NCBI RefSeq assembly: GCF_011927765.1
Contig: NZ_JAATJG010000013.1
Coordinates: 1 to 64,000 of the forward strand
Source of the DNA: Wenyingzhuangia aestuarii
Lineage (GTDB): Bacteria; Bacteroidota; Bacteroidia; Flavobacteriales; Flavobacteriaceae
DNA: 64,000 bases
Direction of reading: 5' to 3'
Shown: piece after piece, positions 1-64,000 of the stretch
Position numbering within the stretch: position 1 is the first letter of the stretch
Layout of the letters: each line of letters begins with the position of its first letter
Made by a program: the position numbers and the translations under genes
Notes under the pieces: model-generated
Databases searched by the model: none
Told to the model about the DNA's origin: nothing
The model's input: the letters and a program-made list of their open reading frames with translations, nothing else

Positions 1-140
1 AATATCATTAGCTTTAAATGGAATGAGCCCGATAAAATATCGAGCTCATATCAATAATTAATTTTTTAACCGTCCAACTTTTTGGGGGCTGTCCAAAAAT
101 GCCTCCTTTTTTTATACATAAAACATTATTCAGAGAACTT
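1..140. other. Intergenic region at the left edge
   Basis: No gene is visible here. It lies downstream of mcrC, which ends at 141 reading left. A T-rich stretch around 106-114 could help terminate the defense operon, but I see no convincing stem in front of it. The segment is cut by the window edge. Confidence 0.5.
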
Positions 141-1358
141 CTAAGATTCTAGCAAATCATATAATATTTTGTTTCCTATCCATTTATCTAATTTTTTATC
201 ATCATCTAAAACAGAAGCAAAGCTAATTTTACACTGATGTTCTACTCCATCAAATTGGTTATTGTGATAAAGTTTAAATGGACTCGATGCACCATCACCT
301 GGATACAGCAACATTACTTTACTCGTGTTCCAAAAACGAGCATAGGTGTACATTTGTCTTAAATCTTCTATAGATGGTTGACTGTTTTTTGGTTTCTTCC
401 ATTTGGTATCAATAATAATGGTCTCCTCTCCTTTTTGAATTACAATATCTGGTCTGATAGTCCTATAAGTTCCCCAGAACTTTTTAGATGCTTGTCCTTT
501 TACTATAATTTCGGATCCTCTACATGTTTTCTTTAACATAGTTAAAACATATTCTTCCCAAAGAATGTTCATGTCAAATAATAACGCTAACATCTTTTCT
601 TTACCTGATTTTATGTCTGGAGAATAGTTCAATAATATTAAACGAGCTAATTCTAATGCCTTGGTGTAAGCGATTGTTTTCCTATTTAAGCTTACATTGT
701 TTAGAATCTTCTCATTTATTTGTATTCTAGAAACTGTTGGGAAATTCATTTTGATACGCTTACAAGCATCACTTAAACGAGTTCCTTTGGTAAATTGATC
801 TACCACACACAAAGCTTCGTTTAGTACTTGATGTAGTTGATGATTGGTATCATATACTTGATGTGTGGTGTAAAAACGTTCTTTATGAACTAAATTATGA
901 CGTAAGTTCCCAGCAAATTCTAATTTTCCTTTGAGTACCGTACTGTTAGAGGTGTTTTTTCTATACTGTTTTACCAAACCACTGTGAATTAAGAACTGTA
1001 GTTCCTTTAAGTATATTTCAAAATAAATTTCTAATAAGTTTAAATTTTGTCTATTTACATTGGCTGCTCCTGTGCTTTCTACTTTTAAACGACCTGTGGT
1101 TTTTAGCATTTGCAACAATACCTCTCTCCACAAGTTTTCTTCTTTATTTTTATCTACTTTGGGAAGTATTTCTATGGTTAAATCTTCTACCTGAATGATC
1201 CCTACGAATTGTTTTAACTTAATTCCTTTGGCAATTCCATCAAAATATTTGTTGTCATGAAATTCATTGAACCTTAATAAGGCATCTAGTTTCTCTTGAT
1301 TCATGTATTGATGAGTCAAGGTTAAACGATCATGTTCAAATAAGGTTATTTGTTTCAT
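141..1358 (-). CDS. mcrC: McrC-like nuclease subunit of a McrBC restriction system
   Basis: 405-residue partner of the GTPase encoded just upstream; the two genes share one base (1358), so they are translationally coupled. McrC supplies the endonuclease that cuts modified DNA once McrB has translocated. The PD-(D/E)xK nuclease core is visible near residues 300-320 as RPDIVI followed about 10 residues later by IIIDTKWK. The N-terminal half contains the usual McrC region that binds the McrB hexamer. Length is typical of McrC-like (5-methylcytosine-specific restriction) proteins. It is the last gene of the long leftward operon. The modified base recognised cannot be read from the sequence. Confidence 0.9.
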   Translation of the reverse strand: MKQITLFEHDRLTLTHQYMNQEKLDALLRFNEFHDNKYFDGIAKGIKLKQFVGIIQVEDLTIEILPKVDKNKEENLWREVLLQMLKTTGRLKVESTGAANVNRQNLNLLEIYFEIYLKELQFLIHSGLVKQYRKNTSNSTVLKGKLEFAGNLRHNLVHKERFYTTHQVYDTNHQLHQVLNEALCVVDQFTKGTRLSDACKRIKMNFPTVSRIQINEKILNNVSLNRKTIAYTKALELARLILLNYSPDIKSGKEKMLALLFDMNILWEEYVLTMLKKTCRGSEIIVKGQASKKFWGTYRTIRPDIVIQKGEETIIIDTKWKKPKNSQPSIEDLRQMYTYARFWNTSKVMLLYPGDGASSPFKLYHNNQFDGVEHQCKISFASVLDDDKKLDKWIGNKILYDLLES

Positions 1359-3988
1359 TAGGCCAATAATTTAGCTATTGCCTCTTTAAAATCAATTTCA
1401 TCAAAAGGGATGATTTCATATGACTGGCTTACTAAACTTTCTCTGCCTTGGTATTCAAAACTAGAGAAGATGGCATCATCGTTCTCTACAATTTTGACAA
1501 AACCTTCTCCTAAGACCAATCCTATTTTACCATCATCTCCATAAAAATATTCTTGTAACAATGGAATGATACAGTCTTTAAAGGTGGTTTTTAATTCCTC
1601 AAGGGAAGTAACATTTATAAAATAAGAATGACCTATGGTATGATCTCTATTTATCAATGCCTCTACTCTTTTGTTAATCTTTTCTAAAAGTTCTGAAAGA
1701 TTGATATCTTCTATTATTTTGTCTTTTAAAAGTAATGTATTAGGCATCATTTCTTCAAACACAAATCTACGTCTTAAAGCCGTATCTAAAGCTTCTACCG
1801 AACGATCTGCTGTGTTCATGGTACCAATAATATGTAGGTTGTTAGGCACTCCAAAAGTTTCTTTGCTGTAAGGAAGTGTTACCGTTAAGGCTTCTTTGTT
1901 TCCTAAACGTTTGCTAGGTTCTAATAACGTAATAAGTTCTCCAAATATAGCGGATACATTTCCTCTGTTGATTTCATCAATAATTAGTACTATTGGTTTT
2001 GCTGTAGCATCTTTATAATTTTCAAAATGAAAATTATTTACCATTTGTTTTTTATCATGATAAGATGTAATGTTAGGCTCAGTAGTATTTGTTTGAATCA
2101 TCAAATCTCTAACCTTATTTAATACCGCCCAAAAAACAGTTGCATTACAACCTCCAATATAATTAGTGATTTCTTTGTGCAGGTTGTCTAACTCATTTAA
2201 TTCACCAATATTTTGATGTAATTTTAATAATCGAGTTTCAGAAACTGTGTATAAAGTTTTTCCGTTTTGATGTCTTAAACGAATATTTCCTTGGTCTGTA
2301 ATATTTTCTACAACAACTGTATTTCCATTTTTTATAATCAACTCTACTGATTCATTATTTGAAAAACTAACTTCTATATTTTCTAATAATTGTTTGTACG
2401 CTTGAGTAAAACTATAAGTTTCTTTTACTTGAGTACTATTAGATTGTTTTACAAACTCATAAGATGCTTGGTAACTTAATTTTTTAAATAGTCCATCTTC
2501 AATTTTATAAATTACCTGATTTTCATCAGTTGTTTCTGGTTTTATTCCTTCTACAAAATCTTCATAAGCCATGGATTGATGAAAAGTGGTAAATACAATT
2601 TGTCCTTGGTTTATCAATTCATCATATCTTTCTTTTAAAGTTTTTCTGCCTTCTTTGGAGGTATCATCTATGATAAATGAAGGATCTGCTATTGAAACCG
2701 CTTTGTTAATGGTATTGTAGGTTTTACCTGTTCCTGGAGGTCCGTAAAGGATTTGGTTAAGTGGATGCCCATAATCTACTGGTAATTTACCTGAGAAAAA
2801 AGCAACAAAATACTTTAATCCTTTTCCTTTATGTTCAAAGGATCTAGATGATAATTTTTCATATTCTTTGAATTTTAAGTTCGAAAAATATTTAAAATCC
2901 TCTACCTCAAAATATTCTTTTACTTTATGTTTTGTTAGTATTAACTTTAAATTATTTGCATAAATATTAATTGTAGTTTTACTTAAATCATTTAATTCTA
3001 AATAAGTTAAATACTCCTGATATAACGAATCTATTTGTTCCGTTTTATTCCTAACCATACTCTTGTTAAATTTTTCTTTTAAAAAAATAAAGTAATTATT
3101 TTTACCCATTATTGCTTTAGGTCTTCCATTCCCTTTTTTATTATTATAGTCATAAAAAGCCTTATTTTCAACTTCCAAATCACCATATAGCAATACTTTC
3201 AGAAAATCTATTTTTTTATTAAAATTTTCTTTTGACACTTCAAACAAATCAATTTCAGAAAAGTAACTATTAATTTCTTTTAGTTTTTCTAAAACACCAT
3301 CTAATTCGTCACCATAATAATCTTTATAAGTTTTTGGTCCATTTTTTAATAACCACCTAGCAAATTCTTGTTTTATATCAACGGTAGATGAATTCATTTT
3401 ATTAAAATAATCTAACACTTGCCATGGGTATGAAATCAAATCCATTTTGTTTGTGTGAGTTATATTTTTTTGAAAATAATTAGCCATTGTATGGCTATCA
3501 TGGAACCAATTTCCTGTATAATTTTCTATAGGTTCTTCAATATTTTCTTTTAGATAACTAAAAAGTTTCTTTAAATCTTTTTGACTTACTACCGTACTTA
3601 ATAAATTAGGCTGTAAGCCTGCTAACATCCTAAATGTAGCAGCTTTTCTATCTTGACTAGTGTATTTATTTATAGTCTCTTTTAGTTTTTGATAAGCTTC
3701 CCAACTTGGTACAAATTGATTCTCTGCAACAACTTTTAATAAATAAGAAATTTGACCCCAATTATTTTTGATAGCTTCTTTTTCTAAATTGGTAAAATAT
3801 CCTTGTTGCAAGGATGAAACACATTGATTGTTAGATTTTTCAAAAAACTCCATAAAAACATCATTATCCCAATCTTTATATTCTGCTTTTGTAATGGCTT
3901 CTGTAATAAATTTAGGAACAAAATTCTTATAGGCATTTATCCAGTCATTCCACACCTCTATTTTACCTATAACATCTACTAATTTCAT
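1358..3988 (-). CDS. mcrB: McrB-like AAA+ GTPase of a McrBC restriction system
   Basis: 876 residues. The C-terminal half is a McrB-type AAA+ motor: Walker A GPPGTGKT near residue 415, Walker B VLIIDEINRG near 667, the McrB signature MNTADRS near 726, and an arginine-rich RRRF just after. The N-terminal ~400 residues are not a standard McrB DNA-binding domain that I recognise; McrB N-termini vary and set which modified DNA is bound. Residues ~318-398 (around EYLTYLELNDLSKTTINIY) look like the SAM-like core-binding fold of tyrosine recombinases. Only 77 bases separate it from hsdS, so it is probably in the same transcript as the type I system. Confidence 0.9.
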   Translation of the reverse strand: MKLVDVIGKIEVWNDWINAYKNFVPKFITEAITKAEYKDWDNDVFMEFFEKSNNQCVSSLQQGYFTNLEKEAIKNNWGQISYLLKVVAENQFVPSWEAYQKLKETINKYTSQDRKAATFRMLAGLQPNLLSTVVSQKDLKKLFSYLKENIEEPIENYTGNWFHDSHTMANYFQKNITHTNKMDLISYPWQVLDYFNKMNSSTVDIKQEFARWLLKNGPKTYKDYYGDELDGVLEKLKEINSYFSEIDLFEVSKENFNKKIDFLKVLLYGDLEVENKAFYDYNNKKGNGRPKAIMGKNNYFIFLKEKFNKSMVRNKTEQIDSLYQEYLTYLELNDLSKTTINIYANNLKLILTKHKVKEYFEVEDFKYFSNLKFKEYEKLSSRSFEHKGKGLKYFVAFFSGKLPVDYGHPLNQILYGPPGTGKTYNTINKAVSIADPSFIIDDTSKEGRKTLKERYDELINQGQIVFTTFHQSMAYEDFVEGIKPETTDENQVIYKIEDGLFKKLSYQASYEFVKQSNSTQVKETYSFTQAYKQLLENIEVSFSNNESVELIIKNGNTVVVENITDQGNIRLRHQNGKTLYTVSETRLLKLHQNIGELNELDNLHKEITNYIGGCNATVFWAVLNKVRDLMIQTNTTEPNITSYHDKKQMVNNFHFENYKDATAKPIVLIIDEINRGNVSAIFGELITLLEPSKRLGNKEALTVTLPYSKETFGVPNNLHIIGTMNTADRSVEALDTALRRRFVFEEMMPNTLLLKDKIIEDINLSELLEKINKRVEALINRDHTIGHSYFINVTSLEELKTTFKDCIIPLLQEYFYGDDGKIGLVLGEGFVKIVENDDAIFSSFEYQGRESLVSQSYEIIPFDEIDFKEAIAKLLA

Positions 3989-4065
3989 TTTTTTCTATAG
4001 CTTTTTTATATAAAAACGGTTCAAGTGTTGATACTGAAACAAGATCAGAATACAAGAACTGACAT

Positions 4066-5256
4066 TTACAAGTCCCCTTTAAAAGCTTGGTCTAACAAAC
4101 TACTTTTTAAGGATTTTAAATGAGTTAGTTTTCTTTGAATTGAAGCTTCAAGCTCTTTTGTTTTTTCTTGAATTTTAACAATTCTTTTAATTTGTCTTTT
4201 TTGAACTGATAGGTCTGGGACAGGTATTAACCATTCTTCTAAAAAAGATCTCGGAACTCTTTTTAATCCACCTGCTCCAGTCATGTTTTCTTTTCCTGTA
4301 ATCCTAAATTGCTCTGTTAAAACAGCAAAATAAATCCATTCTGGTAATACAGTTTCTTTAGGTCTTAAAACATGATATTCTGATGAACCAAACCCTATTC
4401 CATTCATTAAATCTTTTGCTAACCCTGCTTTACCATTTTCAAAACAAGGTGTTACTTTTGCTAAAATGATATCTCCATCAGCAAAATAAGTGTAACCTTT
4501 GTAGACTTCATTTATTTTTTTTAATTCATTTGGAACAAAATTAATATTATGTTCATTTAAATCTTTCATTGGTAAAAATGAAACATCTATAGTATCTTCT
4601 AAATTTCTAACTTCTGATTTTTTAGGCCCAATAAAACAAACTTCTTTAAGCGTTTTATCTCCTTTAGAATATATTTCATCCAACACTGACCCCATTAACG
4701 CTTGGGTATGTTGTATGTTTTCTTGTAACAGTGCTATGGCCTTGTCTATGTTGGTAAACAAACCATCTAATTTGGCTACAATGCGTTGTTGTTCTAAATG
4801 GTTCGTCGGAAATGACATTTTTACTTCCCTTATTTCTTTCAAATGTAGATTAGGAACACCGACACCTTTCAACCTATTATTAAACTGTTTTTTTGCATTC
4901 GGTGAGTTTATGAAATATAGTAAATACTCTGGTATAACTTCTCCTTTAGTTCTCAACCACGCAAGACTAACATAGATATTAAAAGGTACATCTCTATCAA
5001 CCATTGCTGCAACTCCCGTAGTTCCATTTTTAGCTAACAAAATATCTCCAATTTTTGGTGCAATACGTTTTTGAAATTCTATATATTGCTTTTCGTCAAC
5101 ATATCTAACATTCTGCCAGTCTATTTTTTGAGATGTAACATTTTTAGAAGATAAAAATATATATCCCTTCTCAAAATAGGTTGGAGTTTGATGTGTTCCA
5201 TCTGTTATTCTCTCACAAATATCTTGTAATCTTTTTTCTTTCCACTTACCCATCAA
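4066..5256 (-). CDS. hsdS: Type I restriction-modification specificity subunit HsdS
   Basis: 396 residues with two target-recognition domains, each followed by a helical spacer (around residues 150-190 and 355-390, for example LEQQRIVAKLDGLF and SVQKRQIKRIVKIQ). The repeats position the two methylase copies and define a bipartite recognition site. Each domain starts with the typical pattern of a tight hydrophobic strand followed by ILLAKNGTTG or IILAKVTPC. The start overlaps the end of hsdM by 11 bases. The target sequence cannot be predicted from sequence alone. Confidence 0.93.
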   Translation of the reverse strand: MMGKWKEKRLQDICERITDGTHQTPTYFEKGYIFLSSKNVTSQKIDWQNVRYVDEKQYIEFQKRIAPKIGDILLAKNGTTGVAAMVDRDVPFNIYVSLAWLRTKGEVIPEYLLYFINSPNAKKQFNNRLKGVGVPNLHLKEIREVKMSFPTNHLEQQRIVAKLDGLFTNIDKAIALLQENIQHTQALMGSVLDEIYSKGDKTLKEVCFIGPKKSEVRNLEDTIDVSFLPMKDLNEHNINFVPNELKKINEVYKGYTYFADGDIILAKVTPCFENGKAGLAKDLMNGIGFGSSEYHVLRPKETVLPEWIYFAVLTEQFRITGKENMTGAGGLKRVPRSFLEEWLIPVPDLSVQKRQIKRIVKIQEKTKELEASIQRKLTHLKSLKSSLLDQAFKGDL

Positions 5257-6763
5257 TCAAGCTTTCTATTTGGTTCATTAATGTGTTTATGGCAGCATCG
5301 TTTTGTTTGATGGCTTTTAGCAGCTCTTTAGGCGTTTGGTGCACTACCTCTACTACTTTGTGTGGGTTTTTGGCGCTAAGGTCGTAGTCTTTTATGTCTG
5401 CTATATTTACTGTCCAGTTATAGCTTACTTCTACTCCGCTCTGTGACTCTTTTAATTTGGCATTGGTAGCATTGCGTTCTTTTGGGTGGTGAAACAGGTG
5501 TACAAACTCTTGTAAGTGCTCGTAAGCAATGGGTTTGTTTTTGGTGAGTTTGTAAGGAGGTGTAACATCGTAGTACCAAATATTGTTAGTGGCTCCGTTT
5601 CTATCAAAATAAATAATATTGGTTTTTACTCCACTATAAGGCAAAAAGACTCCTGCTGGTAAACTTACAATGGTGTGCACATTAAAGTTTTCTAACAAGG
5701 TTTGTTTTACCTTGGTAAATGCATTGTTGGTTTGGAACAAAACTCCCTCTGGCACTACAATGGCTGCACGTCCTTCTAATTTTAGCATTTTCATAAAATG
5801 CTGCATGAATAGAATTTCTGTAGCATTGCTTTCTACCGGAAAGTTTTGTTGTATTTGCTTTTTTTCTTTTCCTCCAAAAGGTGGATTTGCCAAAATTACA
5901 TTGTGTCTATCCTTTTCTTGATAATCTCGTATGTTTTGGGTTAAAGTATTTCCTTTAAAAACGTTAGGACTTTCTATCCCATGAAGAATCATGTTCATCA
6001 TTCCCATTACATACCCTAAACTGGTTTTTTCTTGCCCAAAAAAAGTATGGTTTTGAATGGTTTCCCAATCTTTTGCGGATAGATTTTCTTTTTTAGTTCC
6101 TGCTGTTAAAAAATCAAAGGCTTCTACCAAAAAACCACCCGAACCTACCGCTCCATCATAAATGGTATCTCCTACCTTAATGTGCGTTGTTTCTACCATG
6201 GCTTTTATAATGGCTCTTGGAGTGTAGAACTCTCCAGAGTTTCCACCATCAGACCCCATGCTTTTTAGTAGGTTTTCATAAACTTGAGATAACTCAAACA
6301 ATTCATCATTGCTCTGAAAATCTAACTTATCAATAATATCTAATACTTCACGTAAAGTATGTCCACTAGCAATACGGTTGTCTAAATATTCAAAAATAGC
6401 CCCTATTTTATAGGTCAACGTTTTAGGATCGTTGGTGGTACTTTTAAAAGCTTTTAAATAAGGAAACAAGGTATTGTTGACAAAATCTATTAAATCACTT
6501 CCTGTTAAAGCTCTTTTTACATCTAATACTCCGTTTTCATCTTTAGGACAAGCCCATTGTTGCCAACGTAAATCTTTACGTAACACATGTGTGTATTCTG
6601 TCCCTTCTAAAAAAGCTTCATCGGCTTTGTTGTCTTCGTAATCGTTTAAGAACTTTAAAAATAGCACCCAAGAAATTTGTTCTGTGTAGTGCATGGCACC
6701 AGAAATTCCATCATCTCTACGGAGAATGTCCGTAATTCTATCTATATTATTTTGTATGCTCAT
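5246..6763 (-). CDS. hsdM: Type I restriction-modification DNA N6-adenine methyltransferase HsdM
   Basis: 505 residues. An N-terminal helical domain (MSIQNNIDRITDILRRDDGI) is followed by the N6-methylase fold: SAM-binding motif I as DGAVGSGGFL near residue 204 and catalytic motif IV NPPFG near residue 291, which marks adenine N6 methylation. It methylates host sites with HsdS and forms the restriction complex with HsdR. Its first codon abuts the stop codon of the upstream ATPase gene with no gap, so the ATPase is physically part of this operon. Confidence 0.95.
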   Translation of the reverse strand: MSIQNNIDRITDILRRDDGISGAMHYTEQISWVLFLKFLNDYEDNKADEAFLEGTEYTHVLRKDLRWQQWACPKDENGVLDVKRALTGSDLIDFVNNTLFPYLKAFKSTTNDPKTLTYKIGAIFEYLDNRIASGHTLREVLDIIDKLDFQSNDELFELSQVYENLLKSMGSDGGNSGEFYTPRAIIKAMVETTHIKVGDTIYDGAVGSGGFLVEAFDFLTAGTKKENLSAKDWETIQNHTFFGQEKTSLGYVMGMMNMILHGIESPNVFKGNTLTQNIRDYQEKDRHNVILANPPFGGKEKKQIQQNFPVESNATEILFMQHFMKMLKLEGRAAIVVPEGVLFQTNNAFTKVKQTLLENFNVHTIVSLPAGVFLPYSGVKTNIIYFDRNGATNNIWYYDVTPPYKLTKNKPIAYEHLQEFVHLFHHPKERNATNAKLKESQSGVEVSYNWTVNIADIKDYDLSAKNPHKVVEVVHQTPKELLKAIKQNDAAINTLMNQIESLIDG

Positions 6764-8518
6764 TTATATATGGTCTCTTAGGTAATTGTACATTAATTCT
6801 ATATCATTTGAAATCTCATCAACAGGGATTTCTTCAATCATTAAATCTAATTTTTCTTCATCAAAACCTCCATCTTTATATAATGGGTGTATTAATGTCT
6901 TACTGTCTAATTCTCTAATATCAGTGAAATCATCGAGATTATTATTTCTAGGAAAAGTAATGTGTCTAAATTGATCTTCTAACTCCTGTAACTTTTCAAA
7001 ATAATTCAACATGGATGGAGATATTAAATAATTTTCTATTTCACGACGTTTCCAACTTAAAAGGTGACATGTTGTTGCATTTGCAACTCCTGCTACTTTA
7101 AATTTTTTGACATCCTTAAACTCATTATGAATTCTAACTCTTAAATCATTATTAACCTGACTTATTGGTAAGTCATCTTTATCACAAATTAAAAATAGAT
7201 CTTCAGTTAATGAATTACTTGGTGCATTCGCTTTAAAATCTTCTACAAAACGTAGTTTTCCCTTACCAAAAACCTCTTCCGTAGTTTTAAAACTAGATGT
7301 TCTCTTTATGGGTATGATTTGATTAAATATTACATTAACTTGTTCTCCTATTTTTTTAAAGGCTAGTTTTCTAAAAATCAACCAATCTACATGATCATCG
7401 ATTAAGGCTATTTTTTTTATTCTAGAAGCAACATTAAATTCATATGAATTTTTACCTACTATATTTGATAAACGTTTAGATAATTCTATAATTGTTAAAT
7501 CAGCTTCAATTTTACCGTTTTCTATTAACTTAATGCTTTCTATTTCATTCTGAAGTATTGAATCAGAAATATGAGTAGTCGCAATAATTTTACCTGAAGC
7601 AGCTTTTAAAACAGTCCATAATTTTTCTATATTTTCATAATACAAATGAGAATCTATTTCATCAAATAGAAAAATAGTATTTTCTGAATCAAAAAGATCT
7701 AATATGGCATATGTGGATAATAATTGATATTCACCATCACTTAAAGAACTGAATTCTAAATTATTTTTAAACTTTAAACTGCATTCTTCTAATTCTGTAT
7801 TAGAAGTCCATCCATTAGTTGCTAAAGCCCAAAATGTAAAAATTTTATTTATATTCTTATGAGTAAATACATCATATGCTTTTTCTGAATCAAATTTAAG
7901 CCAACGTTTTACTAGATTTGTATTGTTAGAAAAATCAAAATCAATATTGAATGTGGAAATTATTTTTTCAATGGTTTCATGAAAGCTTGTTTTTCTTAAT
8001 TGATCTTCATTAAATACATACCCCTCTTCTTCTTGATCTGTATGTTCTTCTTCCTCAATTTCTTTTTTTATTTTATCTACATAATATTTTCTTATTCTAA
8101 ATCTAAAATCTAGTTTCGATGAAATATCGTCACCCAAAACATCATCTATATCTATATAATTCTTTTCTACAAGATATTTTCTTACCAATCCATTAGGTTT
8201 AAAAATTGTTGACCAAAACACCAACATTCTTACCCAATTAGCATCAAAATAAAAAGAATTGATAGATGATTCCTCTCTTTCATTTAAATATCTTCTATTT
8301 ATTTTTTTGTGATGATTAAAAAGTGATGAAAACAATTCATTTTGTCCAGATGAAAAACAAATTACTTTAAGAGTTTCATCTTCAATATATTTTTGAAATA
8401 TTGCTTCTAATATTGAAGATTTCCCACAACCATTTTGACCAATAAATGTTATTAAACCATTTGTTAAGTCTAATGATTGTTCCGCTTCAGATAATTTACT
8501 TTTAAAATTTATAGTCAT
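6764..8518 (-). CDS. AAA ATPase with TOPRIM-like C-terminus embedded in the type I RM operon
   Basis: 584 residues. Residues 24-40 hold a Walker A (FIGQNGCGKSS) of the SMC/ABC-like AAA_15/AAA_21 type; Walker B with the catalytic glutamate (IFLFDEIDSHL) lies near residue 282 and an ATTH switch follows. The C-terminal third carries acidic motifs (IALIDDHVDW near 371, LICDKDD near 444) that resemble a TOPRIM nuclease as in OLD proteins. It sits between hsdR and hsdM with a 2-base and a zero-base gap. Known embedded genes at this place include anticodon nucleases (PrrC, RloC) and OLD-like nucleases; the anticodon-nuclease residues are not evident, so an OLD-like effector is my preferred reading. 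Exact role is inferred. Confidence 0.7.
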   Translation of the reverse strand: MTINFKSKLSEAEQSLDLTNGLITFIGQNGCGKSSILEAIFQKYIEDETLKVICFSSGQNELFSSLFNHHKKINRRYLNEREESSINSFYFDANWVRMLVFWSTIFKPNGLVRKYLVEKNYIDIDDVLGDDISSKLDFRFRIRKYYVDKIKKEIEEEEHTDQEEEGYVFNEDQLRKTSFHETIEKIISTFNIDFDFSNNTNLVKRWLKFDSEKAYDVFTHKNINKIFTFWALATNGWTSNTELEECSLKFKNNLEFSSLSDGEYQLLSTYAILDLFDSENTIFLFDEIDSHLYYENIEKLWTVLKAASGKIIATTHISDSILQNEIESIKLIENGKIEADLTIIELSKRLSNIVGKNSYEFNVASRIKKIALIDDHVDWLIFRKLAFKKIGEQVNVIFNQIIPIKRTSSFKTTEEVFGKGKLRFVEDFKANAPSNSLTEDLFLICDKDDLPISQVNNDLRVRIHNEFKDVKKFKVAGVANATTCHLLSWKRREIENYLISPSMLNYFEKLQELEDQFRHITFPRNNNLDDFTDIRELDSKTLIHPLYKDGGFDEEKLDLMIEEIPVDEISNDIELMYNYLRDHI

Positions 8519-8520
8519 AA

Positions 8521-10830
8521 TTATCCCGCTTTGTATATATTTTCTTGTAGCCTATAGTAGGCATTTAATAAAGTTTTCATGTCTCCAAAAGCCGTTTTGG
8601 CATCTTTGGGTGTTCCTAATTTTAGTTTTACCAAATCACCTAATTTATCACGTTGTAATTCCTCACTACCATACGCTTCGTAATGTTTTAGAACAAACTC
8701 TAAGAACTCACGTGCTTTTAAGTTTTTATAAATATTAAATAACTGAGGTTCTCCTTTTACGAATGCTACACGTTGTTTGCGTGTCATTAATTCGGAAGAA
8801 AAAGAAATATGAGATAATACATCAAAGATATCACATTCAGGAGAAGCAATCATGTTTCTTAAATCATTTAATTGTTCGTTGTCAAAACCTAGATCTGCTA
8901 ATTTTATCAATAAATCAGCTCTGGTATCTGGATTAGACCATATTTCTCGTAAATGATTTTCATCTTTGTAAATGGCAGGTAACTCCCCTATTAATTTTTC
9001 TAAAAATTCACGAGCAGTTAAAGGTTTTCCGTGTTCATCTATGTAACGAGTATCAATATCTGTTACTCTTAATTGTCGACCATTAGAAAGTTCTACTATT
9101 AATTTTTCTTTACGTACATAATCTTCTTCTGGTTCATTTGTTTTGGGTTTACGAAGTGGTTTTTGTATTTTTTCTCCTCCCGTTCCTTCAGTATCTATTT
9201 CTTCAGGTTCACCATCCCAATCTTTATCGTAAAACAAATTGGTTGCCCCAACAAAATCTATAATATTAAAAAAATCTTTTCCATCAAACACACGTGTCCC
9301 ACGACCAATGATTTGTTTGAACTCTACCATAGAACCAATGGGTGAGGTTAATACAATATTGCGTACATTTCTAGCATCAACACCTGTAGTTAACATTTTA
9401 GAAGAAGTTAAAATTACAGGAATGTCTTTATCATTGTCTTGAAAAGCCTCTAGCAACTCTCTTCCATTTTTTCCTTCATCACTGGTTATACGCACACAGT
9501 AATTAGTATCTACTACTTTTTTATGCTTATTGATGTAATCTCTTAGGTCTAAGGCATGGTCTTGATTGGCACAAAACACAATGGTTTTTTCCATTTTACC
9601 AATTTGCTGTAAAATGGTTTTTGCTACCAATTCAATTCTGTTTTTAAGTGTAATACTTTTGTTAAAATCTTTGATTTCGTACCTATCCTTGGTTACTTCT
9701 CCTTGTATGATTTTACTATCGTTAGTGTGTATGTATTCATCAATATTTGTGGTAATACGTTGTACTTTATAAGGAGTTAAAAATCCATCTTGAATCCCAT
9801 CTTTTAGGGAATATTCGTAAATAGGTTTTCCAAAGTATTTATACGTATCTACATTGTCTTCACGTTTTGGAGTTGCTGTTAAACCTAGATGAATTGCAGG
9901 ACTAAAATGATCTAAAATAGCTCTCCAGGAACCTTCTTCATTAGCAGAACCTCTGTGACATTCATCAATAATTATGATATCGAAAAAATCACTTGGATAT
10001 TCTTTATAATAGCCACCAATGTCTTCGCGCTCTGCAATGGCTTGGTATATAGCAAAAAAGATAAAAGCATTGGTAGGTACTATTCCGTTACGTTTTTTAA
10101 CTTCTTCACCATCAATTTTAATGACATCATTTTCATACGGATTAAACGTATTGATTGCTTGATCTGCCAATACATTTCTGTCTGCTAAAAAGAGTACACG
10201 AGGTCTTCGGTTTTCTCCTTCTATATTCCATTTAGCTGTTAATAATTTATGTACTATTTGAAATGAAATAAAGGTTTTCCCTGTTCCTGTAGCTAAGGTT
10301 AATAAAATTCTATTTTGGCCATCTGCAATGCTTTCCATTACTTTATTTACTGCAATTTCTTGGTAATAACGTGGTCCAAAATTCCCTGTTAATAGAAACG
10401 GAATGTTGTGTAATTGTTCTTTTAGTTTGTTCTTAGTTCCAAAAAGACGGTTATACAATTCTTTAGGTGTTGGAAAATTATCTATATAATCTCCTTTTCC
10501 TTTACTTCTATCAAATTCGTATATGCGTTTACCATTGGTTGCATATACAAAGTTTATTTTTAACTTTTCTGCATAGTCAAGTGCTTGCTGTAAACCTTTG
10601 GTTGGATGATCTCCTAGTTTTTTAGCCTCTACAATGGCCAAATTTGTATTATTGTACTTGAGTAAGTAATCTAAAAACAGTCGTTTTCCTCTTTTATTTC
10701 CTAACAGTTTTCTACCATCTGTAAAATAGTATTCTCTTACTATATGGATAGGTTCCCATTGACTCTCAACAAGTTTAGGATCGATGAAATTCGCTCTCGT
10801 ATCAGATTCTGAAATATTTTTCTTACCCAT
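8521..10830 (-). CDS. hsdR: Type I restriction endonuclease/translocase subunit HsdR (EcoEI-like)
   Basis: 769 residues. The HSDR_N nuclease lies at the N-terminus: FLDYLLKYN followed by IVEAKK near residue 67 gives the D...ExK pattern. A superfamily 2 helicase follows with Walker A ATGTGKT near 180 and DECH box (IIIDECHRG) near 287, then the second RecA lobe with GRGTR. The C-terminus resembles the EcoEI-R family domain. The protein translocates DNA and cuts it at unmodified sites. It is the first gene of the operon hsdR-ATPase-hsdM-hsdS-mcrB-mcrC. The shorter length compared with EcoKI-type HsdR (about 1,100) fits the EcoEI group. Confidence 0.94.
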   Translation of the reverse strand: MGKKNISESDTRANFIDPKLVESQWEPIHIVREYYFTDGRKLLGNKRGKRLFLDYLLKYNNTNLAIVEAKKLGDHPTKGLQQALDYAEKLKINFVYATNGKRIYEFDRSKGKGDYIDNFPTPKELYNRLFGTKNKLKEQLHNIPFLLTGNFGPRYYQEIAVNKVMESIADGQNRILLTLATGTGKTFISFQIVHKLLTAKWNIEGENRRPRVLFLADRNVLADQAINTFNPYENDVIKIDGEEVKKRNGIVPTNAFIFFAIYQAIAEREDIGGYYKEYPSDFFDIIIIDECHRGSANEEGSWRAILDHFSPAIHLGLTATPKREDNVDTYKYFGKPIYEYSLKDGIQDGFLTPYKVQRITTNIDEYIHTNDSKIIQGEVTKDRYEIKDFNKSITLKNRIELVAKTILQQIGKMEKTIVFCANQDHALDLRDYINKHKKVVDTNYCVRITSDEGKNGRELLEAFQDNDKDIPVILTSSKMLTTGVDARNVRNIVLTSPIGSMVEFKQIIGRGTRVFDGKDFFNIIDFVGATNLFYDKDWDGEPEEIDTEGTGGEKIQKPLRKPKTNEPEEDYVRKEKLIVELSNGRQLRVTDIDTRYIDEHGKPLTAREFLEKLIGELPAIYKDENHLREIWSNPDTRADLLIKLADLGFDNEQLNDLRNMIASPECDIFDVLSHISFSSELMTRKQRVAFVKGEPQLFNIYKNLKAREFLEFVLKHYEAYGSEELQRDKLGDLVKLKLGTPKDAKTAFGDMKTLLNAYYRLQENIYKAG

Positions 10831-10938
10831 TTAGCAATTCTTGGATTTAAGATATAAATATACAAAGACACTTTCTAAATTATTTTCATTTATTGATATT
10901 TGTTTTCATTTGTGTAGTTAGAGTACCCTTTTAAAAGA
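10831..10938. other. Short gap between hipT and hsdR
   Basis: This AT-rich stretch must contain the promoter of the type I/McrBC operon, because hipT upstream ends just to the right of it. I do not see a clean pair of Bacteroidota promoter boxes; a weak TGTCTTTG on the minus strand at about 10,872-10,879 is the best -7 candidate. Confidence 0.35.
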
Positions 10939-11895
10939 TTAATACTGTATCATCTCAATTTGTTTTGCTCTATCTTCAATTACTTTTTTTAACTGCTCTT
11001 TTTTAACTATTGTTAAAAAACTATTATCTATCAACTCATTCCATTTTTCCATTCCTTTTTCTATACGCTTAAATAAGTTACTGATAGCTTTAGTGGGGAT
11101 ATGAGCTTTATTCATTGCAGTTTCAAAATCACTTCTATTTAATTTTCTTTTTTTTCCATTTAAATTTAAAGCTAATTCTTCTTCGTCTTCAGGAATTAGA
11201 AGATTTACAGCTACCATATCATACACAGGAGTTAATTGATAATTTTGTTGATCTAAAGCTATTACCGAAAAATTCTTTAAATGCATATCATTGTTTCCTA
11301 TTAAAAAAGAAACTAATACTTGCTCATAAAATTTAACGACATGAATTAATGGGTTTTGCGTATAAGCTATAATTCCTTTTGCTATTTGCTCGTAAGATCC
11401 TTTATACTTATGCTCTGTAAGTCTATCTGTAAACTGACAGGCATCTTCCATAGGAAACTTAATATATCCTAATCCTCTATCAATCCTTCTTGTTAAATAA
11501 GCTAACGTACCATCTTTTAAAGGAATTAATAAAAAGGGAACGGTAGCAATACCACAAGCTTTAGCCAATAACATAGATAAAGCCTCAATTTCGGGCATTT
11601 GAGGATACAAATGGAAAGGTGGTTTTAAAATAAATTTTCCATTCAAAGCTCCTACGATAGTTAGTCTAGATTCTTTTTGTTCTTTTATAAACCCTAAAGA
11701 TAATTTAGGCTGTACACCAGTTACAATGACTCTTTGAGCAACATTTTGTTTCGCTAGATCTTCAATCTCTGAAACTTCATAATTTAAATTAAATACAGAT
11801 TCATCTTCTAGCCAAAACTCTTTTAAACATTTTTTATGGTAATTAGCAATTCCAGTATTTGGTTCTATTTTCTTTAAACAAGCTAAACAAATCAT
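10939..11895 (-). CDS. hipT: HipT-like serine/threonine kinase toxin (HipA C-terminal part)
   Basis: 318 residues. A HipA-type kinase without the N-terminal subdomain, which is encoded by the separate gene upstream. The Gly-rich ATP loop with its autophosphorylated serine is GVQPKLSL near residue 60; the catalytic loop is GNNDMHLKN near 201; the metal-binding motif is YDMVA near 224. Kinases of this family inactivate aminoacyl-tRNA synthetases (TrpS for E. coli HipT, GltX for HipA). The first 30 residues carry CLAC and HKKC, a possible zinc finger unusual for HipA of E. coli but common in short HipA-like proteins. The start overlaps hipS by 4 bases. Confidence 0.85.
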   Translation of the reverse strand: MICLACLKKIEPNTGIANYHKKCLKEFWLEDESVFNLNYEVSEIEDLAKQNVAQRVIVTGVQPKLSLGFIKEQKESRLTIVGALNGKFILKPPFHLYPQMPEIEALSMLLAKACGIATVPFLLIPLKDGTLAYLTRRIDRGLGYIKFPMEDACQFTDRLTEHKYKGSYEQIAKGIIAYTQNPLIHVVKFYEQVLVSFLIGNNDMHLKNFSVIALDQQNYQLTPVYDMVAVNLLIPEDEEELALNLNGKKRKLNRSDFETAMNKAHIPTKAISNLFKRIEKGMEKWNELIDNSFLTIVKKEQLKKVIEDRAKQIEMIQY

Positions 11896-12212
11896 AAGTC
11901 AACAGGAATTATACTTATATTACCTATACAGTCTCTACAAGTGGTTAATAGCAAGCCCATTCTATCTCTAGGGTTTAATTTCCAATTTTTATGAGCGATT
12001 TCTAATAGCCAACCTTCAGGTATAAGTCCATCAAAAAAAGAAAACATATATCTACTTTCAAAAGGTTTAGATTGCAAAGGAAGTGTTAGACTAACAGCTT
12101 TTGCTGAGTCATTTTTTAGATAATCTGCATCATAACAAAACACATAACCATCTTCGTTTTCAATTAACATCCCTGCTAGTTGATTATGAACCCATACTTC
12201 TCCTTGTCTCAT
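11892..12212 (-). CDS. hipS: HipS-like antitoxin (stand-alone HipA N-terminal subdomain)
   Basis: 106 residues matching only the N-terminal subdomain 1 of HipA: a short beta domain, then SLTLPL near residue 43 and FFDGLIPEGW near 61-70. In the tripartite HipBST systems this piece is a separate protein and acts as the antitoxin that blocks HipT. Gene order hipB-hipS-hipT, sizes and the overlaps (29 bases with hipB, 4 bases with hipT) match that system, so this is not simply a frameshifted hipA: both genes keep clean starts and stops. Confidence 0.82.
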   Translation of the reverse strand: MRQGEVWVHNQLAGMLIENEDGYVFCYDADYLKNDSAKAVSLTLPLQSKPFESRYMFSFFDGLIPEGWLLEIAHKNWKLNPRDRMGLLLTTCRDCIGNISIIPVDL

Positions 12213-12426
12213 CGCTTATAGATTTGATAGTTAATGTATGACCAAAAAACAATAATACTTGATTGATTTTATCAGTCATTAAATTAGGTTTTCCTTGTTC
12301 TAGTTCTCGTAAAAAACGTAAACCAACTCCTGTTATATCTGCTAATTCAACTTGAGTTAAGTTTGCTTTTTTGCGGCTCTCTCTTACAAACAAAGCAATG
12401 TCATTATTTCTATTTCGCTCCTCCAT
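12184..12426 (-). CDS. hipB: HipB-like helix-turn-helix repressor/antitoxin
   Basis: 80 residues from the ATG at 12,426 (MEERNRNND...). An XRE-type helix-turn-helix covers about residues 10-62: VRESRKKANLTQVELADITG then LRFLRELEQGKPNLMTDKI. It should repress its own operon and boost HipT control. An upstream in-frame GTG at 12,474 would add 16 hydrophobic residues that run across the operator, so I prefer the ATG. Three operator-like repeats lie immediately upstream. Confidence 0.85.
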   Translation of the reverse strand: MEERNRNNDIALFVRESRKKANLTQVELADITGVGLRFLRELEQGKPNLMTDKINQVLLFFGHTLTIKSISDETRRSMGS

Positions 12427-12430
12427 AATT

Positions 12431-12526
12431 ATACCTTTATGGGTGCAATATACTAAAATAAAACATAAATACACCCAATAGGGTATAAACTATAAAGTAA
12501 ATTATATTTTATACCTTTTAGGGTAT
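12431..12526 (-). promoter_or_regulatory. Three phased HipB operator repeats
   Basis: Three 16-base imperfect palindromes of the form ATACC-N6-GGTAT occur at 12,431-12,446 (ATACCTTTATGGGTGC), 12,471-12,486 (ACACCCAATAGGGTAT) and 12,511-12,526 (ATACCTTTTAGGGTAT). Their starts are exactly 40 bases apart, about four helical turns. The first ends 4 bases from the hipB start codon. The E. coli HipB operators have a comparable TATCC-N8-GGATA layout, so these are the likely autoregulatory sites; binding is inferred. Confidence 0.8.
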
Positions 12527-12591
12527 GAAACATGATTAGAAAAATACACGTTAACTAGTTATACTCTAATATTATCTATAGTAATTCATCA

Positions 12592-13323
12592 TCATTTATC
12601 GCTAATTCTATCTAATAACTTCTTGAAGTTTTCATAGATCTGACCCTCCATCATTTTGGAATTGTATTGAATATTTAAATATTCAATAATAACACTTATA
12701 TCATTAGATTTAACAATCCTTCCATTGTACTTTACAAAAGGACCATCTGTTTCTGTTAAAATTTTTTCTTTGGGAATACGACTTATTATCTTTTGTCCAT
12801 TAATAGATTTTATCATCGATGTATTAATTGAAAAATAATACCCTGACTCTACTATTTCATCAATTAATTTTAATCCACCAGTATACCAATGAAATATTGC
12901 ATTCTTTATTTTATGCTTTCTAAGCATCATAAGCACCTCTTTTTCAGCTTTTCTAGAATGTATACTTAATATCTTTTGTTTACTTGAAACAACCTGTAAA
13001 ATCTTTTCAAAACTATCTAATTGAATATTTTTTGTATTTATACCATCTTTTGAGAAATCTAATCCAACTTCTCCTATATATGAAGTATAATCAAGATACT
13101 TCATAAACAGAGGTAGTTCCTGAAAATGGTTTGAAGCCAATAGAGGATGTAAACCTAAAGCTAATCTTATTTTTTTTAGATTTTTGACATGAGGGTATCC
13201 CATCTTAAAATGACTAGGCAAATTGGTCATTCCTATAGTTAGGATACCATCTCTTTCCAAATCATTTATTAATGATTTTGGGTTAGGATACAAATCTACA
13301 TGGCAGTGAGTATCTATAATCAT
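12592..13323 (-). CDS. qatD: QatD: TatD-family metal-dependent nuclease
   Basis: 243 residues of the TatD hydrolase fold: metal ligands THCH at residues 5-8, a glutamate in YIGEVGLDFS near 83, histidines in LSIHSRKAE near 119 and IFHWYTGG near 144, and the closing aspartate in TETDGPF near 191. The protein is slightly short for housekeeping TatD (about 260). It shares 4 bases with qatC and is the last gene of the Qat operon. In Qat (QueC-like associated with ATPase and TatD) systems all four proteins are needed for phage defense; the nuclease substrate is not established here. Confidence 0.88.
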   Translation of the reverse strand: MIIDTHCHVDLYPNPKSLINDLERDGILTIGMTNLPSHFKMGYPHVKNLKKIRLALGLHPLLASNHFQELPLFMKYLDYTSYIGEVGLDFSKDGINTKNIQLDSFEKILQVVSSKQKILSIHSRKAEKEVLMMLRKHKIKNAIFHWYTGGLKLIDEIVESGYYFSINTSMIKSINGQKIISRIPKEKILTETDGPFVKYNGRIVKSNDISVIIEYLNIQYNSKMMEGQIYENFKKLLDRISDK

Positions 13324-14672
13324 AAACCTGATTTAACTATTATCTGATTATTTCCATAGACTCTAACGTATTCTTTTAGTTCTAATCTTGTACGCATTAC
13401 TAAGTCAGTATACTTATCTAACTTATTCATATCACAAACACCACTAACTATTAATTCATTTTGAATTTCTTTTTTAGAAAATGATTCATTTAAAAAACTT
13501 AAAAGAGCCGCAATATCTTGCCCTTTCTTCTTCTTAAAATCAAGATTATTTATATCATTCCCATATGATGTTTTATCATTAAAACCAATAACAGAAGCTC
13601 TTCTATATACACAAGGCATACATACACCACAATGAGTTCCAGAGAAATCCCAATGAGCACGATGCCCTCTTTTACCACAGGAATTTGAAGTATCTAATAA
13701 ATTAAAAAGACTATCTTGGTCTTTACATTTTAAAACCATCTCTCCTTTTGTACAAAACTCATATGGATTGAATATAGAAATATCAAAATCTAATTTACTC
13801 CAAATAAAATTTAATACAGAAAGTACTCTAGGATGGGTGGTTCTTGTACTACATGCACTTCTTCTAGAGGAACTTAAAGGAAAATTTAAGGAAACTGACC
13901 CATTTTCTGGAACGACAATACTTGATACTTTTTTTGACTGTGCAATAAGGAATGACATACCACTAAATAATAATGATCGACTTCTTAATGTTGTCTCAGT
14001 TTTTCTTATAGATGATCTCTCAAGAGACACATTAATAGAAGGAACATGTACATATTGTTTTCCATAAATAGGATTAATCATTTTTAATAAATCCTCCTGA
14101 TCTTTTTTAGGACCTCCCATTTTCCTATCATAGTGAGAAACTAATAATATTCTTTCATTAGTTTTTGATTTTAGGTGATCCAGAGCACCAATTAACGAAT
14201 CTAAACCTCCCGAAAATAAGTTCACATGAGTAAAATCACCTTCATACTCTTTTTCTAACGATAGCTTGGGAAAAGAAAATTTATTATAATAAAAACTTAC
14301 TCTCCAATAATCACCTGTTAAAAAAGACAGCATCTTTTCAATATCTAACTTGATTAATTCCCATAATTTTACATTTGATACTGGTATACTTATTTCAAAA
14401 TCTCTTGACCAACCATCTACTGAATTTTTCCTTCTTTCAATAAACCTATCAATACCATAGACTGATGCCGAAAAAAAGAAAAAATCGACAGCTAAATCAG
14501 ACGATAAATTCACAAAAGACAGCAAAGTATTAAAATCAATTTCAACATCAGCACACTCTACCTTATTTTGCACTATTCCTTTGAGTTCTAATCTCACTAT
14601 TTGATTCTCCTGTTTTTTTTGTTTTTTTATTACCTCAAATGAAGGTCTACCAACTTCTATTCTAGTCATCAT
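13320..14672 (-). CDS. qatC: QatC: QueC-like PP-loop ATPase
   Basis: 450 residues. A PP-loop nucleotide-binding motif LFSGGLDSL lies near residue 151; the C-terminal part has a QueC-like zinc site (C..C spread over about 332-357: SCGKRGH, THCGVCMPC). QueC makes the 7-cyano-7-deazaguanine precursor of queuosine, but QatC has a long extra N-terminal domain of about 140 residues and no preQ0 pathway genes nearby, so its reaction in defense is probably different (recent work on QueC-like defense proteins points to protein N-terminal modification; inference for this case). It overlaps qatB by 11 bases. Confidence 0.87.
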   Translation of the reverse strand: MMTRIEVGRPSFEVIKKQKKQENQIVRLELKGIVQNKVECADVEIDFNTLLSFVNLSSDLAVDFFFFSASVYGIDRFIERRKNSVDGWSRDFEISIPVSNVKLWELIKLDIEKMLSFLTGDYWRVSFYYNKFSFPKLSLEKEYEGDFTHVNLFSGGLDSLIGALDHLKSKTNERILLVSHYDRKMGGPKKDQEDLLKMINPIYGKQYVHVPSINVSLERSSIRKTETTLRSRSLLFSGMSFLIAQSKKVSSIVVPENGSVSLNFPLSSSRRSACSTRTTHPRVLSVLNFIWSKLDFDISIFNPYEFCTKGEMVLKCKDQDSLFNLLDTSNSCGKRGHRAHWDFSGTHCGVCMPCVYRRASVIGFNDKTSYGNDINNLDFKKKKGQDIAALLSFLNESFSKKEIQNELIVSGVCDMNKLDKYTDLVMRTRLELKEYVRVYGNNQIIVKSGL

Positions 14673-15495
14673 TGCTAATAATATTGATTATTGATTCAAA
14701 AATATTTTCTATTTCTCTATGCCCTTCTTTTCCACTCCAATCAATATTCTTAACTGATTTTTGTGTATTTAAAATTTCAATCCTACCTAAAATATCTTCT
14801 TTTATTATTGAAAAAGTCTCCATACTTATGCTTTTCCCTTTTTGCTGGTCAATTTTTTCAACAAATCGTTGTGATAAATGTTCAAATATGTAAAACCCAA
14901 AAAACCTACATAAAACATTCTCTAAAAGATTATTATCAACTACGTTCTTAATATAATCTTCAAATTTTTCAACATCGTCTCCTGTTTCTTCAATTATTTC
15001 ATCAAAAACTTCACAGCTAGCTTTACTTGCAGCTACTTCATCCATACCTGAACTATCATCTGACATATACATCAAAAGATGATTGATAATATCATCTACA
15101 GACTTTCCTACTAATGAGCCAAAACCTATATTATTTAATTCTCTTTCTACTCCATGCTGAGATACTCCAGAAAAAAAACTTGAAATTTTAATTGCTGATT
15201 TTCTTCCCCCTTTTCCAAAAGATTTTGAGCGACCACTTATAATAGAAGATTTACCTCCACCAGTTCTAATCAAATTATCAAATGTAGATTGTAAATGCTT
15301 CTCTCTTCTTTTTATAATTTTAACAAATTGCTTAGATTCATTTTCAAGAATCTCAGGTGTCTTCTCATCTTCAACATGAGAGTCTAATTTAGATTCATCC
15401 TCAACTGTTTTAGCAAGACCCGTAATAGCTCTACTTAAACTTCCCCAATTAGGCTCTCCAGTTACTCCTGGTATAATTCGTTGTGTTGTCCCCAT
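14662..15495 (-). CDS. qatB: QatB: conserved Qat defense component
   Basis: 277 residues. Starts with the N-terminal segment typical of QatB (GTTQRIIPGVTGEPNWGSLS), followed by a charged linker and a helical C-terminal domain of about 190 residues. No catalytic motif is visible. Its identity rests on that N-terminal pattern and on its place between the KAP ATPase (6-base gap) and the QueC-like gene (11-base overlap). Confidence 0.8.
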   Translation of the reverse strand: MGTTQRIIPGVTGEPNWGSLSRAITGLAKTVEDESKLDSHVEDEKTPEILENESKQFVKIIKRREKHLQSTFDNLIRTGGGKSSIISGRSKSFGKGGRKSAIKISSFFSGVSQHGVERELNNIGFGSLVGKSVDDIINHLLMYMSDDSSGMDEVAASKASCEVFDEIIEETGDDVEKFEDYIKNVVDNNLLENVLCRFFGFYIFEHLSQRFVEKIDQQKGKSISMETFSIIKEDILGRIEILNTQKSVKNIDWSGKEGHREIENIFESIINIISNDD

Positions 15496-15501
15496 TAATT
15501 A

Positions 15502-17364
15502 TTATTGGTTTAATTGTTTGTAAATTTTGGAATCCTTATCAAATAAATTAAGTATAATCTCAACATTACTATTATTTTTAATAGCTAGTTTAATCTGATT
15601 ACCTATACTAAAAGGTATTTTTGAATTATCAACGTTTTTTATCAGTCTTGAATAATATTCAATAGATTCCTGTACATCTAGAGACATGAATTCAATAAAT
15701 ATCTTATGTACATTAGTTTTTTCTGGATGTTTAGACAATTCTTTAACTAACAATGTATATAACGACTCTAAATCAACAGGAGACAACTTATCTTTAATCT
15801 CGGTATTTATAGTATTAGATAATATTTTACCTGACCCATGAGTTATTAACTTTTTAAACAATAAACGAATATGTGCTGGTATTAATGACGCTCCACTAAT
15901 TGTACCTGATAGTTGATCTCTAGATATCCAAAAGTAATCTCTCAAATCAACTTCTGATAACTTTGGTTCTGTTTTTAACCACATTAACATTTTAGATGTT
16001 GCCCAATCAGCTGAATATTTAGTTCTTAAGATTTCAATATTGGATTTTTCCGACAACTCTTCTAATTCTTGTAACTCTTTTGGTTCTCCTTGCTGACTTA
16101 CTTGCCATTCATAAATTTTCCTAAACAAACCAGGAACTGAATATTCTAAAACCATCAATTTTGCTAAAATATCAATCCTAAAATCATTTATTTTTGCAAT
16201 TTTAACAAGTCTATTTCTTAAAGTAAAAGTGTTTAAAAATCTTTTTATTTGTCTTGGGTTTCCATTCAAACCTTCAGTTATTATAGATGATAATGAAGCA
16301 ATAAGGGTAATACTCCCTCTTAATTTTTCATATTTAGCTTCATTAATAACATTCTTTAAATCTCCAAATCCATATGTCCCATATCTATTTCCTTCTCTAT
16401 AAGTATAAAAATTTGATAAAACTTTTTGAAAATCATCTCCTAATTCTTTTTTACAAAAGAGTAAAGTCATGTATGTTTCAACTTCATTATCTGACAAACG
16501 GGGAAGGTTATAAGGAACCTGAATAAGTTTTTCTAAATAATCATTAACTATTCGTTTATTTCTACTATTCGGATCATCTGATAATTCAATTCTGTCTGTT
16601 TTATACCTATATTCTATAGCATGTCTGACAATTCGAGGATCTGCACCAATAATAAAAGCTGTTTTCTCTACATTTAAAAAAAGTTTAATAGCCTCTAAAT
16701 TTTCTATAATTCTTTCAGGTGTACATCTATCTAAGTCATCTATAATAACAACTAGTTTTTTAATTTTAGAATCCCTAATAAGCTCACTAAAACCATCTCT
16801 AAACTCCCTTACAAGCATAGATTTCTCTTCTGGTTCTTCATCTTTAATAATTGATTTTAAAAAATTTTCAGAATCCTCTCCTTTTAATTTTTCTAAGATA
16901 ATAGACGAATCTAAACCTCCCAATTTATTCGCTAAATAAGGAATAAGCGAAGTACCTCCAGTAGAATAAGCTGATGCTATTGGTAATGCTACATTTTTGA
17001 AACCTAAACCCAAAACTCGCATCCAATCAACAGACTTAAGTAATTTTCTAGCTTTTATTTTAACTTCAGGAACAAATCTTTCGTTATCTTCGAAAGCTTT
17101 AACTATAGACTCTAATAATGCTGCTTTTGCATCATCATAGCCTTCAAACAGCCAACCATTAAAATATAGTACAAATGTTTCATCTTCTAACTTATCTAAC
17201 TCTTCTTTGGTTATTTTAAGTATACTAGATTTCCCACTTCCCCAATCACCAAAAACACCTATTGTTATTGGTAATAATAAATCATCTTTAATAACTTCTG
17301 TTATTAATTCAGCATGTACTTTAAATCCTAGTAAATCTTCTGAGGTTTCATTATCTGACCACAT
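15502..17364 (-). CDS. qatA: QatA: KAP-family P-loop NTPase
   Basis: 620 residues. Walker A FGDWGSGKSS at about 38-47 and Walker B VVIIDDLDRC near 205 identify a KAP NTPase. A moderately hydrophobic stretch (VALPIASAYSTGGTSLIPYL, ~128-147) sits inside the ATPase where KAP proteins often carry membrane helices; only one weak segment is seen here. It is the first gene of qatABCD and probably the sensor/energy component. Confidence 0.87.
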   Translation of the reverse strand: MWSDNETSEDLLGFKVHAELITEVIKDDLLLPITIGVFGDWGSGKSSILKITKEELDKLEDETFVLYFNGWLFEGYDDAKAALLESIVKAFEDNERFVPEVKIKARKLLKSVDWMRVLGLGFKNVALPIASAYSTGGTSLIPYLANKLGGLDSSIILEKLKGEDSENFLKSIIKDEEPEEKSMLVREFRDGFSELIRDSKIKKLVVIIDDLDRCTPERIIENLEAIKLFLNVEKTAFIIGADPRIVRHAIEYRYKTDRIELSDDPNSRNKRIVNDYLEKLIQVPYNLPRLSDNEVETYMTLLFCKKELGDDFQKVLSNFYTYREGNRYGTYGFGDLKNVINEAKYEKLRGSITLIASLSSIITEGLNGNPRQIKRFLNTFTLRNRLVKIAKINDFRIDILAKLMVLEYSVPGLFRKIYEWQVSQQGEPKELQELEELSEKSNIEILRTKYSADWATSKMLMWLKTEPKLSEVDLRDYFWISRDQLSGTISGASLIPAHIRLLFKKLITHGSGKILSNTINTEIKDKLSPVDLESLYTLLVKELSKHPEKTNVHKIFIEFMSLDVQESIEYYSRLIKNVDNSKIPFSIGNQIKLAIKNNSNVEIILNLFDKDSKIYKQLNQ

Positions 17365-17403
17365 ATAGCTTTTTTTTCTAAAAATAGAGAAAACTTATTT
17401 ATA

Positions 17404-17411
17404 CAAATGTA
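17404..17411 (-). promoter_or_regulatory. Possible -7 box for qatABCD
   Basis: CAAATGTA on the plus strand reads TACATTTG on the minus strand, a full match to the Bacteroidota -7 consensus TAnnTTTG, 40 bases before the qatA start. I do not find a convincing TTTG box 19-21 bases further upstream, so confidence is limited. Confidence 0.4.
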
Positions 17412-17726
17412 GGTTACATAGCTTTTTTTAACTTTAGTAATAAATACTTTTACTTATTTATAACATCGACTAGCTTTATGAGTTATAGCTTGAAGTATCA
17501 ATTACAAATTAAATCGATTTGTTAAATAGAATTTAACACCAATAAATAACTACAGCTATACTACACCAACAACTACACAAAACAACTACTAAACAGAGTG
17601 TTAACACTTACTGTATTGGTAAGTAAGCGTATCTAACAAAGGAGAACAAAAGAGCTTGTTAGTAGTTTTGGTACAGAAATAGTACAGCTCTACTCTGTTT
17701 GTTTATAGAATGGTATCCATTAATTA
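17412..17726. other. Intergenic region between folE and qatA
   Basis: About 315 bases without a gene. It contains the 3' end of the metal operon and the start region of qatA. Nested inverted repeats (AGAGCT at 17,651-17,656 with AGCTCT at 17,686-17,691, enclosing GTAC at 17,671-17,674 and 17,682-17,685) may terminate the folE transcript, followed on the minus strand by TTTTG. A GTGTTAACAC palindrome lies near 17,602. No ORF or RNA gene is recognised. Confidence 0.4.
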
Positions 17727-18383
17727 TTATTTAGGGTTCATCAATTTAAAAAAATCATTTCTTATTGCTGTATCTTTAAAAACTCCAGCATATTCAATTG
17801 TGGTTGTTTTAGATGTTTTGTCATTAATACCTCTAGTAGATACACACAAATGCTCTGCTTCTACAACAACAATTACATTATCTGTTTCTAAAACTTTTTT
17901 TAGTTCACTAAATATTTGCATACTCATACGTTCTTGTACCTGAGGTCTTTTTGCATAATAATCTACCACCCTATTAATTTTAGAAAGTCCTATTACTTTT
18001 CCGCTTGATACATAACCTATATGGGCTTTTCCTACAATAGGCAAAAAATGATGCTCACATGATGAGTTAAAAGTAATATCACTTTCTACTAACATTTTAT
18101 TATAATCATATTTGTTGTCAAATACAGATAGCTTAGGTTTGTTTACAGGATTTAATCCCATAAATAATTCTTTTACATACATTTTGGCTACTCTGTAGGG
18201 AGTTCCTTTTAAACTATCATCTGTTAAATCCAAACCTAATTCTTCCATAATTTTATGAAAGTGTTCTTGAATAACCTTTATTTTTTCCTCATCCGATTTC
18301 TTAAACGCATCGGGTCTTAAAGGTGTTTTTAAAGATGTCATTTGATGGTTATCTCCCATCTGTTCAAATTTATTATTTTCCAT
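17727..18383 (-). CDS. folE: GTP cyclohydrolase I
   Basis: 218 residues. Converts GTP to dihydroneopterin triphosphate, the first step of folate/pterin synthesis. The zinc ligands and catalytic histidines are visible: SCEHHFLP near residue 107 and EHLCVSTRG near 177; the motif KINRVVDYYAKRPQVQERM is diagnostic. This is the zinc-dependent FolE1 type. It is the last gene of a metal-homeostasis operon, 21 bases after the DUF3299-like gene. A folE copy next to a COG0523 GTPase is a recurring arrangement in zinc-limitation regulons, where the GTPase may help load FolE with metal (inference). Confidence 0.95.
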   Translation of the reverse strand: MENNKFEQMGDNHQMTSLKTPLRPDAFKKSDEEKIKVIQEHFHKIMEELGLDLTDDSLKGTPYRVAKMYVKELFMGLNPVNKPKLSVFDNKYDYNKMLVESDITFNSSCEHHFLPIVGKAHIGYVSSGKVIGLSKINRVVDYYAKRPQVQERMSMQIFSELKKVLETDNVIVVVEAEHLCVSTRGINDKTSKTTTIEYAGVFKDTAIRNDFFKLMNPK

Positions 18384-18404
18384 TTTTATTATTTTATTAT
18401 TTTA

Positions 18405-18842
18405 TTAATCAATTAGTTGTGCTTTGCAATCTGTTAAAATGTAATTAAAATGTTCAACGTTATCTGCATTTAATTGCAGTGTACCTGTAACCATTAATAG
18501 ATCATCTGTTTTAAACTTAGCAACAGTTGTACTTTGTAACTCTATGGCAGTTTCAGGGCCACCACCTCCACAAAAAAAACACGAAGACATAGGCCCTTTT
18601 GATAAAACATATAACTTCCCTTTGGGATCTACATCTAAAAAATAGCCCTTTATACTTACTTGCTTTCCTTCTAAACTTTTTACAGAAACAGAAAAATGAG
18701 GATATAAAAAGGTTTCTTTATACACTGAAAAATATTTTTCTGTATATTTTATTTTTGATAAATCTTGCCAGGTAATCTTTTGTTGTCCGTAGTTAACAAA
18801 ACAAATACCTAGAGTAAAAAAGAAGATGATTTTATTTTTCAT
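18405..18842 (-). CDS. Secreted DUF3299-like protein with SCFFCGGGG motif
   Basis: 145 residues with an N-terminal signal peptide (IIFFFTLGICFVNYGQQ). The domain has the DUF3299 layout: KSLEGKQVSIKGYFL, then MSSCFFCGGGGPETAIEL with two cysteines that could bind metal, then VTGTLQLN. DUF3299 proteins commonly accompany ABC cassettes induced by zinc starvation. It overlaps the permease gene by 11 bases. Function unknown; family assignment by pattern. Confidence 0.65.
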   Translation of the reverse strand: MKNKIIFFFTLGICFVNYGQQKITWQDLSKIKYTEKYFSVYKETFLYPHFSVSVKSLEGKQVSIKGYFLDVDPKGKLYVLSKGPMSSCFFCGGGGPETAIELQSTTVAKFKTDDLLMVTGTLQLNADNVEHFNYILTDCKAQLID

Positions 18843-20025
18843 GACTCAAAATAGTTGAAATATTCATTTTTATAATAGGATAAATCACAAGTAAAACAGA
18901 AGTAATAACTACGGTAAATATTAATCCCCCAACTTGTAAATAAGCTCTAAAAGAAAGTGCTTGTAAAATGTTTTGTTGGTCAAAAACATCTATTAGGTTA
19001 AACATAAAATAAAGTCCCCCTTTTGTTAAAATTACCCCCAATACAAAGGCTATAAAAACAATTATAAAAGCTTCGTAAGCCACCATTTTTAACAATTGAA
19101 AATTGCTAGCTCCATAGGTTCTAAAAAGAGCTAAATAAACAGAATGCTCTTTGATCATTTTATAAATACTCATAAAAATAATGATACTAGATACTAGAAA
19201 AATAATATAGGCTATGATAGAAATAACAGTAAAACCAATGCCTGTATACTCATATAATTTATCCAATTCGTATTTTGGCAATGCAGCTTGTAAATTGGTG
19301 TTTTTATTTACTTTCTTAGGCATTGTTAAGAATCCTAAAGGAGATTTAAAAGCAATTAACAAAGAGGTTATTTCTCTAATTTCTTTAGCATTCTGTTTTT
19401 CTTCTTTATGGTAATGATGAACATCCCATATCGTTTCTAAGTCTGTTACAATTAACCTATCTATTACTTTGTTAGCCTGTTTGTAAACTCCCACAACAGT
19501 TAACGGTTCTGTATGAACCTCAAGCTCATTTTCCATTAGTCCATGAGAACTTAAAAAAGTATCTCCTAATTTAAGTCCTAATTGTTTAGCTACATGGTAC
19601 CCAAGTACAACTTCCATAGTCTTGTTTGCTTGTCTACCTTTTTCTAATTGTGCTTTGTATAAACTAGAGAATTGTTTGGTAGTTCCTATAATTCTATAAC
19701 CTTTGTAATTATCTCCATAAGAAATAGGAATTGCTGTTTTTACAAGTGGACTTTCACTAATTTTTTTAGCATTATTATATAAAATATTTCCAGTAGGATT
19801 GTCTATATGTAATACTGATGACAGTACCAATTGTAACGGACTTCCTTTGGCTCCAACCACCATATCAATTTCTTGAACATTGTTTGTTATTTGATATTGA
19901 AATGTTTTTTTTAGTTGCTGAATTCCTAAAAGAAGCATCATACTTAATGCCAACGTAAAAATGCTAACCAATGTGTAGCCTTGTTTACTTTTTATATTTT
20001 GTACACTTATCTTCCAAATGGTCAT
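18832..20025 (-). CDS. MacB/LolC-type ABC transporter permease
   Basis: 397 residues with the FtsX/MacB topology: one transmembrane helix near residues 18-36, a large periplasmic domain (about 40-265), and three C-terminal helices (about 275-300, 325-350, 365-390). A few conserved segments (GAKGSPLQLVLSSVLHIDNP) are typical of the permeases that pair with a DUF3299 protein. It overlaps the ATPase gene by 4 bases. Substrate unknown; the context suggests a role in metal or cell-envelope homeostasis under zinc limitation. Confidence 0.85.
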   Translation of the reverse strand: MTIWKISVQNIKSKQGYTLVSIFTLALSMMLLLGIQQLKKTFQYQITNNVQEIDMVVGAKGSPLQLVLSSVLHIDNPTGNILYNNAKKISESPLVKTAIPISYGDNYKGYRIIGTTKQFSSLYKAQLEKGRQANKTMEVVLGYHVAKQLGLKLGDTFLSSHGLMENELEVHTEPLTVVGVYKQANKVIDRLIVTDLETIWDVHHYHKEEKQNAKEIREITSLLIAFKSPLGFLTMPKKVNKNTNLQAALPKYELDKLYEYTGIGFTVISIIAYIIFLVSSIIIFMSIYKMIKEHSVYLALFRTYGASNFQLLKMVAYEAFIIVFIAFVLGVILTKGGLYFMFNLIDVFDQQNILQALSFRAYLQVGGLIFTVVITSVLLVIYPIIKMNISTILSHEK

Positions 20026-20651
20026 AACAAAATGGTATTAGATAATAAAGATTTTACTCTTTGATCATGCGTAATTACAATAAGATTGGCCTTAGATTGT
20101 ACTGCTTGTTTTTGCAACAATTTTACAACTACATTACAATTCTCATCATCTAAACTAGATGTAGGTTCATCTGCCAAAATAATTTTAGGATTGTGAATTA
20201 CAGCTAGTGCAATACCTAATCTTTGTAGTTGGCCTTGACTAAGCTCATTTATTTTACATTTTTTGTATTCCATTAATCCTAATTCCTTTAACAAATCATC
20301 TATCTTTTTATTATTGATGATTTGCTTACTAAAAAAAAGACGAGCTTGTAAGTTTTGTAAAACCGTTAAAGATTGTACAGCATGATTGTTTTGAAATACA
20401 AGCCCTATATTTTGACCTCTAAACAAATCTAATTTTTGATGAGATAAAGAATTGATACAAACATCATCAATCATTACCTTTCCGTTAGTGGGGCTTAATA
20501 AACCTGCTAACAAGTGTAAAAAAGTTGTTTTTCCTACTCCCGATTTTCCTAAAACAAGTAAATTTTCCTGTTGCTTTAAATAGATGTTTGGGAACTTAAA
20601 AACATGTTCCTTTTTTGGATAATGAAACGTAAGATTGCTTGTTTGTATCAT
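20022..20651 (-). CDS. LolD/MacB-type ABC transporter ATP-binding protein
   Basis: 209 residues. Walker A GKSGVGKTT near residue 34, signature LSQGQLQRLG near 138, Walker B IILADEPTSSLDD near 158 and H-loop ITHD near 195. The short length and sequence type match LolD-like subunits that energise FtsX-type permeases. Partner is the permease encoded immediately downstream. Confidence 0.93.
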   Translation of the reverse strand: MIQTSNLTFHYPKKEHVFKFPNIYLKQQENLLVLGKSGVGKTTFLHLLAGLLSPTNGKVMIDDVCINSLSHQKLDLFRGQNIGLVFQNNHAVQSLTVLQNLQARLFFSKQIINNKKIDDLLKELGLMEYKKCKINELSQGQLQRLGIALAVIHNPKIILADEPTSSLDDENCNVVVKLLQKQAVQSKANLIVITHDQRVKSLLSNTILL

Positions 20652-20678
20652 TTTAACTATTATTAAGGTTACACTGAT

Positions 20679-21890
20679 CTAAACTATAGGCCACTGGTCT
20701 TTTTGAGGGAATAATTCCTTTTTCCACAACAATATCTCATCATCTGTAAGTAAGCATCTGTTTAATTGATGTATCATGTCTTGTTTATCCAAATTTTGTC
20801 CAATAAACACCAACTCTATTTTTCTGTCTCCAAACGCAGAATCCCAATTGCTTTCTATTTGATTTCTATTCTCATGAAATACAGCATGATTTATTCGATC
20901 ACCATAAGACATAGATGCCCACCAAACTCCTGCAGAATCTGCCTTACAAGAACCACCTGCTGAACTCCAAACCAAAGCTTGATTAGATCTGGATGCCAAC
21001 CAAAACAAACCTTTACTTCGTATAATATTTTGAGGAAAATTGGTGTTTAAATACCTTAAAAAACGATCTGGATGAAATGGTTTTTTACTTCTAAAAACTA
21101 GAGAACTTATATCGTATTCTTCTGTTTCTGGAGTATGTTCGTTTTCAAGTTCTTTAATCCACCCTGCAGAAGACTCAGCTTTGTCATAGTCAAACAAACC
21201 TGTATTTAACACGTTCTCTAGCTCTACTTTAGATTCTTTGGCTGTAATAATTTTAGCTTCTGGATTTAATTTGTGAACAATGGCTGTAAGTTCACTTAAC
21301 TGTTCTACTGTTACCAAATCCATTTTATTTATAATAATAACATTGGCAAATTCTATTTGATCAGTTAATAAATTTACAATCGTTCTATCGTCTCCTTCTA
21401 TATCTGTTAAAGATCTTGTTGCCAAATAATCAGAACTAGAAAAATCTTTTAAAAAATTAAAGGCATCTACCACCGTAACCATGGTATCTACATAACTAAA
21501 CCTGCTTAAATCTATTTTACCATCTTCACTTTCAAACGTAAAAGTTTGGGCTACAGGAATGGGTTCACTAATTCCCGTACTCTCTATTAACAAATAGTCA
21601 AATTTGTTTTGAGAAGCTAATTTTTCTACCTCAACCATTAAATCTTCACGCAACGTACAACAAATACATCCATTAGACATTTCTACTAACTTTTCTTCGG
21701 TTCTAGAAAGTGTGTTTTCATTTTCTATGAATTGAGCATCTATATTCACTTCACTCATATCATTTACAATTACAGCGACTTTTAAGCCCTGTTTGTTATG
21801 TAAAATATGATTTAACAAAGTGGTTTTTCCTGCTCCTAGAAAACCACTTAATACGGTTACAGGTAATTTTTTCATCTTAGTTTTATTCAA
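20679..21890 (-). CDS. COG0523 (CobW/ZigA-type) metallochaperone GTPase
   Basis: 403 residues. Walker [12 protein letters not shown] at 16-26, the metal-binding GCICC motif near 74-78, NKMD guanine motif near 189, and a CobW C-terminal domain ([20 protein letters not shown]). The long form with C-terminal WASMSYGDR resembles zinc-starvation GTPases (ZigA/ZagA/YciC group). These proteins deliver zinc to client enzymes. Its start overlaps the end of the lipoprotein gene by 8 bases. The operon context with folE supports the zinc role. Confidence 0.9.
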
Positions 21891-22356
21891 TAATTTTTAT
21901 ATCTATAGAAGTTCTGCTTTGCCATCCTGTGGCATCTGTTACAGAATACGCACAGTGATAATCACCTGTATCTATATCATTTGGAATTGTAATTGGAATG
22001 TTAATTTCATAACTAGTTAACTCCCCTTCTATAGCGTAATTTTCAATAATCAACAATGGATTTATAGCTTGTTTTATTTCTTCTAAATCACATTCTGTTA
22101 CTTGATCGTCATGAGTGTGATGATCAAAATTGTGATGGATATTTAAACTATAAGAAGCTAGTTCTTTATTATCGGTAACTTTTGCTTTAAAAGAATACGT
22201 TTCGCCTCTGGAAAGTTGAGCACAACCTTGAGGAAACCCCTGTTCGTAATTAACTGTAATGCTTGGTTTTTCTTCATCTTTATCAATACTATTATCATTG
22301 GTACAGGAGATAATGAGTAACGTAAACCCTAAAAAATACTTTAATACTGATTTCAT
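21883..22356 (-). CDS. DUF4625-like surface lipoprotein
   Basis: 157 residues from the ATG at 22,356, which gives a clean lipoprotein signal ([11 protein letters not shown]); an in-frame ATG 7 codons earlier lies in a hairpin and is less likely. The mature part is one Ig-like DUF4625 domain with a histidine-rich loop ([13 protein letters not shown]) that could bind zinc. It ends overlapping the GTPase gene. Third of three related lipoproteins in the operon. Confidence 0.75.
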
Positions 22357-22370
22357 GTTGTAAGAATTAA

Positions 22371-22397
22371 ACCGCATAGCCTATGCTACTATGCGGT
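22371..22397 (-). terminator. Intra-operon hairpin between lipoprotein genes
   Basis: Perfect 9-bp inverted repeat ACCGCATAG / CTATGCGGT with a 9-base loop, placed between the stop of one lipoprotein gene (22,412) and the start of the next (22,356). On the minus strand it is followed by TTTAATTCTT, only a weak U-tract, so partial termination or mRNA processing is more likely than a full stop. Confidence 0.55.
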
Positions 22398-22411
22398 ATG
22401 ATGATTTTTAA

Positions 22412-23215
22412 TTAAGCAGCAGTAACATCAATATGAGTTTCATATTCTTTGATATTACCATCTTCATCTTCTACAGTAAACGTAATATGATATTCTCCTG
22501 CAGGTGCCGTAGCAGGAACGTCTATATGTTTATGGAATTCTACTTCTGTTTCTTCGTGGTATCCATCTAAGTATTCTTCTTCAAAATCCCATTCTACTTC
22601 ACCTTCAGCCACAGTTAATCCGTGAGCGTGAATATCTACAGTAATATTATGTATTCCGTTAACGGCATTTATCATAAATTCTGCATGAAAGTCATCTCCT
22701 CTAGTAACAGAACTGTCTATTGAAACTTCACTTATATGTATATGTTCAATTAGAATATGTCCCTCTACCTCTGCTTTATTACCATTTTCATCAGTAACCA
22801 CTAATTCCACATGATACTCTCCTGCTGGAGCAGTATCAGGAATATCTATATGCTCATGAAATCCTGGGTTTAGAACTAAATATTTCTCATCTTTAAATAC
22901 TTTTTCAAAATCCCATTCTTCTTCTCCATCACCTGGCACTGCCTCGTGTGAATGAATACTAAGTGAAATACTTGCTATTTTTACATCTGAAATAATTGCT
23001 GCTTCTAAATGCATGTCTGATCCTATAAACGCATAAGCTTCCGTTTCTTTTTCTTCATGATCAGGGTCTCCACCCTCGTCATGATGACCTTCTCCATATT
23101 CAAAACTAGAAATAACTGGACCTACTAGTTCAATACTGTCATCATCCTTGTTACAAGATTGAAAAGTCAATGCTAAAAAAGCAATAATGGCTAAAAATTT
23201 AAATTTTGTTTTCAT
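22412..23215 (-). CDS. Two-domain DUF4625-like lipoprotein with His/Asp/Glu-rich loops
   Basis: 267 residues. Lipoprotein signal peptide ending LALTFQSC, followed by an aspartate stretch. Two tandem DUF4625-type Ig-like domains (about 30-155 and 158-265), each ending with the repeated phrase DTAPAGEYHVELVVTDENGN or close to it. The first has GEGHHDEGGDPDHEEKE, an obvious metal-binding acidic/histidine segment. Probably a periplasmic or surface zinc-binding partner of the TonB receptor. Confidence 0.78.
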   Translation of the reverse strand: MKTKFKFLAIIAFLALTFQSCNKDDDSIELVGPVISSFEYGEGHHDEGGDPDHEEKETEAYAFIGSDMHLEAAIISDVKIASISLSIHSHEAVPGDGEEEWDFEKVFKDEKYLVLNPGFHEHIDIPDTAPAGEYHVELVVTDENGNKAEVEGHILIEHIHISEVSIDSSVTRGDDFHAEFMINAVNGIHNITVDIHAHGLTVAEGEVEWDFEEEYLDGYHEETEVEFHKHIDVPATAPAGEYHITFTVEDEDGNIKEYETHIDVTAA

Positions 23216-23231
23216 GATTTTTATTTTATAA

Positions 23232-24059
23232 TTAATTGATAATACTTAATGGGATGGATAGCTTGACTGCTTCATTCTCTCCAGATTCTTTTACATATAT
23301 ATTTAACCAATAGTCTCCTACAGGAAGTTCTGTATCTACATCCATGTGATAATGAACGTGAGGTTTGTTTTGATTTTCATAAAGACTTTTTGGAAGTACT
23401 ATAACAATAGTATCCCAATCACCAACAGCTACGTTTTGTCCTTCTCTCCATTCTTCAAACCACAGTTCGTATTTTACTTCACTAACCGTATTGGCTCCTG
23501 CATCAAATTCAAACTCGGTATGTAATTCATCACTACCATATTCAACTTGGTTGTTGTTCCCTAGTTTTACTTCTGAGAATTTTTTAACAATTTCAAATTG
23601 TTTGGTAATAGAACTTGTCGAATTATCTTCCTCTACTATTGTAATTTTTAAACTATACACACCTTTTGCAGGTCTTACTTTTGGAAACAATTCGTTTTCA
23701 GGATCAAAAAACACATGGTAATGTATATGAGAATTTAACTGTCCTGCATAGTAATCTTCATCAACTAAATGGTTAGAGACTTGCCATTTTACCTCTCCTG
23801 TATTGGGTTCTTCTACATTTACAGGATTGATGTCATAATAAATTTTGGTCACCTTTCTTTCCCCCGTATAATCAAACTGCGTGTGTAAGTCTGGATTAAA
23901 TTGCGGAACTTTAAAATCGGTATTTCCTATTTCTATATTTTCAAACTTTTCTTGATTTAGATCCACATTCTCATCAATGTTGTTATCATCACTACTACAA
24001 GACTGTAAAGACAATCCTAAAAAAACAATGAGGGCTAAAAATTTAAATTTTGGTTTCAT
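23232..24059 (-). CDS. DUF4625-like lipoprotein
   Basis: 275 residues from the ATG at 24,059, chosen because its start (MKPKFKFLAL) aligns with the neighbouring paralogue (MKTKFKFLAI); an ATG 5 codons upstream at 24,074 is also possible. Lipoprotein signal ends LSLQSC. Two Ig-like domains carry histidine pairs in equivalent positions (HIHYHVFFDP, PHVHYHMDVD). 16 bases from the next lipoprotein gene and 26 from the receptor gene. Likely binds metal at the cell surface. Confidence 0.75.
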   Translation of the reverse strand: MKPKFKFLALIVFLGLSLQSCSSDDNNIDENVDLNQEKFENIEIGNTDFKVPQFNPDLHTQFDYTGERKVTKIYYDINPVNVEEPNTGEVKWQVSNHLVDEDYYAGQLNSHIHYHVFFDPENELFPKVRPAKGVYSLKITIVEEDNSTSSITKQFEIVKKFSEVKLGNNNQVEYGSDELHTEFEFDAGANTVSEVKYELWFEEWREGQNVAVGDWDTIVIVLPKSLYENQNKPHVHYHMDVDTELPVGDYWLNIYVKESGENEAVKLSIPLSIIN

Positions 24060-24100
24060 TCTACTTGTTTTCATTTTGTTAATTTGATTATTGATTATTT

Positions 24101-26470
24101 TTAAAAAGGCATGGTTAAGGATAGTGATAGATTTCTACCTGCTTCTGGCACATCTATCAATCGGTAAAAACTGGTATGATTAAAGTATTTGGTATTAAAT
24201 ATATTATTCAGCTTGATACGTATGTCTATAGGATTGTTGTTTTGAAATACATCTACTTTAGATAGAAAAGACATATTTAAAACCTGAAAACCTTCTGTTT
24301 TTTCTTCTGGAGGCACTATTTCTTCCTGAGCTGCTGTAATTCTATAAGAGGCTATAATTTGAGGGTTCTTAAAAAAGAAGACATTTTTAAATTGATAATT
24401 TGCCGAAAACAACGCAGACAATGGAGGAGCAAATGGTAAGGTAAATCCTTCTTTAGCACCACTGGTTTGTCTAGAATACACGTATTCTACTGATGCATCT
24501 AATTGTAAAAATTTAAAGATTGAAGTACTAGCTTTAAACTCTCCTCCTATTCTAAAAACTTTACTTTGTGTAAACTCATAAATCTGTAAGGTTTCAAAAT
24601 AATTGGATGTAGGATTTAGATAAATATAGTTTTGAAATATATTTACAAACGGACTCACTCCAACACTAAAATATTTTGTGGTATGATCAATAGCTACATC
24701 TAATTGATAGGAGATTTCTGCATCTAAATTTAGATTCCCTTTTTCATAACGATACATGTGATAGTTTACACCATTAGAGGTTAATTCATTAGACAAAGGC
24801 ATTCTAAAACTTCTACCAATATTTATTTTATAGGTAGTGTTGTTTTGAAGATAACTAACCCCTAAAGAAGCACTTAAACTTTTAAAATTTAAATTTTTAT
24901 TTTGTGCTCTTTGTAAATATACCTCAGATGTAGAACCATTATTGTTTGCAACCGTTGATGGAAACCAATCGTAATAAGCATTGGTGTTTAACCAAACATA
25001 ATCGTAACGAAAACCTGCTAAGAGGTGTAAATTAGAGTTCATTTCAAATTGATCATATCCAAAAACCCCCGCAGTAAAACGATGGTACGCGGGTATTAAA
25101 AATCCCCATCCACCAATATGATTATCTTGATGTTCTAGATTGGCCCCAAGTACCATGTGATGTTGATTATTGAACTCAAAAGCATCTCTTACATTTAAAG
25201 AATAAGTGCTTTTATCAAATAATCTTTCTTTGGTAGTAGATGGTTTTGGCATATAACCATGGGGTACAGGTTCTGAATGTTCTTCTCTTTGATTGTTTTG
25301 ATAGCCTACATCTACATAAAAAGTGTGGTTCTCTTTTTCTATAGTAGTATTGTTGGTTATTTTAAAATGATTTACTTTATGAAAAGGCAAATCAATATCT
25401 CTACTAGAACCATCATAATCTATAGTAGATGTTCTTACTTCTAAACCATGAGCATTGGCAAAAAAACCGTTTTTTGCATTTACGTTACTAAACACAGTTT
25501 CTGATTTTATGTGGTTTGAAACATAGCCAATACCTATACTTGCATCTGCTTCTTTACCTGCTGTATTTCTTAAATTATTGTTGTGTAAATTAAAAATGTA
25601 ATTTTCGTACTTAATTTTATCTGTGGGTACTTTGTAATCGCCATAATCTCTGTAAGTAATTCGTCCACGGTAAAACCATTTATCCTTTCTAGAGGTTATT
25701 CCTGCAGAAACTCCTAATAAATCATTGTTACTTTCTCCTAATAAATTAACCTCTCCACTAAAAGAATTTTGCAACGGAATTTTATTGGGTTGAATGTTTA
25801 CAACACCCGCAATAGCATCAGACCCATATAACAAAGATGCAGGACCTTTAATAATTTGTATATGCTCTATACCGTATTGATCTATTTCCAATCCATGGTC
25901 GTTCCCCCATTGTTGTGCTTCGTGTTTTATTCCGTTTTGTACTACTGCTACTCTGTTAAACCCTAAACCTCTAATGACTGGCTTAGACTGACCTGACCCA
26001 ATAGTTATAGTACTTACTCCAGGAATTTTACTCAAAGTCTGCATCAAACTATTTTCTCTGTTTCCTTCTAAAAATTCTTTAGAAACAATTTGAGAAACCA
26101 TAGGATTTTCTTTTTGTATTCGCTCTTTTGATTTTGCCAAAACTTGAACTTCGTCTAAATTTGTAGAAGTCTGTTTTAAATAAATCTTAATGAAATCTTT
26201 ATTTTCATCTGCACGAACAGTAACCATTTTACAAGCATAACCCAAACAACACACTTTAAAAGAACAAGATTCTTTGTTTGTATTGTTAATCATAAACTCG
26301 CCATTTGTAGATGATATAGACCATAAATTTTCACCAATAATATTAGCTCCTACTATGGGATCTAATGTATTTGCACTTACCACAACTCCCTTTACTTGAA
26401 AAGAATTTTGTGCATACGAAATTGAGTATAGACTAATAAATAGCCATACACTCAGTATTTTATAAAACAT
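24101..26470 (-). CDS. TonB-dependent outer-membrane receptor, probably for zinc
   Basis: 789 residues. Signal peptide (ISLYSISYAQ), a carboxypeptidase-regulatory-like domain (about 25-108), the plug (about 120-235, with SLMQTLSKIPGV and KGPASLLYGSDAIAGVVNI), and a 22-strand barrel ending in LSLTMPF with terminal Phe. Histidine-rich extracellular stretches (HEAQQWGNDHG, REEHSEPVPHGYM) and co-transcription with histidine-rich lipoproteins and a COG0523 GTPase suggest zinc as substrate, in the style of ZnuD. It is the first gene of the operon. Confidence 0.88.
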   Translation of the reverse strand: MFYKILSVWLFISLYSISYAQNSFQVKGVVVSANTLDPIVGANIIGENLWSISSTNGEFMINNTNKESCSFKVCCLGYACKMVTVRADENKDFIKIYLKQTSTNLDEVQVLAKSKERIQKENPMVSQIVSKEFLEGNRENSLMQTLSKIPGVSTITIGSGQSKPVIRGLGFNRVAVVQNGIKHEAQQWGNDHGLEIDQYGIEHIQIIKGPASLLYGSDAIAGVVNIQPNKIPLQNSFSGEVNLLGESNNDLLGVSAGITSRKDKWFYRGRITYRDYGDYKVPTDKIKYENYIFNLHNNNLRNTAGKEADASIGIGYVSNHIKSETVFSNVNAKNGFFANAHGLEVRTSTIDYDGSSRDIDLPFHKVNHFKITNNTTIEKENHTFYVDVGYQNNQREEHSEPVPHGYMPKPSTTKERLFDKSTYSLNVRDAFEFNNQHHMVLGANLEHQDNHIGGWGFLIPAYHRFTAGVFGYDQFEMNSNLHLLAGFRYDYVWLNTNAYYDWFPSTVANNNGSTSEVYLQRAQNKNLNFKSLSASLGVSYLQNNTTYKINIGRSFRMPLSNELTSNGVNYHMYRYEKGNLNLDAEISYQLDVAIDHTTKYFSVGVSPFVNIFQNYIYLNPTSNYFETLQIYEFTQSKVFRIGGEFKASTSIFKFLQLDASVEYVYSRQTSGAKEGFTLPFAPPLSALFSANYQFKNVFFFKNPQIIASYRITAAQEEIVPPEEKTEGFQVLNMSFLSKVDVFQNNNPIDIRIKLNNIFNTKYFNHTSFYRLIDVPEAGRNLSLSLTMPF

Positions 26471-26814
26471 AATGAGCTATTATAAATTTTTAAAATAATG
26501 TCCCATAAAAGGGATGACTCTAAAACTTATACATGAAAAGATTAAGAAACTAAAACATTAATTTCTTTAAAGACTGATTTTATAACCATTCATTTTAAAT
26601 ATTGAATTAACAAATCAACATGTATAAGCTATTTATAATAAAAAAGGTGGGGGTCTAGAAAAAAGTTGATTTGTATTTAACCTACTTAAAACAGCAAAAT
26701 GATAATTATTAACAACCTTATCAATATTAAAATTCTCAATATTATATAATCGAAAAATCAAAAAGTACAAATTTTTAAATCAAAACGTGCATTTTTTCCA
26801 AAGATAACAATACA
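26471..26814. other. Host leader of the metal operon and prophage junction region
   Basis: About 345 bases without a gene. Near the receptor gene it contains a 10-bp inverted repeat, CTTATACATG at 26,526-26,535 and CATGTATAAG at 26,619-26,628, and a small TCCC/GGGA hairpin at about 26,502-26,515. The promoter and any Zur site of the zinc operon must lie here. The right terminus of the prophage probably falls in the right part of this segment (a TG dinucleotide at 26,788 is one candidate), but no target duplication can be shown because the other end is not resolved. Confidence 0.45.
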
Positions 26815-26854
26815 TTTTAAACTGCTTTAAATAGTCTTTTAAAGCAGTTTAAAA
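26815..26854. repeat. 17-bp perfect inverted repeat at the prophage right end
   Basis: TTTTAAACTGCTTTAAA (26,815-26,831) and its exact reverse complement (26,838-26,854) are separated by 6 bases and lie 5 bases after the stop of the last phage gene. It may terminate transcription or, since TTTAAAAC motifs recur at the opposite prophage end, be part of the transposase-binding end. Confidence 0.7.
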
Positions 26855-26859
26855 CAAAC

Positions 26860-27495
26860 TTAAACATTCAGACTGAATCTAACACTATCTCCTCTTAGAA
26901 GCCTCTTTGTATTGGTTAGATTATTCTCATATATGTGTACATTAGCCAACATCAGCGTTATGTTGTTTAAAGGCAAGCCTATTTTACGACTTATAAGCCA
27001 CAAATGATAAATATCTGAAGGCAAACCTAGACTAGCATCAGAACTACGTAAATAAGCCGTAATAGACAGCCCTCCATTGTTTATTTGGAACTGTATCAAG
27101 CTCACACAGGGTTGCTGATTAGTTTCTACTCCATTTTCGCCTAGGAACAAAACGTAATTCTTAGAACTTCTTAATTCATCATTAATTTTATCAATGAGTT
27201 CCGGGAGTTTTTCAAAATATTTTGGATATGAATTTTTAAGCCTTTCCCCGCAGTAATTCCACCAACTTATACCAGCTTCGTTGTACTCCTCAACTCGCTC
27301 AACTCCTAGAGTAAACAAATCTAGTTCTTGTTTTAATTTATTTCTTGCTATTGCATGATCTTCAAACACTTCTAACAAATCTCCTTTTTGAAGTTCTAAT
27401 ATTTGATTTAAAAGATACTTTATTGCACCTTTTTTATTTGTTTGCAACTCTCCTTTAGTCACAATTTCACTAAGTAGTTTATGATATTTATTCAT
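26860..27495 (-). CDS. Thymidylate-synthase-fold protein, dCMP hydroxymethylase-like
   Basis: 211 residues. The C-terminal half carries thymidylate synthase hallmarks in order: nucleophile Cys in QQPCVSLIQFQ (residues ~124-134), AYLRSSDASLGLPSDI (~143-158, equivalent to the phosphate-binding Arg-Ser and the LGxPxNI motif), and ANVHIYENN (~184-192). The motif has Asp where thymidylate synthases have Asn; that change is characteristic of dCMP hydroxymethylases. The PCH histidine is Val here. It is shorter than TS (about 260). It lies at the extreme right end of the phage, in the position of mom in Mu, so a DNA-modification role is attractive. Activity is inferred. Confidence 0.65.
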   Translation of the reverse strand: MNKYHKLLSEIVTKGELQTNKKGAIKYLLNQILELQKGDLLEVFEDHAIARNKLKQELDLFTLGVERVEEYNEAGISWWNYCGERLKNSYPKYFEKLPELIDKINDELRSSKNYVLFLGENGVETNQQPCVSLIQFQINNGGLSITAYLRSSDASLGLPSDIYHLWLISRKIGLPLNNITLMLANVHIYENNLTNTKRLLRGDSVRFSLNV

Positions 27496-27658
27496 ATTTT
27501 AAGTTTATATTTGTTATTCCTACGTTTAATGCATAAAAGCCCACAAGCACTTGAAGACTTTTAGTCCTCCAGTAGCCTGTGGGCTCTGTGTTTATATAAG
27601 CGTAGGAACTTTTTATTTACAGCTGGAGGACTTTTATTCACTCCAATTGATTTTCAAA
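27496..27658 (-). promoter_or_regulatory. Structured leader / possible attenuator before the TS-like gene
   Basis: On the minus strand a long hairpin with base AGCCCACA (27,585-27,578) and TGTGGGCT (27,545-27,538) is followed by TTTTAT, as in an intrinsic terminator of the tail operon. An upstream decamer AGTCCTCCAG (27,632-27,623) is perfectly complementary to CTGGAGGACT (27,572-27,563) inside that hairpin, and an outer pair TTCCTACG / CGTAGGAA (27,517-27,524 and 27,601-27,608) encloses it. The alternative pairings suggest attenuation of the downstream gene. Confidence 0.55.
27538..27585 (-). terminator. Intrinsic terminator of the fibre/tail operon
   Basis: Imperfect 48-base hairpin; the base stem is 8 bp and GC-rich, the apical part pairs GACT with AGTC, and a TTTTAT tract follows on the minus strand. 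It lies about 75 bases after the last fibre-cluster gene. Confidence 0.65.
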
Positions 27659-28096
27659 TTACTTAATCAACCAATAAATCGGTGTTGAAATTCTTAGTAA
27701 TGCGTAACGTATTTGTGCTACTCTTTCGTGCTTTATTTTTCCGAATCTGATAAGATTATTACAATATTGCTTATCATACGTTTTCTTAGCTTTAAACCAA
27801 CTTTTACCCGAATAACTAGGTAGATAAACTAAATACTGATAATCATGTAGCATTGCCGAAACCTCTAGCTTAGGAATGTCGTAAACATCTTTTACAATGG
27901 TTGCTCCATCATATGCTGTTGGATGCTCTATGAAATAATCATAAGCTGATAAAAAAAGTGAAATTTCATTTTTATGAAATTTCTTAATTTCTAGCAATCG
28001 TTTTAATACAAAGTATTTTGCTTCTAACCTTTGAAATCTTTGTGTTAATCCCTCAAAGTGTTGCTTTTTAAAAAAATCGTTTTTACTCCAAAACAT
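27659..28096 (-). CDS. Phage protein of unknown function, DUF1353-like pattern
   Basis: 145 residues, not firmly recognised. The middle part (SAMLHDYQYL, then a K/Y-rich segment and a helical C-terminus) resembles the HDxLY pattern of DUF1353 phage proteins. It closes the tail-fibre gene cluster, 3 bases after the preceding gene, so a virion or fibre-related role is likely. Confidence 0.5.
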   Translation of the reverse strand: MFWSKNDFFKKQHFEGLTQRFQRLEAKYFVLKRLLEIKKFHKNEISLFLSAYDYFIEHPTAYDGATIVKDVYDIPKLEVSAMLHDYQYLVYLPSYSGKSWFKAKKTYDKQYCNNLIRFGKIKHERVAQIRYALLRISTPIYWLIK

Positions 28097-28099
28097 AGC

Positions 28100-28729
28100 T
28101 TAACTAATTACATATTTAATATATTCTCCTACGGTTGTATCTACTGTTCCTTCTACAATCTTATTTAACACGTCATTTAACAAATCTGTATCAGTTTCAG
28201 AATCTATTGCGTTAATTAATGCTGTAGCATCTCCTGTGGCTTTCCAATCCTCAATTAAATCTTTATAAGCTGTATAAAACTTAGTGTACATAATTGGATT
28301 TGATGCCTGCATTTTACTTTCCGCATTAGAACGTTCTTTTTTTAAAAATTCCTTTGATGCTCTGGATACATAGTTTACTACTTCATGAGCATCATTATGT
28401 ACAGGCTCTAATTCATGTTTGTAAAAATCTGTAGCTTTTTGTTTTATAGGATTTCCGTTTTCATTGTAATACAGAATTTTTTTACTAGTACCTATAAAAA
28501 CATTTTCAACCTCTTTGTAGGTAGCATAGTGCTTCTGATAAAAAATAGTAACTACCTCTTTATTTTTAAAGGTTCTCTTTTTATACTCTTTAACTCCTTT
28601 AGGATTTATAAAAGGCTCGTGTTCCATTAAAAAACCTAATTGGTCAAATGGGATAGATTCTACATTTGGATAAATATTTAATAGCCAATTTGCTTTTTCT
28701 GATATGATTTTTTCTAAGTATGTTTTCAT
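28100..28729 (-). CDS. Uncharacterised phage protein in the tail-fibre cluster
   Basis: 209 residues, soluble, mixed alpha/beta, no signal peptide or recognised motif. It lies 8 bases downstream of a tail-fibre gene. In Mu-like phages this place often holds fibre assembly or accessory tail proteins; no specific evidence here. Confidence 0.55.
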   Translation of the reverse strand: MKTYLEKIISEKANWLLNIYPNVESIPFDQLGFLMEHEPFINPKGVKEYKKRTFKNKEVVTIFYQKHYATYKEVENVFIGTSKKILYYNENGNPIKQKATDFYKHELEPVHNDAHEVVNYVSRASKEFLKKERSNAESKMQASNPIMYTKFYTAYKDLIEDWKATGDATALINAIDSETDTDLLNDVLNKIVEGTVDTTVGEYIKYVIS

Positions 28730-28737
28730 TATATTAT

Positions 28738-30339
28738 TTACTGAATTATTCGTATTTCTAAAATTTCAATTTTTAAATTACCAGTATTAACACGTATAAA
28801 TAATTCATCCTGAATACTTTCAGGTAAAGTGCTTAGAATGACAAAACTTTCTGTTTTATGTGATATAATACCATTCGATCTTTCTATGTAAAAACTTTCA
28901 TTGTAAGGTGATCTGAAAGATGTATTATTTAAACCTATACCTAACCCTCCTCTAACATCTAAATATACTTCAGAGATATCATCTATTGTTACTAGTCTAA
29001 TAGCATCAGAAACTCTAGTTGGGGCAGAAGCCTCATATTGAGAAGTAAAAACTTGAAATTTAAGTCTAAAATCAGTAGACGCAGGTAATGGTATACCAGA
29101 TATATTATACTTATAATTAGTGTTTTCAGAAATAGGTGATATAACTCCATCTTTAGTGATATCACCAATACCCGAAATATGTTCCCAATCCCCAGCAGGA
29201 ATATCAGTAGTTAACCCCGCTTTAGGTATATAAATATCTCCATAACTAACAGTAAAAGCATTGGAAAATATACGTGTTGCACCGTTGTGAAGTAATAACC
29301 AATACACGTTATTTATTTCAGTTGTTCCGTCTAATTCAAACGCATCTGTACCATGGGTTGCTGTGTCATGAATATTAACCCCTGTTATATTCACTTCCAT
29401 AGAACTATCATTAATAAAAGTTAAGGAGTTTACTTGTAGTTCTCTTATTACTTTAGTTTCATCATGGATAGGTAGTCCATTTGCATCTAACAAAGGTTCT
29501 TGGGAATATCTAACAAAACGAGCCAACATATTTTCGACTGGCTCTTTAAAAAATGCCCCGTTGATAGTAATAGTTCTACTTTGTGTAGGTGGTACAGATA
29601 AAGGTGATAAATTATTAAAATATGGTTTTGGATAAGAACTAAAACCTGCTCCTTCAACAATATCTACAATGTTTTCACTTGTTAACTGTACTGGTAATGT
29701 AGAACCTACAACTCTCCAACAAAATTTACTTGCATCGTTTTTAAAGATGATTACAGACATATTTCTATCGGTAAATACAATTTTACTATCGGTTAAAGAA
29801 TTATATTCTAAATTTTCGGGGGCTCCTGTAAATCTAATTTCTGTGTTTAAAGCTTCTGTAGTAATTTCTACTTCAAATAAGTCTTCTGTAATATTTGTCT
29901 CATCAATAGTTACAAAAAGGGTAGCCTCCGTTATGGTTACAATTTTGTTGTGGTGTGCATTGGTAATATCTTCTCCTGCTGAATTGGTAGCGGTGGTAAC
30001 GGTGGTTGTTCGTTTTGCTTGTTTACCATTAACTAAAGTTTTTAATACCTTTCCCTGTGCTGCGGATAATGCTTCTGTTGTGCTATCAGAAGTTAGCGTG
30101 TTGTTTACTGTTGTACTAGCTCCAACCTCTGTCCAATTACTTAAATTTGTTTGATCTTGTCCGTTCCATTTATAATGTGTTTCCGTTTCTAAAACTCCAA
30201 CAATTATTAAAGGATAGCATTTGTCTAAAGTTTTTAAGTCATTTAAAAACTCAACAATTTCAGAATCATCAAGCGGTTGAGATGCTTGACGTTTTACACC
30301 TGTAGGGAATTCAAACCCACCACTATATACTTTTCCCAT
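28738..30339 (-). CDS. Tail fibre / receptor-binding protein
   Basis: 533 residues. After a short N-terminal attachment region come a stalk motif typical of fibres (TSDSTTEALSAAQGKVLKTL, about 82-101), a beta-rich central part and an Ig-like segment (LSPLSVPPTQSRTITINGAFF, about 244-264), then a C-terminal beta domain that probably binds the host. Threonine, asparagine and glycine are enriched. Receptor unknown. Confidence 0.75.
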   Translation of the reverse strand: MGKVYSGGFEFPTGVKRQASQPLDDSEIVEFLNDLKTLDKCYPLIIVGVLETETHYKWNGQDQTNLSNWTEVGASTTVNNTLTSDSTTEALSAAQGKVLKTLVNGKQAKRTTTVTTATNSAGEDITNAHHNKIVTITEATLFVTIDETNITEDLFEVEITTEALNTEIRFTGAPENLEYNSLTDSKIVFTDRNMSVIIFKNDASKFCWRVVGSTLPVQLTSENIVDIVEGAGFSSYPKPYFNNLSPLSVPPTQSRTITINGAFFKEPVENMLARFVRYSQEPLLDANGLPIHDETKVIRELQVNSLTFINDSSMEVNITGVNIHDTATHGTDAFELDGTTEINNVYWLLLHNGATRIFSNAFTVSYGDIYIPKAGLTTDIPAGDWEHISGIGDITKDGVISPISENTNYKYNISGIPLPASTDFRLKFQVFTSQYEASAPTRVSDAIRLVTIDDISEVYLDVRGGLGIGLNNTSFRSPYNESFYIERSNGIISHKTESFVILSTLPESIQDELFIRVNTGNLKIEILEIRIIQ

Positions 30340-30341
30340 AA

Positions 30342-31451
30342 TTAACTAATTCCAAAGTTTATACTTGCATTCACTGTTTGTCTAGTAACATATAAATACA
30401 TATTTGTTGTTGTGTTATCTGCTAATTTTACAACTACTGTTTTCTTTAAAAAGAAGGCTGTTGTACTATTAAAATCGCCAACGGTTAAAGCAAAGCTAGT
30501 TCCGTTATCTTTTAAAGTTGCATTGCTTTTGGTAGATAGAAATGCTACGTGCTTATTATTTACTGTAGCTGCATAATTTTGAGTAGCACTAGAACTTATT
30601 GTTTTTGTTAAAGTTGATAAAGTTGTGTACTCGTAATCTGTAGGTTCTTGAGCATCTAATTGACCTCTGTATTGAGGGACGTACGCTGTAATACTTTTTG
30701 TAATACTAAGCATTGTTGTATTAGCCTTAGCAGTTTCAATACTAGCAACTGTATTTGTTCCTCCTTTGTTGTCGGTATAGGTAGTTGTACCCGCATTGTT
30801 GTAAACTTCAAATGTATAAACATTGCTACCTGCAGTTAATGAGTATGCTGGGATAGATTTTTGTACGCTGTTAGATCCTGGAGCATTGTCATCAATCACC
30901 GTGCTATTATCGGGAGCTTTTACAACAACTCTATTTAAGTTTCCTGTTAAATTTCCTGCAGTAGATCCGTCTCCGTTTTTAATTTGTCCTGGAGAAAAAA
31001 TAATATCAACTAAAGCATCTGTATAACTGGTACCTGCTTCTTTTGTAGCGGTGTCCATGTTGTTAACTGTCAAACTACGATTGGAACTTATAAAAGCTAA
31101 AATAGTAGATACAAACGCTTGATCTAATATTGAACTAAATTCACGCTCTTTCAAAGTTGCAATATCTGTACCTACAGGAATGTTACCTACAGGACTAGTT
31201 GTTAAGATTCCATCTGCAATGGTGGTGGTGTATTTACCCGTAGCACCCCCATGTAACTCTTCGTCTTCTATATGGTTTTGAAAAGCTTCAGCATCAGCTT
31301 TAGAACTAAGAAGGTTATCAATGCCTTCTACTTCAGCAACAGGCACTTTATCTTCCTTATGTCTAAAAGACGAAAAAGATTGTGCAAATTGGCTTTGTGT
31401 TGGTTTTAAACCTGTTTTAAACCAATTTAAAATTGTGGTTAAATTTGCCAT
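30342..31451 (-). CDS. Tail fibre-associated structural protein
   Basis: 369 residues. The N-terminus (NLTTILNWFKTGLKPTQSQF) is a motif I associate with Bacteroidota phage fibre proteins, followed by a conserved helical segment, DNLLSSKADAEAFQNHIEDE, and a Thr/Asn-rich beta region. It lies 2 bases before the next fibre gene. Likely a fibre shaft or adaptor. Confidence 0.65.
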   Translation of the reverse strand: MANLTTILNWFKTGLKPTQSQFAQSFSSFRHKEDKVPVAEVEGIDNLLSSKADAEAFQNHIEDEELHGGATGKYTTTIADGILTTSPVGNIPVGTDIATLKEREFSSILDQAFVSTILAFISSNRSLTVNNMDTATKEAGTSYTDALVDIIFSPGQIKNGDGSTAGNLTGNLNRVVVKAPDNSTVIDDNAPGSNSVQKSIPAYSLTAGSNVYTFEVYNNAGTTTYTDNKGGTNTVASIETAKANTTMLSITKSITAYVPQYRGQLDAQEPTDYEYTTLSTLTKTISSSATQNYAATVNNKHVAFLSTKSNATLKDNGTSFALTVGDFNSTTAFFLKKTVVVKLADNTTTNMYLYVTRQTVNASINFGIS

Positions 31452-31460
31452 AATTATTAT

Positions 31461-32270
31461 TTAGCTTATTGTTCTTTTAATCCAAAGTCCAACCCTATAA
31501 GGTTGTAAGTTGTTATGAGATTCGTTATTCCCTATTTCTTCAATAGGATACCTATCTATATCCCTACTATTTCCATTATGATACCCATCATCTTGATCTA
31601 TATAACCAGTACCATCTTGTGCTGATTCAGTTTTAAACTTAACACCTTTTGACCATTTCCATTTAGGGGTGTGCTTAGGTAATTGCCCAACCGTTAAACT
31701 TTGTGTTTTAGACCCTCCAGTAGCGTTTAAGGTGTTAAAATTAGAATCTCCTACTTGTTGACCTACTGGCACTAATCCTCTCATTGTAGTGTCTTCTTCC
31801 CACCCGTCTGGTATCGATGCCAATGTTCCTCTCCACCAAACAGAACCTAATCCACTATTAAAAACTGCATTCGTTTTCTCTAACTCATCCATTCTGGACA
31901 TTAGTGTTAAAATAGGATCTATTCTTTTAAAGTCTGCCCAATCAATACTATTGGTAGTATTTCCAAAAGTGGCATATCTTGTATAGTAAACAGGTTTAGT
32001 TACTAAATCTGCAAATTCAACATTTTGAACATCTTCTTTAATGTAAATTTTAGATTGTAGTGTTCCTCCTTTAAACGATATTAGTTCATCGTTTAAATAA
32101 ATATAACCATCACTAACATTACTCCCTACAACGGTACAGCCACTAACAATGACTTTATCACCCATGGCTTTTCCATAAGCATTAAAAATACTATAGGCTT
32201 TTTGAACCTCTAGCAATGTTTCCGTTTCCAATGGAAAACCTCCTATTTGCTGAAAATTAATATGATTCAT
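31461..32270 (-). CDS. Tail-collar-domain fibre protein
   Basis: 269 residues. The C-terminal half shows the phage tail collar pattern: VWWRGTLASIPDGWEED near 142, MRGLVPVGQQVGD, LTVGQLPKHTPKW, and the closing NNLQPYRVGLWIKRT. Such proteins form the collar or fibre tip. Start overlaps the upstream gene by 4 bases. Confidence 0.75.
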   Translation of the reverse strand: MNHINFQQIGGFPLETETLLEVQKAYSIFNAYGKAMGDKVIVSGCTVVGSNVSDGYIYLNDELISFKGGTLQSKIYIKEDVQNVEFADLVTKPVYYTRYATFGNTTNSIDWADFKRIDPILTLMSRMDELEKTNAVFNSGLGSVWWRGTLASIPDGWEEDTTMRGLVPVGQQVGDSNFNTLNATGGSKTQSLTVGQLPKHTPKWKWSKGVKFKTESAQDGTGYIDQDDGYHNGNSRDIDRYPIEEIGNNESHNNLQPYRVGLWIKRTIS

Positions 32271-32731
32271 AATCCAACTACTTTAAATCTTTTAACATCT
32301 TGTTTATATTCATTCACTAAAGCTTCAATAGCATAGTTGTTTTCTGTAATTATAGAGCTTGGTGCATATACAATAAAATCAACTCCTGTATCGGCATAAT
32401 CAGACCTACTATGAAGCGTTAACTTTCCTAAATACTTAGGGTTTTGTTCTACTCTTGTGTATATATAAGTTCGGTCATATTGATTCCCATCCGCTATTTG
32501 TATTCTGCGTTGAGTGCTATCAAACCTATCATTCAAAACTTTCCTTAAATAACAAACCTGTCCACTGTGTTCAAGGTTATATAACCTAGCATCTCTGTTA
32601 ATTATCCAATCATTATATATAGTTTTTATAGGCTCTAAAGAAACAGAGACAAAAACCATAAATACTTTTTTTTGTAAAAACGGAGGTGTTATTAATTTTA
32701 GCAGCTTATCAAAGTCAATATTATACCACAT
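32267..32731 (-). CDS. Baseplate-associated phage protein
   Basis: 154 residues from the ATG at 32,731 (MWYNIDFDKLL), which overlaps the stop of the baseplate J-like gene by 11 bases; an upstream ATG at 32,761 is less likely because it would add a hydrophobic leader inside the other gene. The position after gpJ equals that of Mu gp48/P2 gpI, but sequence identity to these is not evident to me. Confidence 0.55.
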   Translation of the reverse strand: MWYNIDFDKLLKLITPPFLQKKVFMVFVSVSLEPIKTIYNDWIINRDARLYNLEHSGQVCYLRKVLNDRFDSTQRRIQIADGNQYDRTYIYTRVEQNPKYLGKLTLHSRSDYADTGVDFIVYAPSSIITENNYAIEALVNEYKQDVKRFKVVGL

Positions 32732-33590
32732 AGTTAATTCCATTAAAATCAGGAGTAGCAAAATAACCGCTCTCTAATACTTTTTTCACTTCAATTTCCT
32801 GAGGGGGACCATAACCATTAATCTCTGGAACTATATAACTAGATCTAACTAATTTTCTATGTGCAATTTCAACACCTTCAACTGCTTGAATTTTATTATC
32901 TAAATCTTCCAACACAAGTTCACCATCAAATGAAAACTCTCTTTTAAATTCCTCTATTGCATCCTCTACAGGCTTTCTACCTGTTTTACTACTTACTCCA
33001 GAAACATCTAAAACCAATGGATTTATGTAAATATCATAGTCTAAATAAAGAATATCAGGCAATGAGTTTACAACAGAGATTCTATTTCCTGCAAATTTGA
33101 TTTCTTTAAAATATGCCTCAATAGAAGGAATGGTGTCTAAAGGAACTGGTGCTAATTCTTCATTCTCTTCACCTGCAATTTTTACAACGATTGTTCCTGG
33201 TTTCTCACCATCATTTACCGAAGCATTTTTTATAATCATAGAAGCCGTAATTTGGTCCTGTGTTGCACCGGTATTATCAAAAACATCAGAATCTGTTACT
33301 AAGTCAAAACCATGTTGATACTGCAAAGCCATCGTTCGGTACCAGGTTAATCTACCTCGTTTTTGATCTCTAAGCTTTTCTGTCATTTCTTTTTCATGCT
33401 GATCAAATAAAAGCCCCATTAAATAAATAGGATAGGCGATCACATCAAATAAAATATTTTCAAAACTCACCAAAGAAAACTCATCTTCAAAAGTCTTACC
33501 TTCTGTTAAACCATATAATGTTTTTACCACATTATAGCTCACAAACTTGGTGGTCATTTCTAATTTTATGTCTTTTAAACTCTTTGCCAT
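32721..33590 (-). CDS. Baseplate J-like protein
   Basis: 289 residues. N-terminal helix, then the conserved YPIYLMGLLFDQHEKEM and GRLTWYRTMALQYQHGF regions seen in Bacteroidota J-like wedge proteins, a beta domain, and a C-terminal domain (VEDAIEEFKREFSFDGEL). Forms the peripheral baseplate wedge. It directly follows the LysM-like and gp25-like genes, the normal baseplate order. Confidence 0.7.
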   Translation of the reverse strand: MAKSLKDIKLEMTTKFVSYNVVKTLYGLTEGKTFEDEFSLVSFENILFDVIAYPIYLMGLLFDQHEKEMTEKLRDQKRGRLTWYRTMALQYQHGFDLVTDSDVFDNTGATQDQITASMIIKNASVNDGEKPGTIVVKIAGEENEELAPVPLDTIPSIEAYFKEIKFAGNRISVVNSLPDILYLDYDIYINPLVLDVSGVSSKTGRKPVEDAIEEFKREFSFDGELVLEDLDNKIQAVEGVEIAHRKLVRSSYIVPEINGYGPPQEIEVKKVLESGYFATPDFNGINYVV

Positions 33591-33874
33591 TATCTTACTA
33601 TAAATGTGGATCCTATTTCCATTTCTCCAATTCCAAAATCATCTGATTCTTCTTGCTGGGCTACACTAATAGCTGTTGCAGGTTCATCATGTGATTTAAA
33701 AAAGCTTACAACTCCCGTTTTAGTAATTGTACTTGCTTTGTATTCTGTTTTTAAAACAGCATCATCGGTTACACTTACATTATTTAACAAAGCCATTTCT
33801 AAGGCATTTTCATAACTCCCTGTTAATTGAGTTACTTTATCTAAAAAAGACTGTCCTTGTTTTACTTTACTCAT
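33590..33874 (-). CDS. LysM-like baseplate/tail protein
   Basis: 94 residues from the ATG at 33,874 (MSKVKQGQSF). The first 45 residues fit a LysM-type motif (VKQGQSFLDKVTQLTGSY ... ALLNN). Small LysM proteins are common in contractile-tail baseplates and connect the hub with the wedge (as P2 gpX). It overlaps neighbours on both sides by 1-8 bases. Confidence 0.55.
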   Translation of the reverse strand: MSKVKQGQSFLDKVTQLTGSYENALEMALLNNVSVTDDAVLKTEYKASTITKTGVVSFFKSHDEPATAISVAQQEESDDFGIGEMEIGSTFIVR

Positions 33875-34208
33875 AATGTGCTTCAATTTTTACACTACCA
33901 ACACTATATAGATCCAACTCCGTTATCTTTAATCCATCCTTAGAAAATTGCTCCCTAATTTCGTGTCTGTAATCCAATAAGTCAGAATCTAAAGTGATAT
34001 CTCCAATACCAACACCAAGAGTTGGATTTGCTTTAAAATCATTAGGATGAGCTATTAAAATCAAAGCCTTGTTTTGTTGTAGTGTATCTCCAATTACAAT
34101 TCCTTGAATTATTTTACCATTAGCATCCCTTACTGGTTGTATTTTTACATCCATTAATTCACCGTTACTATCGGTGTTGTCTACTAATTGTATTGCTATA
34201 TCTTTCAT
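33867..34208 (-). CDS. gp25/W-like baseplate wedge protein
   Basis: 113 residues. The core (NKALILIAHPNDFKANPTLG then VGIGDITLDSDLLDYRHEI) resembles the GPW/gp25 lysozyme-like wedge family that nucleates sheath polymerisation. Position between spike/hub genes and the J-like gene agrees. Confidence 0.65.
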   Translation of the reverse strand: MKDIAIQLVDNTDSNGELMDVKIQPVRDANGKIIQGIVIGDTLQQNKALILIAHPNDFKANPTLGVGIGDITLDSDLLDYRHEIREQFSKDGLKITELDLYSVGSVKIEAHYE

Positions 34209-34209
34209 A

Positions 34210-34419
34210 TCAACTTAAATTACCTACAAAAGTTCCTGTAACCGTACCCTGTGGTGTTATCAAACCTGATGTATAATTTATTTTAGCAGTTTTTATATAT
34301 GCATCCATTAAATTGGCAAACCTTTCTGCAAATTCATCATCTGCGTTTTCCTCTCTGGTTCGCATATCTGTAAACAAAGCCTTAAAATCTTCTTTTAACT
34401 GTACTTTATCTAATGCCAT
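34210..34419 (-). CDS. Small phage baseplate-region protein
   Basis: 69 residues, mostly helical N-terminus (EDFKALFTDMRTREENADDE) and a glycine/threonine-rich C-terminus. Not recognised. It sits between the spike and gp25-like genes with 1-6-base gaps, so it is probably translated and structural. Confidence 0.55.
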   Translation of the reverse strand: MALDKVQLKEDFKALFTDMRTREENADDEFAERFANLMDAYIKTAKINYTSGLITPQGTVTGTFVGNLS

Positions 34420-34425
34420 TTTAAA

Positions 34426-34926
34426 CTACTTTAAAAGCTTTTTAAAATTATTTTCAAAAAGCGTTAATGATTGTATTGTTGGAGGTAGTGGAGTTCCTGA
34501 AGGACCTACACCAGTACTTACTGTTATTTTACTTATTAGCTCTTTTAATTCTCCAAATAGATCAAGCAAAGAAGTGTCATTGTTTTTAACAGAAACTTTA
34601 CCATCAGAACCATCTACCAAGAACTCTAACCCATTTTGTTTAAAATGAATAGACTGTACTTCATCTATTTTTACAACTGTTAAATTGTCTAATTCACCAG
34701 TTAAACTCATTAGTAGAACGTTGGTACCTACTTTGGGAGTGATTAATAAATGATCTGTATTATCACTAATAGTTGCTTTTAGTTTTACATCTGTTAATAC
34801 AAGGCCATCAATTTCTACAAAACAAGAATCTCCATCAACTTCAACAACCTTTGCAGGTATTGGTAAACTATTCTGAAAACCAACAATTACACGTAATAGT
34901 TTTTTTAGTTCTGCAGCTTTATCCAT
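34426..34926 (-). CDS. Baseplate spike protein (gpV/gp45-like)
   Basis: 166 residues. An OB-like N-terminal part (PIPAKVVEVDGDSCFVEIDG) and a beta-helical end (VDGSDGKVSVKNNDTSLLDL) are typical of small baseplate spikes that pierce the outer membrane. It overlaps the hub gene by one base. Confidence 0.65.
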   Translation of the reverse strand: MDKAAELKKLLRVIVGFQNSLPIPAKVVEVDGDSCFVEIDGLVLTDVKLKATISDNTDHLLITPKVGTNVLLMSLTGELDNLTVVKIDEVQSIHFKQNGLEFLVDGSDGKVSVKNNDTSLLDLFGELKELISKITVSTGVGPSGTPLPPTIQSLTLFENNFKKLLK

Positions 34927-36008
34927 TAGCTCAATTTTATTCCTGGTGTAATTGTTCTAACAGCCCCTTGTGAGCTTATTTTTGTGGTTACCGAAACAAC
35001 ATAATACCAACCCAACTTATTTAGATAATCTTCGTCTTTTATCCTTGCTGAATAACCAGGAGAAACATATGGAATAAGCCATGTGTCAAAAGTTCCTTCA
35101 AACCGTGATTGAGCTTCTTTTTTTAATGCTGATTCAGCAATTTTTTTCATAGATTCCTCACTCATGGGACCTACTTTTATACTGATCTTATTTCCTCCAG
35201 TTGTTCCTGCAGTTAGCTTTTTAACTTTACCATCTTTACCGGTACTTTCTATAATTATTTCGGTGTTGTCATCAACTTTGTTTTTAAATTCAAGTGAGGA
35301 ATTTTCAATATTTTTTTGCATCGAATAAAAAACTTCTCCAGTCTTGGCTACATATGGAGGATGTATATGTAGCACCTTATTATTGGTATCAAAATAAATA
35401 TTGGCTTTTGTTTCCTCCTGGAGCTTTTTCAATACATCATAACCAGTTGCATTATGTATCGTAAACTTTTCATAAGTAATACCGTAATCACAATCAACTG
35501 TGTAACCTTCATCTATTTGATCAACTATATATTTTCCTACTTCTTTTAAAGAGGTTGGTTTTAGTTCAACACTTTTAATTCCTTTCCTAAATAAAAACAA
35601 AGCATCTTCACACTTAATTTGTAAAGAGGAATCTTTATTTACTATTTCCTGTACATAACCAACAAACTCAGTTTTAAGATCTGAATCATAACCTAACTTT
35701 ATTAATACCTTAGAACCTCTCTTTATTTTACCTTCAAAATTCAAAGCAGTATTCATTACGGCTTCTGGTAAACTAATAGTGGCCACATCTGTTAAATTGT
35801 CTACGGATGCAATAATTTCTAATTCGTCCAAAATAGCGAGTTGAGTTCTTTTACCTTCCGTTTCAAACTCTACATACCAATTAATTGCATACATAACATT
35901 ACTTTTAATATTCTCTACTTTAGCTTTTGTTTGTGGCAGGTTTGCTGAGTTTCCTGTCATACTTACCATTCCGATAAACATGAATAATCCTAAAATAATT
36001 GCTCTCAT
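34926..36008 (-). CDS. Baseplate hub protein (gpD/gp27-like) with odd hydrophobic N-terminus
   Basis: 360 residues. The body has the late-control-D hub pattern: LAILDELEIIASVDNLTDVA, KRGSKVLIKLGYD, and a C-terminal part with PYVSPGYSARI. It forms the central hub carrying the spike. The first 22 residues (RAIILGLFMFIGMVSMTG) look like a signal peptide or membrane anchor, which is unexpected for a cytoplasmically assembled baseplate protein; a later start at the Met in NVMYAINWYVEFE would remove it, but the ATG at 36,008 is 2 bases after the upstream stop. Confidence 0.68.
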   Translation of the reverse strand: MRAIILGLFMFIGMVSMTGNSANLPQTKAKVENIKSNVMYAINWYVEFETEGKRTQLAILDELEIIASVDNLTDVATISLPEAVMNTALNFEGKIKRGSKVLIKLGYDSDLKTEFVGYVQEIVNKDSSLQIKCEDALFLFRKGIKSVELKPTSLKEVGKYIVDQIDEGYTVDCDYGITYEKFTIHNATGYDVLKKLQEETKANIYFDTNNKVLHIHPPYVAKTGEVFYSMQKNIENSSLEFKNKVDDNTEIIIESTGKDGKVKKLTAGTTGGNKISIKVGPMSEESMKKIAESALKKEAQSRFEGTFDTWLIPYVSPGYSARIKDEDYLNKLGWYYVVSVTTKISSQGAVRTITPGIKLS

Positions 36009-36010
36009 AA

Positions 36011-36676
36011 TTAATCTTCTATATCTAATAACAGTTTAAAAGAACTGTCACTATACGCTTTAATCTCATAAGCCTGAACATTTTCACCTTTGGTAAATGG
36101 CCAACTAAAATCTTCTATTACTATATTATTAATCCCAGACAACTGTAGTAACTCACATTTTACCTGTATACTCTTAGCGGCTGTCATACACTGTTTAAGA
36201 CTTTCAAAATCCTCTTTAGGAAAACATTCTGCTACATCTCCAACTTCTTTATCTCCTAAGAGCACTCCAGTAATGGTAATTTCATAATCTCCACGAGACC
36301 AGTGTTCTTTTACAGTTCCTTCTCCTTTTTTAGTTTTAGCAACCTTTCTACGAATGATATTGTTCTTACTACTAAGAGATATTAAAGGCTCATAAGGAAG
36401 CATAAACCATGTAATTCCTTCATCTATGGACATTTCTAAAGGGAAAAACTGTTGGTCTTTTGGAGTGGGTGGGTTTGATTTCCACAACTCATCTTCAGAA
36501 ACTACAGAACCATTGTTACTATTAACACCCGTTTGTCTTGTAAAAGGCAAAAAGTTAATAGGCGGAATTACATGTTTCATTAATTCGTTTTGAACCGCTG
36601 TTAACCTAGGTAACTCTTTTACAATCTTAGAACCAACCAAAGAAGCATATAATATGTCTGTGTCTTTTAATGCCAT
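36011..36676 (-). CDS. DUF6046-like tail/baseplate protein
   Basis: 221 residues. Resembles the DUF6046 family found between tape measure and hub in Bacteroidota contractile phages; conserved features include VNSNNGSVVSEDELWKSN and IVIEDFSWPFTKGENVQAYE. By position it equals the DNA circularisation/LysM protein of Mu (gpN) that joins tube and hub. Family name from memory. Confidence 0.55.
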   Translation of the reverse strand: MALKDTDILYASLVGSKIVKELPRLTAVQNELMKHVIPPINFLPFTRQTGVNSNNGSVVSEDELWKSNPPTPKDQQFFPLEMSIDEGITWFMLPYEPLISLSSKNNIIRRKVAKTKKGEGTVKEHWSRGDYEITITGVLLGDKEVGDVAECFPKEDFESLKQCMTAAKSIQVKCELLQLSGINNIVIEDFSWPFTKGENVQAYEIKAYSDSSFKLLLDIED

Positions 36677-36678
36677 AA

Positions 36679-38598
36679 CTAACTACTTGCTGTTGATGCT
36701 AATGCTAATACACGTAAAAGAGCATCGGTTGTTTGATCTTCCATTTGACTAACACTTTCTTTAAATCCTTTGTTTTCTATATTTAAAACCCCTATTAAAT
36801 CATTCAGTTTAATGTTAATGGTTGTATTCTTTCTTCCTCCAGTAACAGCTTTACTATTACTTTCAGAATTCTGTGTGTTTTTATTGTTAGATAAATTTGT
36901 AGTAAGTGTTTTACCTCCAATAGTAGGTGCTGATATTCCAAGCTTTGCAGACAAATCATTTTTTAGATCTCCTAAGTTTTTATCATTAAAACTTAAACTG
37001 GCTCCAGCCTGTTTAAAATGGTCTAAAGCAGACTTACCTTGTTTGATGATTTCTTTACCTTCATCAACAATTGCTTTTTTACGAGCTTCAGATTGTTTCT
37101 TTATTTTTTCAAGCCCTGCATTTGCTTCATCTGCATTCCATAAACCTTGAAGTTTATACCAACCAATCATAATGGATTCAATACCCGAAAGCAACAAATG
37201 TTCTAGTCCTAGCCAAGCTATTTTAACATAACTAACATAACCACTCCAAACAGCTTTCATACCTTTCATAGTATGATCCCACATTTGACCCCATCCATCA
37301 ACTCTATAAATCAAATAACCTATAGCAGCAATTGCAGCAATAATACCAGCAACAATCCAAGTAGTAGGATTGGCCAACATAGCTGCGTTTAATTGCCACC
37401 AAGCAGCAGTTTGAAGCTCTAAAGCATAAAACTGAATGGTTGTCCATGCTGACATTGACATTGATGCTATTTTTACAACCCCCATAGCAGCTGCAACGGT
37501 AAATAATGTTCCTGCAATTACCATCATTACCGGGTGTCCTTCTTTAAGCTTATCGTTTAAATAAGATACTCCTGAGCTAACAGCTGTTAGCGTATAATTA
37601 GCCAAATCTAACAACAACATAGCAACTGGACTAATAGCCCCATAAATAGCGATAAACTTATCAGTAAAATTATCCATGACAGTACTTGCACGACCTCCTA
37701 ATGTTCTGGACATTTTTTGAGCCATATTGTGGAACTTTCCACCTTCCTGAGTTACTGTAATAAATGCATTTTCAACCATAGAAGTAGTTACAAGTCCTTT
37801 GCTCATGTCTTCTTTTAATTGTCCAATACTTTTACCTGTTTGTTTGCTTATTTGGTCTAATGGGTTAAACCCGGCATTAATCATTTGCAGTAAATCTTGA
37901 CCCATTAATTTACCCGTACTACTCATTTGAGAATAGGCAAGGGCTAAAGATTTCATTCGCTCCTGGTTCCCTCCAGCAATATCTCCAATCGCTCTCAGCG
38001 TAGGCATTACTTTTTCTGATTCAATACCAAAACCAAGCATCGTTTTAGCAGCATCTCCAACTCCTAATTTTCTAAAAGGGGTGTTTTTTGCATACTCTTT
38101 AACTTCTTTAAAAAATTGCTCACCAGCAGCTTCACCACCTAACAATACATTAAAAGAAGTTTTTTGCATTTCTTCCTCAATACCTACTTTAATAGCTTTT
38201 GCTCCAACAGCTCCAGCAATCACCAAAGGATTAGTGATTAAATTAGCAAAGGGAATTTGTCCAAATGCCTCTCTAAAATATCTTTTGGTACGAGATCCAC
38301 TAATGGTCTCAAACCTTCTTACTCTTTGTTCTAGTTTTTGAATCTCCGTATTGTACCTACGAATACTTTTAATATTACTTGCAGGAATCCAATCACGTTC
38401 AGATTTTAAATGCTCTAACTTTTGTCTTAAGGCTCCAACAGCATTACCGGTACCTCTCATAACACGATCTACTTCTTTGCTTTGACCTTCCAGTCTTGCA
38501 AACACATCTAACGCCGCACCAGAGTTTACACCAATCTTTTTAAGTTTGGCACTCATGGAGTCGTTCAGACTTAGTGTGTATTCTAGTAAATTCGACAT
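36679..38598 (-). CDS. Tail tape measure protein
   Basis: 639 residues. The tape measure core lies near residues 120-310: PFRKLGVGDAAKTMLGFGIE, LALAYSQMSSTGKLMGQDLL, QMINAGFNPLDQISKQTG. Two hydrophobic regions follow (about 320-400 and 410-435), then a helical tail. It sets tail length; with the usual 1.5 angstrom per residue the tail would be roughly 95 nm. It starts 5 bases after the stop of the frameshifted chaperone product. Confidence 0.88.
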   Translation of the reverse strand: MSNLLEYTLSLNDSMSAKLKKIGVNSGAALDVFARLEGQSKEVDRVMRGTGNAVGALRQKLEHLKSERDWIPASNIKSIRRYNTEIQKLEQRVRRFETISGSRTKRYFREAFGQIPFANLITNPLVIAGAVGAKAIKVGIEEEMQKTSFNVLLGGEAAGEQFFKEVKEYAKNTPFRKLGVGDAAKTMLGFGIESEKVMPTLRAIGDIAGGNQERMKSLALAYSQMSSTGKLMGQDLLQMINAGFNPLDQISKQTGKSIGQLKEDMSKGLVTTSMVENAFITVTQEGGKFHNMAQKMSRTLGGRASTVMDNFTDKFIAIYGAISPVAMLLLDLANYTLTAVSSGVSYLNDKLKEGHPVMMVIAGTLFTVAAAMGVVKIASMSMSAWTTIQFYALELQTAAWWQLNAAMLANPTTWIVAGIIAAIAAIGYLIYRVDGWGQMWDHTMKGMKAVWSGYVSYVKIAWLGLEHLLLSGIESIMIGWYKLQGLWNADEANAGLEKIKKQSEARKKAIVDEGKEIIKQGKSALDHFKQAGASLSFNDKNLGDLKNDLSAKLGISAPTIGGKTLTTNLSNNKNTQNSESNSKAVTGGRKNTTINIKLNDLIGVLNIENKGFKESVSQMEDQTTDALLRVLALASTASS

Positions 38599-38603
38599 TA
38601 TTG

Positions 38604-39175
38604 TTAGGTGTTATTCTCGTTTTCTGATTTAGATTCTTGTTGTCTAATCCATCGTAGTTCAACTACATTCCGTGCCCATTCATTAATGGAAAGTTGATCA
38701 GGATCTATCCTGGCATAATACTTAAGCATAAAGCTCTCTTTCCTAATCCAGCTCGTCCATTCAAACATCAACTTACACCATTCACTCTCTGTAACTGTTT
38801 GATGTTTCTTTTGAGGAGACTTAGGCTGAGATTGTTGAACTTTGGGCGAATCCCACTCTAAAGAAGCCTCCTCTAAAGCTTTTCCATTTCAGAAGTAACT
38901 ACTTCTATAGACTGTAACATTTTATCTGCAGCTGCAGATAATTCAGCTTCATCTACTGGAATATCATCACCTGCTAAATAGCAAAGCTTAAATAAGAAAA
39001 TATTATAAGTGATAAACTTTCCTTCCTTTAACAAATACTGAGCACCTTCAATCTCTTTAATTTTAGGAGATCTTACAATGAAGCTTTTCCCTGTACCAAT
39101 AGTGATTTTAAAAATATTCCCATGAGCGTTTTTATACGCTTGTATTTGTTCTGGTGTAATGTCTTTAATAGCCAT
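38604..39175 (-). CDS. Tail assembly chaperone, long form made by -1 frameshifting
   Basis: The 100-residue gene product (38,873-39,175) stops at 38,873, but the -1 frame is open from there to a TAA at 38,604 and encodes a protein-like sequence without its own good start. A slip on the AAG at 38,879-38,881 gives 99 + 91 = 190 residues. The extension includes ESEWCKLMFEWTSWIRKE and a helical end (LSINEWARNVVELRWIRQQ) of the gpT type. Long and short forms of lambda gpG/gpGT and Mu gp41/42 chaperone the tape measure in this way, and this is exactly upstream of the tape measure. Confidence 0.75.
38873..39175 (-). CDS. Tail assembly chaperone, short form
   Basis: 100 residues, mainly helical, with an acidic middle (DDIPVDEAELSAAADKML). 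Located between the tail tube gene and the tape measure, where phages encode the G-type chaperone. The last codons ATG GAA AAG CTT TAG contain the slippery run used for the longer form. Confidence 0.72.
   Translation of the reverse strand: MAIKDITPEQIQAYKNAHGNIFKITIGTGKSFIVRSPKIKEIEGAQYLLKEGKFITYNIFLFKLCYLAGDDIPVDEAELSAAADKMLQSIEVVTSEMEKL
38879..38885 (-). promoter_or_regulatory. Candidate -1 frameshift site GGAAAAG
   Basis: Minus-strand heptamer G GAA AAG, two codons before the zero-frame stop. The A-AAG part allows clean Lys-tRNA slippage onto AAA, as in lambda GGGAAAG. Only weak hairpins follow within 40 bases. Confidence 0.6.
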
Positions 39176-39177
39176 AA

Positions 39178-39594
39178 TTAAGCGTTGTTTTTAATTCTTA
39201 AACAAACAAAGGGTAGTGTAATTTCTTGGAATTTACTTCCTTGCTCATCACTTACCTCTTCTTCTAAAAATCTAATCCCCGAAGCTCTTGTAGTAGTCAA
39301 AGCATTTCCTTCACTTGGATTACCATAGTTAAATAAACCATCTAATGAAAGACCTAGAACGGTTCCGTTACCTGATTTTACTAAAGCCTCATATTCTGAT
39401 CTTAACAACTTAATCTCCCCCTCGTACTTAATATTTCCACTCTGAACAGAGTGAGGATGACGACCTTTTGCGTACAAAGGCTCACGCTCTATACTTGTTT
39501 TGTATTTTACAGCTCTAATACCTGTTATATCTCGACCTCCTAAAATTAAAGTAAGGTCTGCCCATTCGTATTCTCTTGAATCAAAATTTGCCAT
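39178..39594 (-). CDS. Tail tube protein
   Basis: 138 residues, beta-rich. Contains YEWADLTLILGGRDITGIRA and KYEGEIKLLRSEYEALV, a pattern typical of inner tube proteins of contractile Bacteroidota phages. It lies between the sheath (4-base gap) and the chaperone, the standard order. Confidence 0.78.
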   Translation of the reverse strand: MANFDSREYEWADLTLILGGRDITGIRAVKYKTSIEREPLYAKGRHPHSVQSGNIKYEGEIKLLRSEYEALVKSGNGTVLGLSLDGLFNYGNPSEGNALTTTRASGIRFLEEEVSDEQGSKFQEITLPFVCLRIKNNA

Positions 39595-39598
39595 TGTG

Positions 39599-40822
39599 TT
39601 AGTTGTTTAAGTTTACGTTAAAGCCTAAGTTTATTTTAAACCATCGGTTTGTACCTTTAGGTCTAACATATAAATCCATTTTAGTAGTACTTGTAGTGGC
39701 AACATTTACCGTTGTGTCAAAAGTTGCTTTTACTCCTAAATCGTTGTTGTCTGTTTTATCTCGAGACAATTCACCATTTGCGGTCATTTGGTTAAAAATA
39801 GCTTCCTCTACCAATCCCTCAACTGTTTTTGCATAAAAAGGATCAATGGTACCATCATTTTGCAAATCAAAATCTTCATTAATTTCATTGGTAGCAATAC
39901 CGTGAGCAATCCTATAAGCCTTATCAATAACACGCCTTCTGGAGACATATCTATAATCATCATCTGGATTGGTCGCTAAAGGATCATCTGTAATATAATA
40001 CCCTGCTTTACCCACGTGAGTTCTTAATGTGATATATCCTTTATCATGTAAAGCTTCTACATCATATTCTTCCACAGGAGAATCAACGATGTAAGCATTT
40101 AAAAGCTCTAAAGCTCCATCCTTTACTTTACCAGGATTAGAACTTACTGGGATTCTAGCCAAACGCCCCATAATTACATGAGTTACACAACCCAAACTAG
40201 CAGGTACACCCGTTCTTTTTTGACCAGAACCAACAACAATACCTACACGGTTATTATCTTCTAATTCTAAGTCTGGTAAATCTGCATGTACTCCTGTAAA
40301 TGCATAAGCCTCAATCAAAATAAAGAAGGGAGCAAACTTACTATTGATATAGTTTTCAGCAAATAGTTGTGCTTTTTGCTTTGCTAAAACAACATCCTCA
40401 TCCATTCCATCAGCAACAGTAATAGCTTCTGTAGGATCATAACACGTAAACAAAGCATTGATTGCACCATTAGCCACATTTAACAATGTTTCTGCAGGTA
40501 CTTTACCAGTTCCTGCATCTGCAGTAAACCAATCACTAACCTTTGTGTCTTTAGCAAAAGCATACAAATACAATTCAGTACCTTCTCCAGCTTCCTCGTA
40601 AAACTCTTTTAAAGTGGTGTATAATTTATGATTGTCTAAGTCAGGTAAAATACCTAACGCTGCAACATCTGTCATTCCCGTTAAGAAATAGCTTGTTTCT
40701 AATTCAAAGGTATTAGCAACTGCAACGGCTGATGCTAATAGTCCAAACAAACCATCTGCACTAGCAACTACAGAACCTACATTCCCGTTACTAAATTGTA
40801 TATCCGCTCCTGGTAAAGCCAT
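39599..40822 (-). CDS. Tail sheath protein (DUF2586-like)
   Basis: 407 residues. The N-terminus PGADIQFSNGNVGSVVASADG and segments such as VGIVVGSGQKRTG and the C-terminal DLYVRPKGTNRWFKINLGF match DUF2586-type contractile sheath proteins. This identifies a myovirus-type virion, as in Mu. Confidence 0.82.
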   Translation of the reverse strand: MALPGADIQFSNGNVGSVVASADGLFGLLASAVAVANTFELETSYFLTGMTDVAALGILPDLDNHKLYTTLKEFYEEAGEGTELYLYAFAKDTKVSDWFTADAGTGKVPAETLLNVANGAINALFTCYDPTEAITVADGMDEDVVLAKQKAQLFAENYINSKFAPFFILIEAYAFTGVHADLPDLELEDNNRVGIVVGSGQKRTGVPASLGCVTHVIMGRLARIPVSSNPGKVKDGALELLNAYIVDSPVEEYDVEALHDKGYITLRTHVGKAGYYITDDPLATNPDDDYRYVSRRRVIDKAYRIAHGIATNEINEDFDLQNDGTIDPFYAKTVEGLVEEAIFNQMTANGELSRDKTDNNDLGVKATFDTTVNVATTSTTKMDLYVRPKGTNRWFKINLGFNVNLNN

Positions 40823-40843
40823 AGTTTTTTATTATTAAATTAA

Positions 40844-41194
40844 TTACTCCGTTTCATCAGTTCCCGCTCCAGAACTAGCAGCGGTTAACTCCTCAATTCT
40901 TTTTGCACCTGCAGCTAAAACTGTTTTTGCTTTTTCATCCTTTAAAGCATCTTCTACAGCTTCAATAGTTTCTAAAACTTCCACCGCCTTAGCTCTATCT
41001 TCAGCAGTTAATTTCACCTCTTTTTCTTTCTTTTCTGGTTTATGATCTTCACGCTTGTAAGATTTTACTTCTTTCTCTTTTAAACCTTTTGCGTGGTTTT
41101 TAGCCACTAACACATCAAAGAATCTATTACCATCTGATGTCTCATGGTACTCTTTTAAATTCTTATGTTCTTGGAATACTTCTACTGGTGTCAT
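40844..41194 (-). CDS. Small charged phage protein upstream of the sheath gene
   Basis: 116 residues, very rich in Lys and Glu (HKPEKKEKEVKLTAEDRA) with an Ala-rich helical C-terminus. It has the position of the HI1506/Mu gp38-like small proteins; no catalytic motif. Possibly a sheath assembly or completion factor (inference). Confidence 0.5.
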   Translation of the reverse strand: MTPVEVFQEHKNLKEYHETSDGNRFFDVLVAKNHAKGLKEKEVKSYKREDHKPEKKEKEVKLTAEDRAKAVEVLETIEAVEDALKDEKAKTVLAAGAKRIEELTAASSGAGTDETE

Positions 41195-41199
41195 ATGAT

Positions 41200-41601
41200 T
41201 TAATTTTTATCGTTTTCTTTTTTTGTTTTGTACTTGTTTACAACTCCTTCAATAGCTCCACCTCCAAAATAAAAGGAGACAATTACAAGGACTATTGTTC
41301 CTAACCCCTCATTGTTGTAATTATACAATTCAATAACATGTTCTGCATTTTGCTTCATTAGGACTAAAATAAAATGAGCTATAGATGTGATTAAGTGAAC
41401 CATTAAATAAACCCCTGTAAACATTAATGCTAAGAATCTTTGAGCAATCTTATACGGCTCATATAGCTTTAAAAATTCCTTGTGATAATCAATACCTTCC
41501 TCTGATGTTAATATTGATTTATCAACGCCACTAATGATACTTTTTCCTAGTTCTCCAGGAGAAAATATTTTACCTACGGTGCTAAAGAAATTTTTAAACA
41601 T
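41200..41601 (-). CDS. Holin-like membrane protein
   Basis: 133 residues with two hydrophobic helices (about 55-82, LALMFTGVYLMVHLITSIAH, and 98-118, GTIVLVIVSFYFGG) and a lysine-rich C-terminus. It lies next to the endolysin and spanin-like genes (1-base gap), which supports a holin. Confidence 0.65.
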   Translation of the reverse strand: MFKNFFSTVGKIFSPGELGKSIISGVDKSILTSEEGIDYHKEFLKLYEPYKIAQRFLALMFTGVYLMVHLITSIAHFILVLMKQNAEHVIELYNYNNEGLGTIVLVIVSFYFGGGAIEGVVNKYKTKKENDKN

Positions 41602-41602
41602 G

Positions 41603-42037
41603 CTATTTGGTTTTATTCATTCTACGGTACTCTAGTAATCTCTCTTTTGGATAAGCTGATACTTTAACCTGGTTAGATTGATTACCACCTAACACATAAA
41701 CAAAGTCTTTAGTTTCTCTAATAAAAAAAGCAACATGACCTTTCCAACTTTGCTTAGATTCCCTCCAAAAAACAACAACATCACCCAACTCTGGAGTTTC
41801 TACTTTTTCGCCAATTTTTAACCAACTTCTAGCGTTTAGTTTTTTAGAACTTTCTACACCTGCTTTTAAACAAACCCAATTTGCAAATGCTGAACACCAA
41901 GCGGTTTCATCTTTTAATTTAGTTCCATCAAAACCAATCTCATCAAAGTATTTTACGATCTCTAGGTTGTCTTTTACTCCCTTTATCTCTTTAATTCCGT
42001 ATTGGCTAAATGCTACACTTATAACAGCTATATTCAT
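41603..42037 (-). CDS. Endolysin of the TIGR02594/CHAP-NlpC type
   Basis: 144 residues. The Cys-His peptidase core shows as DETAWCSAFANWVCLKAG (catalytic Cys near 49) and WKGHVAFF (His near 99); GIKEIKGVKDN precedes it. It cuts peptidoglycan cross-links at lysis. Overlaps the spanin-like gene by 4 bases. Confidence 0.85.
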   Translation of the reverse strand: MNIAVISVAFSQYGIKEIKGVKDNLEIVKYFDEIGFDGTKLKDETAWCSAFANWVCLKAGVESSKKLNARSWLKIGEKVETPELGDVVVFWRESKQSWKGHVAFFIRETKDFVYVLGGNQSNQVKVSAYPKERLLEYRRMNKTK

Positions 42038-42327
42038 TCTATTTTCTCTTTTCGTAATTGTTTGTATTTCCTCAGCTCATCAATCAACTGTCTGTTAATA
42101 TCAATAAGCTCCTTTCTTTCTTTATCTAAAAAACCAATCTCTTCAATGGCTTTTTCTAGTCTCTTAGCTAAATCATCAACTAATCCTTGATAATACTTAG
42201 CAGATTTTTCATCGTTCTCTATTTGTAAAGCTCGTATCTGCTGTTTTGTTTTGCCTTTTGCAAAACCCCATGTAGTTAAGGCAGTCAAAAAAGATGCAAT
42301 AACTGGATATAAAAAAGTTTCTAACAT
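42034..42327 (-). CDS. Inner-membrane spanin-like protein
   Basis: 97 residues. One N-terminal membrane helix (YPVIASFLTALTTWGF) followed by a long charged coiled coil to the end. This is the architecture of Rz-type i-spanins, which disrupt the outer membrane. No o-spanin is seen nearby, so the identification rests on topology and context. Confidence 0.6.
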   Translation of the reverse strand: MLETFLYPVIASFLTALTTWGFAKGKTKQQIRALQIENDEKSAKYYQGLVDDLAKRLEKAIEEIGFLDKERKELIDINRQLIDELRKYKQLRKEKIE

Positions 42328-42342
42328 GGTGTGATTTTGTAA

Positions 42343-42375
42343 AAAAAGCCACTACTACTTTTGTAGTGGCTTTTT
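42343..42375. terminator. Bidirectional intrinsic terminator after the capsid gene
   Basis: AAAAAGCCACTAC (42,343-42,355) pairs perfectly with GTAGTGGCTTTTT (42,363-42,375) around a 7-base loop. On the minus strand the stem is followed by a run of T. It separates capsid from the lysis/tail genes that read in the same direction. Confidence 0.85.
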
Positions 42376-42399
42376 ATTGTTTAGTATTATTCTGTTGGA

Positions 42400-43317
42400 T
42401 TAAATAATCGCTCCAATTCTTTCAGTCTTATAAGGTGTTACAATAAAGTAATGTCTGTAAGAAAGGTCATTTGATTGACGAGTAGGATTAATTGCTGCAG
42501 GTGTAAAATACTGAGTAGTAATACCTGTTTTCTTTGCAATAGCATCTTTAACAAAAGCTACAGATGCCGTTTTATCGGTTGGATCTGCAACAACACCATA
42601 AGGTCTCTTTGCACCAGCTGCAGTAAATAATGGCATTGCAATATATGTATGCAATTCAAAACCAGCAATTACAGGGTTTGGCTTTCCTTTAGCATAATCA
42701 ATTAATTGATTACCAAAGTTTTTACGATCTAACAATAAATCATTCCAGTGATTGGTACACAAAACTAATCTACGGTCTTCAGCAGGCCACTCACCATCAT
42801 CACATTTTCTTTTAAAAGCCACTAAATCCTCATAAGTCAATAATTTTCTACCATCAGGATCTGTTAATCCTTCAGTTCCTCCCGTAGCTGCTAAAACAGG
42901 TGTTTTAACTGTATTCGTTTGTGGAGCAATTGCGTGAATTGCTTTTTTGTTCTTAGTGGTTAAGATAGGTCTTGTAGTACCTTTAGTAGCTGTATCAATA
43001 ATATCATAACTAGAACCTAATGTTTTATCATCTGGTAACGTAATTACTTTGGTTTGATACTTATCTAAAGTGATTTCAATAGTACCATCTTCGTACTCCT
43101 GAAAAGGAATAGGATAAGTAGTATTGTTGATTAAAATTTCTGCTTCAAACTCAGTTGTAGGCACATAAATTTTATTCATTTCTGTAGGTGTACCTCCGTT
43201 AATTTGTGTAACGTTTACATCTAGCTCCATAATACCTTCTAAGAAGGTAGCAACATCTGCGGTGTTTAGGTTTTGAATTACTCTACCTAACCATATTTCT
43301 GGAAAATTTGCTGGCAT
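42400..43317 (-). CDS. Major capsid protein
   Basis: 305 residues, Mu gpT/HK97-type by position and layout: it follows the protease/scaffold gene by 5 bases and is the largest head-cluster protein without enzymatic motifs. It begins NFPEIWLGRVIQNL and has a beta-rich middle and a conserved C-terminal segment (ITTQYFTPAAINPTRQSNDL). Expected to be the most abundant virion protein. Confidence 0.8.
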   Translation of the reverse strand: MPANFPEIWLGRVIQNLNTADVATFLEGIMELDVNVTQINGGTPTEMNKIYVPTTEFEAEILINNTTYPIPFQEYEDGTIEITLDKYQTKVITLPDDKTLGSSYDIIDTATKGTTRPILTTKNKKAIHAIAPQTNTVKTPVLAATGGTEGLTDPDGRKLLTYEDLVAFKRKCDDGEWPAEDRRLVLCTNHWNDLLLDRKNFGNQLIDYAKGKPNPVIAGFELHTYIAMPLFTAAGAKRPYGVVADPTDKTASVAFVKDAIAKKTGITTQYFTPAAINPTRQSNDLSYRHYFIVTPYKTERIGAII

Positions 43318-43322
43318 TTTAT

Positions 43323-44300
43323 TTAGTTTTTAGGTGTGAATATTTTTAAATACTGGCTCAGGTTTTCGTTTTTAAACGACAATTGAGCTGCAGCATCTAG
43401 CTTAAAAAAGTCTTCAGCTGTTTTTACTTCAGAAGGATCTTGTGCTCCTTCATTAATTTCAGCATTCAAGCTTTTTTTCTTTGGAATAGAGGCTAGAGTA
43501 TTCTCTAACAATGTTGGGTTTAAAACTCCTAGTTGCACAAATTCAGCTTCTTTGTCAGCAGTAATTTGTCCAGCCAACACAGCAGCAGATACTTTTTCTT
43601 TTACCGCTTTTAATTCCGCAGTTTCCTTAGCATCTTTAAATACTTTGAGGTCCTTTTTGTTTTTTTCATTTTCGGCACTCAACGCAAGTACTTTTGCATT
43701 AATAGCATCAACATCAACCTCTTCAGTTGTGTCTTTCATTCCTAGCGCTACAAAAGCAGCTGCGGATAAGGTTACTTTCTTCATATTATTTGTATTGTGA
43801 TTTTCTAATTGTGAAGCGGTTTGAATAGACAAACACAGTTGTTGAATCTTTTCTTGATCCATTAATTGTGCTTTTCCATTTTCGTCTTTTATATAAAGAG
43901 CTACTGAGTTTGAGTTTGATGGGACTGGAACTATAGAACATTCGTATAACTCACATTTAGTAAGCACTAATTTTCCATCAATCAGCTTTAAGTCTTTAGG
44001 ATCAAAGAAGAACCCCATAGAGCAAGATTTTATAAATCCACGCTCTACCTGACCCGCTATTTTTTGTACTGATGGTTCCGCAGTGTCAAATTCAGGTTCA
44101 GCCATTAACAGATCACCCTCAACACTAATATTTAACCACCTACCTAAAACGGTATGATTACTCAACCTATGGTCATCCAACATAATTGGGTTACCGTTGA
44201 ATCTTTGTAATGCAATACCCGATGTTAGCACATAAAAACCATAGCTGTTTTTTTGTGAAGGGTCATTAAATACAAATCTTAATTTCTTGTTTTCTGGCAT
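43323..44300 (-). CDS. Prohead protease with scaffold-like C-terminus
   Basis: 325 residues. N-terminal protease domain with a His in LDDHRLSNHTVLGRW (near 42-56) and Ser in GFIKSCSMGF (near 91), the His-Ser arrangement of herpesvirus/HK97-type maturation proteases. The C-terminal part from about 185 is charged and coiled (VDAINAKVLALSAENEKNKK), as expected for an internal scaffold removed during maturation, in line with Mu gpI/Z. Confidence 0.82.
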   Translation of the reverse strand: MPENKKLRFVFNDPSQKNSYGFYVLTSGIALQRFNGNPIMLDDHRLSNHTVLGRWLNISVEGDLLMAEPEFDTAEPSVQKIAGQVERGFIKSCSMGFFFDPKDLKLIDGKLVLTKCELYECSIVPVPSNSNSVALYIKDENGKAQLMDQEKIQQLCLSIQTASQLENHNTNNMKKVTLSAAAFVALGMKDTTEEVDVDAINAKVLALSAENEKNKKDLKVFKDAKETAELKAVKEKVSAAVLAGQITADKEAEFVQLGVLNPTLLENTLASIPKKKSLNAEINEGAQDPSEVKTAEDFFKLDAAAQLSFKNENLSQYLKIFTPKN

Positions 44301-44480
44301 CCGTTTTTATTTATGTTCTGCATCTATCGAGCACAAATATTGGCAGTAAAAACGGTGTAAAAAAAAAGTTGAAAAGGGTGTTAACACCTTTGTAAACAAA
44401 GCTTTTAACACTATAAACCCGCTTTACACTTTTTTGATTTGGAGGTATGGTTAACTCAACTTTGTTCTTAAAATCAAAGA
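44301..44480. promoter_or_regulatory. Divergent late control region with two palindromes
   Basis: Lies between the leftward protease/capsid operon and the rightward terminase operon. It holds a perfect palindrome GGTGTTAACACC (44,377-44,388) directly abutting another, CTTTGTAAACAAAG (44,388-44,401). These are good candidate binding sites for a late activator or repressor controlling both directions. Confidence 0.6.
44433..44464 (+). promoter_or_regulatory. Candidate late promoter for the terminase operon
   Basis: TTTG (44,433-44,436), 20 bases, then CAACTTTG (44,457-44,464), one mismatch to TAnnTTTG. The predicted start is about 10 bases before the ATG at 44,481. Confidence 0.45.
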
Positions 44481-45041
44481 ATGGGACGTACAAAAACAGA
44501 CGAAAAATCACATGCTAAAGAACTCTATTTAAGAAGTGAAGGAAAGCCTGATGTTGCTGAAATAGCAAAACGTGCTGGAGTATCATTAAGAACTTTACGA
44601 AAATGGATAAAAGAGGAAGATTGGGACAAGCAACGTACGTCTGTTTTAATTACACGTCCTAAAATTATAGAGGGCTATTACAAGCAATTAGAACTATTAA
44701 ACGATCATATTGCAGATAGGCCTATTGTATATGATATTCCAGATGCTTTGTTAAAAGGAACAAAGCTAAAAGATAAAAAAGGAGTTGAGTATGTAACGTA
44801 CCCAGACTACAACCCTGAAGACTTTCCTATTAAAGTAGGAAACTTTCCTACTTCAAGTGAATCTCACCAGATCACCTCCATTACCAATGCCGTAAAAAAA
44901 CTAGAAACGGAGGTTTCTTTGGCTGAAATATTTGAAGTATCAACTGGTGTTTTAGAAATGGTTAAGCAATCAGATTTTGAACTTTACAGAACACTATTAC
45001 CTGTTTTTGATGATTACATAACGCTTAAGTCTAAAAAGTAA
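44481..45041 (+). CDS. Terminase small subunit (DUF1804/gp27-like)
   Basis: 186 residues. N-terminal helix-turn-helix (KELYLRSEGKPDVAEIAKRA then GVSLRTLRKWIKEEDW) for packaging-site recognition, then a helical oligomerisation part. Overlaps the large subunit gene by one base (TAATG). Confidence 0.82.
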   Translation: MGRTKTDEKSHAKELYLRSEGKPDVAEIAKRAGVSLRTLRKWIKEEDWDKQRTSVLITRPKIIEGYYKQLELLNDHIADRPIVYDIPDALLKGTKLKDKKGVEYVTYPDYNPEDFPIKVGNFPTSSESHQITSITNAVKKLETEVSLAEIFEVSTGVLEMVKQSDFELYRTLLPVFDDYITLKSKK

Positions 45042-46573
45042 TGACTATTAAAACAGAGAATAAAAAGTACCTAGAGCTCTGGGAAGAGTACAAAGCAAAT
45101 GCTTTTAAATCTAGTCCTGTAGACAAGAGTGAAACGCCTTCAGAAAAAAGAAAGCGTATTGCTTATTTAGAAGTACATCCTGAAAAGTGGTTTAAATACC
45201 ATTTTTCCAACTTCTATACTTCTGAACCTGCACCTTTTCACTTAGCAGCTACTAAGCGTATTCTTAAAAATGCAGAATGGTACGAAGTACGTTCATGGTC
45301 TCGTGAGCTTTCCAAGTCTGGACGTACCATGATGGAAGTATTGTTTTTAGTTCTAACAGGTAGAAAGAAAAACGTATTAATGGTTTCTAATACTAAAGAC
45401 AATGCAGAACGTTTGCTATTGCCTTATAAATTACTGTTAGAAACTAGTGAAACTATTATTAATGATTATGGTGTTCAGCAAAAAGTAGGGAAATGGGAAG
45501 CAGATGAATTTGTTACCAAAAAAGGAGCAAGTTTTAGAGCTTTAGGTGCCGGACAATCTCCACGTGGTACCCGTAACGATGCTGTTAGACCAGACGTTAT
45601 TTTAATTGATGATATTGATACTGATGAGGAATGCAGAAATAAAAAACGTATCAAAGCCAAAGTAAAATGGATTAACGAAGCTTTGTATGCTACACGTTCA
45701 GTGTCTGAACCTTTGTTGTGGATTGCTTGTGGAAACCTAATTGCAAAGTTCTGTTGTATTACAGAAATGGCTAAAGTGGCTGACAAGCACGAAATAATTA
45801 ACATTCGTGACAAGGAAGGTAATAGTACATGGCCACAAAAAAACACAGAAGCTTTAATAGATAGAACACTTTCAAAAATACCGTGGTCGGCTCAACAAAA
45901 AGAATACTATAACAATCCTGTGTCTGAAGGAGACACTTTTAAAGAAATAACATGGGGTGTTTGTCCTCCTTTAAAAAGTTGTGACCATGTAATTATTTAT
46001 GCTGATCCATCTACCTCTAATAAAGACAGAGGAAAAAGTAAACAAGCCTCTCACAAAGGAGTTGTGATTGTAGGAGCAAAAGGACGAAAACGTTATGTAT
46101 ATAAAGTTTGGTTAGATCAAACAAACAATGCAAATTTTGTGGATTGGCTTTATGAAGCCTACGAATACATTAAAGAAAAAGGAGTAGATAGTGCAAGGGT
46201 TCATGTTGAAAACAACTCTTTACAAGATCCGCATTATACACAGGTCCTTTTACCATTAGTATATCAAAAGGCTGATGAATATGGCTACACCGTACCAATA
46301 ACTCCAGACACCCGTAAAAAGCCTGATAAATTCTTTAGGATAGAGGGAACACTAGAACCATTAAACAGATTAGGAAACTTGATTTTTAACATCGCTCAAA
46401 AAAAAGAGCCTAACATGGTTCGTATGGTGGAGCAAATGTTAGGAGTATCAGAAGATGCAACTGTAATGGATGGACCCGATGCATTAGAAGGAGGTTGCTG
46501 GTTATTAAACAAAAGGACTGTAAGAACTGAAACAAGTTATGCTATGGGTGCCATAGCTAACCGAAAATATTAA
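45041..46573 (+). CDS. Terminase large subunit
   Basis: 510 residues. ATPase domain with a Walker-A-like loop RSWSRELSKSGRT near 85-97 and Walker B VILIDDID near 186; RNase H-like nuclease with acidic positions in IIYADPST near 316 and VHVENNS near 388. Packages headfuls of phage (and host flank) DNA in Mu-type phages. The Walker A is of the deviant S/R-containing type usual for Mu gp28 relatives. Confidence 0.9.
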   Translation: MTIKTENKKYLELWEEYKANAFKSSPVDKSETPSEKRKRIAYLEVHPEKWFKYHFSNFYTSEPAPFHLAATKRILKNAEWYEVRSWSRELSKSGRTMMEVLFLVLTGRKKNVLMVSNTKDNAERLLLPYKLLLETSETIINDYGVQQKVGKWEADEFVTKKGASFRALGAGQSPRGTRNDAVRPDVILIDDIDTDEECRNKKRIKAKVKWINEALYATRSVSEPLLWIACGNLIAKFCCITEMAKVADKHEIINIRDKEGNSTWPQKNTEALIDRTLSKIPWSAQQKEYYNNPVSEGDTFKEITWGVCPPLKSCDHVIIYADPSTSNKDRGKSKQASHKGVVIVGAKGRKRYVYKVWLDQTNNANFVDWLYEAYEYIKEKGVDSARVHVENNSLQDPHYTQVLLPLVYQKADEYGYTVPITPDTRKKPDKFFRIEGTLEPLNRLGNLIFNIAQKKEPNMVRMVEQMLGVSEDATVMDGPDALEGGCWLLNKRTVRTETSYAMGAIANRKY

Positions 46574-46577
46574 GACT

Positions 46578-47036
46578 ATGTTTTTAAATAAAGAAGATTT
46601 AGGAAGTGTTATTTACAACTATCAGATAGATCAAATAACAGAAGGGAATGATGACTTAGTTCTAAATGCCATTGCTGCAGCCATAGACCAAGTAAAGAGT
46701 TATTTAACGGGGAACAACCAAAGGGAATGGATAGACGGACGTATTGTTTATGATGTTGAAGCCATTTTTAACAGCGTAGGAGCTGCACGTAACCCTTTAA
46801 TATTAGCACACACTAAAACCATTACCAAGTGGTGGATTGTTGAGTTATGTAATGCCGATGTGATTCAAGAACAGGCAGAAGATCGTTATGATAAATCTGT
46901 AGCATGGTTAAATCAATTAGCAAAAGGAGAAGTAACGTTAAGCACTTTACCAGTATTAGAACAACCCAATACAGAAGACGAGGAACAAACAGAACCTTTT
47001 AGAAGTGGTTCAAGAAAAAAATTTAATCACGAGTAA
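46578..47036 (+). CDS. DUF1320-like head-tail connector (Mu gp36-like)
   Basis: 152 residues. Begins FLNKEDLGSVIYNYQIDQIT and continues with a helical DUF1320 pattern (NAIAAAIDQVKSYL). DUF1320 proteins are head completion/connector proteins in Mu-like phages. 4 bases after terminase and 2 before the portal gene. Confidence 0.7.
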   Translation: MFLNKEDLGSVIYNYQIDQITEGNDDLVLNAIAAAIDQVKSYLTGNNQREWIDGRIVYDVEAIFNSVGAARNPLILAHTKTITKWWIVELCNADVIQEQAEDRYDKSVAWLNQLAKGEVTLSTLPVLEQPNTEDEEQTEPFRSGSRKKFNHE

Positions 47037-47038
47037 TT

Positions 47039-48283
47039 ATGGCTAAGAGTAAAAAAATATACAATCCTCAAAAGAATCAAAATTTAAGTCCGGGTGCTGT
47101 TGTGACTAGTTCTTCGAATTTAGCCAACCAAATTGCTCCTAAAGCGGTTTCTCAAACTCGTAAAGACATTAAGGACTGGAAAAAAGGAGAGCAATTGGCT
47201 AGTATGATTGACAATCCTAAATGGTACCTGTTACAACAATTACTAACAGAGGTTAGAAAAGACCCTTTGTTATTGTCTCAAATAAAGAATAGAGATCTAA
47301 AGTCTCTATCTAAAAGAATACTTCTTAGAAAACCTAACGGAGATATTGACGAGGAACAAACAGACTTCATCAACAACGCCATTTGGTCTCGTGAAATTAG
47401 TCAACACATACTAGATAAAAAGTATCATAAAATATCTTTGATTGAGTTTTCTTTTAATAAAAACAAAGAACTTGAAGTTACTTTAATTAACAGAGACAAC
47501 TTAGATCCTGTTAATGGGTACCTATACAAAGATTACTATGATGTTCATAAAATTGATTACCGTAACGCTAGAGAATACGGTACATGGGTTTTAGAGTTTG
47601 TAGAAAAGGAAGGTTTTGGACTGTTAAACAATGCAGTACCTCATGTATTATTTAAAAAGTTTGCTCAAAGCTGTAATTCTGAATTGTGCGAAATAGCTGG
47701 TATTCCTCCACGTGTCATGAAAACCAATACACATGATAAAGGAATGATGAACCGTGCAGAAAAAATGATGCGTGATTTAGGTTCTGCAGCTTGGTTTATT
47801 ATTGATGAAAGTGAAAGTTTTGAGTTTGCCGAAAATGTAAAAACAAACGGAGACCTTTACACCAATTTTATAAAACTTTGTGACGATCAAAACTGTTTGT
47901 TAATTAACGGAGCTATTATTGGCCAAGACACTAAAAACGGAAGTCGTTCAAAAGATGAAAGTTCAAGAGAGGTATTACAGGAGTTGGTAAATGCTGATTT
48001 GGTTGATTTAAAACAAGAATGGAATAGCAAGGTTATTCCGGCATTAATTAAGCTAGGAATACTTAAAGGAGATGTTGAGTTTGATTTTGAAGATGCTGAA
48101 GATTTAGACCAGTTGTTTGAATGGACTGAAAAACTATTGCCGTATAAAAACATAGAAGATAAATGGTTTATAGATAAGTTTGGAATCCCTGTTACTGGAG
48201 ATAAAAACCAAAGCAATCCAGATGGTAAAGCAAAACTACATTTAGGTGTTGATTCAAACGACCCAAACAATTTTTTCGTTTAA
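47039..48283 (+). CDS. Portal protein (DUF935, Mu gp29-like)
   Basis: 414 residues, DUF935-type portal: helical N-terminus, KSLSKRILLRKPNGD region, and a core including GTWVLEFVEKEGFGLLNNAV and CEIAGIPPRVMKTNTHDKG. Forms the dodecameric ring through which DNA passes. Its last codons AAT TTT TTC GTT TAA contain a perfect slippery heptamer, and an open -1 frame continues into the MuF gene. Confidence 0.88.
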   Translation: MAKSKKIYNPQKNQNLSPGAVVTSSSNLANQIAPKAVSQTRKDIKDWKKGEQLASMIDNPKWYLLQQLLTEVRKDPLLLSQIKNRDLKSLSKRILLRKPNGDIDEEQTDFINNAIWSREISQHILDKKYHKISLIEFSFNKNKELEVTLINRDNLDPVNGYLYKDYYDVHKIDYRNAREYGTWVLEFVEKEGFGLLNNAVPHVLFKKFAQSCNSELCEIAGIPPRVMKTNTHDKGMMNRAEKMMRDLGSAAWFIIDESESFEFAENVKTNGDLYTNFIKLCDDQNCLLINGAIIGQDTKNGSRSKDESSREVLQELVNADLVDLKQEWNSKVIPALIKLGILKGDVEFDFEDAEDLDQLFEWTEKLLPYKNIEDKWFIDKFGIPVTGDKNQSNPDGKAKLHLGVDSNDPNNFFV

Positions 48284-48305
48284 GCCCTAAAAGTTATTTT
48301 GGGGC
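48271..48305 (+). promoter_or_regulatory. Canonical -1 frameshift signal between portal and MuF genes
   Basis: Slippery heptamer T TTT TTC (48,271-48,277) in the portal frame, 6-base spacer GTTTAA (48,278-48,283) that includes the portal stop, then a stem-loop GCCCTAAAA (48,284-48,292), loop GTTA, TTTTGGGGC (48,297-48,305): 9 bp with one G-U. No U-run follows, so it is not a terminator. The -1 frame leads into the MuF protein; the fusion would have 413 + 509 = 922 residues. Confidence 0.78.
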
Positions 48306-48327
48306 ATTACACAACCGTATCGATTAT

Positions 48328-49806
48328 TTGTATGATTGTGAGTGCGGAACTTGTAAACATCAAAAAGAGCAAATCACACTTGCTTTAGAAGATAATTTTA
48401 AACCTGTTTTAAATGCTGTTAAAAAGGCTTTAAAAACATTACATACAAAAGGAAATTATCACCCTAAAGATTTAGCGGACACCAAAGAATATATCCATTT
48501 AATTGATGCAACTAACAATGTGTTTAATTATGCTTTAAAGCAGGTAGATTTATCGCCCACTATGTTAAAACATCTACAAAATGATGTATATACATTTTCT
48601 GCCGTAAAAACACATACACAATTGTTAGAGCTTTCTCGTGAGCTTTTAACCACTGAGAAACAAATTAAACCTTTTGCAACTTTTGAACATGATGTTTCTA
48701 AAATAGTAACAGCATATAATAGTCACTATTTAGAAGCTGAATATGAATTTGCTGTAGGAGGATCTCAAATGGCTGATAGATGGGAAAGCTTTAGTGATGA
48801 TGAACGTTATTTATTACAATACCGTACGGCCAATGATGACAAGGTAAGAGATTCACATGCTGTATTGCACAATATTACGCTACCTAAAGATGATCCTTTT
48901 TGGGATAAGTATTTTGCTCCCAATGGGTGGAGGTGTAGATGTTTAGTAGTACAACTATTAAGAGCATTACATAAAACATCTGACAGTAAAAAAGCTATTG
49001 AGTTAGGAGAAAAAGCTACTACTGCTATAGATAAGAATGGAAAAAACAAACTAGAAATTTTCCGTTTTAATCCTGGGAAGAAAAAAATAATTTTCCCTCC
49101 AGACCATCCATACAATAAAGTAAAAGGAGCTGATTTTGTAAAAGAAGAAGTAAGAAAAGGTAACATTAAACCAGAAGCTTCTAATTTACCTGCAGGAATA
49201 AGTGATTATGAAAATAAACTAGGGATAACTGTTGATAGATCCTTCTTTAATCACATTCAACCAGACACAAAGTTTACAACTACAAATGTAGGCGGACAAA
49301 CAGGAAAAGGAGCGTATTATTTACCAAGTGAGAATACTGTAAAAATACCTATAGACCGTAGAAGAAAAAAAAGTAAATGGAAAGCAGAAAGTGTTGTTTA
49401 TCATGAGTTTGGACATGCTATAGATTGGCAACAAAACTTAAAGGATAATCCGTTAGTTAAAAAACTAATGGACAAATACAGAAAGCTATATGCTAAAGAC
49501 AGTAATAAGTTGTTTAAAGATTTAGCGGAAAAAGCAAATGATAGAGGTGTTCAGTCTTATATTAAAAGTGACTGGAACACTATGGAACAAACAGGAGGAT
49601 TTGATGACACCTTAATGTCTTTAAATAGCAATTTTGGTAGAGGACATACTAAAGCGTATTTTAAAATCAAAGGTCGTTCAGAAGCTGAATTTTTAGCGCA
49701 TGCTTTTGAAAATAGATTTGCAGGAAATAGTGTTTTTAAGGAATTAGCACCTGACTTGTACGAAGATTCTAAAAAGTTAATTGATGAATTACTAAAACTA
49801 AAATAG
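48328..49806 (+). CDS. MuF-type head morphogenesis protein with C-terminal HExxH metallopeptidase-like domain
   Basis: 492 residues if begun at the TTG shown; there is no ATG or GTG nearby and the frame is open back to 48,253, so expression by -1 frameshift from the portal gene is likely. The N-terminal half is the MuF/SPP1-gp7 domain, with PNGWRCRCLVV near 196-206. After a linker the last ~200 residues form a zincin-like domain: VVYHEFGHAIDW with HExxH at about 358-362 and a downstream Glu candidate in EAEFLAHAFENRF near 452. MuF proteins with variable C-terminal enzyme domains are known as phage polymorphic toxins; that reading is inference. Confidence 0.8.
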   Translation: MYDCECGTCKHQKEQITLALEDNFKPVLNAVKKALKTLHTKGNYHPKDLADTKEYIHLIDATNNVFNYALKQVDLSPTMLKHLQNDVYTFSAVKTHTQLLELSRELLTTEKQIKPFATFEHDVSKIVTAYNSHYLEAEYEFAVGGSQMADRWESFSDDERYLLQYRTANDDKVRDSHAVLHNITLPKDDPFWDKYFAPNGWRCRCLVVQLLRALHKTSDSKKAIELGEKATTAIDKNGKNKLEIFRFNPGKKKIIFPPDHPYNKVKGADFVKEEVRKGNIKPEASNLPAGISDYENKLGITVDRSFFNHIQPDTKFTTTNVGGQTGKGAYYLPSENTVKIPIDRRRKKSKWKAESVVYHEFGHAIDWQQNLKDNPLVKKLMDKYRKLYAKDSNKLFKDLAEKANDRGVQSYIKSDWNTMEQTGGFDDTLMSLNSNFGRGHTKAYFKIKGRSEAEFLAHAFENRFAGNSVFKELAPDLYEDSKKLIDELLKLK

Positions 49807-49808
49807 TT

Positions 49809-49985
49809 ATGAAAGTAAAAATTGGAGATACCGTTTACAATGCAGAAGAAACACCTATAATGTTGATCTTAACAAAACAAGACAAAGAAAATATTATAAA
49901 CATGGATGCAAAGGACACTAAGTTTGTGATTTTTCCAGATAACAGTGATAAAGAAGAAATAATAAAATGGTCTAAAGAGACCTAA
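49809..49985 (+). CDS. Small acidic protein, possible immunity partner
   Basis: 58 residues (MKVKIGDTVYNAEETPIMLI...), 2 bases after the MuF stop. Compact, acidic, with a short beta-strand start and the phrase KFVIFPDNSDKEE. No family recognised. Its position immediately after a MuF protein with an enzymatic C-terminus makes an immunity or chaperone role plausible, but equally it could be a minor head protein. Confidence 0.6.
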   Translation: MKVKIGDTVYNAEETPIMLILTKQDKENIINMDAKDTKFVIFPDNSDKEEIIKWSKET

Positions 49986-50197
49986 ACAAGAACAATATCC
50001 TCAACTGTATATTCGTCAAGGTTCTCAGAATTTTTAACAGCTAGTTTTTTACCAAGCTTTTCAGCTTTTTCTAACAAATTAAAAATCTCTGAATGAACAT
50101 GATTAAAGAGAGTACCCAATAATTGAGCATACTCATCCTGTGAGCTACCTGAGTAGTCACGCTTAGAAAGTTTTAAGTATAAATTTTGCCCGTTCAT
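49982..50197 (-). CDS. Small antisense-oriented phage gene inside the head operon
   Basis: 71 residues from the ATG at 50,197 (MNGQNLYLKLSKRDYSGSSQ). It lies on the minus strand in the 224-base gap between two plus-strand head genes, tail to tail with the 58-residue gene (4-base overlap) and head to head with the next gene (12 bases apart). Codon use and an amphipathic helix (LFNHVHSEIFNLLEKAEKL) look coding. Function unknown; possibly a small regulator. Confidence 0.5.
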   Translation of the reverse strand: MNGQNLYLKLSKRDYSGSSQDEYAQLLGTLFNHVHSEIFNLLEKAEKLGKKLAVKNSENLDEYTVEDIVLV

Positions 50198-50209
50198 AAA
50201 AGCAAAGAT

Positions 50210-50764
50210 ATGGATTTCAAACAAATAAGTCAACAAATATTAAAAGATGCTAACACAGAGCTTAGTCAGGAGTTTGACAGAAACTTTGAACGCAAGGCTT
50301 TTTTTAATGAAGCATGGAAGTCGGACAAGTACCCAAACAGTAAAGGATCTACTTTGGTTCGTTCTGGTAAAGGACGTAGAAGCATACAAAACCCTACTAC
50401 TACAGACACAGATATTACCTGGTCCAGTAATTTGCCTTACATGAAGATTCAGAATGAAGGTGGAGAAATAGAAGTCACTAAAAAAATGAAAAGTTTCTTT
50501 TGGGCAATGTATTATAAGGTGTACGGAGGCATACAATTTAACGTGAGAAAAAAAGCAATGGCAAATACACAACGTAATAAAAGGTTGTCTGCAGAAGCTC
50601 AAAAATGGAAAGCGATGGCCATGCAACCCGTAGGAACTAAAATGAAAATTGAACAAAGGCAGTTTATTGGAGAACACCCAGAAGTACACCGTATTTTAAA
50701 ACAGGTGGTAGATGTTAATATGAAAGAAGTTGAGCAAAACCTTAAAAATAGTTTAAAAAGATGA
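50210..50764 (+). CDS. Phage virion morphogenesis protein (gpG-like)
   Basis: 184 residues from the ATG at 50,210 (MDFKQISQQ); the upstream TTG would enter the antisense gene. Pattern of gpG/tail completion proteins: RNFERKAFFNEAW early, GSTLVRSGKGRRSIQNPT, and SNLPYMKIQNEGGEIEVTK. Needed for head completion or tail attachment in Mu-like phages. Overlaps the next gene by 4 bases. Confidence 0.78.
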   Translation: MDFKQISQQILKDANTELSQEFDRNFERKAFFNEAWKSDKYPNSKGSTLVRSGKGRRSIQNPTTTDTDITWSSNLPYMKIQNEGGEIEVTKKMKSFFWAMYYKVYGGIQFNVRKKAMANTQRNKRLSAEAQKWKAMAMQPVGTKMKIEQRQFIGEHPEVHRILKQVVDVNMKEVEQNLKNSLKR

Positions 50765-51213
50765 TACATTTTATTCCCGAAATACAAACCAAGTTATCAG
50801 AAATACAAAGCATTGCTTATGTTGATGAAGACACGGGACAATTGGATAATTACAGTCCTAACTTTCCTGTTAAATGGCCATGTGCATTGATAGATATTTC
50901 TAGTGTTGTTTTTAGTGACATTGGTAAAGACCGTAAAAAAACACCTATAAATAGACAAAACGCATCTGGAGATATTGTAATTACGGTAGCTAATTTAAAA
51001 CTAACCAACACTAGCAAGCTTGCTCCTGTAGGACAAAAACAACACGCTTGGAGTATTCACGAAGAAATACAAAATATACACGAGAAACTTCAAGGTTTTA
51101 GAATTCTTGAAAACACAAGTAGATTGGTGCGTAAACGCTTTAGAAGAACAAAGAGAGATGATGGTGTGCAACAGTATGAAATTACCTACGGAATAGAAGC
51201 TACAGATGTTTAG
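50761..51213 (+). CDS. Head-tail connector/tail terminator-like protein (gp37-like)
   Basis: 150 residues. Features WPCALIDISSVVFSDIG and DIVITVANLKL followed by QKQHAWSIHEEIQNIHEKL, a layout common in tail terminator or Mu gp37-like proteins. Last gene of the rightward head operon; its stop overlaps by 4 bases the end of a convergent regulator gene. Confidence 0.65.
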   Translation: MIHFIPEIQTKLSEIQSIAYVDEDTGQLDNYSPNFPVKWPCALIDISSVVFSDIGKDRKKTPINRQNASGDIVITVANLKLTNTSKLAPVGQKQHAWSIHEEIQNIHEKLQGFRILENTSRLVRKRFRRTKRDDGVQQYEITYGIEATDV

Positions 51214-51464
51214 AACAAACTTAATTGAGACTTTTCAAACTCATCTAGCTTTTTTAAATCACCTTTAATATTGGTATTTAAGACCGTGTACAGGGTTTGT
51301 TTGCTAATACCAAACTTAGGATATATAAAATCACTATGTATTTTTGTCATCGTGATATAGCCTTTAAACTGATCGTAAATTTCCTGATAGTATTCAGCTA
51401 TCAAGTTGTATCTGTACAACTTGTTACGTTCCGTTCCAATTTTCTGTTTGATAGCCTTACACAT
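51210..51464 (-). CDS. Small putative DNA-binding regulator
   Basis: 84 residues, basic, with a helical region that may be a helix-turn-helix (IHSDFIYPKFGISKQTLYTV, residues 42-61). It has its own good promoter and an essentially leaderless start. Position between early and late genes recalls Mor/C late activators of Mu, although no similarity to them is seen. Role inferred. Confidence 0.6.
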   Translation of the reverse strand: MCKAIKQKIGTERNKLYRYNLIAEYYQEIYDQFKGYITMTKIHSDFIYPKFGISKQTLYTVLNTNIKGDLKKLDEFEKSQLSLF

Positions 51465-51468
51465 AAGA

Positions 51469-51500
51469 CAAAAATAAACCCGATTTGCTAGATTTGCAAA
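51469..51500 (-). promoter_or_regulatory. Promoter of the 84-residue regulator, leaderless
   Basis: On the minus strand TTTG (51,500-51,497), 20 bases, then TATTTTTG (51,476-51,469), a perfect Bacteroidota promoter. The start codon at 51,464 is about where transcription should begin. The -33 box lies within the right arm of the terminator hairpin. Confidence 0.7.
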
Positions 51501-51508
51501 TCGGGTTT
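51476..51508. terminator. Bidirectional intrinsic terminator
   Basis: AAACCCGATTTGC (51,476-51,488) pairs with GCAAATCGGGTTT (51,496-51,508), 7-base loop, T-run on both strands. It ends the leftward lipoprotein/membrane gene pair. Confidence 0.82.
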
Positions 51509-51536
51509 TATATGGTTTCTAATTTAATGGATTAGG

Positions 51537-51917
51537 TTATTCTTGACTTATAATTTCAGTAACATTACCACTGAAATCAACTCTAGCAGAAACAGTGTTT
51601 ATTACTTTTCCTCCAAAAGCGTTTGATCCTCTAAACTTTGTTATTACATAAATATCATCTCCGTCATCTCTGAAACGAGTTTCAATATGTTCGTAGCTAT
51701 CAGGATCATTCATACTTTTCTTAATTAAAGCGGTTAAACCTCTGTGTGAACCATCCCAAGAACTAAATTGACTTTCTACTTTAATTTGTTGTTCGGTTTT
51801 TGGTGTTCCATCTTCATTTATTTTACTTCCATCGTCATCACTTCCAAATGCAATAAAAATAAAGAAGCAAACTGTTAAAACAGAAAGAAGGTGTTTAAGT
51901 AAATTTTTTGTTTTCAT
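51537..51917 (-). CDS. Exported protein of unknown function, possible moron
   Basis: 126 residues with an N-terminal hydrophobic segment (LLSVLTVCFFIFIAFG) that is a signal peptide or anchor, then an acidic linker and a compact domain, FSSWDGSHRGLTALIKKSMN followed by FRGSNAFGGKVINTV. I have seen this domain in scattered phage and bacterial proteins but know no function. It overlaps the 4-helix membrane gene by 4 bases; the pair has terminators on both sides and may be lysogenic-conversion cargo. Confidence 0.6.
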   Translation of the reverse strand: MKTKNLLKHLLSVLTVCFFIFIAFGSDDDGSKINEDGTPKTEQQIKVESQFSSWDGSHRGLTALIKKSMNDPDSYEHIETRFRDDGDDIYVITKFRGSNAFGGKVINTVSARVDFSGNVTEIISQE

Positions 51918-52360
51918 ACGTTTTTTGTTTTTATAGTTTTAAATTGTGTTTGTGTTATAAATGTTAGTGGGAGAAGAGCAGCTATAATAAGTAATATTAA
52001 ATCTACTCTATCAAATGTACCAGGTACAAATCCTAAAAGTTGACCTAGTTCAGAAAACAGTCCTATTATTGGAGCTAACATAATCCAAAATACAGATTGC
52101 TTGTTTAATTGACACCTCCATATAATTAATGTGATGTAAGTGAAAGAAAACAACCACAAAGCATCTGGAAGGCTATACTTTATCCAATTTGGCAACTCTA
52201 AATTTAGTAATTGTTTGTTTGTACGTAGAACTACTACATATTCAGAAAGTCCAATTTTATCAAACCAATCAAACATAATTAAAGATTTAGTTCTGTATGT
52301 AATATAAATTAGACCACCTAAGAAAACTGGTAAAGCTCCTATAATTATTCGTTTTATCAT
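51914..52360 (-). CDS. Small polytopic membrane protein, possible moron
   Basis: 148 residues with about four transmembrane helices (near 5-22, 65-85, 88-110, 118-137). No family recognised. Translationally coupled to the exported protein downstream. Separated from the early operon by a terminator, so probably independently expressed in the lysogen. Confidence 0.6.
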   Translation of the reverse strand: MIKRIIIGALPVFLGGLIYITYRTKSLIMFDWFDKIGLSEYVVVLRTNKQLLNLELPNWIKYSLPDALWLFSFTYITLIIWRCQLNKQSVFWIMLAPIIGLFSELGQLLGFVPGTFDRVDLILLIIAALLPLTFITQTQFKTIKTKNV

Positions 52361-52405
52361 TTTTTACTTTTAGACATCAAGAATAGTGTTTATTTAAAAA
52401 TAAAA

Positions 52406-52440
52406 AAAGCCATCCAAACAAATTATGTTTAGATAGCTTT
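52406..52440 (-). terminator. Terminator of the early operon
   Basis: AAAGC-ATC-AAACA arms at 52,406-52,420 and 52,426-52,440 form an imperfect 15-bp hairpin; on the minus strand it is followed by TTTTATTTTT. It closes the long leftward early transcript. Confidence 0.7.
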
Positions 52441-52449
52441 AATTTTTAT

Positions 52450-52806
52450 TTATTTTATAGCTTGAACACGTAAAACAAAACGAACACTACGTCTCATATA
52501 ACGTTCTCTATTGGTTAAGTTTTGAGTGTCTACATGAATATGTTTCAATACTTCATCTGCAAATTGTCTTTTGCAATCTTCAATTTGTCGCTCCAACCTC
52601 AAAGGATCTCTTTGTAACTCTCTATTATCAATATCAATAGAAATATCTTGCTCCATTACTACAGTTTCAAATTTCAAATTATCAACTTTAAACCTATCAT
52701 TTAATGACATGTATGGTATTCTATGATTATAGCCTATATACTCCATTAGTTCCTCTCTAAGAAAGGCAGCCAAGGCTCTTTTAATTCTTTTTTTAATTTT
52801 TTTCAT
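52450..52806 (-). CDS. Basic phage protein of unknown function
   Basis: 118 residues from the ATG at 52,806 (MKKIKKRIKRAL); an in-frame GTG at 52,839 overlapping the upstream stop is an alternative. Strongly basic N-terminus, then a domain including RQIEDCKRQFADEVLKHIHV. Last gene of the early operon. Confidence 0.5.
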   Translation of the reverse strand: MKKIKKRIKRALAAFLREELMEYIGYNHRIPYMSLNDRFKVDNLKFETVVMEQDISIDIDNRELQRDPLRLERQIEDCKRQFADEVLKHIHVDTQNLTNRERYMRRSVRFVLRVQAIK

Positions 52807-52828
52807 TCTGTTAACGATTAATGTTTTT

Positions 52829-53104
52829 TTAATACTCACCTACATTGTGAAGTTTGTTAAATGTTTTAGAGAGTTCTTTATGTACTTTAATATCTTTTTT
52901 TGTTCTGTTTACATAAATAATTCCTTTTAAATGCTCCCAACCTTCTTGCTCTAGCCAAATATCAAAGTCAGTCTTTTTGGTTGTTTTTTCAAATATCTCT
53001 CTAGCCTTGGCAAATACTCCTTGCATTTGCTCATACGTAAACTTAAATTCTTTTAGTTCTTTTATCCATTTATCGGCTAGTTGTTCCGGTGTTGATTTGT
53101 TCAT
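52829..53104 (-). CDS. Small phage protein of unknown function
   Basis: 91 residues, helical, no motif recognised (DKWIKELKEFKFTYEQMQGV, then FDIWLEQEGWEHLKGIIYV). Overlaps the upstream gene by 4 bases, in a tightly packed early operon. Confidence 0.55.
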   Translation of the reverse strand: MNKSTPEQLADKWIKELKEFKFTYEQMQGVFAKAREIFEKTTKKTDFDIWLEQEGWEHLKGIIYVNRTKKDIKVHKELSKTFNKLHNVGEY

Positions 53105-53754
53105 GATTCCTCAATTTCTCCGTTAGCTACTAATTCTTTATACTCTTTACCCAGTACAGGCTTTAATTCTTTCCAACAACCAGGACAAAAATAATTGTCG
53201 CCTGCATCTGTAAAAGAAGCTTCAATATTTACATCATCCCTACAAGCTTCACAGGTTACTAAACAAGGTTCTTCTATGTCATCAATAACTATATAGTTAG
53301 GATCTGTTACTCCTATTGGTTCAACATTACAGTTACATTTGTGTTTGTCATCAAAATGATGAAAGCTAGTTTCAGATTTTCCAAAACCCCTTAAAGGTTC
53401 ATTCAAATACTCCTTTCTAAAAAAACGTTCACTAGTTGACTTATCCAAAGCTTCTAAAAGTTCTTTATGAAAAGTGAATGATTGTTCTTTGCTACAAAAT
53501 TTAGGCGGCATTGCTGGTGTATGTTTAAAGTTTGGAAGCTTGTTAGTATAACTTTTTTTATTAAACCATCTTCTTAGCACGTAGCCTCTTAAAATACTTG
53601 CTACGGTGTAAATTGCTGTAATTCCTAAATTCTTAACTGGAGTACTTTCAAAACCAAAAGAAGGCATTACTATAAAAGTTAAACAAAGACTAAAAACAAA
53701 ACCAACAAACGTATTGGTTAAGGTTTCTATAAATGATTGTTTTTTAGTTTGCAT
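53101..53754 (-). CDS. Membrane protein with C-terminal zinc-ribbon-like cysteines
   Basis: 217 residues. Two N-terminal hydrophobic helices (about 12-30 and 40-58; the DUF7220-like FIETLTNTFVGFVFSLCLTF pattern) and, near 185-200, cysteine pairs CLVTCEAC and FCPGC that would make a zinc ribbon. Such small two-helix proteins are common in phage early regions. Function unknown. Confidence 0.55.
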   Translation of the reverse strand: MQTKKQSFIETLTNTFVGFVFSLCLTFIVMPSFGFESTPVKNLGITAIYTVASILRGYVLRRWFNKKSYTNKLPNFKHTPAMPPKFCSKEQSFTFHKELLEALDKSTSERFFRKEYLNEPLRGFGKSETSFHHFDDKHKCNCNVEPIGVTDPNYIVIDDIEEPCLVTCEACRDDVNIEASFTDAGDNYFCPGCWKELKPVLGKEYKELVANGEIEES

Positions 53755-53767
53755 ATTATATTATTTT

Positions 53768-54076
53768 TTAAACATTGTTATTTCTATCCAAACATTCAAT
53801 CATTTGCACAGCTACAGCAGCTATTTGAACTACCTCTTTTCTGTAATTATTTAAACGTTCTTTCTGTGCAATTCCTTGAACTAAATCACAAGCTTTTTCG
53901 CCTTCCATATCCAAAGCAGGATGGTTAAAATGATGCTCAAGAGCTTCTTTAGAAGCTTCGCCTACTTCCTCCATAAGAATCGGCATCCATTCCATAGGCG
54001 AATGATTTTGTTCTCCCCATTTCTTGTCTTGTTTTTTTCTTTCTAAAACAATTTCTTTTAGTATTTTTTCCATCAC
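53768..54076 (-). CDS. MazG-like nucleotide pyrophosphohydrolase
   Basis: 102 residues. All-alpha NTP-PPase pattern: ERKKQDKKWGEQNHSP near 12-27, EEVGEASKEALEHH near 37-50 (metal-binding acidic residues) and YRKEVVQIAAVAVQMIE near 79-95. Cleans nucleotide pools or lowers alarmone during phage growth; the substrate is not predictable. Confidence 0.75.
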   Translation of the reverse strand: MMEKILKEIVLERKKQDKKWGEQNHSPMEWMPILMEEVGEASKEALEHHFNHPALDMEGEKACDLVQGIAQKERLNNYRKEVVQIAAVAVQMIECLDRNNNV

Positions 54077-54077
54077 T

Positions 54078-54176
54078 CTATTTATTATAATTATTCCAAT
54101 AGCTCTGTGGCTCTAATTCTTCTTTTGAATGGTACGGAGTGTCAAATCCTCCAAATGTTACCCAGTCTTTTCTCAT
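54078..54176 (-). CDS. 32-residue phage microprotein
   Basis: MRKDWVTFGGFD... of 32 residues. Its ATG overlaps the stop of the upstream gene (ATGA), so it is translationally coupled, and it ends 2 bases before the next gene. Too short for family assignment; the coupling and the sensible composition support translation. Confidence 0.4.
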   Translation of the reverse strand: MRKDWVTFGGFDTPYHSKEELEPQSYWNNYNK

Positions 54177-54838
54177 TTTCTAATCTCTTTACGTTTTACA
54201 ATTAACAATCTTACATAAGGCCTTAACTCAACACTTCTTTCCCAAGTCATAATTAAATCTTCTAACATTTGCCTGTCACAATTTTTTGTGGCTTCATTAG
54301 CAAGTTTTGTCATTTTTTCATATTTCTTTTTAACAGCCTTTTGTTCGTAGTGTTTTTTATAAGTTTCAATAGTTTTAGCTTTATCGGTAACCATTGTTAA
54401 ATGCAAGTCTTTTTTGTGAGACACCATTTGCTCTCTTAATAAGGTTTTTGCTTCTAAGTACTGTGGCAACCAGTCACCAAGAATTGTATTACCATCAACT
54501 CCTTTTTTAGCTACACCATAAAGTCCGTTTCTAGCGTTTTTAAAGAACAGTATCAAATCTTCTAAACTTTCATACTTACAAGCCTCTAACAAGTCAGATG
54601 TTATAATTTGTTTTTGTGCTTCAGACAATTTGGTAGCAAAACCAAAGCCATCTAAAAAACGATTGGTTAACGAAAAAACCGTTTTATAACCTACACTACT
54701 AAAGGGCCCTTTGTACACTTCTCCTAAGGTGGGTTTAGAAAACACATCAGTAGGCTGTAGTTTTCTTTCTAATGTACCCAACTCATTAGGTTGCTGTAAT
54801 ACAATTTTGCTAATATGTAAAGCTTTCTGCTGCTTCAT
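54173..54838 (-). CDS. Uncharacterised early phage protein
   Basis: 221 residues from the ATG at 54,838 (MKQQKALHISKIV); an ATG at 54,892 would deepen the overlap with the upstream gene. Mostly helical with a lysine-rich coiled region (KAKTIETYKKHYEQKAVKKK). No motif recognised; probably involved in phage replication or control. Confidence 0.55.
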   Translation of the reverse strand: MKQQKALHISKIVLQQPNELGTLERKLQPTDVFSKPTLGEVYKGPFSSVGYKTVFSLTNRFLDGFGFATKLSEAQKQIITSDLLEACKYESLEDLILFFKNARNGLYGVAKKGVDGNTILGDWLPQYLEAKTLLREQMVSHKKDLHLTMVTDKAKTIETYKKHYEQKAVKKKYEKMTKLANEATKNCDRQMLEDLIMTWERSVELRPYVRLLIVKRKEIRK

Positions 54839-55367
54839 TGGTAGAACTGTTAGATCCATCTGATCCAACACCAGTAATTCTTTTGATTTCATCTATAATT
54901 ACGTTTAAGCGTGAATTGATATATTTTAAATCGGTGTTCTTTTTATGGAAAGCATCTAACAAATGCCATTGATTTAAAACACCTTTCCATATTGCCAAAG
55001 CTTCCTGATCTGTAGCTGATATAGATTGTAAGTACTTTATAATTGACTTTAAAGCGTTTCCATCAGCTCCAGTAAACTTTGGTTGTATTTTTTTAAAGTC
55101 CATATAAAACACATGCCAAACATCATTAAACTGTGTGTACAATGTTTTTTCTTTTACTTCTAAAGAGTAGGTCACCCTACCTGTGTACTCTTTTGTTTTG
55201 GCAGTAACTTCATTTTCGTACACAGGTAATATGGCTCCCAAATATCTGATCACAAATTCATCAAACGTACCAGACAAATGTTTAATGGCTGAAAAACGTT
55301 TGTTTTTATAAGTTAACCTAAGTTTCATATTAGGTTTTACAACTGTTATGATGTAATGATTAGTCAT
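54810..55367 (-). CDS. Uncharacterised early phage protein
   Basis: 185 residues from the ATG at 55,367 (MTNHYIITVVKPNMKL), whose overlap with the exonuclease stop (8 bases) suggests coupling. Beta-rich N-terminus and helical C-terminus. Not recognised. Confidence 0.55.
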   Translation of the reverse strand: MTNHYIITVVKPNMKLRLTYKNKRFSAIKHLSGTFDEFVIRYLGAILPVYENEVTAKTKEYTGRVTYSLEVKEKTLYTQFNDVWHVFYMDFKKIQPKFTGADGNALKSIIKYLQSISATDQEALAIWKGVLNQWHLLDAFHKKNTDLKYINSRLNVIIDEIKRITGVGSDGSNSSTNEAAESFTY

Positions 55368-55911
55368 AATGAACACTTATAGTATTAAAAATGTCGCAGC
55401 AATATCTTATTTGCCCTTTACAGTCTGATATTGGATCGTGTGCCACTCCATGCTTATTTAAGTAATCATCTTTAATTTTAGGATTAAACATTACTAAGGT
55501 TCTTACATCTCTCTCTCTTTTATGCTTCCAAGGAAGATCAAAACCTATGGTGTCATAAGCGTTCTCTAGTATTCCCAAATCAAACCTTGCAGAATTACCC
55601 CAAACTTGCACATCTGGAGGACAATTGTCATAAACAAACCTCCCTAAATTCAATAAGGCTATTTTTAAACTCCTGTCAGATTTATCCTTTACAATTTTAT
55701 CCTGAGCTTCTTTAGATTGCTCTAACCACCAATAAAACGTGTCTGCGTTAATTTTTAACCCGTTTTTTACACAATCATATGCAGATACAGATGTTTGGAA
55801 TATAGAGCCTATTTCACCAGTTTTTAAATCAAAACAAACAGCTCCTATACTTACAATTACTGAGTGTGATTTGTTTCCAAACGTTTCTATGTCAATCATT
55901 AAATGTTCCAT
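55360..55911 (-). CDS. DEDD 3'-5' exonuclease (Rv2179c-like)
   Basis: 183 residues. DnaQ-type exonuclease motifs: ExoI MIDIETFG (Asp/Glu at 7 and 9), ExoII QVWGNSARFDLGIL near 98-111, and ExoIII HDPISDCKGQ near 156-165. The family resembles the 3'-5' exoribonuclease Rv2179c domain seen in many phages. Degrades or trims single-stranded nucleic acid; phage role not known. Confidence 0.82.
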   Translation of the reverse strand: MEHLMIDIETFGNKSHSVIVSIGAVCFDLKTGEIGSIFQTSVSAYDCVKNGLKINADTFYWWLEQSKEAQDKIVKDKSDRSLKIALLNLGRFVYDNCPPDVQVWGNSARFDLGILENAYDTIGFDLPWKHKRERDVRTLVMFNPKIKDDYLNKHGVAHDPISDCKGQIRYCCDIFNTISVHYD

Positions 55912-55912
55912 G

Positions 55913-56344
55913 TTATCTTCTTTTTTTGTATTTACTTGCTACTACACCTCTAAGGGCTACTATTACTTTTTCTAACTCTTTATCTTCCATCTTTTTTAAA
56001 GGCTTTTTAACAGGACTTTTACCGTCTTTTAAAAAGCTAGAAAATCTCTCTAAATCTGCCACACATCCATGTCTCTCATTGGGTACCGTCCAATTGGCTT
56101 GTCTTAATAAAGAAAGGATTGTTTTGTGCTTTGGGTTTTTATAATCAAAATAAGCCCAGTTGTCTGCAGTATTGGTTTTGCCAGTTTGGACTGATAATAT
56201 TTTGTTTGCTTGGTCAAAGGTTAAATCATTCAAACTAGTTTTATTATTATCTTCTGTAGCCCATTGCACAAATTCCTCTTTAATATCCACTTTGTACCCA
56301 CAGTTTTTACGGATGAGTTTTTTTTGTTCCTTGGTTGCTAACAT
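55913..56344 (-). CDS. GemA/Gp16-like phage regulatory protein
   Basis: 143 residues. Opening ATKEQKKLIRKNCGYKVD and LTFDQANKIL followed by WTVPNERHGCVADLERF resemble the DUF1018/GemA family of Mu-like phages, which alters host DNA topology and gene expression. Similarity judged by pattern only. Confidence 0.5.
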   Translation of the reverse strand: MLATKEQKKLIRKNCGYKVDIKEEFVQWATEDNNKTSLNDLTFDQANKILSVQTGKTNTADNWAYFDYKNPKHKTILSLLRQANWTVPNERHGCVADLERFSSFLKDGKSPVKKPLKKMEDKELEKVIVALRGVVASKYKKRR

Positions 56345-56347
56345 GAT

Positions 56348-56557
56348 CTAATTTTTATTAATTAATGATTCATCTTTACACTCACCAATTCTTGAAATAA
56401 CAGATAATACCAAAACAAAAAACATGATTGTTAAGACTGGATAAAACACATATTGGGGAGCTTTATAAAAATGCATTACATGAATTGTGATAGCCATTTT
56501 AAAAATTGGAATTCTAACTGGTAAATATTTATTAGGTATTACTTTTTGTTTCTTCAT
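56348..56557 (-). CDS. Small membrane protein
   Basis: 69 residues with one clear hydrophobic helix (VFYPVLTIMFFVLVLSVIS, about 37-55) and a weaker one before it. 22 bases downstream of the tRNA-like gene. Function unknown. Confidence 0.5.
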   Translation of the reverse strand: MKKQKVIPNKYLPVRIPIFKMAITIHVMHFYKAPQYVFYPVLTIMFFVLVLSVISRIGECKDESLINKN

Positions 56558-56579
56558 TGTTTTAAATTTTATGGATTAG

Positions 56580-56663
56580 TTCCCTAGACAGGACTCGAAC
56601 CTGCATCCATAGATATTAGACTTCACTGTACTCTATAGTTCTACCTTTGAAACTTACTAGGGA
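56580..56663 (-). tRNA. Phage tRNA-like gene, anticodon unresolved
   Basis: On the minus strand: acceptor TCCCTAG (56,663-56,657) pairs perfectly with CTAGGGA (56,587-56,581) plus discriminator A; D-arm AGTT-TCAAAGGTAG-AACT; T-arm GCAGG-TTCGAGT-CCTGT. The middle is abnormal: TAGA/TCTA flank an 11-base loop (GTACAGTGAAG) with a G-G mismatch, followed by a 12-base variable region, so no regular 7-base anticodon loop with U33 can be drawn. No CCA is encoded. It is either a degenerate tRNA or a tRNA-like RNA. Confidence 0.65.
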
Positions 56664-56672
56664 AAGCTTTGT

Positions 56673-57323
56673 TTATACAGTAAATCGGAATTCCTTTTTT
56701 ACCTTTTTTCCATTTTCATCCTCAACAAACTTCCAACCGCTTACATAAATAGAGTTACGAGTTCTAATTTGAGAATCCATAATAATATCTAAACCTTCAT
56801 TAAATAGCTCGCTATTAAAATCTTTTCTTAAACTATTCAATTCAATGATTTTACTAGGACTTAAATCACCTGTTTTAGCATTTCTTTTTAAATAAATGTC
56901 AATAGCTTTTTTAAGTTTTTGAAAGTTTTCCTCATCACTTGCTAATGAGTTTAGATACTCATTTATCTTTTTAAGTCCAGCACTTTCGTTACCATTAAAC
57001 TTAATGGACACATTGTGACCTATGGTAATACTTGCAGAACCATCTTGTAAGGTTGATGTATGACTATCTTGATCACTTGGTCCATAAACTTGCTGCTTTA
57101 GTTCTTTGATAACACTATAGTCTTCAAATAGCTCCCCAACTTTTTCCTCAACAATGTTTTTAAATTCAACAAGACTATCAATGTTAGCTAGCACAAATAA
57201 TTTGGTTAAGTCTTTAAAAGACTCTTTATCTTCTTGTGCTTTTCTCTTAGCTTCACGTTCCTCATCGTGTAGTTGCTTTCTTAATTTTTCTTTGTCCTCT
57301 GGACTTAATTCGTCTAAATTCAT
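56673..57323 (-). CDS. DUF3164-like phage protein
   Basis: 216 residues. Helical and charged with the C-terminal signature of DUF3164 (NSLRKDFNSELFNEGLDIIM then IYVSGWKFVEDENGK). DUF3164 proteins are found in the early region of Mu-like phages; function unknown. Starts with a lysine/glutamate-rich helix. Confidence 0.55.
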   Translation of the reverse strand: MNLDELSPEDKEKLRKQLHDEEREAKRKAQEDKESFKDLTKLFVLANIDSLVEFKNIVEEKVGELFEDYSVIKELKQQVYGPSDQDSHTSTLQDGSASITIGHNVSIKFNGNESAGLKKINEYLNSLASDEENFQKLKKAIDIYLKRNAKTGDLSPSKIIELNSLRKDFNSELFNEGLDIIMDSQIRTRNSIYVSGWKFVEDENGKKVKKEFRFTV

Positions 57324-57374
57324 GGATATATAATTTTTTATAATTGTTGTAATATTTTTTTAGAATAGTTGTAG

Positions 57375-57884
57375 TTAACTTTCCGTTTCAGGATCATGTA
57401 CATCCAAAAACTCTCCTGGTTCTTGTTTAGGAATTTCTTTAGTACTATCAATATCCTCATCACCATCAAAAAATGGGAAAATGTCAATAATTGGAGATTC
57501 TGCAATGCTTGGAATTGAATAATCAGAAACGGTATCTGCAAATTGTTCTTCAATCCATTCATAAGCATCTTTTACATCTAAGGCTTGTACCAAAACATAA
57601 GTATTGGTTCTACGCTCTAATCCTTTATCTTCATCTAAAGTCACTAAAGAAACTTTTGCTTTAAACCATCTATCTCCATGCTCACTAGGGAATATTTCAG
57701 AGAAGTTTGCAATAGATATATCCGTGATCATAAAACCTTCAGATAAATACTTACCCATTTCTTCATTAGCACGAGCTTCTGCTTCAGTATGCGTTAATGC
57801 ATCAAACAAATAGGGCTGATTAAAGGTTTTAATCTTTTCATTATCATCTAATTTGCTATACTTTACTTTTACGATAAACCACAT
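57375..57884 (-). CDS. DUF4494-like protein
   Basis: 169 residues. The pattern MWFIVKVKYSKLDDNEKIKT, LTHTEAEARANEEM and RWFKAKVSLVTLDEDKG matches DUF4494, a small Bacteroidota family. The C-terminus is acidic. Common in Bacteroidota genomes and phages; function unknown. Confidence 0.65.
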   Translation of the reverse strand: MWFIVKVKYSKLDDNEKIKTFNQPYLFDALTHTEAEARANEEMGKYLSEGFMITDISIANFSEIFPSEHGDRWFKAKVSLVTLDEDKGLERRTNTYVLVQALDVKDAYEWIEEQFADTVSDYSIPSIAESPIIDIFPFFDGDEDIDSTKEIPKQEPGEFLDVHDPETES

Positions 57885-57897
57885 ATGTATTTCTTTT

Positions 57898-58155
57898 TTA
57901 AATTGTAAATTCTATTTTTAAACCAGCACCAGATCTCTTTATCTCGAGGTCGTTAAACTTCCAAAAGGCTAAAATTTCAGAGATACCTAACAACTCAAAC
58001 CTTTTAATAGTGCTTTCCTTAGGTATGATGATTTTACCTCGTTCAATTCTTTTCTTTCCGGCATGCCATTTTAAATACCTTTTTGCTTTTGCTCCAAAAA
58101 CTTCATCAATGTTTTGGTTCAATGCTTCTTTACTTGTTTGTTCTTCTGTACTCAT
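57898..58155 (-). CDS. Small early phage protein
   Basis: 85 residues (begins STEEQTSKEALNQNIDEVFG), basic middle region KRYLKWHAGKKRIERGK that may bind nucleic acid. Overlaps the upstream gene by 4 bases. Not recognised. Confidence 0.5.
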   Translation of the reverse strand: MSTEEQTSKEALNQNIDEVFGAKAKRYLKWHAGKKRIERGKIIIPKESTIKRFELLGISEILAFWKFNDLEIKRSGAGLKIEFTI

Positions 58156-58451
58156 TCTATTATTGATATTAAATTAATTGCTTCTTGTAGTATTGGGTGT
58201 TTATAGGTTTCTATAGGCTCCCAGTTACCTGTTTTAGGATGTAAAAACACTTTGCATCTATCTTGGTTGTATTTTATTTTTGGAGTAACCCACTTATATT
58301 TTAAAATTAAATTGCATAAATCCTCAATAGTCTCTGGAGGTTCTCCATAATAAATTCCTTGAGGAATTAACCGCTGTCTTTGCAACCATATTCTTTCATC
58401 AAAACTTAATAGATTCACTAAGCTATCAAGGGCCAATATTCTTTCTATCAT
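58152..58451 (-). CDS. Small early phage protein
   Basis: 99 residues (MIERILALDSLVNLLSF...). No motif recognised. 4-base overlaps on both sides show it belongs to the early operon. Confidence 0.5.
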   Translation of the reverse strand: MIERILALDSLVNLLSFDERIWLQRQRLIPQGIYYGEPPETIEDLCNLILKYKWVTPKIKYNQDRCKVFLHPKTGNWEPIETYKHPILQEAINLISIIE

Positions 58452-58639
58452 AGCTGTATGCAGTTAAAAGGGCTTTTATCCAGCTCAATTATTTTATTTA
58501 CGTAGTAGTTTCTTTTAATAATTGTTAAAGTCCTTTCTTTAGATCCTGTTGGGTTAGCATCTAACCAATTGTTTAAAACTTCAATATTTGCATTCAAACA
58601 ATTTTCATTTACGTAGTGTTTTACATTTTTAATTGCCAT
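58448..58639 (-). CDS. Small early phage protein
   Basis: 63 residues (MAIKNVKHYVNENCLNAN...), no recognised domain. Coupled by overlap with the downstream gene and 3 bases after the upstream one. Confidence 0.45.
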   Translation of the reverse strand: MAIKNVKHYVNENCLNANIEVLNNWLDANPTGSKERTLTIIKRNYYVNKIIELDKSPFNCIQL

Positions 58640-58642
58640 GGC

Positions 58643-58999
58643 TTAGTTTTTATGAGATTCAAAAAAATTAATAGGTTTGGGTCTGCTTGTAAACTTGTGT
58701 TTGTCTGGAAACAATGCAGAAGGAAAAAACTCTAATATTTTAGTCACTACTTTGCTGTAATACTTTAAAGCATCTACTTTGTCTAATTTTTTAATGTATG
58801 GCTTGGTCGTTTGTATAAACTCTATTTCAAGAGCTTTAAACTCCATTTTAAACCAGTTTAAAAGTTCCTGGTAAGAAAGTAACTGTTGTAACTCTCTTTG
58901 GCTATTAGAGTGCTTATCACACCAATTCATATACACAGATAACACTAACACATCGTACTCTTTAGGTGTGTATTCTAATATTTTTTGTATTTTTTTCAT
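58643..58999 (-). CDS. Early phage protein of unknown function
   Basis: 118 residues, helical (begins MKKIQKILEYTPKEYDVLVL). No motif recognised. Lies 4 bases after the P-loop ATPase gene, so probably made together with it. Confidence 0.5.
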   Translation of the reverse strand: MKKIQKILEYTPKEYDVLVLSVYMNWCDKHSNSQRELQQLLSYQELLNWFKMEFKALEIEFIQTTKPYIKKLDKVDALKYYSKVVTKILEFFPSALFPDKHKFTSRPKPINFFESHKN

Positions 59000-59003
59000 A
59001 GGA

Positions 59004-59669
59004 TTAAGATTTTCGTAATAGTTTTAATTCTCTAGCTGCAGCTCGTTCTTCATTTATGATATAAGGAGTATTTTCATCGGCTCCACATCTGCTTTTAAGT
59101 ACATGTGCTTTAAAATCCTTAACCAATATTCTGTTTTGGCAGTCCCAATAAATTTCTTCAGCAATACTTCCTTTTGGATTTCCTGCTCTATCAACATGAG
59201 AGATAAAAACAAATAAGGTGTTGTTAAATTCCTCAATCAGATCAAAGTAATGCTGAACTCTTTTACCTCTAAATACGTATTGAACACTATCTATAAACAC
59301 CACTTTAGGCTGACGTTTACGTCTTAATCTCTTTACAACATCATCATATCCTTCTTTTTGAAAAAACACACTAGACTTTACTTTCTTCATGTTATTTAAC
59401 AACAACGATCTTTTGAACGAATTCCTTAAACCTTCCTCAGCAGTGTCGTAGTACACTTTTTCAAATTCTGTTAATTGATGTACAAAGTCTAAACAGTAAG
59501 TTGTTTTACCATGCCCAGAATCTCCCATAATCAAAATAGAACCTGAACACTCTATAATCCCCTGATGCCTTACCCATTCAGGATTGTTAAATTCAAACGT
59601 TTTATAGTTTTTGCGGGTAATATCTTCGTAGGACAAAAACTTTTTAATATCTGATTTTTGTTCTGCCAT
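59004..59669 (-). CDS. RecA/DnaB-like P-loop ATPase
   Basis: 221 residues. Walker A MGDSGHGKTT near 48-57 and Walker B KVVFIDSVQYVF near 122-133, with VFISHVDRAGNPKG near 168-181 resembling a sensor loop; RecA-like topology. One base after the MuB-like gene. A second ATPase besides MuB is a recurrent feature of Bacteroidota transposable phages; it may assist replication restart or strand exchange (inference). Confidence 0.7.
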   Translation of the reverse strand: MAEQKSDIKKFLSYEDITRKNYKTFEFNNPEWVRHQGIIECSGSILIMGDSGHGKTTYCLDFVHQLTEFEKVYYDTAEEGLRNSFKRSLLLNNMKKVKSSVFFQKEGYDDVVKRLRRKRQPKVVFIDSVQYVFRGKRVQHYFDLIEEFNNTLFVFISHVDRAGNPKGSIAEEIYWDCQNRILVKDFKAHVLKSRCGADENTPYIINEERAAARELKLLRKS

Positions 59670-59670
59670 A

Positions 59671-60522
59671 TTATGCTGCTTTATTTTCTGCTTCCATTAA
59701 AAAATACTTTTCAACTTCACGTTTTACACGTCTAGCATCACCTTCACAATTTTCATAGATATACTCTATAACCTCCAAATCAGTCAATCCATTTGCCTTA
59801 CACATTAATGCAACATCATTTAAAGAAATAGGACCTAATGGTATTGCTTTACTACCTACACGAGACCAACGTTCTGCATAACCCATTTTGTTTTTATTAC
59901 GTCCTTTTTTCTCTTGATGAGCTAAATGTTTAACTCCAGATAACAGAAAAGCACATTCTCCATCTAAATCATTGTAGTAGTCCATAAACAAATCCTTCTG
60001 AACCTCTTTAAGCTTATCAAACTGATCATAAATAACTAATGCTTTATTTTGCTTAGAAAGATATTCAGCAAAGGCTTCAATCATTTCCTCTGTGGTTCCA
60101 TGTGTATCAAGTCCACAAGCCAACAATTGATGACGTGCAAAACTCTTTTTAGACCAGTAGTTTTTACATTCAATAAGAATTACATTATCATTTTCTTTTT
60201 GATACTCCTTGTAACCTGTAGTTTTACCTATTCCTTGTGCATCAGAAATCATGGCACTCATACTTAAAGACTGAATATCTTTTAATAATTCTTTTACCGT
60301 CAATAGATTTTGTGTAGGTACTATATTCCAACCCCAGTCAATTTTTAAATTCACCTTTACTTTAATCCACATAGATTCTGCAATATGATCATGCTTATTG
60401 TTAACCATTTGGCTAATCGTAGCATTAGAAACCTTAGCCATATTTGCTACTTTCTTTTGAGAAGATTTTGCAATTAGAATATTTAATTGCTCTACTATAA
60501 GTTGTATGTGTTCTGTTTTCAT
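59671..60522 (-). CDS. MuB-like AAA ATPase, target selection protein
   Basis: 283 residues. N-terminal helix-turn-helix (KKVANMAKVSNATISQMVNN, about 23-42) and an AAA+ domain with Walker A DAQGIGKTT near 94 and Walker B LVIYDQFDKL near 162. MuB binds DNA in an ATP-dependent way and delivers targets to the transposase, also giving target immunity. 4 bases after the transposase gene. Confidence 0.87.
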   Translation of the reverse strand: MKTEHIQLIVEQLNILIAKSSQKKVANMAKVSNATISQMVNNKHDHIAESMWIKVKVNLKIDWGWNIVPTQNLLTVKELLKDIQSLSMSAMISDAQGIGKTTGYKEYQKENDNVILIECKNYWSKKSFARHQLLACGLDTHGTTEEMIEAFAEYLSKQNKALVIYDQFDKLKEVQKDLFMDYYNDLDGECAFLLSGVKHLAHQEKKGRNKNKMGYAERWSRVGSKAIPLGPISLNDVALMCKANGLTDLEVIEYIYENCEGDARRVKREVEKYFLMEAENKAA

Positions 60523-60526
60523 AATT

Positions 60527-62524
60527 TTAAAATCTTGATGCGGTTAAATTTTCTGATGATTCAGCTTTACTACGTTGTTCTTTGGTTAAATGACCTTTCA
60601 TTTTTATCATCAAATCTTGATCATCTATCATTTTCTCTCTTGATATCCCCGTTCTTCTTACCAAAGCTTTGTAATCAGCTTCATCTCTGGCAAACTCAAT
60701 CTCTCTAACTTTAAAGTCTTTTTTCCATGCCTCTTTATCACCATCCTGCATTAAAACTTCTATAGTGTTGTGAGTTCTTTTAGGTTGTGCATTAGCTACG
60801 TGAACAATCTTCTTGTTTTCGTCCATTAAACACAGTTGTATGTAGCCATCTAAATATTCAGGATCGTAACGAACAATGAATTTTTCACCTATGTACTTAC
60901 GTCTGAATTCTAAATCAATGTGCCCATCAGCATCTAGCACTTCATACTGGTGTTTTTTATCACCAATACGTAAATCCAAACCATGACCTTTGTAAGTGAT
61001 TGGTTTTTTGCGTTCTTCAATCCACATTTTATCCATAATATCAAAAAGACTTAATGACTGTTGTTGTGGCATTTCTTGATTATAAACCTGTGCTCTGGTT
61101 AATTTTTTTAAATGAGGGTGTTTTTTATCATTCCAAAGATTAACAGCTGTTTCCCATGCCTGATATAGTTCCTCAGGTGTTTTAAGAATATCTTTGTTGT
61201 CATAAACAAAATCTTCGTTCATTCGGTTGTCAGCTCTACGTACTTTTATACTTTGCCCATCAGAAAACCAAAACTTTGTAATTACCTGCTGTTGTAATCT
61301 TTTAAACAATTGTTCTGCAGGCGAGTTGTGTTCCCCTGCTTTGTGTGGGTAGTGTGTTCCTCCATTTTTTCCATCATCATCAGACTTTGCAACTAAAGAA
61401 CTGTACAGATTTTGCATTCTATCCATTTTATGACCACTTTGATTATCGTATGTAAACAAATAAGGTCTACAGCCTGCTTCATTAACCGCCATTTTAATAG
61501 CTTTAAAGTGATCTACATGGTTTTCTGTAAAACTTAAAGACCAACCAATAATTTTTTCGCTAAACACATCAAAAACAACATCTATTTTAAGTTTGGCACC
61601 CATGTTATTACTGCTGTCGTCCCAAAAGTGAACCCAGTCCAATTTAGTACCATCAATAGCCCAATACACATTTGGAAACCAGTTAGATTTATCTCGCGTA
61701 AGTGTGTGTTTAAACTGTTTTGCCCATTCCTCTTTACCATGACGAGCAAGCATCCAAATTCTTTTGTTTTCAGGTTGATCTAAAAAGTTACTTACTGCAC
61801 CTTCAGAAATACTAGGCCAATTATTTTCATCTCTAACATTATTGTATTTTTCTAAAAGCTCTGGAATGGTATATTTTACAGGTAAACAATAAGTAGCTAG
61901 TAAAAAATCTTTAACCTCTTGTTTCAATTTTAGTTTGTGATCATTCCCTTCATTTTTATGAATAAAACAAGCGTAACCGTTTTTTAAATATTCATTATAC
62001 CTTCTGTATAAGCTTCTATCATTACCGGGTAAAGAGTAATTCCATTCTCTTGTAGGAATTGCATTTACAGCATCACTAATATTCTTCCAGATATGGGTTT
62101 TCTTTCTCCCAAAAGCTTTAGAAGCAACACCATAATCATTTAACACCGTTCTAATAGCGTTTAAAATCATCACATTGGTAGCTCTAACAACTTGTACATC
62201 TTGTGCCAAAGGTTGCCCATCTGGTTTCCTGTGTTGAGCAAAAAATGAAATTGCATTGTGGTCTGGTACCAAATACTCTATTAAAATATTTTTTACCGCT
62301 ACTTTTTTAGGATCTCCTAATTTTGACAGACAAATATTTTTAATATCTAAGGGTAGGTCCTTGTAGCTTACAAAAGCTTCGTTACTAGCACCACGTCCTT
62401 GTTTTGTTCTTACTAACTTTCCTCTTTTACACCAAGTCTTATATGTTTCATAAGCCATTAAAGCCCAATCATCATAAAGAAGTTTTGCAGGAATAGAAAG
62501 TGTATTGCTGTGATATTCGTACAT
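60527..62524 (-). CDS. MuA-like DDE transposase
   Basis: 665 residues, the same size as MuA (663). N-terminal DNA-binding helices, then the RNase H-fold core with Asp in WAIDGTKLDW near 290, Asp in FTYDNQSG near 358 and Glu in HNSPAEQLF near 398, then a mu-transposase C-terminal beta domain (GHGLDLRIGDKKHQYEVLD). Carries out integration and replicative transposition of the phage. 9 bases after the small HTH gene. Confidence 0.93.
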   Translation of the reverse strand: MYEYHSNTLSIPAKLLYDDWALMAYETYKTWCKRGKLVRTKQGRGASNEAFVSYKDLPLDIKNICLSKLGDPKKVAVKNILIEYLVPDHNAISFFAQHRKPDGQPLAQDVQVVRATNVMILNAIRTVLNDYGVASKAFGRKKTHIWKNISDAVNAIPTREWNYSLPGNDRSLYRRYNEYLKNGYACFIHKNEGNDHKLKLKQEVKDFLLATYCLPVKYTIPELLEKYNNVRDENNWPSISEGAVSNFLDQPENKRIWMLARHGKEEWAKQFKHTLTRDKSNWFPNVYWAIDGTKLDWVHFWDDSSNNMGAKLKIDVVFDVFSEKIIGWSLSFTENHVDHFKAIKMAVNEAGCRPYLFTYDNQSGHKMDRMQNLYSSLVAKSDDDGKNGGTHYPHKAGEHNSPAEQLFKRLQQQVITKFWFSDGQSIKVRRADNRMNEDFVYDNKDILKTPEELYQAWETAVNLWNDKKHPHLKKLTRAQVYNQEMPQQQSLSLFDIMDKMWIEERKKPITYKGHGLDLRIGDKKHQYEVLDADGHIDLEFRRKYIGEKFIVRYDPEYLDGYIQLCLMDENKKIVHVANAQPKRTHNTIEVLMQDGDKEAWKKDFKVREIEFARDEADYKALVRRTGISREKMIDDQDLMIKMKGHLTKEQRSKAESSENLTASRF

Positions 62525-62533
62525 AAGCTTTTT

Positions 62534-62725
62534 TTAGATATTCTTAACAAGTGTTTCTGTAACAGATTCAGAAGTATTTAAAACCATTTGATATTGCTTT
62601 CTTACTTCGTCTGCAAAAACAGTGTCCGTATCTTTTCTTATATACCTCTCAATTTGTCTAGTAGATTTTCCGTGTTTTTTAGCTAAAGCGGCAACTATTT
62701 TTGAGTTCAATTTTATTTGTGTCAT
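62534..62725 (-). CDS. Small HTH protein (Ner-like position)
   Basis: 63 residues with a single homeodomain-like/resolvase-type HTH (ALAKKHGKSTRQIERYIRKD, about 13-32). First gene of the early operon, in the place of ner in Mu, which shuts down the repressor and early promoters. Sequence is not of the classical Ner family, so the role is inferred from position. Confidence 0.65.
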   Translation of the reverse strand: MTQIKLNSKIVAALAKKHGKSTRQIERYIRKDTDTVFADEVRKQYQMVLNTSESVTETLVKNI

Positions 62726-62730
62726 AAAAC

Positions 62731-62760
62731 TTGGTTTAATTATCTTTTTTAATACTTTTA
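62731..62760 (+). promoter_or_regulatory. Repressor promoter
   Basis: TTGG at 62,731, 19-base spacing, then TACTTTTA (62,753-62,760), one mismatch to TAnnTTTG. An operator half-site TAATTATCTT lies between the boxes (62,737-62,746). Predicted leader about 60 bases. Confidence 0.5.
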
Positions 62761-62791
62761 CCCTTTCGACTTATGATGTCGTGTTTTATGA

Positions 62792-62824
62792 CAAATATAG
62801 AAGATAATTATCTTCTTAAACAAA
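62792..62824 (-). promoter_or_regulatory. Early promoter of the transposition operon
   Basis: Minus strand TTTG (62,824-62,821), 21 bases, TATATTTG (62,799-62,792): full consensus match. The operator palindrome fills the spacer, so repressor binding would block RNA polymerase. Confidence 0.78.
62799..62816. promoter_or_regulatory. Repressor operator palindrome
   Basis: AGAAGATAATTATCTTCT is a perfect 18-base palindrome between the -33 and -7 boxes of the early promoter. The core AATTATCTT recurs as a half-site at 62,738-62,746 in the opposing promoter. Confidence 0.75.
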
Positions 62825-62827
62825 TAA

Positions 62828-63511
62828 ATGGAAGAAAATTTTAATCCAATGAGTGATTCGATAATTGATAGAATAATGTATATAGCTGAAAAAGAAAACA
62901 TTACACTTACTTCTTTAGAAAAAAAAATTGAAGCAAGCAAGGGGGTTTTAACTAGAGCATATAACAAAAAAACAGACATTCAGTCTAAATGGGTTACTCG
63001 TATAGCTGAAAATTATCCCCTATATAATGCTTTTTGGATTTTAACCGGAGCTGGAGAGCTTGAAAATGAAACTTCAGTAACTAGAGAAGATCAATCACCA
63101 TATTTTAATTTAAAAAAAGGAACTCCATTAATTCCAGTAAATGCTTTTGCTGGTCTAAGTCATGGGAATGTAAGTATTATGGAACAAGATATTATGGAAC
63201 GTTATTTAGTTCCTGATTTTACCAATGTAGATTTTATGATTCGCATAAAAGGTTCTAGTATGTACCCAAAATACAATAGCGGGGATGTAGTGGCTTGTAA
63301 AATGATTAATAGTGAATCTTTTTTACAATGGAACAAAGTACATGTTATAGCTACAAAGGAACAAGGGGTATTGATCAAACGTATTGATATTTCAGAAAAA
63401 GAAGACTGTATAAAAGCAGTAAGTGATAACGAAAAGTACAAACCTTTTGATATTCCTAAAGACGAAATACTAAATATAGCACTAGTTACAGGTGTTATAC
63501 GTTTAGAATAA
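62828..63511 (+). CDS. Phage repressor, XRE-like HTH plus S24 peptidase
   Basis: 227 residues. N-terminal helix-turn-helix (ITLTSLEKKIEASKGVLTRA, about 24-43) and a LexA/CI-type C-terminal domain: a possible Ala-Gly autocleavage site in NAFAGLSHGN near 107, catalytic Ser in GSSMYPKYN near 142 and Lys in VLIKRID near 182. It should maintain lysogeny and be inactivated by RecA during DNA damage, which differs from Mu's own repressor that lacks a peptidase. Confidence 0.88.
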   Translation: MEENFNPMSDSIIDRIMYIAEKENITLTSLEKKIEASKGVLTRAYNKKTDIQSKWVTRIAENYPLYNAFWILTGAGELENETSVTREDQSPYFNLKKGTPLIPVNAFAGLSHGNVSIMEQDIMERYLVPDFTNVDFMIRIKGSSMYPKYNSGDVVACKMINSESFLQWNKVHVIATKEQGVLIKRIDISEKEDCIKAVSDNEKYKPFDIPKDEILNIALVTGVIRLE

Positions 63512-63662
63512 CAATCTAAAACACTGAAAAACAATTACTTAAAATAAACTTCATACATCACTATATTGTCGTTTCACTATGGTTATAAATCTATTTTAAA
63601 CACTTTAATTGTGTAAAAATGTATATTAGAGCCTTTTTCAAATCTTTTTTTTATTGTTTTTT

Positions 63663-63698
63663 GAACCCCTAAGTGAACCCCTAAGCGAACCCCTAACC
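63663..63698 (+). repeat. Three tandem 12-bp repeats GAACCCCTAAGN
   Basis: GAACCCCTAAGT (63,663-63,674), GAACCCCTAAGC (63,675-63,686) and GAACCCCTAACC (63,687-63,698). They stand out as GC-rich in an AT-rich region, 150 bases behind the repressor gene. Confidence 0.85.
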
Positions 63699-63868
63699 CC
63701 AAAAAACAGCATTATTTAAAAAATTAAAACATTTTTAAACAGTGAAGTTTTAAAGATCTACCAGAATTCTGCAATAAAACAGAAAACCAACAAATACAAG
63801 CCCTTTAAGAGGTTTAATAAAACTCATCGGTAGTTTTGTTGTTATTGTATTTAAAACACCTTTAAATG

Positions 63869-63930
63869 GTTTTAAACCTTGTTTTAACTAGGTTTTAAGA
63901 GTGTTTTATTCGTAAAAGAGTAGTGTTTTA
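63869..63930 (+). repeat. Helically phased GTTTTA boxes near the prophage end
   Basis: GTTTTA begins at 63,869, 63,881, 63,892, 63,903 and 63,925, that is at steps of 12, 11, 11 and 22 bases. The matching TTTAAAAC sequence occurs in the inverted repeat at the other prophage end. Confidence 0.7.
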
Positions 63931-64000
63931 CAGCAAAAGCCTTAAATGCTTTTTAAAAGAGGAAGTATAAGTGAAGTATATGGAAGCATTTTCACATTAT

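Follow-up and report, generated by a model that had tools for sequence, protein, structure and literature searches.

A conserved candidate -1 frameshift signal at the portal-MuF boundary, in two polarities, in Mu-type phages of Bacteroidota

Portal and MuF frames at the junction

The window, i.e. the whole stretch of 64,000 nucleotides analysed here, carries on its forward strand a portal gene of the Mu gp29 type (47,039-48,283, zero frame, 414 amino acids; Portal_Mu, PF06074, E 1.6e-58) with its TAA stop codon at 48,281-48,283. On the same strand it is overlapped by a frame that is -1 to the portal, open from stop to stop at 48,253-49,806, and matches Phage_Mu_F (PF04233, E 1.9e-10). The core MuF domain is found at 48,703-48,948, residues 151-232 of the open frame. 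The two overlapping frames are Portal_Mu and Phage_Mu_F, so this is not a tail-chaperone (G/GT) pair.

The original prediction let the portal gene end on the heptamer T TTT TTC. The heptamer is present in the portal frame at 48,271-48,277 and is kept in relatives, but the gene continues with GTT TAA, its 3' end reading ...AAT TTT TTC GTT TAA. The other predicted elements were recovered from the sequence and from RNA folding: a 6-nt spacer, GTTTAA (48,278-48,283), which holds the portal stop codon, and a hairpin at 48,284-48,305 with a 9-bp stem, consisting of the 5' arm GCCCTAAAA (48,284-48,292), the loop GTTA (48,293-48,296) and the 3' arm TTTTGGGGC (48,297-48,305), all on the forward strand. 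This hairpin is the exact fold obtained for 48,279-48,328 (-12.9 kcal/mol, z -2.87), and three out of 200 shuffled sequences fold as well. No terminator-like site was detected in 47,900-48,700, and no known RNA family matched 48,100-48,500 in Rfam up to an E-value of 1.

The window combines what is expected of a -1 frameshift site: an in-frame X XXY YYZ heptamer, a hairpin at 6 nt and a -1 frame that is open and coding after the site. After slippage the first codon read in the MuF frame would be CGT at 48,277 (forward strand), and the product would have the predicted 922 residues (413 + 509).

MuF could also be an ordinary separate gene whose overlap with the portal is incidental, with ribosomes re-initiating at TTG 48,328 or a codon like it. 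Such a TTG exists at 48,328-48,330 on the forward strand; as predicted, the frame has no ATG or GTG there, and this TTG is the sole ATG/GTG/TTG between 48,253 and about 120 nt past the portal stop (copy L015). It is not conserved, as it reads TTA in L006, a relative whose portal is 86% identical to the window portal. The residues ahead of the TTG had been thought to look coding, and the comparison with L006 gives modest support, with three out of five changed codons between hairpin and TTG synonymous in the MuF frame; when the TTG and the next codon are included, five out of seven are synonymous (read by eye).

Conservation of the signal in relatives

The cluster counts given here refer to portal clusters at 80% identity, with pieces of fewer than 120 aligned residues or an E-value above 1e-8 dropped beforehand; the viral set was picked by likeness to members of the signal-bearing group. 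Of the 83 clusters that have MuF in the -1 register, an in-frame T6N or A6N stands at the junction in 75, whereas the frequency of such sites in these portal genes predicts 2.1; 60 have a T6 followed by a hairpin 4-6 nt downstream. The hairpin starts at a distance of 6 nt in 40 of these 60 clusters, of 5 nt in twelve and of 4 nt in eight. Hairpins were found at 57 of the 59 T6 junctions; the same search gave on average 2.5 (maximum 7) in 100 shuffles and 1.8 (maximum 5) in control windows from the portal body. The hairpin sequences vary between relatives and show compensatory pairs, with five or six standard pair types at each of stem pairs 5-7. A conserved heptamer and compensatory stem changes were what the original prediction proposed to look for in related phages, and both are found across diverse relatives.

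The T6 might reflect a need for two phenylalanines in the portal protein. The last FF at the junction is coded T TTT TTY in 79 out of 81 clusters, and another 28 clusters have no FF there. For FF elsewhere in the same genes, a T precedes in 15 of 70 cases and TTT is the first codon in 34 of 70. On this codon choice we reject a protein constraint on FF as the reason for the T6. The -1 register and the signal are found repeatedly, in phage isolates, in metagenome contigs and in separate genomes. Judged by these sequence comparisons, the signal is neither a chance occurrence nor local to the window.

The start codons of the relatives also bear on the idea of a separate MuF gene. At 53 of the 59 T6 junctions the MuF frame lacks any ATG, GTG or TTG before the slip site, and at 17 there is no start either upstream or within 90 nt downstream. 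The other 42 hold a possible start upstream or within 90 nt, which would allow some MuF to be made separately as well. Six phages from hosts outside Bacteroidota, one of them Mu, have MuF as a separate gene and none of them has it in the -1 register; the hankyphage records annotate the MuF start at or just past the portal stop. However, re-initiation leaves the heptamer, the spacing, the hairpin and the in-frame fusions described below unexplained, and we regard it as very unlikely.

Slippage could instead take place during transcription, with the RNA polymerase slipping at T6 or at A-runs and producing an mRNA one base longer or shorter. Long A-runs without a hairpin would suit transcriptional slippage, and several junctions have runs of 9-10 A, mostly without a hairpin; a good hairpin is found at only three out of ten A6N junctions. 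However, ribosomal frameshifting needs the X XXY YYZ register, a fixed spacer and a downstream hairpin, and the main class has precisely these: T6 only, in exact register with C or T as final letter, followed by a spacer of almost constant length and a hairpin. Slippage by the polymerase is unlikely.

Loss of the heptamer or the stem in homologues had been named as evidence against a frameshift. In the clade at large there is no such loss, but individual losses or absences exist. Five -1 clusters have no heptamer (L031, L032, L043, L062, L066); a simple ATGA-type overlap in -1 may explain these five, not the rest. The signal is also lost or absent in two relatives of the fused type (L198, L208) and in the Flavobacterium phages FPSV-S1 (L014) and lotta8-1 (L162), which have MuF as separate genes. 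In other registers, A6N occurs in two of twelve clusters with MuF at +1 (L162, L172) and T6 with a hairpin in one of six frame-0 clusters (L021). With a single fold z-test, z is below -2 at only 38 of 70 junctions. A profile search found no MuF beside 32 portal rows, some of which lie at contig ends. In an even survey of Bacteroidota genomes, five of 49 portal rows have T6 and a hairpin, seven have A6N and 20 have no detectable MuF, so that only some of the Mu-type portals carry the device.

In-frame fusions with inverted polarity

In 26 clusters portal and MuF form one open frame. Among these, 23 contain T6N or A6N in the linker, where 2.4 are expected, and 16 keep both T6 and hairpin; in all 16 the -1 frame ends after 18-28 codons. 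In this fused type the zero frame would give the fusion, while slippage would lead to a stop 18-28 codons on and yield a plain portal. Since the polarity is inverted, both arrangements should yield both proteins. The same logic is known from dnaX, where the long form (tau) is read in frame and the short form (gamma) is made by slippage near a hairpin. The inverted-polarity relatives resemble dnaX; the difference is that the gene here is a portal gene and that the opposite polarity is also present in relatives.

At least four changes of polarity are needed among 80 T6 rows on one quick portal tree, a minimum and not a history, as branch support is by SH-aLRT alone, 46 of the 143 inner branches are left open and five end branches are long. 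The reversal would offer a natural experiment for asking which ratio of the products is important.

The in-frame fusions also raise the question of whether the window carries a single, originally intact fused gene that a frameshift mutation, through sequencing error or decay, has split into two frames. Fused genes do occur in relatives. However, the -1 register and its signal are recurrent in separate records, and most of the fused clusters retain T6N or A6N, which makes an error or decay exceedingly improbable. The predicted -1 frameshift has strong support: heptamer, hairpin and their spacing are conserved while the stem changes in a compensatory way, the codon choice at the site agrees, and relatives with inverted polarity exist. 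Programmed ribosomal frameshifting at the portal-MuF boundary, making both the plain portal and the fusion, is in our view highly probable on these comparative grounds.

MuF on the portal ring

According to our model, most ribosomes would read through T TTT TTC and stop, producing the plain portal, while the hairpin 6 nt downstream would make a fraction slip back one base into MuF, giving the portal-MuF fusion. The portal domain is complete in both products, so they should assemble together, and the slip rate would then set the number of ring subunits that carry MuF inside the head. What the sequences show is the signal with its conservation and spacing, the covariation, the codon choice and the occurrence of both polarities, whereas slippage itself, its rate, and the loading and delivery of MuF are inferred. 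Mixed portal rings, with subunits with and without MuF, are the outcome that we mildly favour.

The MuF on these subunits would bring its variable C-terminal domain along into the head. In the window this domain spans 49,171-49,803 (forward strand) and contains an HEFGH motif (49,402-49,416). The MuF of L005 is 98.7% identical to that of the window over residues 1-306, after which there is no match, and its frame runs for 532 codons. Two traits of the MuF polymorphic effector family are found at this locus, a MuF domain next to the portal gene (from Pfam matches) and exchangeable C-terminal domains. Among eight C-termini scanned, Gln_amidase is above the cut-off in hankyphage (L008) and LPD3 in L009 and L010; weak matches below the cut-off are found in the window, L016, L018 and L020, and none in L005. 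The window matches, below the curated cut-offs, are to the lethal-factor family and Peptidase_M90, which we take to be zincin-type metallopeptidases; they are not significant and kinship is not claimed. The AlphaFold model of MuF (five rows) has a mean pLDDT of 47, and Foldseek found nothing at E <= 0.001 with the MuF model, the best rows being the lethal-factor family at non-significant E-values of 0.12 to 0.47. From its sequence, the variable C-terminus in these viruses often looks effector-like.

For this Bacteroidota phage group, hankyphage included, the joining of MuF to part of the portal subunits by a frameshift would be a direct and testable answer to what sets the MuF copy number and how effectors borne by MuF enter the head. 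With the frameshift taken as real, the fusion could also be only a way to produce and import MuF, with the prohead or another protease cutting it off after assembly and leaving a mature ring without fused subunits. The window does encode a Peptidase_S78 prohead protease (43,323-44,300). In addition, the SPP1 MuF protein gp7 is a protein of its own, kept in place by contacts with the portal and present at one or two copies in the head, according to excerpts of Jamet 2017 and, for the contacts, of the SPP1 review. Proteolytic release leaves unexplained why a separate MuF gene would not do, and we hold it possible but doubtful. We lean slightly towards a recoding signal, kept through several polarity reversals, that builds mixed rings in which MuF, together with its exchangeable effector domain, sits on a defined share of the subunits, be it the smaller or the larger one. 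In that case the portal itself would serve for loading, and the slip rate would set the copy number of an effector carried in the head; the MuF copy number on the ring may thus be fixed by the frameshift.

The frameshift of the lambda G/GT-type tail-assembly chaperones was reportedly described by Xu, Hendrix and Duda in 2004. As here, there is -1 slippage at X XXY YYZ, with a common N-terminus, two ends and a set ratio. Unlike in lambda, the genes here are portal and MuF of the head module, and one signal occurs in two polarities. To our knowledge, and unlike MuF, a capsid extension of the T7 10A/10B type does not exist as a conserved head gene of its own. In T7 gene 10A/10B and phiEco32-like capsids a frameshift extends a minor portion of a head protein, and the longer version is built into the same shell (excerpts of the Privateer paper), but it is the major capsid protein and not the portal. 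SPP1 17.5 is stated to use UUUUUUC, identical to the window heptamer, in an excerpt of the SPP1 review. The Microbacterium phages EA3, EA5, EA8 and EB have, by description, portal and MuF in one polypeptide in frame, and the excerpts of that account mention frameshifting for tail chaperones only. The MuF polymorphic toxins have, as here, MuF beside the portal and exchangeable C-terminal domains (excerpts of Jamet 2017 and Bxa 2024), and the word frameshift is absent from both main texts. The original prediction knew of no portal-MuF frameshift; in agreement, a full-text search restricted to open PMC papers found no description of one. The signal looks like a means, so far undescribed, of placing a fixed number of MuF copies on the portal ring.

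The two arrangements also bear on annotation. In the fused type, a second and shorter product would go unseen under the label 'portal'. In the five annotated records of the -1 type that were inspected (L007, L008, L163, L165, L166), MuF is entered as a separate gene that starts past the slip site.

The portal-MuF junction of the Wenyingzhuangia prophage

The window carries a prophage with Mu-type head genes, recognised by Pfam domain matches, and the nearest named relative found by portal is in Wenyingzhuangia heitensis (99.5% identical). The portal gene (Portal_Mu, 47,039-48,283, forward strand) ends in AAT TTT TTC GTT TAA, so that the heptamer T TTT TTC (48,271-48,277) lies in the portal's own frame. 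A 9-bp hairpin (48,284-48,305) starts six bases after the heptamer; folding of the downstream RNA predicts this hairpin at -12.9 kcal/mol, and 3 of 200 shuffles were equally good. MuF, identified by its Phage_Mu_F match, is read in the -1 frame to the portal and is open from 48,253. Re-reading the sequence confirmed these coordinates and counts of the original prediction, as well as the expected slippage product of 922 residues (413 + 509). The head genes apparently lie on both strands. A prohead protease (PF04586) and a gene in the capsid position are found within 42,400-44,300 on the reverse strand, and a gene in the terminase position, Gp36, portal and MuF within 44,481-49,806 on the forward strand; the capsid- and terminase-position genes have no Pfam match.

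The predicted frameshift signal was not only correct but more extensive than claimed. Many Bacteroidota phages almost certainly share a conserved recoding signal where portal meets MuF, in either of two polarities, and it is very likely in use.

Heptamer, hairpin and start codons in related phages

Relatives were gathered by IMG/VR protein searches (one supplying the best 80 matches), one species-genome scan, whole genomes and phage records; the whole-genome scans, of the order and the phylum, covered 395 genomes each and overlap. Using purpose-built portal and MuF profiles, portals were classed according to the register in which the following MuF lies, and portal pieces with fewer than 120 aligned residues were removed before the final count. 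Among the matches listed, 236 portal rows were obtained: 141 with MuF at -1, 46 that share a single open frame with it (fused), 13 at +1, 6 in frame 0, 24 without MuF and 6 cut by contig ends. As some rows are copies of each other, they were also clustered at 80% portal identity, which among the same matches gave 152 clusters (-1 83, fused 26, +1 12, frame 0 6, no MuF 22, cut 3).

Among the matches listed, T TTT TTN (T6) with a hairpin of at least 5 pairs and a score of at least 14 is present in 60 of the 83 -1 clusters. Three have T6 without a hairpin, 12 have A AAA AAN (A6), three another X XXY YYZ heptamer (AAATTTT in L020, GGGAAAG in L023 and L027) and five none. T6 or A6 is thus found in 75 clusters, against 2.1 expected from how often these heptamers occur in frame in these genes (33 in 31,986 codons). 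The hairpin follows the heptamer after 6 nt in 40 clusters, 5 nt in 12 and 4 nt in 8. Nine of the twelve +1 clusters have no heptamer, two have A6 and one another heptamer; for the six frame-0 clusters the numbers are four without, one with another, and one (L021) with T6 and a hairpin at the portal end. L021 could be a damaged copy or a different arrangement.

A need for two phenylalanines in the protein might also produce the T-run, as this dipeptide occurs at the junction in 81 of the 109 -1 and fused clusters. This is ruled out by codon choice: the last junction FF, with its preceding base, reads T TTT TTC or T TTT TTT in 79 of 81, whereas elsewhere in the same genes a T precedes FF in 15 of 70 cases and TTT is the first codon in 34 of 70.

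In an earlier set, the same kind of search found the hairpin at 57 of 59 T6 junctions. The corresponding control means were 2.5 for 100 shuffles, 1.8 for windows from the portal body and 2.5 for windows from the MuF body. Of 10 A6 junctions, 3 had the hairpin. The outer stem pairs are almost invariant (pair 1 is G-C in 59/59), while the inner pairs vary with compensation, which together with the conserved heptamer is what had been proposed as a check. Pair 5 is CG in 38, GC in 10, UG in 5, UA in 4 and AU in 1; pair 6 shows six pair types and pair 7 five. Because pairing was the criterion by which the arms were selected, it is the controls (shuffles and gene-body windows) that count here, and not the pair counts by themselves. 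By the plain fold z-score, a weaker test, 38 of 70 junctions fall below -2 (median -2.1). The portal stop lies in or before the spacer end in 18 of the 60 clusters, as in the window, inside the hairpin in 18, and beyond it in 24, as in hankyphage; it is the signal that is conserved, not the portal stop.

The residues before the TTG at 48,328, the sole candidate MuF start up to about 120 nt beyond the portal stop, had been proposed to be coding. L006 (portal 86% identical) has TTA in place of the TTG, with the frame otherwise intact. In 53 of 59 distinct T6 junctions the MuF frame contains no ATG, GTG or TTG before the slip site, and in 17 of 59 none there or within 90 nt downstream. The remaining 42 have some possible start, so at these the start-codon test alone cannot exclude separate initiation. 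In Elizabethkingia phage TCUEAP3, where the T6 signal was read by eye, and hankyphage jmh43, the annotated MuF starts (locus positions 3,145 and 3,067) lie past the slip site, so that database entries for MuF may be truncated.

Fused loci with inverted polarity

An inspection of loci in which portal and MuF share a frame showed the same signal in the linker. In three Porphyromonas phages (L164, L167, L168), annotated as "portal" or "portal protein" of 852-853 aa, T TTT TTC is followed after 6 nt by GCCCCGTC..GGCGGGGC in frame, and the -1 frame ends 21-26 codons past the site; the stretch is present in 10 phage records, of which these 3 were read. Among the matches listed, including L140 and later-gathered relatives, T6 and hairpin occur together in 16 of the 26 fused clusters, and in all 16 the -1 frame stops after 18-28 codons (slip codons included). 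The others have T6 alone (1), A6 (6), another heptamer (2) or none (1); T6 or A6 was observed in 23 clusters and expected in 2.4. The single frames of L164 (Porphyromonas phage phage012a_381OKJP, 1,516-4,077), L140 and the other T6 fused rows, which are annotated as "portal" or can be read as such, are portal-MuF fusions, from which a -1 slip would release the plain portal. On one quick portal tree, polarity changed at least 4 times among 80 T6 rows and 8 times among 97 T6 or A6 rows. Two arrangements with the same signal that differ only in the default frame are hard to explain unless selection is for making both proteins.

Proposed role, spread and MuF C-termini

Most likely, some of the ribosomes slip in late translation, which would give plain portal and portal-MuF at a set ratio; both, having a complete portal domain, should join one ring. 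Known portals have twelve subunits per ring and C-termini that point into the head interior, so a fused MuF would lie inside. At a slip rate of about 10%, roughly one subunit in each ring would be fused, by arithmetic and not from data. The best explanation of the purpose, though unproven, is a mixed ring with a fixed number of MuF copies. In published accounts, SPP1 gp7 is present in one or two copies complexed with the portal (Jamet 2017), frameshifting is known in tail chaperones and T7-type capsids, and MuF effectors and, in Microbacterium phages, in-frame portal-MuF fusions are described. In agreement with the original prediction, no portal-MuF frameshift was found in searches of open PMC text, and a word look-up of the hankyphage paper's main text found none of "frameshift", "portal" and "MuF".

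In an even survey of the phylum, Portal_Mu was present in 44 of 395 genomes, at 53 listed places. Fifty loci were taken (the broken place G519 was left out) and 49 rows scored: T6 with hairpin in 5, counting the window's own prophage, A6 in 7 and another heptamer in 3, in -1 or fused register; 20 rows had no detectable MuF, and 14 were other registers, heptamer-less -1 or cut contigs. All seven A6 rows come from genomes of one family, f32. At its loci L056, L060, L067-L070 and L079 a run of A, either A AAA AAG or A AAA AAA, takes the place of T6 at the portal-MuF junction. Most of them lack a hairpin, but in L060 one follows after 6 nt. Flavobacterium columnare phage fF4 also has MuF at -1 with an A-run. 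The related Flavobacterium phages FPSV-S1 and lotta8-1 have separate MuF genes, which look like losses. Six phages whose hosts lie outside Bacteroidota were also compared (Mu, Mushu, a Helicobacter prophage, SuMu, POA1180, martha), and none has MuF in the -1 register, though the Helicobacter prophage has an A6 site at the portal end.

The MuF of L005, whose portal-MuF is otherwise near-identical to the window's, matches it at 98.7% to residue 306 and not beyond. The differing C-terminal domains are encoded at 49,171-49,803 in the window, with an HEFGH motif, and at 6,115-6,810 in L005. MuF C-termini are exchangeable among these loci, and the frameshift device may therefore mount effectors on the portal. 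In a scan of eight C-termini, a Gln_amidase domain was identified in hankyphage (E 3.8e-10) and LPD3 in L009 and L010, and the window's gave metallopeptidase matches only, below the cut-off.
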